Shown: positions 1 through 40,531 of the stretch, piece after piece | Layout: each line of letters opens with the position of its first letter | Position numbering within the stretch: the first letter of the stretch is position 1 | IMG/VR virus record: IMGVR_UViG_3300043446_000780 | Span: 1-40,531 of that record | DNA length: 40,531 nucleotides | Reading direction: 5' to 3' (one strand) | Source: a virus | Position numbers and translations under genes: made by a program | Notes under the pieces: generated by a model | What the model was told of the DNA's origin: nothing | The model's database searches: none | What the model saw: the letters and a program-made list of their open reading frames with translations, nothing else

Positions 1-153
1 GACCACGAAAAGGCAACTGGGCGTAAGCTTCCTAAAAACGTTGATGTTGACCACAAGGACAACAACAAAAAGAACGACTCTAAGAGTAACCTTAGAGCAA
101 TGTCCCACGGTAAGAATGTGGCAAAAGAAAACAAGAGGAGAGCAGGTAAGTAA
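1..153 (+). CDS. C-terminal fragment of an HNH-type nuclease-like protein
   Basis: The reading frame is open from the first base and ends in TAA, so only the last 50 residues are present. They contain VDHKDNNKKND followed by SNLRAMSHGKNVAKENK, which resembles the second half of the HNH endonuclease fold (His-Asn pair, then an NLR motif and a basic tail). HNH proteins in phages are homing endonucleases, packaging cofactors, or domains attached to structural proteins. The fragment lies directly before head-tail genes, so a domain fused to a structural or maturation protein is possible. The catalytic ββα start lies outside the window, so activity cannot be judged. Confidence 0.55.
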   Translation, partial: DHEKATGRKLPKNVDVDHKDNNKKNDSKSNLRAMSHGKNVAKENKRRAGK

Positions 154-209
154 TGGGTTGTTCATGCGACGAATGCTGCTGCGGCACTACTAAGAAAGAA
201 GGCAACTAA
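153..209 (+). CDS. 18-residue cysteine-rich microprotein
   Basis: The ATG overlaps the previous stop (TAATG) and the gene's own stop overlaps the next ATG in the same way, so it is coupled on both sides. An AGGAG-like ribosome site sits upstream. The peptide begins MGCSCDECCCG: five cysteines in the first ten residues, followed by a charged tail. That density suggests metal binding or a redox role, but no family is recognisable. The tight coupling favours real translation, although such a short frame could also simply couple its two neighbours. Confidence 0.5.
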   Translation: MGCSCDECCCGTTKKEGN

Positions 210-418
210 TGGCTGAAAAGAAGAAGCAAATGCCCCCTTGGATTGGTTCCAAGAAGGACGAGAAGCAGGACAAGAAGCTCGAAAAGGGCATGACTCCTGC
301 GCAGAAGAAGAAGTTCGAGGCTGCGGACAAAAAGCACGACAAGAACAAGTCGATGACTAAGGCTCAGGACGTCAAGGGCGACAAGAAGATTGCCGCCAAG
401 ATTAAGGGCAAGAAGTAG
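209..418 (+). CDS. Lysine-rich small basic protein
   Basis: This 69-residue protein is about one third lysine and also contains many Asp and Glu, so it is highly charged and probably unfolded alone. It starts at an ATG overlapping the microprotein stop, with an AAGAAGG-like ribosome site. It is the last gene before a strong terminator, so it closes the upstream transcript. Charged small proteins near head genes in phages can be scaffold-like, decoration or DNA-binding proteins. No domain is recognisable and function is unknown. Confidence 0.7.
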   Translation: MAEKKKQMPPWIGSKKDEKQDKKLEKGMTPAQKKKFEAADKKHDKNKSMTKAQDVKGDKKIAAKIKGKK

Positions 419-443
419 TCTGTCAACACAAACAAACAAGATT

Positions 444-471
444 AACCCAGACAATGTCTGGGTTTTTCTTT
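444..471 (+). terminator. Rho-independent terminator
   Basis: AACCCAGACA and TGTCTGGGTT form a near-perfect inverted repeat around a single A; in RNA the inner pairs would open to make a loop. The right arm runs into TTTTTCTTT. It lies 25 bases after the lysine-rich gene stop and ends that transcript. Confidence 0.85.
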
Positions 472-480
472 ATCCTTAGA

Positions 481-520
481 GGGTAGATATCCGTGCGGAG
501 TCTACCTAGCCTTAAGCTAG
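481..520 (+). promoter_or_regulatory. Two short hairpins between terminator and next gene
   Basis: GGTAGA (482-487) pairs with TCTACC (501-506), and CTAGC (506-510) pairs with GCTAG (516-520). They lie in the longest non-coding stretch of the window (419-546), between a terminator and the ATG at 547. I see no convincing -35/-10 pair, so this may be a leader structure, a processing site or a weakly conserved promoter region. Function unknown. Confidence 0.3.
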
Positions 521-546
521 CCCTGCGCCTGTAATAAGGATTTGCG

Positions 547-747
547 ATGCGTCCGATGGATTCAAAACCATGGTGGGAAAAGGTAAACGACTACCTTTCC
601 TTCGAGGAACGAGATGAGTTCCTACGTGGTGCTTCGGCATACCGTCCCAGCCAAGAGATGGACATTATCTTTGGCATGCTAAAAGCAGGGTATGTGAAGA
701 AGGCTCCTGAGACTCCGCAACCTTACACAGGCAAGAAGCAGAAGTGA
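547..747 (+). CDS. Small hypothetical protein before the tail genes
   Basis: This 66-residue protein begins with an ATG preceded by AAGGA. It has an acidic, aromatic N-terminal half (WWEKVNDYLSFEERDEFL) and a basic Pro/Lys-rich end. Its stop overlaps the GTG start of the next gene by four bases, so the two are probably translationally coupled. Position between a head-side terminator and tail-completion genes suggests a neck or joining role, but no family is recognised. Confidence 0.65.
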   Translation: MRPMDSKPWWEKVNDYLSFEERDEFLRGASAYRPSQEMDIIFGMLKAGYVKKAPETPQPYTGKKQK

Positions 748-1052
748 AGCGCTATCTAGACGCCCTAAGCAAAGCAGTTGCAGACACCGCAGCGTACATG
801 ACTTACGATGTGCGCCATTCTGCACGCTCGGCGGGTTGGTCAGACGACGAGGCCCGCGCACTTCGCGTTCGCCACACTGACGGTACGTTCGGCGTTCACT
901 TTGAGGGCCCACACGCAGAGGCAGCTCGCACTAGAGAGTATGGGACTGAAACCACCCCACCGAGCGCAGTGGCTAGAAAGTACGGCCATAGCCACGCCCG
1001 TGCAGCAACCATTTTGACTAAAAGATTAAACAAGCACCTGGAGGGTAAGTAA
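744..1052 (+). CDS. Putative head-tail joining / tail completion protein
   Basis: The start is a GTG in the overlap GTGA with the preceding stop. The 102-residue product has a basic N-terminal helix, then the segment REYGTETTPPSAVARKY. An Arg/Glu-[YF]-GT signature followed by Pro-rich residues is typical of HK97 gp10-like proteins at the head-tail interface. The next gene overlaps by one base (TAATG) and precedes the sheath, the usual place for neck and tail-completion proteins. The assignment rests on motif and position, and HK97 gp10-like membership is tentative. Confidence 0.45.
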   Translation: MKRYLDALSKAVADTAAYMTYDVRHSARSAGWSDDEARALRVRHTDGTFGVHFEGPHAEAARTREYGTETTPPSAVARKYGHSHARAATILTKRLNKHLEGK

Positions 1053-1735
1053 TGGCAGATACTAACTTCCTTTTAGCTGAAGATAAAGCACTCCGACAGC
1101 TCCTTCAAGGCATGACAGTTACCGACCAAAAAGCCGACGGAACTGACACTCCTCGACAGGTAGGCGTATGGTTTGGTCAGCCTGACCAAGAACTACGTCA
1201 GCAGGCCTACCCATACGTCACTATCGACATGATTGACGTAATTAAGGACTCTGAGAGAGAAACTCGTGGACTGGTGGCTCCAGACTATTTGACTCCAGAA
1301 GGCCTGGTGGAGGGTAAGGGCTGGGAAATCCACACCCCTATTCCAGTGATTATTTCATACCAAATCACTACCTACGCCCGACACCCGCGCCATGACCGCG
1401 AACTGATTAACCAGGTAGTGTACTCGCGTTTACCTTTTAGATTTGGCACCCTGACTGTGGAGACTGGCCGCGTTGATGAAGACAACGTTCCTGTCAAGAC
1501 CTACAGAAGACTGGATGTCGTAAACGTCTCAAAAAGAGATGTAACTGAATCGGCAAAGCGCCTATTCGTAAACGCAATTACCGTAAATGTGTCTAGTGAA
1601 ATTGTTCAGGACACTATTGCGGAGCTATACAAAGTCACTCAAATTAACATGGACACTTTGGACGTAACCCTGCAGGGTGGTCTTGGCCGCAACGCACAGT
1701 TTACTTCTGTAGACCCGTTTACTATCACGGAATAA
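1052..1735 (+). CDS. Putative tail terminator (completion) protein
   Basis: This 227-residue protein starts at a TAATG overlap. It contains YPYVTIDMIDV near residue 50 and a central IPVIISYQITTYARHPRHD segment, like phage proteins in which a β-sheet core forms a ring closing the tail tube. It lies directly upstream of the sheath gene, the usual place for a terminator in contractile-tail phages. A gap with a fresh strong ribosome site separates it from the sheath. A neck protein is the main alternative. Confidence 0.5.
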   Translation: MADTNFLLAEDKALRQLLQGMTVTDQKADGTDTPRQVGVWFGQPDQELRQQAYPYVTIDMIDVIKDSERETRGLVAPDYLTPEGLVEGKGWEIHTPIPVIISYQITTYARHPRHDRELINQVVYSRLPFRFGTLTVETGRVDEDNVPVKTYRRLDVVNVSKRDVTESAKRLFVNAITVNVSSEIVQDTIAELYKVTQINMDTLDVTLQGGLGRNAQFTSVDPFTITE

Positions 1736-1778
1736 TTTGGTTCCCCTAAGAATATTAATCTAACAAAGGAGATGCAAG

Positions 1779-3314
1779 ATGGCTACTTATAGTCGTCCTG
1801 GAGTCTACATTAGTGAGGCTCTACTTCCAGCCCCAATCAGCACTGCAAGCACTGCAGAAGCTGCTGGTGCAGCCATTGGTGAATTTGCCAAGGGCCCAAC
1901 CTCGGTAACTCGCGTTACTTCGTGGTACGAGTTCGTTAAGCGCTTTGGCGGTTACGATGCCTCGTACCCTGCTACCTTCGGTATTGGTCAGTACTTCCTA
2001 AACGGCGGCGCTGAGCTATACGTTCGTCGCGTTATCAACACCACAAACGCTGCTAAGGCAGATGTCGATGTGCCTCACACCGCTAACGGTAGTGACACTA
2101 CCGTAACAATCGCGGCTAAGGACTATGGTACTGACGGTAACAACCTGCGTGTTCAGTTCACTCAGTCGACTAAGGGCGCAGCCTACTTCAACCTGACCGT
2201 GTTTTTGGAGTCGGGTGGCGATACTGGTACTACCGCAGACGACATTGTGGTTGAGCGTTACAACGACATCACTATTTCGGACAAGACCTCGACCGACTTT
2301 ATTGAGACTGTGGTTAACCTACGTTCAACCTACATCACAGCTACTCGTGTAGACGGAAGTGGTGGCGCGTACATTGGTCACCCTGTCCTGACTGTTCTGC
2401 CTCTGACTGGCGGTGCTAATGGCGACGCTGCAACCAAGACCCACTACAGCGGTGTTATTAACGACTTCGGAACTATTGACCGTCCACTGGTCTTGTTTGC
2501 TCCTGGAGTACACGGAAAGCTAGGCGCATCTGACTCAGTAGATGTTCAGAACAACCTCGTTGCCTGGGCAGAGGCAAACAACGGTTTTGTGGTCATTGAC
2601 ACCCCTTCGGGCCTAACTGCAACAGGTAGCTCGTCGAGTGCCCTTGACTATGCAGCTGACGTGACCGTATCAAGCAGCGCAGCTGTTTACTTCCCGAACT
2701 ACTACATCACCGACCCAGTTGGCCGTAGCAACCAGTCGCTAAGACTGATTGGTCCTGCAGGTGCGGTTGCGGGCCTGTACATTCAGACCGACAAGGCTCA
2801 GGGCCCATTCAAGGCCCCTGCTGGTGTAGGAGCAAACATCCGTGGCGCACTTGCTCTTGAGCAGGCGTTCACTTCGGCAGAGCTGGACAGCCTAAACGCT
2901 TCGGCAACCCCAGTAAACCCGCTACGCAACTTGCCAGGTGCTGGCATTGTGGCTATGGGTGCTCGCACCATGCTGCAAGACGGTACTGCAAACAAGTACG
3001 TCAACATGCGTCGTTCACTCATCTACATTAAGAAGAACCTTAACGACATCACTCAGTTCGCACTGTTTGAAAACAACAACGAGGTTCTGTGGGGTCGCTT
3101 GCGCACTACCATTTCCGCATTCTTGAACGCCTACTTTAACCAGGGAGGTCTGCGTGGAACTACTCCATCTCAGGCTTACTTCATCAAGGTAGACGCTGAG
3201 AACAACACTGCAGACACTATTGCTAATGGAGAGGTCCACATCGAGGTTGGCGTGGCTCTCCAGTACCCAGCAGAGTTTGTGGTTATTAACCTTAGCCAAA
3301 AGACTGCTAACTAG
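1779..3314 (+). CDS. Contractile tail sheath protein
   Basis: The 511-residue product opens with the sheath signature RPGVYISE and an early FGGY/FFLNGG-like region (GIGQYFLNGGAELYVRRV). Its C-terminal domain contains YVNMRRSLIYIKKNL, GLRGTTPSQAYFIKVD and a closing VALQYPAEFVVI strand, all typical of myovirus sheath subunits. The sheath polymerises around the tube and contracts to drive it through the cell envelope. The ATG has a strong AAAGGAG site, fitting a high-copy structural protein. The middle of the protein (about residues 100-270) is the variable surface domain. Confidence 0.96.
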   Translation: MATYSRPGVYISEALLPAPISTASTAEAAGAAIGEFAKGPTSVTRVTSWYEFVKRFGGYDASYPATFGIGQYFLNGGAELYVRRVINTTNAAKADVDVPHTANGSDTTVTIAAKDYGTDGNNLRVQFTQSTKGAAYFNLTVFLESGGDTGTTADDIVVERYNDITISDKTSTDFIETVVNLRSTYITATRVDGSGGAYIGHPVLTVLPLTGGANGDAATKTHYSGVINDFGTIDRPLVLFAPGVHGKLGASDSVDVQNNLVAWAEANNGFVVIDTPSGLTATGSSSSALDYAADVTVSSSAAVYFPNYYITDPVGRSNQSLRLIGPAGAVAGLYIQTDKAQGPFKAPAGVGANIRGALALEQAFTSAELDSLNASATPVNPLRNLPGAGIVAMGARTMLQDGTANKYVNMRRSLIYIKKNLNDITQFALFENNNEVLWGRLRTTISAFLNAYFNQGGLRGTTPSQAYFIKVDAENNTADTIANGEVHIEVGVALQYPAEFVVINLSQKTAN

Positions 3315-3332
3315 CTGAAGGAGTAATAGCAA

Positions 3333-3971
3333 ATGGCCACTATTAAGAACAACCGCTCGACTCTTGAGACTGACCCAATCAGAAATTTCCGATTCCTGGT
3401 CACATTCAAGCCTCTTGACGGTAACATCACTGGCATTCCTGGTGGAAAGGGTGTAGCTCAGCTGGGCTTCACCTCGGTATCAGGCCTGTCAGTTCAAACA
3501 GACAGTATCCCTTATCGTGAGGGTGGCTACAACACTACCTTCCACCAGATTCCTGGTCAGACCACGTTTGCTCCTGTGAGCTTCCAGCGCGGTCTGGTTC
3601 TTGGAACCAAGCAGAACTGGGAGTGGATGCGCAAGCTATTCGCTACCGTTCAGGGTGGTACATCAAACGCTTCGGTAGGTGCAAACAACTTCCGTTGCGA
3701 CATTGAGATTCAGGTACTCTCACACCCAATCGCAGGTACTGGCTCGGAAGACGGTTCAACTGCAGGCGACCACGTCGCTCAGCGATTCATGATTTACAAC
3801 GCATGGATTACTTCGCTGGCTTACTCGGACCTAAACGCTGGTGACAACGCCATCTTCGTAGAGCAGATGACCGTTGTGCACGAAGGTTTCGATGCTAGCT
3901 TCGGTACTCGTCTGCCAAAGGCTGGCGAGGCTAACGAAACTGGCTCGGCACCTGCTTTCGAATTCATCTAA
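3333..3971 (+). CDS. Tail tube protein
   Basis: The 212-residue protein follows the sheath by 18 bases. It has the phage T4 gp19-like signature: DPIRNFRFLVTF near the N-terminus, then GFTSVSGLSVQTDSIPYREG, and a late WITSLAYSDLNAGDNA β-hairpin segment. These subunits stack as hexamers to form the inner tube through which DNA passes. Size and order directly after the sheath are as expected. The ATG follows an AAGGAG site. Confidence 0.95.
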   Translation: MATIKNNRSTLETDPIRNFRFLVTFKPLDGNITGIPGGKGVAQLGFTSVSGLSVQTDSIPYREGGYNTTFHQIPGQTTFAPVSFQRGLVLGTKQNWEWMRKLFATVQGGTSNASVGANNFRCDIEIQVLSHPIAGTGSEDGSTAGDHVAQRFMIYNAWITSLAYSDLNAGDNAIFVEQMTVVHEGFDASFGTRLPKAGEANETGSAPAFEFI

Positions 3972-3991
3972 AAACTAACTAAGGAAACAAT

Positions 3992-4807
3992 ATGGCAAAC
4001 AATACGGTAAATGCAGCGGCTAATCCAAATCTGGTAAACCAACTGGTAGACCAGGCGATGGCCACTCCAGAAGAGACTATCAAACCAGCAGAACTAACCC
4101 CTCCTTCAGACACCTCGGTGCGCCTCCCCAGTGGGTACGTAACTCCTACTGGGGAGGTCATCAAGGCGGCAGAAGTTAGAGAACTAACTGGCCGAGACGA
4201 AGAGGCCCTGGCCCGAGTTTCTGGCTACGCAAGAGTCTTCAACACTATTCTTAGCCGAGCAGTGGTCTCGGTAGGAAACTTTAAGGCAGATGACTCTATC
4301 CTTGACGGACTACTAATCGGTGACCGAGACGCTTTGCTTCTCGGTATTTACAAAGCTACATTCGGTGCAGAAGTAGACATGGCAGCAGCTTGCCAAGCTT
4401 GCTCGGATATTAAAACAGTCACCGTAAACGTTGACGAAGATATTCGCGTAAAGGAGCTTGCAGACCCTATCGCAGACTCGACCTTTACGATAGAAGGCAA
4501 GAGCCACACCTACTTAGTCACGCTCCCAACAGGCGTAACTCAAAAAGAACTTATCAATGCCGAGGATAAAAACTCAGCAGAGGTCACATCAGTTCTACTG
4601 GAGAATACTGTTCTAGAGATTGACGGACGACCAGTCGTTAGCCCGCTACAAATTAAAAACATTGGACTACTAGACCGACGCAAGATTGTGCAGGAGATTG
4701 CTGACCGAGCTCCTGGGCCTAAATTTGAGGCCGTAAAAGTCACTTGCCCAGATTGTGGTGGAGAGGTAGTGGTTCCGATTTCATTTGGAGCTTTGTTTCG
4801 TTTCTAA
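3992..4807 (+). CDS. Tail assembly chaperone, T4 gp26-like
   Basis: The 271-residue protein has a low-complexity N-terminus, then VRELTGRDEEALAR, a signature of the T4 gp26-type baseplate/tail chaperone family. Two cysteine pairs, CQAC near residue 133 and CPDC near residue 252, could bind zinc. It sits between tube and tape measure, where the chaperone that coats the tape measure is normally encoded. The frame ends in FRF-stop, but an overlapping +1 frame continues in the style of the longer GT-type chaperone (see 4770-4964). Family assignment is moderately sure and the chaperone role rests on position. Confidence 0.75.
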   Translation: MANNTVNAAANPNLVNQLVDQAMATPEETIKPAELTPPSDTSVRLPSGYVTPTGEVIKAAEVRELTGRDEEALARVSGYARVFNTILSRAVVSVGNFKADDSILDGLLIGDRDALLLGIYKATFGAEVDMAAACQACSDIKTVTVNVDEDIRVKELADPIADSTFTIEGKSHTYLVTLPTGVTQKELINAEDKNSAEVTSVLLENTVLEIDGRPVVSPLQIKNIGLLDRRKIVQEIADRAPGPKFEAVKVTCPDCGGEVVVPISFGALFRF

Positions 4808-4964
4808 AACGACAAAGTACCAAAGTCTTTTGAATCAAATTGCCGTCCTATCAACGGTCTACGCAGGCTGGACATTGGATGAACTTATGTCTCTCTCTCC
4901 TAGAGAGCGAGGCAACTGGCTTGAAATTGCCAGGGAACAAGGCAAGGTAAAGAAGAATGGCTAA
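4770..4964 (+). CDS. Frameshifted C-terminal extension of the tail chaperone
   Basis: In the +1 frame relative to the chaperone, the sequence is open from just after TAG (4767-4769) to TAA (4962-4964). It has no good start codon with a ribosome site. It reads YAGWTLDELMSLSPRERGNW near its middle, a pattern typical of the second (T) product of tail chaperone pairs. The region shared by both frames is 4770-4804. TTT followed by C (4796-4799) would let the Phe tRNA slip from TTT to TTC, a plausible +1 site shortly before the TAA. The end overlaps the tape-measure start by eight bases. Confidence 0.6.
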   Translation, partial: WFRFHLELCFVSKTTKYQSLLNQIAVLSTVYAGWTLDELMSLSPRERGNWLEIAREQGKVKKNG

Positions 4965-7104
4965 CGCTGAAGCAGAAATTGGCTCGTTAACTCGTGCTGT
5001 CGCTGGCTTAGAGTCGCGCCTTGAGAACGCTAAGGGCCTTCTCAACGACGTAATTAACCCTGCTACTTCCGCCAATAGCGGGTCACGCAACATGCTCAGT
5101 AACGCTCTGGGCTCGTTTAGCTCCCAGGTGGGTAGTGGGCTATCCTCGGGTGGAAGCCTAGTTGGCGGCATAATTGGCACCGCTGTTGGAGGACCAATTG
5201 GTGGCGTAATTGGCGGCGTAGTTGGCGGTGCTGCGGGGCAGGCTGCTGGAGCTATGGTTCAAGCTGGGGCATCTATGCTGCAGTTTGGCATGGCGGTAAT
5301 GCCTGACGTCTCATCGGTAATTCAGCGTGACCAACAGCTTTACCGCTCGTCAATCTTTTCCCCTGGTAGTGGAGCTAACTACAGACAAATAGGTGCGTCA
5401 ATTTCCCGCACTATGGCTGGCGGCATTAGCGCACCTGGCGCAGATGCCATGGGTGCCCAGTACATGGCTGCTAGAGGCATCATGTTCAGCAACGACCCGA
5501 ACAGCATGTTCCAGTCAATGGCTAGAAATGCCTCTAACTCCGCAAAGCTTCTCGGCATGGACAACATGACGTCCTTCCAGTCTCTCGCTAATCTAACCTC
5601 GGGTGCGGGTTCTTCAAACCTATCCAGCACATTCGGCATTTACACCTCAGATGCCATGACAGGAAAGAGCAAGTCAGAAGACCAAATCTTTAACGAGATG
5701 TGGGGCATTCTAACGGGCGGTAGAACAGACATCTCCGCTGAAGATATCGCCAACAGCTTTTATAAGGGTAACCTAGGTGTCTCGCTCGCAAACGCTGGTC
5801 TAGACAGCGCACAACAGCAGCGCTTCTTGGCGTGGGCTTACGCCAAGGCTGGCGGCAAGAGACTTGACCTGTCAAATAACAAGACTACTCAAGGCATGAT
5901 TGACGCCAATAAGGCTATGGGTAATGGCAACCCTATTCAATCAACGTTGAACATTAACACTACGATGACTTCGTCGATGCAGGCTGCCTCAGGTATTTAT
6001 GAGGGCGGTATGGACAAGGCCGCTCAGCTGTATAAAGACTTGAACCCACAGGTTGAAAAGCTTATCCAAAACTTTGGTGAGTTGAATGCCAGGTTCCAGG
6101 GGTTTGCTGCCACGCCAACAGGTGCGGCCATGCTAGAAAACCCTACAGGTGCTGCCCTTACTTCTGTTGTAACTGGCGGAGGGTTTGACAGTATTGGTGC
6201 CATCTGGAAGTTCTTGTTTGGTGGCGGTGGCGAAAGTAACTCCAACGGTCTAGGAGCAAGCTCTACTCCGTCAGGTGGAATGACCATGGTCGCTCCCGCT
6301 TCGGGCCCGATTGGAGCAACCTTTGGCCAGTCGGGAAGTATCTGGAGGTCGGGTAAGCACCGCGGTATGGACTATCAAGTTCCAGAAGGCTCGCCTGTTC
6401 ACGCGGCAGCTCCTGGAACTGTACTTAAGGACGCCAACAGTGCCGACCTGGGCCACTACCTGCAAGTTGACCATGGCAACGGAATTGTCACTACTTACGC
6501 TCACCTGCAGTCATCGAGTGCAGACGCCCACATCGGAGATACGGTATCTGCGGGACAGCTTATTGGTCGCTCAGGCAAAACAGGTAACGTTACTGGCCCT
6601 CACCTTCACTTTGCGGTAGAACAAAACGGTAACGCAATTGACCCACGACTATTCCTGGCTGGTGGCGTACCTATTAACCCATCTACTGCGGGCAATGGAA
6701 AGGGTAACTCCCCTGTCACAGGAGCAGAAGTCAGTAACTTCGTCGGAACTACTCTAGACAACGCCTTTTCCACGTCTGCTGTGGGTGTGTCTGGTAGCCT
6801 GTACTCTGCCTCAGAAGCCCTGGGCGTTTCTGGCGCAAATAATGTGAGTGGATGGTCAGGCAACGCTTCTGCGTCTAAAGTCGGCGTGTCTTCTTCTGGT
6901 CAGCAAACGGGTGTTGGCGGAAGTTCCAGCGGAATTGGACTAGCATCTACTTCTGGAATGCTACTGGGAGCTTCTGGCGGAACCAAGATTGAGATTAACT
7001 TAAAAATTGACCAGGCTAGTGAGGCGGAAGCAAAGCGCTTTGCGCAGTACGTAAAAACACTTCTAGAACAAGAAAACCTTGTTAGCAGTATGGGAAGAAG
7101 ATAA
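4957..7104 (+). CDS. Tape measure protein with embedded M23 metallopeptidase
   Basis: The 715-residue protein has an N-terminal coiled coil, a glycine-zipper hydrophobic stretch near residues 65-95, a long Ser/Gly/Asn-rich body, and an M23 (LytM-like) peptidase domain at about residues 450-570. Metal and catalytic residues are visible: H468xxxD472, H516 and H549-L-H551 in GPHLHF. M23 enzymes cut peptidoglycan cross-bridges. Tape measures set tail length and enter the host envelope first, so this domain would open the wall during injection. At 715 residues it is short and predicts a short tail. The ATG has an AAGAAG site. Confidence 0.88.
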   Translation: MANAEAEIGSLTRAVAGLESRLENAKGLLNDVINPATSANSGSRNMLSNALGSFSSQVGSGLSSGGSLVGGIIGTAVGGPIGGVIGGVVGGAAGQAAGAMVQAGASMLQFGMAVMPDVSSVIQRDQQLYRSSIFSPGSGANYRQIGASISRTMAGGISAPGADAMGAQYMAARGIMFSNDPNSMFQSMARNASNSAKLLGMDNMTSFQSLANLTSGAGSSNLSSTFGIYTSDAMTGKSKSEDQIFNEMWGILTGGRTDISAEDIANSFYKGNLGVSLANAGLDSAQQQRFLAWAYAKAGGKRLDLSNNKTTQGMIDANKAMGNGNPIQSTLNINTTMTSSMQAASGIYEGGMDKAAQLYKDLNPQVEKLIQNFGELNARFQGFAATPTGAAMLENPTGAALTSVVTGGGFDSIGAIWKFLFGGGGESNSNGLGASSTPSGGMTMVAPASGPIGATFGQSGSIWRSGKHRGMDYQVPEGSPVHAAAPGTVLKDANSADLGHYLQVDHGNGIVTTYAHLQSSSADAHIGDTVSAGQLIGRSGKTGNVTGPHLHFAVEQNGNAIDPRLFLAGGVPINPSTAGNGKGNSPVTGAEVSNFVGTTLDNAFSTSAVGVSGSLYSASEALGVSGANNVSGWSGNASASKVGVSSSGQQTGVGGSSSGIGLASTSGMLLGASGGTKIEINLKIDQASEAEAKRFAQYVKTLLEQENLVSSMGRR

Positions 7105-8666
7105 TGGCTGCACCAAGAACCACCAATCAAAGAACGGCCGCAACGGCCCCTAATACCGCCACGGCTGCAAAAATTGCCGAGCTTCAAATTAAGGTAGATA
7201 ACCTTGTCGCGCAACAAAAAGTGCTGCGTCGCTGGTTGGCAAATGCAAAGGGAGAGTACAAGCCAGGTGGCGTCGTGCTCGACTACTACGTAAGTATGGA
7301 AGAGCGATGGTTTCGAAAGCCAGAGGCACGATTCCCGCAGTTTCTTCCCAACTCCTCTTTGCCTTGGCCAGGAGCCCTAAAGAATGCTACATACGGTGTC
7401 GTTGAGGACGGCGTCTATTACGTGTTTGATGGAATACCTCACGTCAACGAGGGATGGTTCAACAATACCCGCGTAATCTACAAGTCAGTCATTGTGCAAG
7501 CCATTGCTGACTGGACGACTAAGATTACTAACGCCAAAAAAGCCGTAGAGGTTGCCAAGACGCCTAGCGGCGCACAAAACTCAAACAGCACTGGTAGTAC
7601 CACCGATGTTAAGGGGGCCACTCCACCTAACGACGGTGCGTTTGTCGTTAAGGCTGACCTTGATGCGCAGCCAGTAATAACCAACGTCGGCAGTGTACGC
7701 GAAGCGTACTTCAGTGCTAGAAGCAGTGCTGAGGACGTAGTAAACGCAATCAAAAAGGTTACGACTGCAGATGGAAAGGCCGTAACTGTGTACGGCAAAG
7801 GCGCGAACGACCGCGTGGGAACAAACGCGCCGTCGGCTATCAGAGACGCCGCAGAGCTATGGCTCAGTGCAGCTGGTAGCAAAGGAATGCTGCAGACTTA
7901 CTTCCCACCTAATGGCTACGACGACACTAACACGGACTCGTCGCAGGCATTCGATAAGTCATACGACTTAAGCAAGTACGGCTTCCAGTTTATGTATAAC
8001 CCAACAACTGTGTCCATGGATTACTTCAGTACACAAAATGTTGACGTTGCTTTTCAGATGTCGGGAAAAGATAAGTTCAACTACGTTCCTCAGTCAGGCA
8101 ACAGCGGTGCAATTACGTTCCAGATTCTAATTAACCGAATCTTTGACATGCAGTACTACGTCGGTGGAAGCAACGGCCGCGGTTCGCTAATTTCGGGTGC
8201 CGAGAAGCTTTACTTCCCTCGAGCTCCTTACGGAGAAAACTACAAATCAGCCAATAAAAACCTGTTTAATGAACAGGACGCAATTTACAACAAGGGAACG
8301 ATGTACGACATCGAGTTTCTACTGAGGACCATTCTGGGCTTTAAGATGAAGTCTGCCCTACGCCGCGAGTACACAGCCGACATGGGTTTCTTCTCGCGCA
8401 AGATGGTTGACCTCCACCTTGGCCCAAGAATGCGCTACCGTGGATACGTGAACTCGTTGCACATTGACCATGCCATGTTTAATGAGCGTATGGTCCCTAC
8501 TCTAAGCCGAGTCAGTATTACGTTCAACCGATTCCCAGACTACCCTAACACTGGGGCTGGTTTAACGTCTGCACAGAAGGCTGCTGTGGCTGCTCAAAAG
8601 GCCGCTGAAGACACTGCCATTAACCAGAAGGCTCTGGCTGCTGGTGCTCAAGGAAGAGTTAGATAA
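7104..8666 (+). CDS. Baseplate hub / tail adaptor protein
   Basis: The 520-residue product starts at a TAATG overlap with the tape measure. It has an Ala/Thr-rich head, a helical segment (IAELQIKVDNLVAQQKVL), and a C-terminal β-rich domain with GFQFMYNPTTVSMDYFSTQN and ILINRIFDMQYYVGG. That domain resembles proteins placed between tape measure and gpD-like hub in contractile tails, such as the XkdP position in PBSX-type tails. Unlike XkdP it lacks an obvious LysM; a LysM-like protein is encoded separately next door. A role joining tube to hub is inferred from order and fold-like motifs. Confidence 0.6.
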   Translation: MAAPRTTNQRTAATAPNTATAAKIAELQIKVDNLVAQQKVLRRWLANAKGEYKPGGVVLDYYVSMEERWFRKPEARFPQFLPNSSLPWPGALKNATYGVVEDGVYYVFDGIPHVNEGWFNNTRVIYKSVIVQAIADWTTKITNAKKAVEVAKTPSGAQNSNSTGSTTDVKGATPPNDGAFVVKADLDAQPVITNVGSVREAYFSARSSAEDVVNAIKKVTTADGKAVTVYGKGANDRVGTNAPSAIRDAAELWLSAAGSKGMLQTYFPPNGYDDTNTDSSQAFDKSYDLSKYGFQFMYNPTTVSMDYFSTQNVDVAFQMSGKDKFNYVPQSGNSGAITFQILINRIFDMQYYVGGSNGRGSLISGAEKLYFPRAPYGENYKSANKNLFNEQDAIYNKGTMYDIEFLLRTILGFKMKSALRREYTADMGFFSRKMVDLHLGPRMRYRGYVNSLHIDHAMFNERMVPTLSRVSITFNRFPDYPNTGAGLTSAQKAAVAAQKAAEDTAINQKALAAGAQGRVR

Positions 8667-8944
8667 TGATTTTTACCGATAGTAGATACTCCGACGGTTT
8701 GATTGCACGCGTCTATGACAAGCGTAGAAACGCCTACAACGCAAGCGTGTTTAGAGAATTCCCTGAGGCTGTTGCGAACTTTTACTACTATGTGTGGGTA
8801 GAGGGCGACCGCCTGGACATAGTTGCGAACAAGTTTCTAGGAAGTTCGGCCCTTTGGTGGCAGCTACTGGACTTTAACCCTGAGGTAATTGATGGGTTTG
8901 ATATCAAGACAGGTACCGTGATTAGGATTCCGAATGGCCTATAA
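8666..8944 (+). CDS. LysM-like tail/baseplate protein (gpX or gp53-like)
   Basis: The 92-residue protein has an N-terminal Tyr-rich segment and a C-terminal LysM-like fold: VEGDRLDIVANKFLGSSALW, then LLDFNPEVID and GTVIRIP. This pattern is shared by P2 gpX-type tail proteins and T4 gp53-like baseplate wedges, where it serves assembly or wall contact. It starts at TAATG after the adaptor, and its end overlaps the hub gene by 11 bases, so these proteins are probably made together. Confidence 0.8.
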   Translation: MIFTDSRYSDGLIARVYDKRRNAYNASVFREFPEAVANFYYYVWVEGDRLDIVANKFLGSSALWWQLLDFNPEVIDGFDIKTGTVIRIPNGL

Positions 8945-10226
8945 CGGTGCTAGTGGTGCCAGTCGCCGCAGAATAACCAAGTACAAAGTGGACTTCCCCA
9001 CTTTGCCTAGCATCTTTGGTGACCTTCCGCAGCCTGCTGAAATCTCTCTAATCCAAAATGAACGTGCTCACGACGTCGTAGTGCTTACCTGGTTTGCGCC
9101 ACACAAGCAGGCCATGGCAAACCTAAAGACAGGCGTACCTGTTGTGTTTGAATGGTCCAAAGGCGGCGTAAAAAACAGCTGGCATGGTTATGTGTCGTTT
9201 GTGTCTGCGGAGATGTCTGCAGCCAACAAGAAGATGACCGAGGTGCACTGCGTGGGGGCTTCCTTTCCCGCTAAAAAACGCGACCTTAGAGTGTTTAAAA
9301 ACAAAACCATCCCGCAGGTTGCGGCCATCCTGGCGCAAGAGATTGGGCTCAAGTTTAGGGGTGAGTCCAACCCGCGCATTTTTAAGCAGCTAACTATCTC
9401 GGGCCAGTCTTACTGGGAGTGGTTAAGCGAGCAGGCACGTCGTATCGGGTATGTAATGTACGTAGAAGGCCTTGACTTAGTCTTTAAACCAATAGATAAA
9501 GTCATTGACCACTCTTCAACCGAGGCTCCTTTGCTCCAATTTTTTGCGCCAATGGTTCCTACCGATGGCCTTTACGAAGACCGTACGCTTGATTACTTCA
9601 AGGTTTTGCACGGCGAGTACGTTGAGGGTATGGAACTCAGAACAACAAAGTCTGTCGCAGGTGTAAACCCTGATACAGGGAAGGAGTTTTTTGCATCCAA
9701 AACTCCAGTAAAAACAGGAAAAGCCGTTCGACGAGTAGTCAACGACACCATCTTTACGGAGCAAAGGACAGAGCAAGTAGTCCATGACGCTACCTCCGCT
9801 CGGATTGCTGCTGAAGGCGCAGCGCACTTGGCTAGGTTTACTACTCCCGCAGCAGTCCGTTGTCAGGGTGACCCAAGAATCCGCCCTTACAAACCTGTAT
9901 ATATCAAAGGCGTAAACAAAGAGGTAGACGGCTATTGGGTTCCTCTATCAGTAAAGCACTACATGAACATTACTGGCGAGTACTCCATTGAAATGAAGGT
10001 GGCTACGGATGGTGTTGGCCCAAATGCGGGCTCAAGCACCAGAAACGCCTCCGCTGAACGACTGGGAACGGTCAACATTCAGGCCGCACTAGACAACGGC
10101 GGTAAAAATCCTTCCGTAGTAAAGAAGTCAGACATCAGACTAAAACTCAAGTCCACATTGATTAAAGAAGCTAATCAGGGCTACAACCGAACCCCGATGA
10201 CTTGGGTAAAGAAGAAAGGTAGATAG
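8934..10226 (+). CDS. Baseplate hub protein, gpD/gp27-like
   Basis: The 430-residue protein fits the late-control gpD / gp27 hub family. The N-terminal half is β-rich (VVVLTWFAPHKQAMANLKTG, NSWHGYVSFVSAEM) and is followed by the motif YWEWLSEQARRIGYVMYVEG, typical of the hub's second domain. The hub trimer sits between the tube and the spike and anchors the wedges. Overlap with the LysM-like gene and close spacing to the gp25-like gene fit the baseplate operon. The last 60 residues are basic. Confidence 0.82.
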   Translation: MAYNGASGASRRRITKYKVDFPTLPSIFGDLPQPAEISLIQNERAHDVVVLTWFAPHKQAMANLKTGVPVVFEWSKGGVKNSWHGYVSFVSAEMSAANKKMTEVHCVGASFPAKKRDLRVFKNKTIPQVAAILAQEIGLKFRGESNPRIFKQLTISGQSYWEWLSEQARRIGYVMYVEGLDLVFKPIDKVIDHSSTEAPLLQFFAPMVPTDGLYEDRTLDYFKVLHGEYVEGMELRTTKSVAGVNPDTGKEFFASKTPVKTGKAVRRVVNDTIFTEQRTEQVVHDATSARIAAEGAAHLARFTTPAAVRCQGDPRIRPYKPVYIKGVNKEVDGYWVPLSVKHYMNITGEYSIEMKVATDGVGPNAGSSTRNASAERLGTVNIQAALDNGGKNPSVVKKSDIRLKLKSTLIKEANQGYNRTPMTWVKKKGR

Positions 10227-10228
10227 CT

Positions 10229-10648
10229 ATGGCGAATATTAACGGAGTTAAAGAAGTGGCCATATCTTTGCCGTTTAGGTTTTCTGGTTACGGAAAAATC
10301 GCAGACACTACTGAGTCGGCAAAGCTTTGGGCAGACAGAGTGCGTAGTGCCGTAGGTACCATGGTTGGCGAGAGAGTTATGCTCCCTCGTTATGGCTCTA
10401 AAATCCCTACTCACGTCCTCAACAATGAAGGCGAGCTTGCTGATAAACTAGACAGTGAAGTACACCGCGTATTTAACGAGTATCTTCCGTCGCTGACTCT
10501 GGAGTCAGTTCAGCTGTCTTTTGACGACGGAACGGGCGCGTTTTCTGCGGAAGTGGTGTACTCGCTTCCGAATGACACTGTAGTGTCAACCAACGTGGGG
10601 TTTGCGGCCATCGCAGGAACTACACCACTTACTGAGGAGATGCTGTGA
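10229..10648 (+). CDS. Baseplate wedge protein, gp25/gpW-like
   Basis: The 139-residue product belongs to the gpW/gp25 family: SLPFRFSGYGKIADT, then VGTMVGERVMLPRYGSKIP, and an acidic amphipathic tail. This lysozyme-like fold without catalytic function links the sheath's first ring to the baseplate. Length matches the family. It follows the hub by two bases, and its stop overlaps the gpJ-like GTG start by four bases. Confidence 0.9.
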   Translation: MANINGVKEVAISLPFRFSGYGKIADTTESAKLWADRVRSAVGTMVGERVMLPRYGSKIPTHVLNNEGELADKLDSEVHRVFNEYLPSLTLESVQLSFDDGTGAFSAEVVYSLPNDTVVSTNVGFAAIAGTTPLTEEML

Positions 10649-12507
10649 GTACATCATACAACGATACCCCACTATCTATTGACTACACGTCTAGAGACTA
10701 CTACTCGATTAGAGCTGAGCTAATTGAGAGAATTAAGGCTAACATCAGCAACTCTGGTACAGGCGTTGCTTGGACGGGAACTGACCCGTCTGACTTTGGT
10801 GTTGCACTTGTTGACGCGTTCTCCTACATGGGCGACATCATCAACTACTACATTGACCGTGTAGCTAATGAGTCTTACATTGGTACCGCCACTCAAAGAC
10901 AGAGCCTAGTAAACCTTGCAGCTGCGTACGGCTACACCGTATCAGGTTACAGACAAGCTACTGCGGACGTAGTGTTCTACAACAGTTCAGAGGAACCTGT
11001 AGTAGTCCCTGTTGGCACTCAGGTTAGCGGCGAGGTTACGTTTAACGATACTGTTCAGGACGTAATCTTTACCGTAGAAAATGAGGTCACAGTCCCTGCA
11101 GCTACTGGTGGAGTTCCTGGTGAGAGCGAAGCTGTCACGGCTGTTCATGGTGAGCTTGTTTCGACTAGAACTGGAAATGACGCCACATATGGCGAGAGTC
11201 TAGGAACGTCTAACGGTCTTCCATCACAAGTGTTTGTACTTTCAGAGGACCAGGTTGTAACAAACTCAATTCAAATTTATGTACAAAACGGCACTGGGGT
11301 ATCGTATGAGCCGTGGAGGTCGATTACCCACCTGACTGATGCCGCCTCGACAGACCCTGTGTACTCCATCTTTGTAGATGCCGACAACTACGTGTACATC
11401 ACTTTCGGTGACGGCGTATCTGGAGCCATCCCTGCTACTGGCGCAGACATCAGGGCGCAGTACTACATCGGTGGTGGTCAGGTCGGCAACGTAGCTCAAG
11501 GTGTTCTCAACGTAATTAACTACGCCCCAACTGGGTACGACTTGACTGCGCTTGAGGTACTTAGCTCCACAACTGCTTCAGGCGGTGCGGACCCTGAGAG
11601 CAACGCTAGCATCCGTGTAAACGCTCCTAGGTCGTTAACGACGCTGCGACGGGCAGTTACTCTAGAAGACTACGGTAACCTGGCCCTCAATGTTCTTAAC
11701 GTTGGAAAAGCCAACGCCACGGCAGCAAGCAGAACCTCAGTGACACTGTACGTTGCGCCTCAGCAAGCAGCTACTAGCACTGACCTATACCCAGGCTATA
11801 CTGACGACCCTGACGCTGGCGGAACAACGACTGTCGACTGGCTGGCTATGAAAACCGCAGTAGAAGGATACGTTGGTTCTAAGTCACAAATCGGCGTTTC
11901 GCTAACCGTTAGCCCACCCACATACGCTCCAGTAAGTCTTGGCGTTCGCTTCTCGAAGCTAGCTCAGTACACAAACGAGCAGGTTAAAGCCAACCTAATG
12001 CTGGAGCTAGTAAATAAGTTCTCGTATAACTACATGAGCTTTGAGGACGTTATCACTCCAGAAGAAATCGAGTACCAGTTACGTCAGGTCGATGGAGTGT
12101 ATAACGTCACGGTCACCTCACTCGGCCGAGTGGGACAGACAGGCAGAAACACGCTAGTAGGTGAGCCTGGAGAAATCTTCCTGTTCCTAGAGGAGAACCT
12201 GGATGTTAATCCTGCGTCTGTAGTGTCTACACTCTCTAACTTGACTGTTAGCGCGGGCACACTATCTCCGAGCTTCTCATCCTCCTCGTTGAACTACAAC
12301 CTCCCACTGCCGAACGGCACCACCTCGATTACAGTCACTCCGACAAATAGCACGGCGACTATATCAGTTAATGGAACTACTGTCGCATCGGGAAGCGGTA
12401 CTTCAGTATCGACAGCAGTTGGAACCACTGTAATTAACGTAGTTGTTGTAGCCCAGGACGGAATAACTAGCAGCTCGTACCGCATTACTGCCACTAGGAC
12501 TTCGTAA
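10645..12507 (+). CDS. Baseplate wedge protein, gpJ-like, with C-terminal β-sandwich
   Basis: The 620-residue protein starts at GTG in a GTGA overlap. Residues 1-530 match the gpJ / gp6 wedge family: IDYTSRDYYSIRAELIERIK, DPSDFGVALVDAFSYMGD, and a central ITFGDGVSGAIP. These dimers hold the baseplate ring together and change shape on contraction. The last 90 residues (LSNLTVSAGTLSPSFSSSSL through AQDGITSSSYRITATR) match the cadherin-like β-sandwich repeat found on bacterial surface proteins, probably exposed on the baseplate rim. The following spike gene overlaps by one base. Confidence 0.9.
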   Translation: MSTSYNDTPLSIDYTSRDYYSIRAELIERIKANISNSGTGVAWTGTDPSDFGVALVDAFSYMGDIINYYIDRVANESYIGTATQRQSLVNLAAAYGYTVSGYRQATADVVFYNSSEEPVVVPVGTQVSGEVTFNDTVQDVIFTVENEVTVPAATGGVPGESEAVTAVHGELVSTRTGNDATYGESLGTSNGLPSQVFVLSEDQVVTNSIQIYVQNGTGVSYEPWRSITHLTDAASTDPVYSIFVDADNYVYITFGDGVSGAIPATGADIRAQYYIGGGQVGNVAQGVLNVINYAPTGYDLTALEVLSSTTASGGADPESNASIRVNAPRSLTTLRRAVTLEDYGNLALNVLNVGKANATAASRTSVTLYVAPQQAATSTDLYPGYTDDPDAGGTTTVDWLAMKTAVEGYVGSKSQIGVSLTVSPPTYAPVSLGVRFSKLAQYTNEQVKANLMLELVNKFSYNYMSFEDVITPEEIEYQLRQVDGVYNVTVTSLGRVGQTGRNTLVGEPGEIFLFLEENLDVNPASVVSTLSNLTVSAGTLSPSFSSSSLNYNLPLPNGTTSITVTPTNSTATISVNGTTVASGSGTSVSTAVGTTVINVVVVAQDGITSSSYRITATRTS

Positions 12508-12962
12508 TGCACTCGGCGGGATGTAACCACGCCGTTGCCTCGGGGATTTACCGAGGGGTAGTAGCAGCCGTAAATGACCCATCAGGCAAGGGCCGAATCA
12601 AGATTCGAGTTCCTCAACTTTTGGGAAAAACCCCTACAGACTGGGCCTGGCCGAAGAACACCCCAGCCGTGTCCCTCGGCCTACCGAAAGTAGGTCAAGG
12701 GGTATGGGTAATGTTTGAGGGAGGAGACCCCGCATTCCCTGTGTGGCTCGGTACGTTCGGAGTGGCGGCAGCCAACCAGACTACGCTCCTTCTTAAGGAG
12801 CTGGATAGCTCCGTAAGCCTCACTACTGCCGCCCCATACATGAGTATAAGCACTCTGCCTAATGGAGCAAAAGAGATAGACACGGCAGCAACCCTGGTTC
12901 TAATGGCCAACAAGCTAGCAAACCTGGAGGCTAGGGTTGCTGCGATAGAGGGTATGCCCTGA
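12507..12962 (+). CDS. Baseplate spike protein, gpV/gp5 OB-fold
   Basis: The 151-residue product carries an OB-fold of the phage baseplate V/gp5 type: GIYRGVVAAVNDPSGKGRIK, VPQLLG, and LPKVGQGVWVMFEGGDPAFP ending in WLGTFG. The fold caps the hub and leads the tube through the envelope. The C-terminal part is short and helical (ANKLANLEARVAAIEG), so the long β-helix and lysozyme domain of T4 gp5 are absent. The gene starts at TAATG after the gpJ-like gene. Confidence 0.88.
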   Translation: MHSAGCNHAVASGIYRGVVAAVNDPSGKGRIKIRVPQLLGKTPTDWAWPKNTPAVSLGLPKVGQGVWVMFEGGDPAFPVWLGTFGVAAANQTTLLLKELDSSVSLTTAAPYMSISTLPNGAKEIDTAATLVLMANKLANLEARVAAIEGMP

Positions 12963-13011
12963 TAATTAGGGCCAAGTACGTCAAAATAGAGAAGTATTTA
13001 GGAGAGTTTAA

Positions 13012-13452
13012 GTGGCAGCAAAGTACCCAACAGAAGTCAAGCGTTGGACAAGCAGAAAAGACCTTGTTGACCTGGTCGTAGCTGATGACGTTAACACCGC
13101 TTACGACGAGATTACTGCAATCGAGGACGAGCTCGGCTCTGGCGGAGTTAAGACTAGTCCGACTTGGGGTTCGTCATCGTTTACCTCAGGCACCACCGTA
13201 TGGGATAACCTCAAGGCACGCCTCGCTAACATTGAGAACGGCGTCTACACAGCGTTCAATCAGCGAGTAGCAACTACTGGTGGTTCGACCATTCAGTCGA
13301 CTGGTAACTCGGTAGTCAGCCTTACCGTAAAGGCAAAGACCAGTCAGACCGCTAACCTTATCGAGGTAAAGAACTCGTCCGACACCGTTGTCGCGTCAGT
13401 GTCTACCGCAGGCACCCTCTTTGCGACAAAGATTGATGGCGGAACGGCCTAG
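13012..13452 (+). CDS. Short tail fibre-like protein
   Basis: The 146-residue protein starts with GTG behind an AGGAGAG site. The N-terminus (DVNTAYDEITAIEDELGSGG) resembles the helical attachment segment of actinophage minor tail proteins. The C-terminal Ser/Thr/Val-rich part (SVVSLTVKAKTSQTANLIEV) looks like a fibre shaft with β-repeats ending in a small tip. It probably forms a trimer on the baseplate. Host-binding function is inferred from location and composition only. Confidence 0.6.
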   Translation: MAAKYPTEVKRWTSRKDLVDLVVADDVNTAYDEITAIEDELGSGGVKTSPTWGSSSFTSGTTVWDNLKARLANIENGVYTAFNQRVATTGGSTIQSTGNSVVSLTVKAKTSQTANLIEVKNSSDTVVASVSTAGTLFATKIDGGTA

Positions 13453-13456
13453 TTAA

Positions 13457-15715
13457 ATGGCTAAATACGGCAGCGTTGTATATAACCAGACGACCTATGG
13501 TCAAAAGTCACGTCTGGCGTTTTCAGTATCCCCTTTTACGGCGACTGCTTTAGACTACGGGGTAATCTCTCTGCAATGGAGTGCTCCAGCTGGAGGCTAC
13601 GCTGCATTTAGGCTATTGAGAAATCAAGACGCTTTTTCAGAGACTGTAGAGGACGGCATTGTTCTTTACGAAGAGTTTGACATTAACCTGGATGAAAACG
13701 GCGATGAAATAACCACAGGCGTTGTCTCCATCAGCTCGCTTATAGACTCCGCAGCACTAGACGTGCCAAGGGTCACTGATGGCAAGTACGCCTATTACAC
13801 TGTCTGGCTCCTGAAAGCGTCGGACAAGGTGTGGTACCAAGCAGGCCAGGCATACGTTCTCGCACCAAACCCTCACCCCACAATCGCGCCAGATAAAAGC
13901 ACGTTCAAAACTACCCATCAAAAGTTTATGGACTTGATTCCGCGAGTGTTCTCCTCTGAGTCGCACGCACCTATTGATGAGCCTGATTACAATTCAGACT
14001 TGTCAGTATTTCTAAAGGGGTTCTCTTTCACTATTGACGAGTTTCTTTCTGAATTGGACTCACTACTTCCTAATCACCAAGAGCTTCGCACTAGCCCTGA
14101 GATTGTGTCTGTAAAGGCAAACCAACTGGGCCTACCTGAAGAAGGCCTGCTGTCTCTGCGCAATCAAAAAAAGATTCTGAGGGACGCCCTGTACGTGTAC
14201 AGCACTAAGGGCACTGCGACTGCGCTCAACACCGTAGCAGAAGACCTTACTGGCTATGCTGTAAACGTCTCTGTCTCAGAGAACTTGATGCTTAGTGCCC
14301 AGGACAGCACTTTTTATAAGGGGCTAGGCTTCTGGTTATCTCAAGGCTCGTGCACCCTGTCGCTAGAAGACGTTACTCCTGTAACTAATGAGCCGCTATC
14401 TATCGACTCTATGTACTCCGCAAAGGTCATAGCTGCAGACGCCTCTGCAGCTATAACAAATGGTATGGACGCCCCTGTAACTAAGGGTGTGCCCGTTGCG
14501 GCAGAAACCTCCTACTCGTTGTCCCTCTACTCAAAGATGGGCTCTTCAACAGGTTCTTTTACTACGAAGATACATTGGTATGACTTCCAGGGAACGCTTA
14601 TCTCTACCAGCACTGGCAGTGCCACATCGGTTGACACGACATGGACGAAGTTTACTCAGACCGCTACATCGCCAGCTGATGCCGTTTACGCTGCGTTTGA
14701 GGCTACTTTCTCGGCGGGAACATACTACCTAGACATGGTTCAGATGGCCGTAGAGACAGCGACTGACTACAGTGAAGCGAGATGTGTAAACATTCTGCTG
14801 GAACCAACAAAGTCTAACTTTATTAGCAACCCATCTTTTGAAGCTACCAATTCTGCCTGGACAACTTCGGGAACCAGCACCGTAACCTATGAAACGCTTA
14901 CTTCTGCACCACAGATTCTAGAGGGCACCAAGGTCCTTCAGGTTACAGAGGGCTCTTTTGCAGCAGAAACCTCAGTAGCTACTAACCTGGTAGCAACTGG
15001 TACTCACGTCACTTTCTCCATCTACGGAAAAACGACAGCCGCATCAGAAGACGTAGACCTCACTGTTTCAGCAACTAATACGATGGCTGCAACAGAGTAC
15101 GCCGTTTCTTCAAACGTTGTGACACTCACTCTGCGCGAAAGCCACCCAATCCTGGTCGGAGATGAAGTAACAGTTAGCTCTGTTGCCACGGCTGTTAATG
15201 GAACCTACACTGTAACCGCTGTTACAGGAAGCACAATTTCATACGCAAAAACCACTGCGGATGTCGACCCAACAGCAGCTACTGGAACCGTATCAGTAAC
15301 TATGAGCAACACAGCCACAGTCACCTTTACTGCGGAAACAGCCATCGTAGACTCCTCGCCAGTTATTGTACCTACCTGGAGTAGGGGGCAAGTCACCCTG
15401 CTGGTTCCTGGCTCATACTTGAGCCCTGACACATCCTTCAAGGCAGAGCTAGCTGCAGAATTAACTGACACAATGTGGTTTGATGCGGCTCAGTTGGAAA
15501 ACAGCTATAGAGCAACCGACTACGTAGATGGAAACTACTCCACCGAGCGTGACGCGCTTTGGGGAGGAACACCAAACAACAGCCCTTCGTACGTTTACCC
15601 TAACAAGATTGTTAATGTATCAAGGTTTACGTCAGAAGTAGAGAAATACCTGCCGTTCAACACTCCGTGGATTGTCAGCTCGTACAGTAGCACTGAGGCC
15701 TCTGGAATTTCATAA
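13457..15715 (+). CDS. gpI-like tail protein with carbohydrate-binding-like domains
   Basis: The 752-residue protein has several parts. Residues 1-140 look like an Fn3-type β-sandwich (VISLQWSAPAGGYAAFRLLR). Residues 155-285 resemble the P2 gpI family (FLKGFSFTIDEFLSELDSLL, GTATALNTVAEDLTGY). Two jelly-roll, carbohydrate-binding-like domains follow, the second beginning FISNPSFEATNSAW near residue 454 and ending FDAAQLENSYRATDYVDG near 690. A small β-domain (LVGDEVTVSSVATAVNGTYT) seems inserted within it at about 552-615. gpI-like proteins end the baseplate and carry fibres, so this is the best candidate receptor-binding protein in the window. Confidence 0.75.
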   Translation: MAKYGSVVYNQTTYGQKSRLAFSVSPFTATALDYGVISLQWSAPAGGYAAFRLLRNQDAFSETVEDGIVLYEEFDINLDENGDEITTGVVSISSLIDSAALDVPRVTDGKYAYYTVWLLKASDKVWYQAGQAYVLAPNPHPTIAPDKSTFKTTHQKFMDLIPRVFSSESHAPIDEPDYNSDLSVFLKGFSFTIDEFLSELDSLLPNHQELRTSPEIVSVKANQLGLPEEGLLSLRNQKKILRDALYVYSTKGTATALNTVAEDLTGYAVNVSVSENLMLSAQDSTFYKGLGFWLSQGSCTLSLEDVTPVTNEPLSIDSMYSAKVIAADASAAITNGMDAPVTKGVPVAAETSYSLSLYSKMGSSTGSFTTKIHWYDFQGTLISTSTGSATSVDTTWTKFTQTATSPADAVYAAFEATFSAGTYYLDMVQMAVETATDYSEARCVNILLEPTKSNFISNPSFEATNSAWTTSGTSTVTYETLTSAPQILEGTKVLQVTEGSFAAETSVATNLVATGTHVTFSIYGKTTAASEDVDLTVSATNTMAATEYAVSSNVVTLTLRESHPILVGDEVTVSSVATAVNGTYTVTAVTGSTISYAKTTADVDPTAATGTVSVTMSNTATVTFTAETAIVDSSPVIVPTWSRGQVTLLVPGSYLSPDTSFKAELAAELTDTMWFDAAQLENSYRATDYVDGNYSTERDALWGGTPNNSPSYVYPNKIVNVSRFTSEVEKYLPFNTPWIVSSYSSTEASGIS

Positions 15716-15727
15716 TAGACTTTCCGT

Positions 15728-15985
15728 ATGGAAACTCTAGGAACAATACTTGTAGCAGGATTTGCTGTGGCGTACGTGTCGGAGATGGTCACCACGCTAT
15801 TTAGACAGGGCTCAGTCTTTCGTCATATCGTCATTTTCGCGCTGGCAGTCGCAGCAAACATCGGCTTTCCAATGCCAATCCTGGACCGCATCTTGATGGT
15901 TCCAGCAACCGCATTTGTGGCCGCGACTTTACTTATCGCAATTAATGCTCTAACATCGAACCCTCAAATAGTTCGACGACGATAG
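15728..15985 (+). CDS. Small membrane protein, possible holin
   Basis: The 85-residue protein has about three hydrophobic segments (near residues 4-22, 30-50 and 55-75) and a basic tail ending VRRR. Its size and topology fit a holin, and it lies between tail and replication genes. No endolysin gene is adjacent, so lysis function is uncertain; a superinfection or envelope protein is equally possible. No clear ribosome site precedes the ATG. Confidence 0.5.
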   Translation: METLGTILVAGFAVAYVSEMVTTLFRQGSVFRHIVIFALAVAANIGFPMPILDRILMVPATAFVAATLLIAINALTSNPQIVRRR

Positions 15986-15992
15986 AGGGCAA

Positions 15993-16967
15993 ATGCAATT
16001 ACCTGACGAGGCGCTCCAGTTAGCGCCCCGTGAGTTTTACCTACTCGCAGTAATGCAGTCTAGGGTTGACCGCTGGGGCGATATCCGCTTAACCATGGAT
16101 GAAATGACGACACTCACTGGGTCAAGTCGCACTACCCTGTGGCGTGATATTTCTGCGCTTGAAACAGCTGGATTCATTCAAAAAAACCGCACTAAGCGTA
16201 ACCTCGGCAAGCTTCACAAGAACATCTACCGCATGGTGCTACCATGTTTCACACCAGAAACATTGAGCGAAGAGCCTGAAAAAATACGTTTCACCACTGA
16301 AACATCAACAGCTGGTCAAGGTAGTAGTAATAGTCATATAGTAACTACTATTACTACTAAGTCATTAGTAAGTAATACTTCGTATTACTTAGAGGGCGAT
16401 GCCCTCGAAGAGGAGAAAAACATGAACAAGTGGAAAGATGACGACGACAATCTAGGCGGCTTTGGTCTCCTAGAGGGCGAACTACCTGCAGCACAGAAAG
16501 GTGGCCCAACCGTCAGCAAGCGGTTCCCAAAGACCCGTCACCTACGTCCTCAGGAAGAGTGGACCCCAGTGGATGTAGCCACAGAGTTTGCATCAAAGGT
16601 CTATGCAAAGTTCAACGACATCCCAGGCATGGTCAATACCCGTGCACTATGGGGTGCCCTTGCAGCTAATCGCAAGAAGTACAACACCACAGCAGTCCTA
16701 GAACTGGAAGTCATGGAGAAGTTCCTTGGCGATGAACGTAACCTGACCGCTCTGCGTAAAGCACCGAAGTCTGCTCACGGAATGTTCCTAAACGCCATCA
16801 CCAACTACGTCGGTCAGGTATCAGCAGACCTGGGCATGGTCGATAAGCCAGTCAAGCAGAAGTTGACGCCATCGACAGAGTTCGTTTATGCTTCAGACGG
16901 AACAGAATTTGACAACTCAATGTCAGGCCGCCTAGAGTTGGCCGAGTACGAGAAGTCACTGAACTAA
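15993..16967 (+). CDS. Replication initiator with winged-helix N-terminus
   Basis: The 324-residue protein has an N-terminal winged helix-turn-helix (residues about 8-85): TMDEMTTLTGSSRTTLWRDI followed by ALETAGFIQKN. A Ser/Thr/Asn-rich linker follows (about 105-130), then a C-terminal helical region (about 185-290). It is the first gene of the replication block, directly before the DnaC-like loader, the place of phage O / DnaD-type initiators. Its linker is encoded by an AT-rich, dyad-rich stretch (16322-16406) that may be the origin. A second ribosome site and in-frame ATG at 16422 may give a 181-residue C-terminal form. The ATG follows AGAGGGCAA. Confidence 0.7.
   Translation: MQLPDEALQLAPREFYLLAVMQSRVDRWGDIRLTMDEMTTLTGSSRTTLWRDISALETAGFIQKNRTKRNLGKLHKNIYRMVLPCFTPETLSEEPEKIRFTTETSTAGQGSSNSHIVTTITTKSLVSNTSYYLEGDALEEEKNMNKWKDDDDNLGGFGLLEGELPAAQKGGPTVSKRFPKTRHLRPQEEWTPVDVATEFASKVYAKFNDIPGMVNTRALWGALAANRKKYNTTAVLELEVMEKFLGDERNLTALRKAPKSAHGMFLNAITNYVGQVSADLGMVDKPVKQKLTPSTEFVYASDGTEFDNSMSGRLELAEYEKSLN
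16322..16406 (+). other. Candidate replication origin: three adjacent inverted repeats
   Basis: TAGTAGTAATAGT (16322-16334) is perfectly inverted at 16347-16359. TAAGTAATAC (16369-16378) is inverted at 16382-16391 around TTC. GAGGGC (16392-16397) is inverted at 16401-16406 around GAT. The first two are AT-rich and contain repeated TAGTA and TAGTAA units. They fall in the linker part of the initiator gene, comparable to the origins of lambda-type phages inside the initiator gene. Origin function is inferred from location and structure. Confidence 0.5.
16410..16424 (+). promoter_or_regulatory. Internal ribosome site and in-frame ATG in the initiator gene
   Basis: GAGGAG (16410-16415) lies six bases before ATG at 16422, which is in frame with the initiator (residue 144). 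The match to a ribosome site is better than at the gene's own start, and the GAGGGC/GCCCTC hairpin lies just upstream. It would give a 181-residue protein lacking the DNA-binding domain. Confidence 0.5.
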
Positions 16968-16985
16968 TCAAACACAGAGGGCAAA

Positions 16986-17711
16986 ATGACATACGATATC
17001 GCACAGCTGTCTCCAGAGAAGCGGCACTGGCTTCTCCGCAGCAGCAACATCCCCCGTCGGTTCCTTGGGCTAGAGCCTGCCGACATTGTGGCAAAAACTG
17101 GTACATTCCCTAAGCAGATTGACCGCTGGCTAGATAAGGCCATGGACGGTCAAATCATCAAGCGTCTTGGCGGCATCGGTACCACTGGCGTTGGATTGTT
17201 GTTTGACGGCGGGCCAGGCCTAGGCAAGACTACCCACGCCGTAGTATCGGCCATGGAGTTTGTCCGTCGTCTTCCAGAGGACTCAGACGAGGCCCGTAAG
17301 GTCCTGTCGATTCTTCCAGAGGACTACGGCATGCAGTCACGTCCGATTTACTACATGACCTACCCAGAGTTTCTTTCACGCAAAAAAGCGATGATTGATG
17401 CAGACCCAGAGACCAAGCGTGAGCTGTACCGTGAGATGGAGGGATTCCACGGCCGTGCCAAAGAAGACTTCCTGAACGTACGTCTGCTGATTCTTGATGA
17501 CCTGGGCAAAGAATACAAGGGCGCAGGATTCAACGATGCCTCGTTTGACGAAATCCTGCGTTCACGCTACGATAAAGCACTACCAACCATTATCACAACC
17601 AACGTCGCACGAGAGAGCTGGGAGACTCAATACGGAGAGGCTATGGGCAGTTTCGCCTACGAAGCCTTCACTCGTGTGCGTATCATAGGAGAGGACCTAC
17701 GACAGATATGA
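16986..17711 (+). CDS. DnaC-like AAA+ helicase loader
   Basis: The 241-residue protein carries Walker A GGPGLGKTT (residues 75-83) and Walker B LLILDDLGKE (D171, D172), in the arrangement of DnaC/IstB-type AAA+ proteins. A sensor-like segment (TIITTNVARESW) follows. These proteins load the replicative helicase onto origin DNA. The neighbours are the initiator upstream and DnaB downstream. The start has AGAGGGCAAAATG, and the stop overlaps the next ATG as ATGA. Confidence 0.88.
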   Translation: MTYDIAQLSPEKRHWLLRSSNIPRRFLGLEPADIVAKTGTFPKQIDRWLDKAMDGQIIKRLGGIGTTGVGLLFDGGPGLGKTTHAVVSAMEFVRRLPEDSDEARKVLSILPEDYGMQSRPIYYMTYPEFLSRKKAMIDADPETKRELYREMEGFHGRAKEDFLNVRLLILDDLGKEYKGAGFNDASFDEILRSRYDKALPTIITTNVARESWETQYGEAMGSFAYEAFTRVRIIGEDLRQI

Positions 17712-18010
17712 AAGAGACAACCATGGCTAAAGACTGGCGTACCATTCAGTTCTTTTTGGACGAGGATGGCGTACAAGAAGTTGAGCTTCAGTACGATGAC
17801 CCATCAAAGCTCCGTTGCACGTGCGTTTCTCGCACTCAAACCTGCAAGCACGTACAGTACGTTCGTGACATGTTCAAGCGCAACAACGGTGTCTTTGACC
17901 TAGAAGTACCAATCGAGGAGGATGACGACGCAATGACTCTTGCGTTCGCCACCGCCGAGTCTTTCCGTCAGCTGATTCTTAAGTACGGCAAGGTCGCTGT
18001 AGTTGATTAA
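17708..18010 (+). CDS. Stand-alone SWIM zinc-finger protein
   Basis: The 100-residue protein (95 if the ATG at 17723 is used) contains C37-x-C39-x6-C46-x-H48 in RCTCVSRTQTCKHVQYV, the CxCxnCxH SWIM motif. SWIM fingers bind DNA or protein and are often fused to SNF2-type ATPases. Here the finger is flanked only by an N-terminal β-region and an acidic C-terminal helix. The start overlaps the loader stop as ATGA. An SNF2 ATPase lacking a visible SWIM finger is encoded about 2.6 kb downstream in the same gene row, so a working partnership is possible but not shown. Confidence 0.7.
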   Translation: MKETTMAKDWRTIQFFLDEDGVQEVELQYDDPSKLRCTCVSRTQTCKHVQYVRDMFKRNNGVFDLEVPIEEDDDAMTLAFATAESFRQLILKYGKVAVVD

Positions 18011-18419
18011 TGGCGACATCTCCAACGCAACTCCGCCTCGGCTAATCGTCATTATTGACGCTGTAGCCGAGTCGGAGATTGAGGAGAAAAAAGGGCTGTT
18101 CAAAACCAAAGCTGAACGCACTTTTCCAAAACTAATGGCCAGGGAGCTTTCGCACTTGTGGACACTGTCCAATAAGTATGGTCTCTCTGTTGAGCTAGCT
18201 GCCTTTGAGGCAGACTTGTGGACTCAAGGGGCTCTAGACGCTTTTATGGAGCGTCTAGACCGCAGGGGAGCCAATCCCTTCAACTACGCTGAGCTCTATC
18301 CAGACGTAGATGAATTCATCAAAGACATGCCGTACAGGGCAAACCTTAAAGGTATTGTAGATATCCCAGGGCGGGTAGCACGGTACGGTTCTTTTGGTAT
18401 AGAGCTAAACAACTTGTAA
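18003..18419 (+). CDS. Hypothetical protein in the replication operon
   Basis: The 138-residue frame begins with TTG, overlapping the previous gene by eight bases; the nearby ATG at 18009 is in another frame. It has a hydrophobic β-strand (RLIVIIDAVAES), a charged helical region, and a C-terminal segment (GIVDIPGRVARYGSFGIEL). I do not recognise the family. It lies between SWIM and DnaB genes, so a replisome-related role is likely but unproven. Confidence 0.65.
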   Translation: MINGDISNATPPRLIVIIDAVAESEIEEKKGLFKTKAERTFPKLMARELSHLWTLSNKYGLSVELAAFEADLWTQGALDAFMERLDRRGANPFNYAELYPDVDEFIKDMPYRANLKGIVDIPGRVARYGSFGIELNNL

Positions 18420-18437
18420 CTTTATTAGAGGGCAAAA

Positions 18438-19688
18438 ATGGCACACGACAACGAGTATCGCTTAGTCAGCAAAGTAATCGCTGACCGCAACATCATTCCC
18501 GTACTTGAGAACGGTATCAAGGACGACTGGATTGTAGACGACGACCTGCGCCGTGTCTGGAAGTTTGTGCGTAACCACTACGCCAGCTACCGTGAAGTCC
18601 CTACCGCAGTTACCGTTATTGACAACTTCCCTAACTTCAAGGTTCTAAAAGTAGAAGACACCATCGACTACTTGATTGACCAGATGGTTGCGTTCCGTCG
18701 CCGCACGTTAACTCGTAACGGTATCGAAGTTGTAATCGACAAGATTAGTAACAACGACCACGAGGCCGCTCTCAACGAAATGAGTAAGGTCGTCACCCTT
18801 GTCAACGAGCAGGGCGTAGTCGGCACGACTCACATCGACATCACCAAGGACCCTGACAAGTTCCTTGAGGAGTACAAGAACGTCCAGAACTCGGTTCTTC
18901 TTGGAGTACCTACTGGCTTTGAGAAGATTGACGAGGCTACCGCAGGCCTACAGGGCGGCCAGCTAATCACCCTTATCGCTCCCCCTAAGACTGGTAAGTC
19001 ACAGATTGGGTTGCGCATTGCTGCAAACATTCACGAGGCGGGCATGGTCCCGATGTTCCAGTCCTTTGAGATGAACAACCATGAGCAGACTCAGCGTTAC
19101 CTGTCCATGACTGCCCACATCTCCAGCAAGCGTCTTCGTCTTGGTCAACTACAAAAGGACGAAGAAGCTCGCCTTACTGACTTGATTGAAGACCTAAAGG
19201 ACCAGCAGCCTTTCCACTTTGTGGACGCCATCAACGGCCTTACCATCGACTCGCTCGTCGCAAAAGCTGAACAGCTTAATCCAGATATTCTTTTTGTTGA
19301 CGGCGTGTACCTGATGATGGACCAGGTTACTGGCGAGGCTAACACTCCTCAGGCACTGACCAACATTACTCGTGGCCTCAAGCGTGTAGCACAGAAGCTT
19401 AACATCCCAGTAATCATTACCACTCAGACCCTGCTGTGGAAGATGAAAGGCGGAAAAGTTTCTGCTGACTCCATTGGTTACTCGTCATCGTTCTTCCAAG
19501 ACTCGGACGTTATCCTAGGTCTGGAGCCAGTAGAGGGCGACGACCGCACTCGCACGCTGCGTGTTGTACAGGCTCGTAACTGCCCACCAGATTCAACCTC
19601 CATCACTTGGAACTGGGACACTGGCTGCTTCCACGACGAGACCAAGCAATCCTCGTGCAAGTTTTGCACCCCATGGAGCACCATATGA
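18438..19688 (+). CDS. dnaB: DnaB-type replicative helicase
   Basis: The 416-residue protein has a short N-terminal helical domain and a RecA-like C-terminal domain with GVPTGFEKIDEATAGLQGGQ, Walker A APPKTGKS (residues 181-188), and Walker B ILFVDGVYLM (D288). A late QDSDVILGLEP segment is typical of DnaB/gp41 helicases. The hexamer unwinds DNA 5' to 3' ahead of the polymerase and binds primase. The final residues (SSCKFCTPWS) carry a CxxC, unusual for DnaB. The start has TAGAGGGCAAAAATG, and the end overlaps the primase start as ATGA. Confidence 0.92.
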   Translation: MAHDNEYRLVSKVIADRNIIPVLENGIKDDWIVDDDLRRVWKFVRNHYASYREVPTAVTVIDNFPNFKVLKVEDTIDYLIDQMVAFRRRTLTRNGIEVVIDKISNNDHEAALNEMSKVVTLVNEQGVVGTTHIDITKDPDKFLEEYKNVQNSVLLGVPTGFEKIDEATAGLQGGQLITLIAPPKTGKSQIGLRIAANIHEAGMVPMFQSFEMNNHEQTQRYLSMTAHISSKRLRLGQLQKDEEARLTDLIEDLKDQQPFHFVDAINGLTIDSLVAKAEQLNPDILFVDGVYLMMDQVTGEANTPQALTNITRGLKRVAQKLNIPVIITTQTLLWKMKGGKVSADSIGYSSSFFQDSDVILGLEPVEGDDRTRTLRVVQARNCPPDSTSITWNWDTGCFHDETKQSSCKFCTPWSTI

Positions 19689-20662
19689 TTCTGGATGTTC
19701 CAGCAGTACTGGACGCCTTAGGCATTGATTACATGGAGCGTGGCGACGAGGCCACTGCTCTGTGCCCTGGCCACAAGCTGCGCACTGGTCGTGAGGACCA
19801 CTCGCCATCCTGGTCCATCAACATCGACACTGGCCAGCACATGTGCTTCTCATGTGGTTACAAGGGCAACCTCATTCAGCTCGTCTGCGATGTAAACGAG
19901 TTCTACATTGAGGTGTACGGGACTACCTACTCCTACGACTATGCCGCAGGGCAAAACTGGCTGGCTAGCGTTTCGGCTATTCCTATTGAAAAGCTGGAAG
20001 AGATTATCAAGTCGCTGCCTGCTTACGTGGGCCCAGCACCAAAGCCTCTGGAAATGTCGGAGGCTCGTCTTGCCCTCTTCACGTATCCACCAGAGGACGC
20101 ACTGGCAGCTCGCAATTTAACTCTCGCATCAGCAGAGGCGTACGGTGTGCTGTGGGACCCAAAGAAGAAGTCATGGATTCTCCCTCTGCGTGAGCCTCAC
20201 TTTAACCGTCTGCTTGGCTGGCAGGAAAAGGGCACTGAGCACCGCACATTCTTTAACCGCCCTACTGGGCTCCAACGCTCCAAGACTTTGTTCGGCATCA
20301 ACACCCAGCAGCAGGACTTGGTAATCGTCGTAGAGTCTCCTCTTGACTGCCTACGTCTGCACAGTGCTGGCATAACTGGTGCAGTCGCAATGTGCGGAAC
20401 ATCCATCAGCAACGACCAGATTAAACTTCTTCGCTACTCCGACCGCGTCATATCTGCTTTTGATAACCCAAAGGTGGATAAGGCAGGAAAGAAAGCTTCT
20501 GATGAAATGCGTGACTGGGCTCGCAAATACGGTTTAAATTTGTCGTTTTTCAACTATGGTGATACTGGCAAGAAAGACCCAGGCGACCTCACCGATGAAG
20601 AGATTGTCTGGGGCATCGAGAATGCCAAGACGTCTCTTATTGGTGAGAAAGCGTATGTTTAA
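19685..20662 (+). CDS. dnaG: DnaG-type primase
   Basis: I choose the ATG at 19685 because it forms an ATGA overlap with the DnaB stop and GGAG lies six bases upstream. The 325-residue product has a CHC2-type zinc finger (C27-x2-H30, C54-x2-C57), a short middle domain, and a Toprim domain with VVESPLDCLRL and AFDNPKVDKAGKKAS. Primases make RNA primers at the fork. It is shorter than bacterial DnaG because the C-terminal helicase-binding region is reduced. The next gene overlaps by eight bases. Confidence 0.9.
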   Translation: MILDVPAVLDALGIDYMERGDEATALCPGHKLRTGREDHSPSWSINIDTGQHMCFSCGYKGNLIQLVCDVNEFYIEVYGTTYSYDYAAGQNWLASVSAIPIEKLEEIIKSLPAYVGPAPKPLEMSEARLALFTYPPEDALAARNLTLASAEAYGVLWDPKKKSWILPLREPHFNRLLGWQEKGTEHRTFFNRPTGLQRSKTLFGINTQQQDLVIVVESPLDCLRLHSAGITGAVAMCGTSISNDQIKLLRYSDRVISAFDNPKVDKAGKKASDEMRDWARKYGLNLSFFNYGDTGKKDPGDLTDEEIVWGIENAKTSLIGEKAYV

Positions 20663-22223
20663 AGGAACACTAAAACCGTATCAGGTTGAGGCCGTAGAAA
20701 AGATGGTCTCCCAGCAGCACATCCTTGTTGCGTACGAGATGGGTCTAGGAAAGACCCCTATGACCATCGCAGCCATTGAAACGCTCAGAGAGCGAGGACA
20801 GGTGAACCAGACTGTCCTCGTTCTCTGTCTTGCTTCACTGAAGTATCAGTGGCAAAAAGAAGTCGGCAAGTTCAGCGACTCCACTGCTATCGTGATTGAC
20901 GGTACGAAGTCGCAGAGAGAAAAGCAGTACGCCCAAGTGGGCGAGTTCGACTATGTAGTCATGAACTACGAGCAGGTAGTCAATGACTGGGAGATTCTAA
21001 AAGGATTCACCTTCGCAGCAATCATCTGCGATGAAGCCACTGCCATCAAGGGCTTCAGAGCTAAAAGAGCTAAGAAGGTAAAGGAGCTCTCAAAGAAAGT
21101 TCCGATTAGATTTGCTCTAACTGGCACGCCAATTGAAAATGGCAAGCCCGAAGAAATCTACTCCATCATGCAATTTGTTGACCCAAACATCCTTGGTAGA
21201 TTCGACATCTTTGATAAGACCTTCATCGTTAGAAACCACTTCGGTGGAGTTCAGAGATACAGAAACCTGCCGCTACTAAACAAGACCGTAATGAAGCACG
21301 CCGTAAGAAAGGCGCAGCACGACGAAGACGTCAAGCCGTACCTTCCTGAGGCTATCTACCGCGAGCCTCTTCTCGTAAAGCTAGATAAGGCTTCACAAAC
21401 TCTGTACAACACCATCTCGGCAGACCTTACTGAGGTGCTGATTCGTGCACGTGAGACTCTTGGCAGCAACTTCAATCTGGCCTCTCACTACGGCCAGATT
21501 TACGACCTAAGCGACCCCGCCAATGAGTTGCGTGGAGAGGTCATGTCTCGTATCGGCGCACTACGTATGTTGTGCTCCAGCCCAAACGTACTGCTCTCCA
21601 GCTACATGAACTTCGAGAACCACACAGGTAAAGGAAGCGCATACGTTCACTCCTTGGGCGACTTGATTCATAGCGTGTCTAAAACCCCAAAGCTAGACGC
21701 AGCCATGGAGTATCTCACGGACCACCTAGAGATTGACGATAGCTACAAAGCCGTTGTGTTTGCATCGTACCTGGATTCAGTGTCGGAGCTTGTTGATAGA
21801 CTAAACGCCAAAGGATACGGAGCCGTTGCATACACAGGCGAGATGAACGCCGTAAAGAAAGAAGATGCAAAGGTAAAGTTCCAAACTAGACCACACATTC
21901 GTGTGCTAGTAAGCAGCGATGCAGGCGGCTACGGAGTAGACCTGCCGCAGGCAAACCTGCTTCTCAACTACGACCAGCCTTGGTCATCAGGGCTAGCCGT
22001 ACAGAGAAACGGGCGCATCAACCGCACATCTTCAGAGTGGCCTTCTATAACGATTCAGGACATTCTGGTAAAAGATTCGATTGAACAGCGGCAATACGAT
22101 ATGCTAAAGCAAAAGGGAGCAATCGCAGGAGCGATTCTGGACGGCTCCAACATCAACGCCAAGGGCGGTGTTGACTTGACAGTAGGTAGTCTGATAGACT
22201 TCCTAATTAACAAGGCCATATAG
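20655..22223 (+). CDS. SNF2-family DNA-dependent ATPase / helicase
   Basis: The start at 20655 (MFKGTLKPYQVEAVEKM) puts the Q-like motif at the N-terminus as in the family; a longer upstream frame inside the primase gene is unlikely. The 522-residue protein has Walker A GLGKT (30-34), a DEAT box (126-129) where DEAH is usual, FALTGTPIEN, and the C-terminal helicase motifs SSDAGGYGVDLPQA and VQRNGRINR. SNF2 ATPases translocate on double-stranded DNA and can remodel forks or strip proteins. It carries no SWIM finger of its own. Confidence 0.92.
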   Translation: MFKGTLKPYQVEAVEKMVSQQHILVAYEMGLGKTPMTIAAIETLRERGQVNQTVLVLCLASLKYQWQKEVGKFSDSTAIVIDGTKSQREKQYAQVGEFDYVVMNYEQVVNDWEILKGFTFAAIICDEATAIKGFRAKRAKKVKELSKKVPIRFALTGTPIENGKPEEIYSIMQFVDPNILGRFDIFDKTFIVRNHFGGVQRYRNLPLLNKTVMKHAVRKAQHDEDVKPYLPEAIYREPLLVKLDKASQTLYNTISADLTEVLIRARETLGSNFNLASHYGQIYDLSDPANELRGEVMSRIGALRMLCSSPNVLLSSYMNFENHTGKGSAYVHSLGDLIHSVSKTPKLDAAMEYLTDHLEIDDSYKAVVFASYLDSVSELVDRLNAKGYGAVAYTGEMNAVKKEDAKVKFQTRPHIRVLVSSDAGGYGVDLPQANLLLNYDQPWSSGLAVQRNGRINRTSSEWPSITIQDILVKDSIEQRQYDMLKQKGAIAGAILDGSNINAKGGVDLTVGSLIDFLINKAI

Positions 22224-22233
22224 GAGGGCAACC

Positions 22234-22677
22234 ATGGCAAAGAGGATTGACGAAGAAACACCTCGTTTCGAAGACCCAGACTCACTTGACGCTCAAGTGC
22301 GCGAGTACATGAAGATTAAGACTGTAATCGAAACGATGGAGTCTCGTCAGAAAGAGCTTCGCGCCAAGCTCATGGAGTCTATTGATGTAGACGGATTTGA
22401 AGACGGCTCAGGCAACCTTCAGCTCGAGCTCCCAGCTGCAGTAGAAGGCGTTATGCGCCTGGAAAAGCAGCGTCGCGTATCGCGTAAGCTAAACGAACCA
22501 AAGGCCGAAGAGATTCTTCAGCAGCTAGGGCTTTATGACGACATCTTTGTTATGAAGCCTACGTTGGACGAAGATGCCCTTATGGCTGCTTTCTACGAAG
22601 AAAAAATTTCTGAGGAAGAACTTGACGAGATGTTCCCAGCCAATGTAACCTGGGCACTACGAACACTTAAGAAGTAA
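22234..22677 (+). CDS. Hypothetical coiled-coil protein
   Basis: The 147-residue acidic protein has a helical segment (TVIETMESRQKELRAKLMES, about residues 28-47) and a charged C-terminal half ending WALRTLKK. The start follows GGAGGGCAACC. It is coded between the SNF2 ATPase and a MerR-like protein, inside the replication block. I do not recognise the family; it could be an accessory subunit. Confidence 0.7.
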   Translation: MAKRIDEETPRFEDPDSLDAQVREYMKIKTVIETMESRQKELRAKLMESIDVDGFEDGSGNLQLELPAAVEGVMRLEKQRRVSRKLNEPKAEEILQQLGLYDDIFVMKPTLDEDALMAAFYEEKISEEELDEMFPANVTWALRTLKK

Positions 22678-22680
22678 TCC

Positions 22681-23166
22681 ATGCCAGGACTACGTGGCGA
22701 CGACGACATTCTTAAAGCGTTTGAAGGCCTTGACCGAGTTCCTGGGTCAAAGCAAAAGCGACGTGAAAGTACGCCTCTGGCAGACAAGCGTCGCAAACAA
22801 GCCAGTGGAGAGTCTAACGGTTGGGACGAAAACCCAATCATTAAGTCTCTTCATGGGGTAGAGACCGAAGTGTTTACCATTAGTGCGCTAGCACAGGCAC
22901 TGGATAAGCGCGTGGTCACTATCCGCCTCTGGGAGAAGAAAGGATTTATCCCCGCCGCTCCCTACCGTCTTCGTTCAAAGACTCTGAACGGGGCAAAGGT
23001 CAACGGAAACCGTGTGTATACACGCCCTTTGATTAAAATTGCCATAGAAGAGTTTGCAAAACGTGGACTTCTTGGCTCCGCTCGTGTAGAGTGGAAGCAG
23101 CACGGAGATTTGACAGAGACTATCGTTAGTCGCTGGAAGGCTTCCGTCGAGAACCGAGAGTCGTAA
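22681..23166 (+). CDS. MerR-like helix-turn-helix DNA-binding protein
   Basis: The 161-residue protein has a charged disordered N-terminus (about 60 residues) followed by a MerR-type winged helix: FTISALAQALDKRVVTIRLW, EKKGFIPAAPYRLRS, and a wing with RVYTRP. Such domains bind promoters or serve in excision and partition. The C-terminal dimerisation helix is short. In this position it may regulate early genes or act at the origin. It starts four bases after the preceding gene. Confidence 0.72.
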   Translation: MPGLRGDDDILKAFEGLDRVPGSKQKRRESTPLADKRRKQASGESNGWDENPIIKSLHGVETEVFTISALAQALDKRVVTIRLWEKKGFIPAAPYRLRSKTLNGAKVNGNRVYTRPLIKIAIEEFAKRGLLGSARVEWKQHGDLTETIVSRWKASVENRES

Positions 23167-23220
23167 GACCTCAAAAACCCATCGAGACCGCAAGGCTCAT
23201 TACCGAAAGAAGAAAACACC

Positions 23221-23877
23221 ATGGCTATTACACAGCCTCTAATCGACGCCGACGAGTACCTAACTGAGGACACCGTTGACGCAGCACCAAAGCACGGCAC
23301 CACTGTTCAGGCAGGTTGGGACGCCGCAAGTGCGCTCCTAAAGCCAAAGGCCGCAAAGGGAGAGTACGCCACTGACTTCCGTTTCAGTGAGACCACCCAG
23401 CTCGTTCGTTTCTTGGACGACGCTCCATTCATGGTTTACGAGCAGCACTGGATTGACCGTACCGAGGGTAAGCGTTCATTCGTTTGCATCGGTGACGACT
23501 GCCCACTTTGCACCATCGCAGGTGACAAGCCACGTGCGAAGTTCTCGTTCAACGTTCTCGTTATTTCTGACGAGGAGCCAACTGTCCAGATTCTGACTGC
23601 GCCACCAAGCTTGGCACGTCAGCTCCAGGCAGCTAACGACGACCCACGTCGTGGCCCACTAACCAAGTACTACTGGTCGATTTCACGCCAGGGCTCAGGA
23701 CCACAGACCCAGTACATGCTGGACCGTGTTCGCGCCACTGACTTGGCCGAAGAGTGGGAGTTGGACGCAGAGGACATCGACGCTATCGCCGCCTCAGCAA
23801 CTAAGTATGACGCATCTGCAGTTTACGTGAGCCCCCGCGAAGAGCTGCTCAAGGTTGCACGTCAGCTAGTCAGCTAA
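23221..23877 (+). CDS. Putative single-stranded DNA-binding protein
   Basis: The 218-residue protein has a β-rich core (FRFSETTQLVRFLDDAPF, KFSFNVLVISD) with a Cys cluster CIGDDCPLC, and an acidic C-terminal region. A zinc-containing OB-like core and acidic region are general features of phage SSBs such as T4 gp32, and the gene lies directly upstream of the polymerase. It has its own leader (54 bases) and is closed by a strong terminator, fitting a protein needed in quantity. The assignment is by composition and context. Confidence 0.55.
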   Translation: MAITQPLIDADEYLTEDTVDAAPKHGTTVQAGWDAASALLKPKAAKGEYATDFRFSETTQLVRFLDDAPFMVYEQHWIDRTEGKRSFVCIGDDCPLCTIAGDKPRAKFSFNVLVISDEEPTVQILTAPPSLARQLQAANDDPRRGPLTKYYWSISRQGSGPQTQYMLDRVRATDLAEEWELDAEDIDAIAASATKYDASAVYVSPREELLKVARQLVS

Positions 23878-23889
23878 CTCCACTAACCA

Positions 23890-23932
23890 GGGGGAGACCA
23901 AGTTTACTGTCATTTTCTTGGTCTCCCCCTTT
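23890..23932 (+). terminator. Strong terminator after the putative SSB gene
   Basis: GGGGGAGACCAAG (23890-23902) is perfectly inverted at 23917-23929 around a 14-base loop, followed by TTT. The 13-base-pair stem is the longest GC-rich hairpin in the window. The short T run may make it partly leaky, since the polymerase gene starts 19 bases later with no evident promoter. Confidence 0.8.
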
Positions 23933-23950
23933 CTAATCTTCAGGGGCATA

Positions 23951-26014
23951 ATGAACATCATCACCACACTCGAACAGCTAGACGAGTTCGTAAAGTTTTA
24001 TTCCAAGGTTGACGCTTTTGCGTGGGACACCGAAACTATCGGAGACAACCGCCTTTATCCAGTAATCAACGACGTCTGCTGGATTTCTTTTGCCACAGAG
24101 GGGCGCACCGACGTTATCCCTATGGGCCACCCTAATGGAGAGCTAGAGGGGTACGACAAGCCCCTGCTACTTCCAGGTCAACGCCGCCTTGCAGCTGGTA
24201 AGCCAATTGACGACTCCCACTACTCGCAGGATAAGCGTAAGTGGACCGCCAAGTTTAGTGAGCCCCCAGTCCAGCTAACTCCTCGCCAAGTGTTTGACGC
24301 CATTGAGCCGCTAATGTTTGGTCCTGCCCTCAAGATTGCTCACAACGCTAAGTTCGACCTCAAGTCTGTAGCAAAGTACTACAGCGGTCGTGTACCTGCT
24401 AAGCCTCATTTCGACACGGTGATGGCCGCTTTTCTTTCTAACAACCTAGATAAAAATAACCTCAATCTTGCTGCTACTGCTAAGCGTGAGCTGGGCATTG
24501 AAGTAGAAAAGGGTGTTGGAGAGAACGTTGCTCTTCACCCGTTCTCAGAAGTCGCTAAGTATTCTGGCATTGACGCCGAGGTCACGTGGAAGCTCTACAA
24601 GGCTCTTGCGCCAAAGCTGACAGGGAACCTGCAGCGTGTGTGGAAGTTGGAGATGGACGTTCTCGCAGCTTTGTGTGACATGGAGCTTACGGGAGCCTAC
24701 ATTGACCAAGAGCAGCTAGCCGTACTTGCTGCGGAAATTGAGAAAGGCAAGTCCGAGGCCGAGGCACGCTGCTACAAAGCTGCAGGCAAGGCTTTCTCCA
24801 TCAACTCTATTCCTGAAAAGCAGAAGCTTTTGTTTGCGCCCAATGAAGACACTGGTAAGCCTCGCGTGATGGCTCGTGCCAAAGTAAACAACAGCTGGTT
24901 CAAGCCCGCATTGACCCCAAAGGGGTACGAGGCTGCCAAAGCTGGAGAAGTCCTTAATGAGTCTCACTACTCCGTATCAGCCGAGGCTCTGGAATACTAC
25001 CGCGGTAAGGACGAGCTAGTAGACGCTTTACTGGAGTACCAAGACCTGAACAAGCTCATGACTACCTACGTAACTCCGTACATCGGTGGAGAAGTCAAGC
25101 GTGTAACTAACGGCAAGGAACGGTTTATCCAAAAGGACAGCCTCCTTATTAATGGCCGCGTGCACACTAACTTTAAGGCGCACGGTGCTGAGACTGGTCG
25201 ATTCTCTTCCTCAGAGCCTAATCTGCAGAACATCCCGTCTTCGGGAGAGTACGGCAAACTTGTTCGTGACCTCTTTGTTGCTCCACCAGGGCACAAGCTA
25301 GTCGTTGCGGACTACTCGCAGATTGAGCCTCGTGTTATTGCTGCCTTTTCTCAAGACCCCGTTCTAGTCAACAACTACCTGACTGGTGGAGACATCTACA
25401 CCACCATCGGTGACACTATGGGCGTCAACCGTAAGGCTGGTAAGGTCCTTGTACTCGCTATCTCGTACGGCGTTGGTCCAGACAAGATTGCAGCCTCCAT
25501 CGGTTGTTCTCTAAAAGAAGCAAAGGACCTTTTAAAGCGTTTCGAAGAACGCTTCAGCAGCATTGCTCGCTACAAGGCCAAGGTGGTCCGTGTAGCCAAG
25601 CAGTCAGGCAATGTCCCGTATGTTGAGACCCTGTTTGGCCGCCGCCGCTATATTCCAGAGCTGTCGCTAAAGGCCCCAAACAAGCCGTACAGCGAGCTAA
25701 CCGAGGCTGACAAAATTGTGCGTGGACAGATTGCTCGCGCAGAGCGTCAGGCGTTCAACACCGTCATCCAAGGTTCAGCGGCAGACGTAATGAAGCTTGC
25801 TCTTGTGCGGGCTCACTCATGCTTCTTGAATGAGCCAGACATTAACGTAATCCTTACAGTTCATGACGAACTAGTGACCATCACTCCAGAAGACCGAGCA
25901 GAAGAGACCGCAGAGGCAATTCGGCAGTCAATGGAGGGAATCAAGTTAAAAGAAATCACCGTTCCACTAATTGCTGACGTGAAGATTGTCGATAAGTGGG
26001 GAGAGGCTAAGTAA
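23951..26014 (+). CDS. polA: DNA polymerase, family A, with 3'-5' exonuclease
   Basis: The ATG at 23951 follows AGGGGC and clears the terminator. The 687-residue protein has exonuclease motifs WDTET (D26, E28), AHNAKFDLKS and YSGIDAEV, then polymerase motif A VADYSQIEPR, motif B with R494, K498 and Y506, and motif C VHDELV. There is no 5'-3' exonuclease domain, as in T7-like enzymes. The O-helix position equal to E. coli Phe762 is Leu502. It is the replicative polymerase of this phage. The stop overlaps the next ATG as TAATG. Confidence 0.96.
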   Translation: MNIITTLEQLDEFVKFYSKVDAFAWDTETIGDNRLYPVINDVCWISFATEGRTDVIPMGHPNGELEGYDKPLLLPGQRRLAAGKPIDDSHYSQDKRKWTAKFSEPPVQLTPRQVFDAIEPLMFGPALKIAHNAKFDLKSVAKYYSGRVPAKPHFDTVMAAFLSNNLDKNNLNLAATAKRELGIEVEKGVGENVALHPFSEVAKYSGIDAEVTWKLYKALAPKLTGNLQRVWKLEMDVLAALCDMELTGAYIDQEQLAVLAAEIEKGKSEAEARCYKAAGKAFSINSIPEKQKLLFAPNEDTGKPRVMARAKVNNSWFKPALTPKGYEAAKAGEVLNESHYSVSAEALEYYRGKDELVDALLEYQDLNKLMTTYVTPYIGGEVKRVTNGKERFIQKDSLLINGRVHTNFKAHGAETGRFSSSEPNLQNIPSSGEYGKLVRDLFVAPPGHKLVVADYSQIEPRVIAAFSQDPVLVNNYLTGGDIYTTIGDTMGVNRKAGKVLVLAISYGVGPDKIAASIGCSLKEAKDLLKRFEERFSSIARYKAKVVRVAKQSGNVPYVETLFGRRRYIPELSLKAPNKPYSELTEADKIVRGQIARAERQAFNTVIQGSAADVMKLALVRAHSCFLNEPDINVILTVHDELVTITPEDRAEETAEAIRQSMEGIKLKEITVPLIADVKIVDKWGEAK

Positions 26015-26454
26015 TGCCAAAGAAAAAGAAGCACAAGCCGCTGCACTCACCTACTACTAAAGAAGGGGCTCTTGCTCGTGTGCGGGCGTTCATCCTAGAC
26101 TCACAGGCAAAGAACGGTAACGAGATTGCTCTTGCTCTCGGCTGTCCACCAATCAGTGACGAGGTCCTGGAAAGGGAAGAGGAAGAGAGTGACCTTCGCC
26201 TGGAGGAGATTACGTATCTGGCTCCAATCCTTTACTCGTACAGCGAGATGCTCGTAGAGGGCTCCCTAGCGTACCAAAGGTCCTTGAAGAAGGAAGAGTT
26301 CATGGCTCTAGATGAAGCCGTCTGGCACGAAACAAAGCGCATGATGGAGCAGATTTCTAGGGCAGTTCTAGTCGGGGCCATCTCTCAGCTAGTAGACATG
26401 GGCCATCTTCGCGTCAGCAAGCGTCAGGCAAAACTAAAGAAGAAAGATGTCTGA
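26014..26454 (+). CDS. Hypothetical helical protein
   Basis: The 146-residue protein begins MPKKKKHKPLHSP and is strongly charged, with an acidic middle (EREEEESDLRLEEI) and a basic end (KRQAKLKKKD). It starts at a TAATG overlap with the polymerase gene and overlaps the next gene by eight bases. It is predicted mostly helical. No family is recognised; a polymerase accessory factor is possible from position. Confidence 0.7.
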   Translation: MPKKKKHKPLHSPTTKEGALARVRAFILDSQAKNGNEIALALGCPPISDEVLEREEEESDLRLEEITYLAPILYSYSEMLVEGSLAYQRSLKKEEFMALDEAVWHETKRMMEQISRAVLVGAISQLVDMGHLRVSKRQAKLKKKDV

Positions 26455-26614
26455 GGAAGTCATGGCCCTGGTAAAGGGTGTCGCTGCTGCATTCCTCCTA
26501 ATAGGTCTTGGTGGAATTTGCTTTGAGTCTTCAACTCCATTAACATATACCTTGTTGGGATTATCTATCGCTATTTTTATAGCTCTTCGCCACTTTGGGA
26601 GTACACATGAGTAA
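26447..26614 (+). CDS. Small membrane protein (55 residues)
   Basis: The ATG lies in AAAGATG and overlaps the previous gene by eight bases; the stop overlaps the next gene's start by eight. The peptide has two hydrophobic stretches, VAAAFLLIGLGGICF and LTYTLLGLSIAIFIAL, predicting two membrane helices with a short loop. The region is unusually AT-rich compared with its neighbours. Function is unknown; small membrane proteins in early phage regions often act against host functions. Confidence 0.6.
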   Translation: MSEEVMALVKGVAAAFLLIGLGGICFESSTPLTYTLLGLSIAIFIALRHFGSTHE

Positions 26615-26984
26615 CGCAGACTGGTGGGCTAAACGCCTAGGAAACCAGGCACCTATTCCACAGGGTCGTCCAGCTGACCTTCCACCAATGCCTCCATCAC
26701 AGCAGCCGATGGCTCCGATGCCCACGTTTCAACAGCCGCAAGCGACACGTGCGCAATCCGCTACCAGCACTGCTACGTGTCCTGACTGCGGGTCGGGCAA
26801 CTACTTTGCTATTCAAAATGCGGCTCCACGTTGCTACGACTGCGGGTATCCCATTCAGCAGTCAGGGTCGCGTTACGGCAACCTCGCTGGTGCGCACGTT
26901 GAAGGCGCAGCGAAACAAGCGACGGGCAACGACGCCACCAACAACTGGAACCCTCAAGGCATCATCGGAAAGATTGGCGAGTAA
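26607..26984 (+). CDS. Zinc-ribbon protein with Pro/Gln-rich N-terminus
   Basis: The ATG at 26607 follows GGGAG. The 125-residue protein starts MSNADWWAKRLG, continues with a Pro/Gln/Met-rich disordered stretch (residues about 15-50), then has a zinc ribbon CPDCGSGNYF and RCYDCGYPI, and a Gly/Asn-rich end. Zinc ribbons like this bind nucleic acids or proteins. It stands between polymerase and RecA genes. Function is unknown. Confidence 0.75.
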   Translation: MSNADWWAKRLGNQAPIPQGRPADLPPMPPSQQPMAPMPTFQQPQATRAQSATSTATCPDCGSGNYFAIQNAAPRCYDCGYPIQQSGSRYGNLAGAHVEGAAKQATGNDATNNWNPQGIIGKIGE

Positions 26985-27211
26985 TGGCTACGTGGGAAGA
27001 AGTTGACGCTTCGTATAAAGAGGCTCTTCGAGAAGAGTTCGAGCTAGGCAAAAACCTAGGGTTTATTGACGGGGCCCTCTTTGCTTACGAGGACCTCCTT
27101 AACGGTATCATCCTGGGCCCAGAGCCAACCATCAAGGAGCTCAAGGAGCTTCTAACCTTAACCATTAGTAACTACAAGGCGCTTAATGAGGAGCTAGAAG
27201 ATGTGGATTAG
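26984..27211 (+). CDS. Small acidic helical protein
   Basis: This 75-residue protein starts in a TAATG overlap and overlaps the next gene by 11 bases. It looks like two acidic helices (YKEALREEFELGKNLG and ISNYKALNEELEDV). No family is recognised. The chain of overlaps from the zinc-ribbon gene to RecA indicates one translational unit. Confidence 0.65.
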   Translation: MATWEEVDASYKEALREEFELGKNLGFIDGALFAYEDLLNGIILGPEPTIKELKELLTLTISNYKALNEELEDVD

Positions 27212-27431
27212 CAAGAAGACGTATGAGACGGCGCTCTATAACGCGTCACTGATTTCATCAGAGCGGCTTGTAGAGGTGCAGGAAGACATCGACCTCCTCT
27301 CCGACACCATCGACCGCATCCTTATTAAAAGCTTTGCCACCGTGGCGAGTGTCACTGACCTCTGGGAGACTATCGCTTCTATGGAGAAGGAAATCAAGAA
27401 GCTAAAGAAGCAGGTAAAGAATGGCTATTAA
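27201..27431 (+). CDS. Small coiled-coil protein before RecA
   Basis: This 76-residue protein is mostly helical, with a coiled-coil-like C-terminus (IASMEKEIKKLKKQVKN). It overlaps the RecA start by 11 bases, so expression is probably coupled. No family is recognised; it could be a partner of the similarly sized acidic protein upstream. Confidence 0.65.
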   Translation: MWISKKTYETALYNASLISSERLVEVQEDIDLLSDTIDRILIKSFATVASVTDLWETIASMEKEIKKLKKQVKNGY

Positions 27432-28479
27432 TCCTGAAGCACGAAAAATCATGGCCGCTATCAATAAGCGGTTTGGTGACAACGTTGTAGTTGTTGGAGA
27501 GGATATCCGCAGTGACCTTCTTACTCGCTTTACTACTGGCTCCACTACTTTTGACTACGTACTGGGCGGTGGTTTTCCTGCTAATCAGTGGAATGAGCTC
27601 ATTGGTGAGCCGTCACACGGAAAGACGGCGATTGCACTAAAGGCAATTGCGGCTAACCAGGCCATCAATCCTGACTTTACTACTGTGTGGGTAGCGGCAG
27701 AGCAGTGGGTTCCTGAGTACGCAGAAATGTGCGGAGTTGACTCAAGCCGTGTCATCGTTATTGAAACTAACATCATGGAAGAGGCTTACGACGCAGCTAT
27801 CGCTTTTGCTGAGTCGAAGTCAGTTGACGCTATCGTTATTGACTCTCTTCCTGCCCTAGTCCCAAGCCCAGAGGCTGACAAGAATATGGACGAAATGACT
27901 GTTGGTCGTGGAGCTCTACTAACCAACAAGTTCTTCCGTAAGGCTGGTGCAGCGATGAAGCGCAGCATGACTGAGGCTGAGCGTCCTATCATGGGCATCA
28001 TCATCAACCAGTGGCGTATGAAGATTGGCGTAATGCACGGCGACCCTCGCACTACCCCAGGCGGTGTAGGCAAGGACTACGCGTACTTTACTCGTTCAGA
28101 GGTAAAGCGTGACGAGTGGATTGAGACTGGCTCAGGAAACAACAAGGTTCGTGTAGGCCAGCGCATCAAGATTCGTGTCACCAAGAACAAGACTGCTCCA
28201 CCACAGCAGATTGCTTACATTGACTACTACTTCCAGGACTACAGCATCTACGCTGCAGGTGACTATGACACCGCCAAGGAAGTTGCTGCTATGGCAATCG
28301 TCAAGGGCATCGTAGACCGCAAGGGCGGTTGGATTTACTACGGCGAGCGCAAGTGGCAGGGTCAGGAGGCTCTCGTAAACTCTTTGCGTGAGGAAGTTGA
28401 CTTCTTCGAAGAACTACGTCAGAATGTTCTAAACAGCTCAGAACTACCCGTGGGAGGAACAAGTGAGCAAGATGAATGA
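27421..28479 (+). CDS. recA: RecA recombinase
   Basis: The 352-residue protein has Walker A GEPSHGKTA (residues 62-70), the catalytic Glu in VAAE (E94), Walker B AIVIDSLPALVP, and the L2-region sequence NQWRMKIGVMHGDPRTTPGG, close to bacterial RecA. RecA forms filaments on single-stranded DNA and pairs homologous strands; in phages it supports recombination-dependent replication and repair. It is part of a chain of overlapping genes and has an AAGAA ribosome site. The C-terminal region is acidic. Confidence 0.93.
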   Translation: MAINPEARKIMAAINKRFGDNVVVVGEDIRSDLLTRFTTGSTTFDYVLGGGFPANQWNELIGEPSHGKTAIALKAIAANQAINPDFTTVWVAAEQWVPEYAEMCGVDSSRVIVIETNIMEEAYDAAIAFAESKSVDAIVIDSLPALVPSPEADKNMDEMTVGRGALLTNKFFRKAGAAMKRSMTEAERPIMGIIINQWRMKIGVMHGDPRTTPGGVGKDYAYFTRSEVKRDEWIETGSGNNKVRVGQRIKIRVTKNKTAPPQQIAYIDYYFQDYSIYAAGDYDTAKEVAAMAIVKGIVDRKGGWIYYGERKWQGQEALVNSLREEVDFFEELRQNVLNSSELPVGGTSEQDE

Positions 28480-28690
28480 GTTAAGTATCGACGAGCAAGA
28501 GACATTCTACGCTGAGTACGTAGAGTACCAGCGCAACGAGCTTCGTAAAGAGGGAGCAGCCGAACTGCGTAACTCTGTCCTAGAGGCTCTACGTGCAGAG
28601 CAGAAGTGGCACTCGGCCACTGGCTCGGACAGCGAGCAAGTGTGGTTTTACGCTCTACAGTGGGCTATCGACAAGGTAGCAAAGCTCTAA
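28463..28690 (+). CDS. Small hypothetical protein after RecA
   Basis: I choose GTG at 28463, spaced five bases from a strong GGGAGGA site; an ATG at 28472 is possible. The 75-residue protein is charged and helical (ETFYAEYVEYQRNELRKEGA), ending ALQWAIDKVAKL. It overlaps RecA by 17 bases and the next gene by one (TAATG). No family recognised. Confidence 0.65.
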   Translation: MSKMNELSIDEQETFYAEYVEYQRNELRKEGAAELRNSVLEALRAEQKWHSATGSDSEQVWFYALQWAIDKVAKL

Positions 28691-29010
28691 TGAAGTCGGA
28701 AGGCCAGAAGCAGTCCCAGAAGCACGAGAAACGTATCGCTAAAGCAATCGGCGGTAAAACTACTGCGGCATCTGGGGCCTTCTGGTCCCGCAAGGGGGAT
28801 GTTCGTAACGCAGACCTGCTTATCGAGCATAAGTGGACTGGAAAGAAATCAAAGACAATCCAGTCTGCAGAATTAAAGAAAATCACCAATGAAGCCATTA
28901 TGGATGGCCGCACACCCGTCTTTGGAATTCACCTTGATGGTGAGGACTACGTAATCCTCCTTGAAACTGACTTCCTAGAGATGTGGAACCAACTTAATGG
29001 CACTGAGTGA
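28690..29010 (+). CDS. PD-(D/E)XK nuclease, Holliday-junction-resolvase-like
   Basis: The ATG at 28690 forms a TAATG overlap with the previous stop, so I take it over a longer upstream frame. The 106-residue protein has an N-terminal Glu/Lys region, SGAFWSRKGDVRNADLLIEH and K in HKWT, giving the D-x(n)-E-x-K core of the PD-(D/E)XK fold. Compact proteins of this kind in phages act as junction or flap nucleases. It overlaps the WhiB gene by 14 bases. Confidence 0.7.
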   Translation: MKSEGQKQSQKHEKRIAKAIGGKTTAASGAFWSRKGDVRNADLLIEHKWTGKKSKTIQSAELKKITNEAIMDGRTPVFGIHLDGEDYVILLETDFLEMWNQLNGTE

Positions 29011-29326
29011 TGAGTGGTACAAAAGCGCAGCCTGTGATGGTGCGGACCCTGATGCAACCCTGTTCTTTCCTCCAAGAGATAAAGAACTATACAAAGAAAT
29101 AGCGGCCCAAGCAAAAGAGTATTGCTTCGGCTCCGAAACTAGAGAGCCATGCCCAGTTAGACTATACTGTCTATGGGAGGCTATCTCCACAGACGAGCAG
29201 CACGGCATTTGGGGCGGTATGTCCCACAGAGAGAGAAATGCCTTGGTGCGAAAGTGGCAGCGGCAGTTCAAACACAAGATGACACTGAAAGAGTACGTCT
29301 TTCAGCTGGATAAAAAGGAAAAGTAA
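28997..29326 (+). CDS. whiB: WhiB-family iron-sulfur regulator
   Basis: The 109-residue protein shows the WhiB arrangement: AAC13, a FFPPRD segment, C43, C52-PVRLY-C58 and GIWGG (70-74) followed by a basic helix. WhiB proteins bind a [4Fe-4S] cluster and partner with the principal sigma factor to change transcription; phage members can block host WhiB targets. The usual spacing between the second and third Cys is two residues; here it is eight because of an FGSETREP insertion. This gene indicates an actinobacterial host. Confidence 0.85.
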   Translation: MALSDEWYKSAACDGADPDATLFFPPRDKELYKEIAAQAKEYCFGSETREPCPVRLYCLWEAISTDEQHGIWGGMSHRERNALVRKWQRQFKHKMTLKEYVFQLDKKEK

Positions 29327-29328
29327 CA

Positions 29329-30183
29329 ATGGGAGTATCTAACACCGACTTAAAGAAGTTCTTGGATGCCAAAGCAAAGCCAAGTCGTCTTATTGGTGAC
29401 ATCGAACGCCACCTGCAGAAGCGTCCTGTAGGCAACCGTGACTACACGGTCCTGCACCCTTCGGAGATTATTAAGAAGGACCACTGCTGGCGTGCGTCGT
29501 ACTTCCTACTTAACGGCGTACCTCGTGTAGCTGAGAAGCCAGGTCTTCGCCTACAGAGCATCTTCGACGAGGGCCACTACATCCACGCTAAGTGGCAGGC
29601 CTGGTTCCAGGAGATGGGTGTCCTGCACGGCAAGTTCAAGTGCGTAGTGTGTGACCACATCACTTGGGGTACTTCGCCTGCAGAGTGCGAGACCTGTCAG
29701 GCTCCTGCTCACAAGCTTGAGTACGCCGAGGTCACGATGGTTGACGACTCGCTCCGTATCAAGGGCCACACTGACGGCTGGGTCAAGGGCCTAGGAGACG
29801 ACTGCCTCATTGAGATTAAGTCAATTGGCACTGGCACCATCCGCAGCGAAGCACCAGACTTGCTCATGAACGCTGATGGAGACCTAAACAAAGCGTTTAA
29901 CTCTATCCGCCGCCCATTTGGCGTACACGTCATGCAGGGCCAGATGTACTTGGAGCTCATGCACCGCATGGGTAACCCAGTGGACGAAATCGTGTTCATC
30001 TACGAGCTCAAGGCAGACCAGTCGTACAAGGAGTTCAGCACTAAGCGTGACTTCGAGCTTGTACGCCATGTCTTTGAAAAGGCAGAGGCCGTTGTAGAGT
30101 CCGTAGAGGACGGCATTGTCCCTAACTGCTCAAACAACCCAGGCGGCACCTGCAAGCAGTGCGACCCTTACAAGGAGGACTAA
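29329..30183 (+). CDS. Cas4/RecB-like PD-(D/E)XK exonuclease
   Basis: The 284-residue protein has the RecB-nuclease motifs: H83 in EGHYIH, D149 in GHTDGW, and E162-I-K164 in LIEIKS, then the Gln-bearing VHVMQGQMYLEL helix. C53 together with C267, C275 and C278 near the C-terminus matches the Cas4/AddB iron-sulfur arrangement. Between H83 and D149 lies an inserted zinc ribbon, C105-x2-C108-x11-C120-x2-C123. These enzymes make single-stranded ends for recombination. There is no Cas1, Cas2 or CRISPR array nearby, so the role is likely in phage recombination. Confidence 0.85.
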   Translation: MGVSNTDLKKFLDAKAKPSRLIGDIERHLQKRPVGNRDYTVLHPSEIIKKDHCWRASYFLLNGVPRVAEKPGLRLQSIFDEGHYIHAKWQAWFQEMGVLHGKFKCVVCDHITWGTSPAECETCQAPAHKLEYAEVTMVDDSLRIKGHTDGWVKGLGDDCLIEIKSIGTGTIRSEAPDLLMNADGDLNKAFNSIRRPFGVHVMQGQMYLELMHRMGNPVDEIVFIYELKADQSYKEFSTKRDFELVRHVFEKAEAVVESVEDGIVPNCSNNPGGTCKQCDPYKED

Positions 30184-30626
30184 TGAGCGCAATTGACAAG
30201 TTCGCTGGTTGGGGACTTCACTTCAGCAAGCCCAGCGATGAACAGGTCCAACTTCCTTCAGACATTACTGACATCTCAAGCGAGGAGCTAGGCGAGTTGT
30301 TCACCCGCCTTACCGCTTGGACGGACTACATCAACTCCCAACTAGTAATGGCGCAGTTGGAAGAGCGTGCAGCCCTAAAGAAGAAGGACTTCCTAGAGAA
30401 CACTATGCTGGTACGCCGCATGGGCGCACAGGTCAAGGGCGAACGAGTCACCGCTGTTAAGGCAGAGATTGCAGTTCACCAAGATGTAGTGGACCTAGAC
30501 AACGACTACGAAGAGAAGTACGCCTACCGCAAGCTGGTGGAGATGCTCCTTAACAACCACGAGCGTGACCTACAGCTGGTCAGCCGTGAAATAACTCGCC
30601 GCAACAGCTTTAGGCGCGACCTCTAA
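30183..30626 (+). CDS. Hypothetical helical protein paired with the Cas4-like nuclease
   Basis: The ATG at 30183 gives a TAATG overlap with the nuclease stop and follows AAGGAGGAC, so the longer frame is not needed. The 147-residue protein is rich in charged helices (LEERAALKKKDFLENTMLVR) and ends in NSFRRDL. The next gene overlaps by one base. Its family is not recognised; close coupling suggests it works with the nuclease. Confidence 0.7.
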   Translation: MSAIDKFAGWGLHFSKPSDEQVQLPSDITDISSEELGELFTRLTAWTDYINSQLVMAQLEERAALKKKDFLENTMLVRRMGAQVKGERVTAVKAEIAVHQDVVDLDNDYEEKYAYRKLVEMLLNNHERDLQLVSREITRRNSFRRDL

Positions 30627-31189
30627 TGCTGGTCGGGCTAGCTGGATACGCTAGGTCAGGTAAAGACACCGTAGCTAACTACCTAGTGGATAAGCACGGT
30701 TTTACCCGAGTGGCTTTTGCAGACCCAATGCGAGAAGCACTTCGCGCCTTGGACCCTTGGATTAGCCTAGAGGGCTCTCCACACATCCCTCTTTCACAGG
30801 CGTTGAGGTTCTACTCATGGGAAGAGCTGAAGTCGGCTAGCCCAGACATACGTCCACTGCTGCAACGCTTCGGCACTGAGGTTGGGCGTAACCTCTTTGG
30901 AGAAACTTTTTGGGTTGACCAGACCATGGCAAAACTAGCCTCTATCACTACTCCAGTGGTTATCTCAGACGTCAGGTTTAAGAATGAAGCAGAGATACTT
31001 CTGCGTGCATCAGGTGACCTGTGGTACGTAGACCGCCCAGGCGTTACCAGGGCCAACGACCACGTGTCCGAGAGCTACCTGCCCGATGAAGTAGGGTTTG
31101 ACAAGTTCATCATCAATGATGGAAGCCTTGACGACCTATACCGCACTGTAGACGCTCAAGTAACTCGCATTAAGGAACGGACTAACTAA
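30626..31189 (+). CDS. Deoxynucleoside monophosphate kinase
   Basis: The 187-residue protein begins MLVGLAGYARSGKDTVANYL, the P-loop (G7 to T15) of phage dNMP kinases. It continues with FADPMREALRALDPW, LLQRFGTEVGR and VVISDVRFKNEAEIL, typical of this family. These enzymes convert dNMPs to dNDPs to supply DNA synthesis. Length fits the family. It is joined to neighbours by TAATG on both sides. Confidence 0.88.
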   Translation: MLVGLAGYARSGKDTVANYLVDKHGFTRVAFADPMREALRALDPWISLEGSPHIPLSQALRFYSWEELKSASPDIRPLLQRFGTEVGRNLFGETFWVDQTMAKLASITTPVVISDVRFKNEAEILLRASGDLWYVDRPGVTRANDHVSESYLPDEVGFDKFIINDGSLDDLYRTVDAQVTRIKERTN

Positions 31190-31734
31190 TGGCCTGGATG
31201 TATTCGCTTACTCCACAAGAAGAAGCACTAGCGGCACGTGTAGGTTGGGAACGGCAGCTGCCAATGCTAGGTCAGCCAGAGCGCAACCGAAACTACAGTG
31301 AGGGCGACATTTGGGAGGCCTGGCAGCATATGGTTTGCGCAGCGTCCGAGATTGCAGCGGCTCGGATGATGGGGATGGCTGACTATGAGCCAGAGGCAAA
31401 TACCTTTAAAAACAAACTCGACATTCCTGGCTATGAGGTCCGCTACTCCTTTAGTAAGCGCGACCCTGACGGGCCTCGTTTTGCGCTTCGGTTTAACTCG
31501 CGGGTGGACAGCCTAGATGAAATCTACATTCTTATCGTAGGAGGTCCAGAGCAAAAGACTCGCCGCGACCCTAGCGATGGGTACAAGACTCCAGCCTTTA
31601 GGGCTATTGGGTGGATGCGAGGCGCAGAGTGCGTATCGGACAAGTACCTAGTTAAGGGCACAAGCTATATGGTTCCTGCAGGACACTTGCACGAGATGGA
31701 AGACCTGCCAGTAGTAGAATCAGTAGATGCCTGA
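31189..31734 (+). CDS. Putative PD-(D/E)XK-like phage protein
   Basis: The 181-residue protein has an N-terminal helix with CAASEIAAARMMGM, then LDIPGYEVRYSFS, LDEIYILIVGG, AIGWMRGAECV and a closing YMVPAGHLHEM. This order, an ExAxA helix, a D-x-GYEVR strand, a Lxxvgg strand and GWxxG, resembles a family of small phage proteins with a restriction-endonuclease-like fold. It carries no clear E-x-K, so activity is doubtful. It overlaps the RuvC-like gene by eight bases. Confidence 0.45.
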   Translation: MAWMYSLTPQEEALAARVGWERQLPMLGQPERNRNYSEGDIWEAWQHMVCAASEIAAARMMGMADYEPEANTFKNKLDIPGYEVRYSFSKRDPDGPRFALRFNSRVDSLDEIYILIVGGPEQKTRRDPSDGYKTPAFRAIGWMRGAECVSDKYLVKGTSYMVPAGHLHEMEDLPVVESVDA

Positions 31735-32338
31735 AAAACAATTTGGAACAAAGCTAACTCCGCATAGACCAGTGGCGATTGGTATTGACCAGTCGCTCAC
31801 TGGTTTTGCTGTAACTGCCGTCTGCATTGACGCCCCTGAGGAGTACGTCACCTGGGTATACAAGTCAGACCGTAGAGGCGTGAGCAGATTGGCTGACATC
31901 CAGTGGTGGCTTGAAAGCAAGTTTGACTTACTAGACACACAGAGCAACCGAATTACGGAGATTGCTATGGAGGGTACAGTCGTCGCCAGTCACTCTGCGT
32001 CTATTCTTGGCGAGCTTGCTGGAGTAGTGAAGCTAACCTGCTGGCACTACTTTGACGGTACCGCGAACAGTGTCGTCCCGTTTCCCGCACACCTCAGAGT
32101 TCCGCTGCAGATTCCTCCAATGACTGTTAAAAAGTACGCCGCAGGTAAGGGCAACGCCAAGAAGCAAGAAATGCTGATGCAAATCTATAAGCGTTATGGA
32201 GTGGAGTTTAACGACGATAACGCCGCAGACTCGTACGCAATTGCCAGGATGGCCGCAGGTCTGCACATCGACGCAGTAGAGTCAGCCATTATTGAGCAGA
32301 TAAAAGACCTAAAGTTTAGGGATGCCATACCCCAATAA
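31727..32338 (+). CDS. ruvC: RuvC-like Holliday junction resolvase
   Basis: The 203-residue protein has RuvC signatures: D21 in GIDQSLTGFA, E82 in AMEGTVV, a KKQEML segment, and D163/D164 and D168 in DDNAADSYAIA. Together these are the four acidic catalytic positions of RuvC-like nucleases. It cleaves four-way junctions that arise in recombination-dependent replication and clears branches before packaging. It overlaps the preceding gene and ends 55 bases before the SpoVS gene. Confidence 0.88.
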   Translation: MPEKQFGTKLTPHRPVAIGIDQSLTGFAVTAVCIDAPEEYVTWVYKSDRRGVSRLADIQWWLESKFDLLDTQSNRITEIAMEGTVVASHSASILGELAGVVKLTCWHYFDGTANSVVPFPAHLRVPLQIPPMTVKKYAAGKGNAKKQEMLMQIYKRYGVEFNDDNAADSYAIARMAAGLHIDAVESAIIEQIKDLKFRDAIPQ

Positions 32339-32393
32339 CAATGTATTCTTGTATGGAGGACGGCGCACTATATCGAAAACTAAGGAATACAAA

Positions 32394-32687
32394 TTGAGCG
32401 AAGAAAACGTCGTCCCATCGACCGAAGAGTCGACCCTCAGAGTGAGCGGTGGGTCAAATCCACAATCTGTTGCATCTGCAATTGCACATGCTATCTACGA
32501 CAGCCGCCAAGTAAAGCTGCGTGCCGTAGGAGCTAGTGCCGTGAACCAGGCTGTCAAGGCCATCGCAATCGCTAGAGGCTACGTTGCCCCAAGAGGTTTC
32601 GACCTTACTTGTAAGCCAGGCTTCACAACCATCGAGAGCAGAGACGGGCAAATCAGCGCCCTGACTTTTGCTATCACAGCACAGTAA
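32394..32687 (+). CDS. spoVS: SpoVS-family Alba-like protein
   Basis: I choose TTG at 32394 because AAGGAA is six bases upstream and the 97-residue length fits the family; an ATG at 32322 has no usable site. After an acidic leader, LRVSGGSNPQSVASAIAHAI, VGASAVNQAVKAIAIARGYV and DLTCKPGFTTIE match the SpoVS family, an Alba-like fold known from Bacillus stage V sporulation and from Thermus. Its biochemical role is not settled; nucleic-acid binding is suggested by the fold. It follows the resolvase gene and precedes a different type of gene cassette. Confidence 0.88.
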   Translation: MSEENVVPSTEESTLRVSGGSNPQSVASAIAHAIYDSRQVKLRAVGASAVNQAVKAIAIARGYVAPRGFDLTCKPGFTTIESRDGQISALTFAITAQ

Positions 32688-32694
32688 AAAGACC

Positions 32695-32711
32695 TTACTC
32701 TATAAGAGTAA
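32695..32711 (+). promoter_or_regulatory. Hairpin before the unknown-gene cassette
   Basis: TTACTCT-ATA-AGAGTAA is a perfect seven-base-pair inverted repeat, followed at once by AAGGAG, the ribosome site of the gene at 32724. It has no T run, so it is not a typical terminator. It could be an operator, an RNA stabiliser, or a processing site separating early and late messages. Confidence 0.4.
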
Positions 32712-32723
32712 AAGGAGTTTCCA

Positions 32724-33137
32724 ATGGCAAGTTGGGCAAGCATGGGCCACGGCATGAGACGTCGTGCAGGTATGGCCTCTAACCACCTAGAATCGGCAGG
32801 TAAGTCAATGGCACGTTTCCACAAGACCTCAGACGAGGCACACGCAGAGGCAGCAGCAGCTGGTAGCCTCAGAATCCCTATTGGCGCAGCAGCTCCAGCC
32901 CCAGCTCTCGAGGGTACTCTAGTACCTAAGAAGAACGTACAGGCTATGGACCCTACCGCAGGCGGTAAGGCTAACCGCGTGAACATCGAAAAGGTTGGCG
33001 CAACCTACCGTGTTCAGCCTAAGTCGACCTTCGTACCGCTAGACCCAGCTTCTGGCCCAACCATGGCCAGCGCACGTGTCATCCCTTCGGTAGCTGGTCG
33101 TAACGGCTTCGACGCTGGTATCCAACAGAGCCTCTAA
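32724..33137 (+). CDS. Unknown basic/Ala-rich protein
   Basis: The 137-residue protein starts MASWASMGHGMRRRAGMASN, with a basic first third, an Ala-rich middle (AEAAAAGSLRIPIGAAAPAP), and a β-like C-terminal part (ATYRVQPKSTFVPLD). It has a strong AAGGAG site. It opens the cassette of unrecognised genes and resembles none of them in full. Composition suggests a disordered or structural protein. Function unknown. Confidence 0.65.
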   Translation: MASWASMGHGMRRRAGMASNHLESAGKSMARFHKTSDEAHAEAAAAGSLRIPIGAAAPAPALEGTLVPKKNVQAMDPTAGGKANRVNIEKVGATYRVQPKSTFVPLDPASGPTMASARVIPSVAGRNGFDAGIQQSL

Positions 33138-33146
33138 GGGGTAAAA

Positions 33147-33428
33147 ATGTCCGCTGGACTAAACCCCTCCATGAGCTCCATCCAGTTCGATACTAACCCT
33201 GCCAGCAACATGGTTGGCAAGATGCGTTCAGTCGATACTGGATTCCAAGAAGGTGCTGCACCTGCAGCGCAGACACAGCCTCCATCAGTCCTTCCCCTGA
33301 CAAAGGACACCATTAGCAGCCGCGGCCGTGCAACGGCCTGGAGAAATCCAGTGGCTGGTGGTTCAACCTTTATGAGCTGGGATGACAACAACGGTGGCAC
33401 CCCACCTCCGCAGTCTATCGGAGTTTAA
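33147..33428 (+). CDS. Unknown Pro/Ser-rich small protein
   Basis: The 93-residue protein is rich in Ser, Pro, Asn and Gly and probably disordered (EGAAPAAQTQPPSVLPL). AAGGGG precedes its ATG. It has no recognisable domain. Its place between two other unknown proteins with strong ribosome sites suggests late expression and perhaps a virion component. Confidence 0.6.
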   Translation: MSAGLNPSMSSIQFDTNPASNMVGKMRSVDTGFQEGAAPAAQTQPPSVLPLTKDTISSRGRATAWRNPVAGGSTFMSWDDNNGGTPPPQSIGV

Positions 33429-33440
33429 AGGACGTAGTTA

Positions 33441-33968
33441 ATGGCTGGTGTAGTCAACAACTTCTCGCCACAGCAAAACTGGCAATCCATCGGCGGCGGT
33501 GGGTTCTCTGGCTACAACAATATGGGTGGCCAGGGAACACCAGTTGCTCGTGGCGAGCTTGACGCTATCCGCATCGGCACTGGCCGCGTTCCTTCAGCTG
33601 AATACCCTGATGGTTATCTAGGTACAATCCGCTCACGTCGTGATGACCGCCTCCTTGACTCCATTAAGAACCGTGTAGGACAGAAGTCCTACCAGCGTGG
33701 TGTACACAAGGGCGAGCGTGTAGAACCGTCGGCATATTACTGGCCGCAAGAGTTCAACGACCAGATGGGCATTCGCCGTCAGAGCAAGGCAAAGTTCGAC
33801 CCTGAACGTAACATGTGGGTTATGCCTAGGTACGCAATTGACATGCGCCTAACTCCTGCGCCACACCTAGTGAACGACGGAAAGACCAACATGGTTTCCG
33901 ACTCACCAGGCATTATCAACGTCCAGCGTGCAAACGCTTTGGCCTACCTGAAGCCTGTATACCGCTAA
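33441..33968 (+). CDS. Unknown protein, possible minor structural component
   Basis: The 175-residue protein has a Gly/Asn-rich start (SIGGGGFSGYNNMGGQG), a basic middle (TIRSRRDDRLLDSIKNRVGQ), and a Pro/Tyr-rich C-terminal half (VEPSAYYWPQEF, ALAYLKPVYR). The aromatic content suggests a folded C-terminal domain. It ends in a TAATG overlap with the next gene. No family recognised. Confidence 0.65.
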   Translation: MAGVVNNFSPQQNWQSIGGGGFSGYNNMGGQGTPVARGELDAIRIGTGRVPSAEYPDGYLGTIRSRRDDRLLDSIKNRVGQKSYQRGVHKGERVEPSAYYWPQEFNDQMGIRRQSKAKFDPERNMWVMPRYAIDMRLTPAPHLVNDGKTNMVSDSPGIINVQRANALAYLKPVYR

Positions 33969-34318
33969 TGAGTTTCGACGGTAACTACGACTACACGAAG
34001 CCCTGGGAAGCCCAGGGTGGTTCACGTCCACCTAAGTGGTCCTACAACGGCCCGTGGTCATCTAATATGGAGCGACTAACTCAACAGGCTCTAATGGTCG
34101 CCACTATTCCAGGCGCACAGATTCAGGAAATGGTTAGACCTAACCTGCCGCAAATTCAGCTTTTTCCACAAAGATTTGGTTGGGGAGACAGAACTCAGCC
34201 AACTATTGACGACGTCGTATCAGCCGACAGAGTGTACATCGAGCCACGAGTATCGTGGTACAGCGGAAGCCCAGCAGGGTATTCTGGTAGCAGTAGAAAT
34301 AGTTTGGAGAGCATTTAA
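33968..34318 (+). CDS. Unknown aromatic-rich protein
   Basis: The 116-residue protein is rich in Trp, Tyr, Gly, Pro and Gln (PWEAQGGSRPPKWSYNGPWS), with a short helical middle (LTQQALMVATIPGAQIQEM) and a Ser/Gly-rich tail. It is coupled to both neighbours by TAATG overlaps. Function unknown; low-complexity aromatic proteins are common among virion components. Confidence 0.62.
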   Translation: MSFDGNYDYTKPWEAQGGSRPPKWSYNGPWSSNMERLTQQALMVATIPGAQIQEMVRPNLPQIQLFPQRFGWGDRTQPTIDDVVSADRVYIEPRVSWYSGSPAGYSGSSRNSLESI

Positions 34319-35682
34319 TGTCTAAAGCGCATTTTGATGACGCAGCAGGAGCCGCTAGAGGTGACGTTGTAGGCGGTGGCGAAGGCCTTCGTGGTGAGAC
34401 CGTCCCTGCACCTGAAATTAAGGGCACTGGCGTATTCCTGGGTGACAAGGAGCTTTCGCACGAGGAGCTGGCAGGCCTAAAGGAGACAGCTCCAGACATT
34501 CACGCCGCAATTACAGGCATGCGTGGCGAGCTTGCATCTCGCGCAAAGGCAGAAGCAGGTGCCAGCAAGAGCTCCATCGTGCGCGAGGGCCTTCCTCTTC
34601 CTACTCCAAGTACTGCAGAACCTGCAAAGCAGGCTAGACCTACCATGTCTCCAGAGATGGAGGCAGCCCTAAAGCAGGTAGAGGCAGACAAGGGTCGTTT
34701 TGCGCCTGAAGTAACCTTTGGACGTAATAAGAACCGTGGTGGAGCTAAGAAGGCCGAGGGCGAAGCCCGTACTCCAGCAGCACCAGAGCACCTTCCAGGC
34801 CGTAGATTCGGAAATCACCTAGAAGAGCTCCACCAGCAACTATCAACGATGGTTGATACGCTCAAGTCTAGCGACGATGGCGGCCTAAGAATCCTGGCCG
34901 CTCAGGCAGATGAGCCGTTGGCTGAGGCAGACCACCACATTTACTCGGGACACACCCTGCTAGGTGCCAGACAGAACACTGCAGGTAGAGCCGCGTACAT
35001 CAGAGGTCTTGGCCACATTAAGCGGGTCATGAGTGTACTTAACAACGACTACGTTAAGTCTGCTGGAGAACGCCTACACATTAATACGGAGCTGCCTTCC
35101 CTAGAAGAGGCGGAAAAGGCTCGAGCAACTTCCCGTCTAAAGGCGGGTGCTGACCCATTCTCAGAGGTAGCACTAGGCCGCAAGATGGAGGACATCAACT
35201 CCGAGACGGCTAGAGGATTCGCCGTTACTGCGGGCAACAAGCTAGAAAAGGGCACCAAGGCAGCAGCTAAGATTGCTACTGCTAGAAGAGGTGCTGGAAG
35301 ACCTGCAAAGGCACGCGTGGATAGAGAAGGCAACGTAATCCTTACGGACATGGAAGCCGCACAAGGCAGAGCAGCAGCTGCTGCCAGCCTGGTGAAGACC
35401 AAGGCCAACGCCACCACTCGTCAAGACGTTGAGTTCCGCAGTGATGCACAGCGCAACGTGCCTGGTATCATGGGCAAGCCAGAGATTGGTGCTGACATTG
35501 GCTCACAAGAGAAGCCAGAGCTACCTAAGCCAACTGGTCCAGTAATGAAGATGACCGAGACCCCAGAACAACGAGCCGCCAGAGTGGCTCGTGCAAGTGA
35601 CACTCGCATGCCTAGCGCAAAGAACCAGCGACGACGCAATGCGCAGATTCGTCAAGCAAACGTTGAGCGCGGAGAGGCTTAA
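34318..35682 (+). CDS. Unknown Ala/Lys-rich protein with AT-hook-like motif
   Basis: The 454-residue protein has long disordered Ala/Pro/Glu stretches around a helical segment (residues about 167-241) containing HLEELHQQLSTMV and EADHHIYSGHTLLGAR. Residues 323-333, RRGAGRPAKAR, match an AT-hook core (GRP in basic surroundings), which binds AT-rich minor grooves. The C-terminus is very basic (KNQRRRNAQIRQANVER). It may coat or condense DNA. The helical segment resembles one in the protein at 36746. No known family. Confidence 0.65.
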   Translation: MSKAHFDDAAGAARGDVVGGGEGLRGETVPAPEIKGTGVFLGDKELSHEELAGLKETAPDIHAAITGMRGELASRAKAEAGASKSSIVREGLPLPTPSTAEPAKQARPTMSPEMEAALKQVEADKGRFAPEVTFGRNKNRGGAKKAEGEARTPAAPEHLPGRRFGNHLEELHQQLSTMVDTLKSSDDGGLRILAAQADEPLAEADHHIYSGHTLLGARQNTAGRAAYIRGLGHIKRVMSVLNNDYVKSAGERLHINTELPSLEEAEKARATSRLKAGADPFSEVALGRKMEDINSETARGFAVTAGNKLEKGTKAAAKIATARRGAGRPAKARVDREGNVILTDMEAAQGRAAAAASLVKTKANATTRQDVEFRSDAQRNVPGIMGKPEIGADIGSQEKPELPKPTGPVMKMTETPEQRAARVARASDTRMPSAKNQRRRNAQIRQANVERGEA

Positions 35683-35695
35683 GGAGTAACCAGTA

Positions 35696-36745
35696 ATGGC
35701 AAATAGAAAACAAAACCTTGATGCAGCAATCCAAGACTCCGTTAGAGACGCAAACGAGAAGGCCGCAGCTGATGCTGCCGCTCGCCCTACCCGCGCAGCT
35801 CGTCGTCAGGACGCAAAACTAGATGCAGTTCGAGAGGCCATCCAGGACGTACCAGTATCTGACGTAAAGAAGGCCTTTGTTCCAAGCCGAAACATTCCTT
35901 CTATTGTTCCTGCTGATACAGCTAAGCCGCACAAGCGTGCCGCTAAGGACCAGGCAGCCGTTGCAGCCGTAAGAGATGCGGGTGTAGCTGCTGTACAAGC
36001 ACGCCAAGAGTCGTTCAGAAGCGCAGCTCAGACCAGCAATGACCTGGACCTCCTACGCGCCGCTGCGGTAGCCAAGCACGCACAACACGTAAAGGAGCTG
36101 AACGACCTAAAGCGTAAGTTCCCTAAGGTGCCTTCTATTCAAGCACTGCAGCCGCGGTCTATCCGAGAGATTCACGCTGAGTTGGCTGGCTCCATGTCAA
36201 GAAACGAAGCTGAGGCCCTCACTGCAGGTAAGGGCCCAACTGACAAGGCCCTAATCCAGAACCGCATTAACACGTCGACTGGCGATGCGTTGGTTATGCA
36301 CAAGAAGGGCTGGGCAACAGGCATTGATGGCGACTTTACTATCCTTAGCCCTGGCCAAGCCGCTGAGCAACAGCAAGAGACGCCTTTCCAGGGACCTCAG
36401 CAGTTGAAGAGCGGTTCGGTTGAAAACCACACTACTCCAGGACTGCCAGTGTATGTCGGTGCAAGCGGTAAGGGAACGCCGAAGTTTAAGAAGATTGTCC
36501 TTGCGCACACCCCTGACCCAGACGTCGAAGGCGTATGCCGTACCTGTGTTCAAAAGTCACGTGAAGTAGACCAGAGCAACAGAAGCGCAATTGCTGAAGA
36601 AAATCTTCGCAGACTGGACGACAACGGCACTCCATTTAACCCAGAAGAGCGTGCAGTAAAGCTCCACGAACCTCTAACCAACTCAGAGCACCAAGCCTGG
36701 GTCAGCCTGGGCGGTACCAAGAAGCTTGGCCGCGGAGGTTTCTAA
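35696..36745 (+). CDS. Unknown basic protein with Cys pair
   Basis: The 349-residue protein has a basic, Ala-rich N-terminal two-thirds (AARPTRAARRQDAKLDAVRE), a short helical part, and a C-terminal domain (residues about 255-345) with a CRTC pair and a LHEPLTNSEHQAWVSLGG segment. It ends GRGGF; the GGAGG encoding these glycines also serves as the ribosome site of the next gene. AAGGAG precedes its own ATG. No family recognised. Confidence 0.65.
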   Translation: MANRKQNLDAAIQDSVRDANEKAAADAAARPTRAARRQDAKLDAVREAIQDVPVSDVKKAFVPSRNIPSIVPADTAKPHKRAAKDQAAVAAVRDAGVAAVQARQESFRSAAQTSNDLDLLRAAAVAKHAQHVKELNDLKRKFPKVPSIQALQPRSIREIHAELAGSMSRNEAEALTAGKGPTDKALIQNRINTSTGDALVMHKKGWATGIDGDFTILSPGQAAEQQQETPFQGPQQLKSGSVENHTTPGLPVYVGASGKGTPKFKKIVLAHTPDPDVEGVCRTCVQKSREVDQSNRSAIAEENLRRLDDNGTPFNPEERAVKLHEPLTNSEHQAWVSLGGTKKLGRGGF

Positions 36746-38611
36746 ATGGCTAGACCAACAGGTTCTAAAAGTGCCTACAGCCGCGATTTTACTCCAGCAA
36801 CACTGGAGAGACTAAACGCCCTCAAAGACGAGCATGCCCAATTAAAGGCATCAAATGCTCCAAAGGAGCAGGTTGACGCTAAGTACGCCGAGCTTAGAAG
36901 GGTTACTGTTCAGCGTTCAAAGCAGCTCAGCCACCCTACGCATGGTCCTATTCTTCGGGCCCTGGATTCAGGAAAGCCATCAACCTCAGAAGAGCCAGCC
37001 GCACAGCCTGTAGAGGCACCCTCTACAGCTCCAGCAGCCAAGCGTAGGGGCAGACAGTCTAACCAGTCAATGCTGGAAGACCTTCACGGCTCATACTCTA
37101 ATCCAGAGACTTGGGCAACCCCAGGTAGCACTCAGCACTTCGAAGATGTCCACGCCGCAGGCGAGGACCTTGGTCGTTGGGCAGCGGAGTTAGAGCCGCA
37201 CCACCCACAAGAGGTTATGCACCCCATTTTCTCCGCACTGGAGGATGCCAATAAGCACCTAGAGGCACACGCAGACTACAACATGGGTGCTAGAGGAGAA
37301 GGGGCCGACGGTATTCAAGCATCGGCGCACCTTACCGCAGCAGCCTTGAAGCTAGGTCATGCCGCCAAGGAAATGGCAAAGTTAGGTGGAAGCGACGTTC
37401 CACTACGCCCAAACGTCAAGACCGCGGAAACCGCCTCGACATCCATTCTTGCTGAAAAGGGATTTGACCCAGAAGCATACGCAGAACATCTAAAGAAGGT
37501 TGAGTCTGCTCCAACACGCACTGCGGACTATCGCAACATCATCAACTACGTCTCTAAGAGAGCCGCTGATTATGCTGATGAGGTGGGTACACAGCTTGGC
37601 AAGGTGGCTAAGACCCCAGACAACTACCGTTACGCGGACAGATTGCCTGAGTACGGTTTTGGACAACCAGTTAAAGAGCGCATGTCTACTGAAGAGTCTA
37701 AGCTGCACAGAAGAAGTGAGAAGGCGTACGATGAGCCTACTACTGCCCAGCGATTGGCTCAAGCAAAGAGGGACGAAACTTTCCGTACTGGAACTCTAAA
37801 CGGCATACCTTACGCGTACGGTGCTATCCCTACCAAGACCTCTACTGCTGCCTCAGAATGGCCGCCAAGAAAGGGAGCTCTAAGGGACACCTTTTTGACC
37901 AAAAGCTCTCCAGATGAGGAAAATCTGCCGCTAAAGCCTAGCGAAATCTCGCAGCTAGGCGTCGGTTACACCTCAGAGAAGCAGTATAAGAAGGCCTATG
38001 GAGAGGCCATGGCTAAGCGCATGGCAAACTACCAGCCACTATGGCAGCAGCAGCGTGAAGACCGTAGGGGAATGCTTCAGGCCGAGAAAGCATACCGCCC
38101 ACAGTTGGAGCGCATGGCCAAGGAGTCAAGTGCTCAGGCAGATGCAGACCGTCAGGCCCGCCGTGATTACGCCATCAGCAAGAGCCTTGTTGGAGCAGAT
38201 GGTTCCCCAATTCATGGAGCAGAAGCACAGGTAGAGGGTATGCTCCACCAGGTAGTTCCGCACATCCGAGTATTTGCGGCAAACAACACTGATGACGCTG
38301 ACCCAGCTAGCCCAATGACGCACCCAGATGACGTTAAGGCTGTCCACAACGAGATTAGCAAGAAGTTCCCACAGTTCTACAAAAAGTTGGGACCTGCTGG
38401 TGTTGATTTGGCCATCAGTCGTCACAACGCCTGGGCAGAAGAAAACAGTCGTCACCAAATGGAAGACATCGACCACATTGGTGAGGAAGACAACCGCCCT
38501 CAGTTTGAAGGCGAAGAAGAAGAGGCCACGGCTCACGAAGCTCACACAGCTTTGGCCATGGAAGCTATGGGACTAAACGAACACTTTGGCGCAGGTAGAG
38601 GAGGGTTCTAA
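36746..38611 (+). CDS. Large unknown protein, helical and disordered
   Basis: The 621-residue protein is the largest of the cassette. It starts with a basic segment (MARPTGSKSAYSRDF), has a Pro/Ala linker with KRRGRQ, and a helical region (residues about 131-212: HFEDVHAAGEDLGRWAAELE) resembling that of the protein at 34318. Later parts are charged helices (QQREDRRGMLQAEKAYRPQL) and an acidic end. It ends GRGGF, encoded by the GAGGAGG ribosome site of the next gene. It could be a scaffold, an internal virion protein or a large assembly factor; none can be shown. Confidence 0.65.
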   Translation: MARPTGSKSAYSRDFTPATLERLNALKDEHAQLKASNAPKEQVDAKYAELRRVTVQRSKQLSHPTHGPILRALDSGKPSTSEEPAAQPVEAPSTAPAAKRRGRQSNQSMLEDLHGSYSNPETWATPGSTQHFEDVHAAGEDLGRWAAELEPHHPQEVMHPIFSALEDANKHLEAHADYNMGARGEGADGIQASAHLTAAALKLGHAAKEMAKLGGSDVPLRPNVKTAETASTSILAEKGFDPEAYAEHLKKVESAPTRTADYRNIINYVSKRAADYADEVGTQLGKVAKTPDNYRYADRLPEYGFGQPVKERMSTEESKLHRRSEKAYDEPTTAQRLAQAKRDETFRTGTLNGIPYAYGAIPTKTSTAASEWPPRKGALRDTFLTKSSPDEENLPLKPSEISQLGVGYTSEKQYKKAYGEAMAKRMANYQPLWQQQREDRRGMLQAEKAYRPQLERMAKESSAQADADRQARRDYAISKSLVGADGSPIHGAEAQVEGMLHQVVPHIRVFAANNTDDADPASPMTHPDDVKAVHNEISKKFPQFYKKLGPAGVDLAISRHNAWAEENSRHQMEDIDHIGEEDNRPQFEGEEEEATAHEAHTALAMEAMGLNEHFGAGRGGF

Positions 38612-38817
38612 TGTTTGATGGAGACGGCGCAGACTCATTAGAGTTGCAGGCGTATAAAATCGCTCAAAATGCTATCCTGTATAAAGGTTCAGCACCGTGC
38701 CCAACCTGCGGTGTGATTATGAATCCGACAGAGTACCTGTACAGCGTTCTAGGTGTGTGCCCTCCTTGCGGAGAAAAGCGTAAGGCAGACCGCATCAAGA
38801 GGAAGATGTCCCACTGA
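38611..38817 (+). CDS. Small zinc-ribbon protein
   Basis: The 68-residue protein has CPTCGVIMNP and CPPCGEKRKADR, two Cys pairs 25 residues apart, giving a zinc ribbon, preceded by an acidic helix. It is coupled by TAATG to the gene before and by TGATG to the gene after. Zinc ribbons of this size bind nucleic acid or proteins. Function unknown. Confidence 0.75.
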   Translation: MFDGDGADSLELQAYKIAQNAILYKGSAPCPTCGVIMNPTEYLYSVLGVCPPCGEKRKADRIKRKMSH

Positions 38818-39182
38818 TGAGTGCCGATAACCTTATTAGAGTAGGCGAGCAAGCCCGTATGCTCCAGCGCATTTCACCAGACCGCAAAGTCCAGAGACTC
38901 GCAGGCCAGGCAATGAAGCACGTTGTAGCAGGGCTGCAGTCACACAACGAAGGTGCACTAAACGGTAAAGACCCAAGAGACTGGGCTGCTGGAGTAAACC
39001 AGCACCTAGCTTACGCAACGCAGTTTGTCACTGACGCCGCAAAGATTCACGCGGATAGCATCGACGCTCGTCAGAACCCAGACGCACAGGTTTTGGACAT
39101 CGCCTACCTGGGCGATGCTCATGGAGCACACGAAGATTACGCACAGTCCATTAGTGAAGGAATGAAGAACAATGGCCGTTAA
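38817..39182 (+). CDS. Unknown helical protein
   Basis: The 121-residue protein is predicted almost wholly helical (GEQARMLQRISPDRKVQRLA, VNQHLAYATQFVTDAAKIHA), with many His residues near the end (YLGDAHGAHEDYAQS). It may be a short relative of the helical segments in the two large cassette proteins. It starts at TGATG and overlaps the next gene by 11 bases. Function unknown. Confidence 0.65.
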   Translation: MSADNLIRVGEQARMLQRISPDRKVQRLAGQAMKHVVAGLQSHNEGALNGKDPRDWAAGVNQHLAYATQFVTDAAKIHADSIDARQNPDAQVLDIAYLGDAHGAHEDYAQSISEGMKNNGR

Positions 39183-39384
39183 CACAAGCCGTTCAATGAA
39201 CGAAGGCCTCGTAGAGGGTGCAACCGACGGTAAGTACCGCAAGGTTCGCCCAGACACCGAGGTCCTAGACCACGAAGGTCACGAGAAGACCACCCAGAAC
39301 CGCCAGTCGTTGCACCCATTCGCTGGTTACGGATTCACCACCAGTGAGTTCCCTGCCGAAGCTCGCGTAGTTCCAGGAAAGTAA
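39172..39384 (+). CDS. Unknown small protein
   Basis: The 70-residue protein is polar with a Gly/Phe-rich C-terminal part (HPFAGYGFTTSEFPAEAR). It overlaps the previous gene by 11 bases and follows GAAGGAATGAAG, which gives a moderate ribosome site. No family recognised. Confidence 0.6.
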   Translation: MAVNTSRSMNEGLVEGATDGKYRKVRPDTEVLDHEGHEKTTQNRQSLHPFAGYGFTTSEFPAEARVVPGK

Positions 39385-39386
39385 TC

Positions 39387-39758
39387 ATGGCTGAGTATAT
39401 GAAGGTTCCTGGAACCAGCGGTAACTCTCCTACTGGTCGCAAGCCTGGCATGGCTGTCGGCACTCAAGGTCACAAGGGCGATGCAAACGACCGAGCGGGA
39501 AGAACACAGCGTGCCGCACAGTCCCAGCTAGGTTTGAAGCGACAGAAAAACGCGCAACACCGCCTGGAAAATGAAAACATCTACAGGAGAAACACCTACG
39601 ACGGCCCACCAATGCAGGTAAGCCGAACCTACTCCGATGGCTCTCCTCGTATCCCAGGGGTTAACCGTCCACTAGGTGGAGGAGCTCCTGCACGAAAGCA
39701 AGGCATGCTCACCAGGCTGCACGCAGCTCTGGGTCGTCAGTTCAGAAAAGGCAGATAA
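39387..39758 (+). CDS. Unknown basic, disordered protein
   Basis: The 123-residue protein is rich in Gly, Arg, Lys, Gln and Asn, with little hydrophobic content except a C-terminal amphipathic helix (GMLTRLHAALGRQFRKGR). Composition suggests nucleic-acid or membrane contact. It starts two bases after the previous stop. Function unknown. Confidence 0.62.
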   Translation: MAEYMKVPGTSGNSPTGRKPGMAVGTQGHKGDANDRAGRTQRAAQSQLGLKRQKNAQHRLENENIYRRNTYDGPPMQVSRTYSDGSPRIPGVNRPLGGGAPARKQGMLTRLHAALGRQFRKGR

Positions 39759-39760
39759 CT

Positions 39761-40111
39761 ATGAGCGCATTAGTCAGAGCAGCAGCACAGTGGAATGACC
39801 GCCGCCTAGTAAAGAAGTACGGTGCAGCAGCAGCCGACGCCAACACTATCCGTAACTTCACGGACCGTTATGGTTCTGACAACCCAATGGCTGCCGCAAA
39901 TAAGGTTGCGGACAAAGGGTTTGACGTTAGTTACGACAAGTTTAAAGCCGCTGGAGAGGGAACCATGAAGGCCCTATCAAACTCGGACTTTGGCACCCGT
40001 AGTAAGACCAGTAAGCTCCTAAGCAAGCCAAAGAAACTTGCGAAAGTAAACAAGGCGATGTATGGCAAGCCAGGCAAGTCATCCGCCCCTAAAGAAGACT
40101 CACTTTTTTAA
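39761..40111 (+). CDS. Unknown basic protein closing the cassette
   Basis: The 116-residue protein has a helical N-terminal half (VRAAAQWNDRRLVKKYGAAA) and a Lys-rich C-terminal half (SKLLSKPKKLAKVNKAMYG). It starts two bases after the previous gene with AAAAGG upstream, and a terminator begins 17 bases after its stop, so it ends the transcript. Function unknown. Confidence 0.65.
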   Translation: MSALVRAAAQWNDRRLVKKYGAAAADANTIRNFTDRYGSDNPMAAANKVADKGFDVSYDKFKAAGEGTMKALSNSDFGTRSKTSKLLSKPKKLAKVNKAMYGKPGKSSAPKEDSLF

Positions 40112-40127
40112 ATAAAAAATGTTTACG

Positions 40128-40155
40128 AAGCCCTCGCCAATGGCGGGGGTTTTGT
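40128..40155 (+). terminator. Rho-independent terminator
   Basis: CCCTCGCC (40131-40138) pairs with GGCGGGGG (40142-40149) around AAT with one T-G pair; AAG before and TTT after extend the stem, and TTTTG follows. It closes the cassette that began at 32724. Confidence 0.82.
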
Positions 40156-40170
40156 ATTAGGATAGGTACA

Positions 40171-40186
40171 TATAAAGGAGTAACAC
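40171..40186 (+). promoter_or_regulatory. TATAAA element merged with a strong ribosome site
   Basis: TATAAAGGAG precedes the ATG at 40187. AAGGAG is a good ribosome site. TATAAA is one base from a -10 consensus and lies just after a terminator, where a promoter is expected, but I see no -35 at normal spacing. Promoter function is weakly supported. Confidence 0.25.
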
Positions 40187-40531
40187 ATGAGCCTACTAGA
40201 CGCCTCAGGAAAGCCACTAATCGGGTCGAAGCCGATTGATGGCCCAGTAATTCGTTTGCTACGTTGCCTGGTCTGTGAGACCTGGGAAGAGTTGCCAGAC
40301 TACGATGGTCCAACAGACAAGGACTACCTGTTGGAGATTTCGCTAGAGAAGCACAAGTTTCCATCAGGCGACCCACACGTCGGAAAGCTGTTCAAGGTTC
40401 CAGTAAAAACCTGGATGAACATGGAACAGCGTAAAGCCGTACTCGACCAGTTGGGCCGAGGGGGTTCAGCAGGACTAGACTCACTAGACCCTGAAAAGAG
40501 TTTTTACGACACTAAGAGTGCGTTCATGGAG
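40187..40531 (+). CDS. Unknown protein, 5' part (runs off the window)
   Basis: The frame is open for 115 codons to the last base. It begins MSLLDASGKPLIGSKPIDG, has a CLVC pair near residue 27, an acidic segment, and a polar continuation. It starts a new transcript after a terminator. Packaging and capsid genes (terminase, portal) are missing from the window and may follow, but this protein itself is not recognised. Confidence 0.65.
   Translation, partial: MSLLDASGKPLIGSKPIDGPVIRLLRCLVCETWEELPDYDGPTDKDYLLEISLEKHKFPSGDPHVGKLFKVPVKTWMNMEQRKAVLDQLGRGGSAGLDSLDPEKSFYDTKSAFME

Follow-up and report, generated by a model that had tools for sequence, protein, structure and literature searches.

We analysed 40,531 nucleotides of viral DNA (record IMGVR_UViG_3300043446_000780, positions 1–40,531); 'the window' refers to this whole stretch. 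Its replication region comprises genes for an initiator, a helicase loader and a helicase, with a series of short DNA elements lying inside the first of these:

15993–16967, plus strand: replication initiator gene, 324 amino acids (open reading frame; phrog_678/phrog_270; AlphaFold2 model)
16244–16263, no strand: iteron 1, ATGTTTCACACCAGAAACAT = ATGTTTC-ACACCA-GAAACAT, 20 bp, 7-bp dyad (direct repeat D1)
16286–16305, no strand: iteron 2, ACGTTTCACCACTGAAACAT = ACGTTTCA-CCAC-TGAAACAT, 20 bp, 6-bp core dyad (repeat and relatives)
16304–16312, plus strand: conserved box ATCAACAGC, kept in coding and non-coding versions
16313–16391, no strand: AT-rich stretch, the proposed unwinding element (GC minimum), which holds IR1
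16322–16334/16347–16359: inverted repeat IR1, 13-bp arms, 12-nt gap
16369–16391, no strand: hairpin A (IR2, arms 16369–16378/16382–16391), 10-bp stem closed by C-G, loop TTC on the plus and GAA on the minus strand (27 stems in relatives)
16392–16406, no strand: hairpin B (IR3, arms 16392–16397/16401–16406), GC-rich, 6 bp, GAGGGC-GAT-GCCCTC, adjoining hairpin A (same offset in relatives)
16410–16424, plus strand: Shine–Dalgarno sequence GAGGAG (16410–16415) and in-frame internal ATG (16422) (sequence; relatives)
16986–17711, plus strand: DnaC-like helicase loader (phrog_50, 8.7e-23)
18438–19688, plus strand: DnaB-like replicative helicase (phrog_19, 8.5e-54; DnaB_C, 2.2e-32)

The AlphaFold2 model of the initiator has a confident winged helix (amino acids 1–85) and a helical C-terminal domain (approximately 180–280). 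The linker (about 90–158) is modelled as disordered (pLDDT < 50), and the inverted repeats are encoded within this stretch; it is also of low complexity (SSNSHIVTTITTKSLVSNTSYY), as an earlier annotation made from the sequence alone (the first-pass annotation) had described it. The gene matches two phage protein families, phrog_678 (O-like, 1e-5) and phrog_270 (replication-initiation, 5e-5), which are also matched by 38 and 42, respectively, of 44 initiator relatives. Lambda O matches the initiator family weakly and in its N-terminal part only (best E = 0.04). The hits of a fold search with the winged-helix structure include initiator N-terminal domains (4pql, 4pt7 and 5kbj) and DnaD (2v79), all weak (E ~0.01–0.08). 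The C-terminal domain (window 16422–16967) had no match in Pfam or in a fold search of the PDB; it is a conserved, uncharacterised replication domain with 384 relatives, spread over hundreds of viral contigs. Among cultured phages, there was no match to the DNA or to the initiator, and the loader had only distant matches (mycobacteriophages and a few others). A host search among prokaryote genomes found nothing.

Directly 3′ of hairpin B, the first-pass annotation had missed the Shine–Dalgarno sequence and in-frame ATG at 16422, which is probably a second start that would yield a C-terminal-only protein. Most relatives of the window type have an equivalent Shine–Dalgarno sequence followed by ATG, GTG or TTG, and in relatives in which the initiator is split (see below) this is the true start of a gene.

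The three perfect inverted repeats lie back to back in 85 nt (16322–16406), exactly as first claimed, and they are real and beyond chance. In 2,000 dinucleotide shuffles of the 85 nt, a 13-bp arm never arose and a 10-bp hairpin with a 3-nt loop arose once. When the whole window was shuffled, the mean number of inverted repeats was 0.5 for arms of at least 10 bp (6 observed) and 0 for arms of at least 13 bp (2 observed). Further perfect inverted repeats of 10–11 bp lie within genes at window positions 14429–14454, 4123–4157 and 18233–18259, and these also exceed the shuffle prediction. Two other hairpins in the window resemble intrinsic terminators. One, at 23889–23930 on the border of the DNA polymerase gene, has a perfect 14-bp stem (GGGGGAGACCAAG...CTTGGTCTCCCCC) and then TTTCT, which makes it probable that the true start lies later than the annotated TTG (23918); the other is AACCCAGACAATGTCTGGGTTTTTCTTT at 444–464.

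Searches of viral contigs with the loader and with the C-terminal domain gave 104 unique upstream regions, and an independent set of loci came from a third search, by way of the winged helix. Upstream of the inverted repeats are elements that the first-pass annotation had overlooked: the two iterons and the ATCAACAGC box. Iteron 2 is 42 nt from iteron 1 and adjoins the box. The two iterons are the only occurrences of the pattern GTTTC-N4..8-GAAAC in 40.5 kb, against an expectation of 0.19. Both dyads are probable candidates for initiator-binding sites; the proposal of an origin in the initiator linker stands, but the probable binding sites (16244–16263 and 16286–16305) are 5′ of the interval originally assigned to it. 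Within the box region, Thr106 is encoded by ACA in 32 of 32 genes.

Of 66 distinct loci, 34 have repeated iterons (threshold of at least 13/16) 5′ of the AT-rich stretch, compared with 3 and 4 in two control stretches of the same genes. A second copy is absent from about half of the 66 loci, including all of the split ones, which counts against the origin reading; two or more dyadic iterons beside an AT-rich stretch are present in the window (two) but not in the split loci. The iteron sequence is specific to each family (ATGTTTC-N6-GAAACAT in L125, CCATCCCACAAAAATGTGGGGTC in L141 and L126, TAACACTAATGTTACA in L100, CCCTTGAAAACGAGGG in L158 and ATGCCAAGTGGAGTTGGCAT in L201). Between the near-identical phages L210 and L211, the iterons differ by a whole in-frame unit of 54 nt, which indicates that iteron number is evolving now; Stx phages likewise differ from lambda by extra iterons (PMC7466680).

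Dyadic sites are typical of operators, and the sequence of the winged-helix domain resembles those of CRP/MarR-type regulators, which would suit a transcriptional autoregulator that binds the upstream dyads and has no role in replication. However, the sites lie in the middle of a gene beside the most AT-rich stretch of the genome, the domain is fused to a C-terminal domain that is followed by a loader and a helicase, and nearly all members match replication-initiation families. We consider the regulatory explanation distinctly improbable.

The 60-mer with the lowest GC content in the window (23%) falls in the AT-rich stretch. The genome-wide minimum is at the same place in three of four relatives of ~93 kb (G001, G007 and G009) and elsewhere in the fourth (G005). 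Across relatives, the stretch from box to hairpins averages 31% GC, versus 47% in the C-terminal half of the gene. As a check proposed with the original annotation, cumulative GC skew was examined: neither the window nor the four ~93-kb relatives show an extremum at the initiator. The values are small and noisy, and the skew is uninformative, neither for nor against an origin at this site.

The first-pass annotation had also proposed asking whether the repeats are kept while the protein varies. This is the case for the two right-hand repeats, whereas IR1 was rejected as a conserved dyad: relatives keep the AT-richness there but not the repeat, which is peculiar to the window phage. Of 62 distinct window-type regions, 48 retain hairpin A, as 27 distinct stems that are homologous (of shared ancestry) rather than independent; it also occurs in 6 of the 8 distinct new loci that the winged-helix search added. 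Its nine loop-proximal pairs are Watson–Crick throughout these 27 stems (243 cells, with no G-T pair and no mismatch), and two-sided, compensatory changes occur at pairs 2–8. Tallied without assuming a loop, the sequences were C(TTC)G in 16 stems, C(TAC)G in 10 and C(TCC)G in 1, such that all 27 window-type stems have a C-TNC-G loop, or C-GNA-G on the other strand. DNA minihairpins with GNA loops are extraordinarily stable (PMC4686876). Folding energies calculated with DNA parameters did not distinguish the two strands of hairpin A.

The other 14 of the 62 regions lack hairpin A, which is therefore not universally needed. The hairpin of a sister group (L015) is simpler; some of its loops are not GNA, and only part of the group has the C-G-closed G-N-A triloop. 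Nearly all loci with hairpin A also have hairpin B, at the same offset and as varied GC-rich stems. When G-U pairs are allowed, some appear at the ends of its stems, which makes the case for DNA over RNA less clear for hairpin B. Two further candidates were rejected: neither hairpin is followed by the T run of an intrinsic terminator, and a UNCG RNA tetraloop in hairpin A would have to be closed by C-U, whereas the pairing gives a loop of three nucleotides.

AT-rich, low-complexity coding sequence favours inverted repeats, and palindromes can be perfected by template switching without having a function. The shuffle controls contradict such an origin for the repeats, as does the recurrence of hairpin A across distinct regions and new loci with its loop and position fixed, and we regard an artefact as scarcely credible.

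In six relatives (L003, L004, L006, L007/L008, L020 and L087) the initiator is split: the winged helix is a short gene of its own (74–79 amino acids where read), the C-terminal domain is encoded by a separate gene, and the box, the AT-rich stretch and both hairpins occupy the non-coding gap between them. The downstream gene has its own Shine–Dalgarno sequence and start, which leaves no need to invoke read-through or bypass. The element lies between the DNA-binding and C-terminal domains inside the initiator gene, or between two genes where the initiator is split. In fused genes, codon choice is far more constrained over amino acids 84–142 than elsewhere (0.88 versus 0.35 bits per sequence; p = 5e-17). 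This constraint, together with the persistence of the elements where the linker is non-coding, bears out the suggestion that the linker is constrained as DNA and not as protein.

Five further loci (L123, L142, L146, L148 and L150) have a C-terminal gene that stands alone. Neither a winged helix nor a hairpin core was found in their records (L123 comprises 90667 bases, ~90.7 kb), and box and iterons are missing from the loci. Because the hairpins are lost along with the winged helix, they track that domain rather than the C-terminal cistron's start codon; a role at the origin is thereby favoured over one in translation, although these loci may represent few evolutionary events.

These loci bear on the explanation that the hairpins act in mRNA to insulate, protect or regulate the internal start of the C-terminal cistron, in which case the iterons may still be an origin. 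In most window-type loci both hairpins lie directly 5′ of a Shine–Dalgarno sequence and start codon, and in split loci this is a true gene start. RNA would tolerate G-U pairs, yet none occurs in the 243 cells of hairpin A. The C-terminal cistron keeps its own Shine–Dalgarno sequence where the winged helix is missing and has no hairpins there, whereas the L015 group keeps a hairpin although no well-spaced Shine–Dalgarno sequence is evident. Moreover, the hairpins do not cover the Shine–Dalgarno sequence, and a search of Rfam found no match. A role in mRNA is unlikely on this evidence.

A DNA hairpin could alternatively serve as a promoter of the N4 type, from which a phage RNA polymerase would transcribe the loader and helicase genes. 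Supercoil-driven extrusion at N4 promoters requires a C:G closing pair and the 5′ G and 3′ A of the loop (PMC4496689). Hairpin A shares with N4 vRNAP promoter hairpins and d(GCGAAGC)-type minihairpins both the C-G closing pair and the G-N-A triloop (on the minus strand here), and its orientation and position 5′ of replication genes fit. In contrast to the N4 promoter hairpins, however, the hairpin predicted here has longer, AT-rich stems and lies beside iterons and an unwinding stretch, and the element vanishes with the winged helix while the downstream genes stay. We judge a promoter of this type highly improbable.

Comparison with known systems points to the lambda type of origin. As proposed for the window, the origins of lambda (ori-lambda, in gene O) and P22 (in gene 18) are embedded centrally in the initiator gene, where they encode a linker; dyadic iterons are followed by an AT-rich stretch and a palindrome, and loader and/or helicase genes lie downstream. 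In lambda (L162), the annotated iterons (435–519) precede an AT-rich stretch and a 28-bp palindrome (563–590). P22 (L212; NC_002371) has four iterons, an AT-rich stretch and, at 462–495, the palindrome CCCCCTAAAGGGGG followed by GGGGGATGCGATG, a sequence that resembles a possible internal start. The presence of a palindrome after the AT-rich stretch in both phages suggests that the hairpin pair elaborates a known layout. The L158 iterons CCCACGAAAACGAGGG and CCCTTGAAAACGAGGG (approximately 2620–2760) closely resemble lambda's ATCCCTCAAAACGAGGGA, whereas the proteins are barely alignable. Unlike lambda, the window family has one to four iterons at a wider spacing (24–57 nt), the additional ATCAACAGC box and a double hairpin in which the C-TNC-G loop is fixed. 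Its loader is of the DnaC type, sequence and fold searches show no relationship for its C-terminal domain, some members encode the initiator in two genes, and internal starts are frequent.

RepA_N plasmids of the pSK41 type also have a winged-helix initiator with the origin central within rep (PMC5703833). Structures of the RepA_N N-terminal domain (4pql, 4pt7 and 5kbj) are among the weak fold matches mentioned above. This is a plasmid system, however, and none of 44 initiator members matched RepA_N in Pfam at E ≤ 0.01. We know of no paired hairpins in RepA_N plasmids.

We conclude that 16244–16406 is very probably a phage replication origin of the lambda type, embedded in the initiator gene, and we place the probability of this reading at about 0.85. 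The layout, conservation, covariation, DNA-level constraint and linkage to the winged helix strongly support what the first-pass annotation had proposed, with three corrections: the probable binding sites lie upstream of its interval, IR1 is not conserved as a dyad, and IR2 and IR3 form a conserved pair of hairpins rather than iterons.

At ori-lambda, O dimers bind 19-bp dyadic iterons and a 40-bp AT-rich region opens in supercoiled DNA before the helicase is loaded (PMC5043065). By analogy, the winged helix, probably as a dimer, would bind both dyadic iterons, and the resulting strain, together with negative supercoiling, would open the adjacent AT-rich stretch, where replication would start. 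The C-terminal domain would then recruit the DnaC-like loader and the DnaB-like helicase, whose genes lie just downstream, a step placed by position and analogy because this domain matches nothing known. The two hairpins would close the origin, acting as DNA. The pairing and loop rules suggest that hairpin A (C-GNA-G on the minus strand) may extrude on supercoiling or melting of the region; the extruded form might fix the edge of the bubble or offer the helicase and primase machinery a structured platform. We put forward tentatively, at somewhat under even odds, a broader proposal for a large group of uncultured phages: that their origins require the paired hairpins as an element in its own right, with a supercoil-extruded C-GNA-G hairpin and a GC-rich hairpin bounding the bubble and offering a platform on which the helicase is loaded or priming takes place. 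In one branch of these phages, two separately encoded proteins would together make up the initiator and act on the same DNA element.

To our knowledge, the origins of uncultured phages have almost never been located. Here, comparison alone yields a putative origin with defined binding sites, an unwinding stretch and boundary hairpins, and natural variants are at hand in the form of a split initiator, extra iterons and a lost winged helix. The palindrome beside the lambda and P22 origins gains a testable comparative explanation, from dozens of stems that change by Watson–Crick pairs only and from a loop rule familiar from extruded hairpins. 'Low complexity' linkers in phage initiators may thus need to be read as DNA and not as protein.
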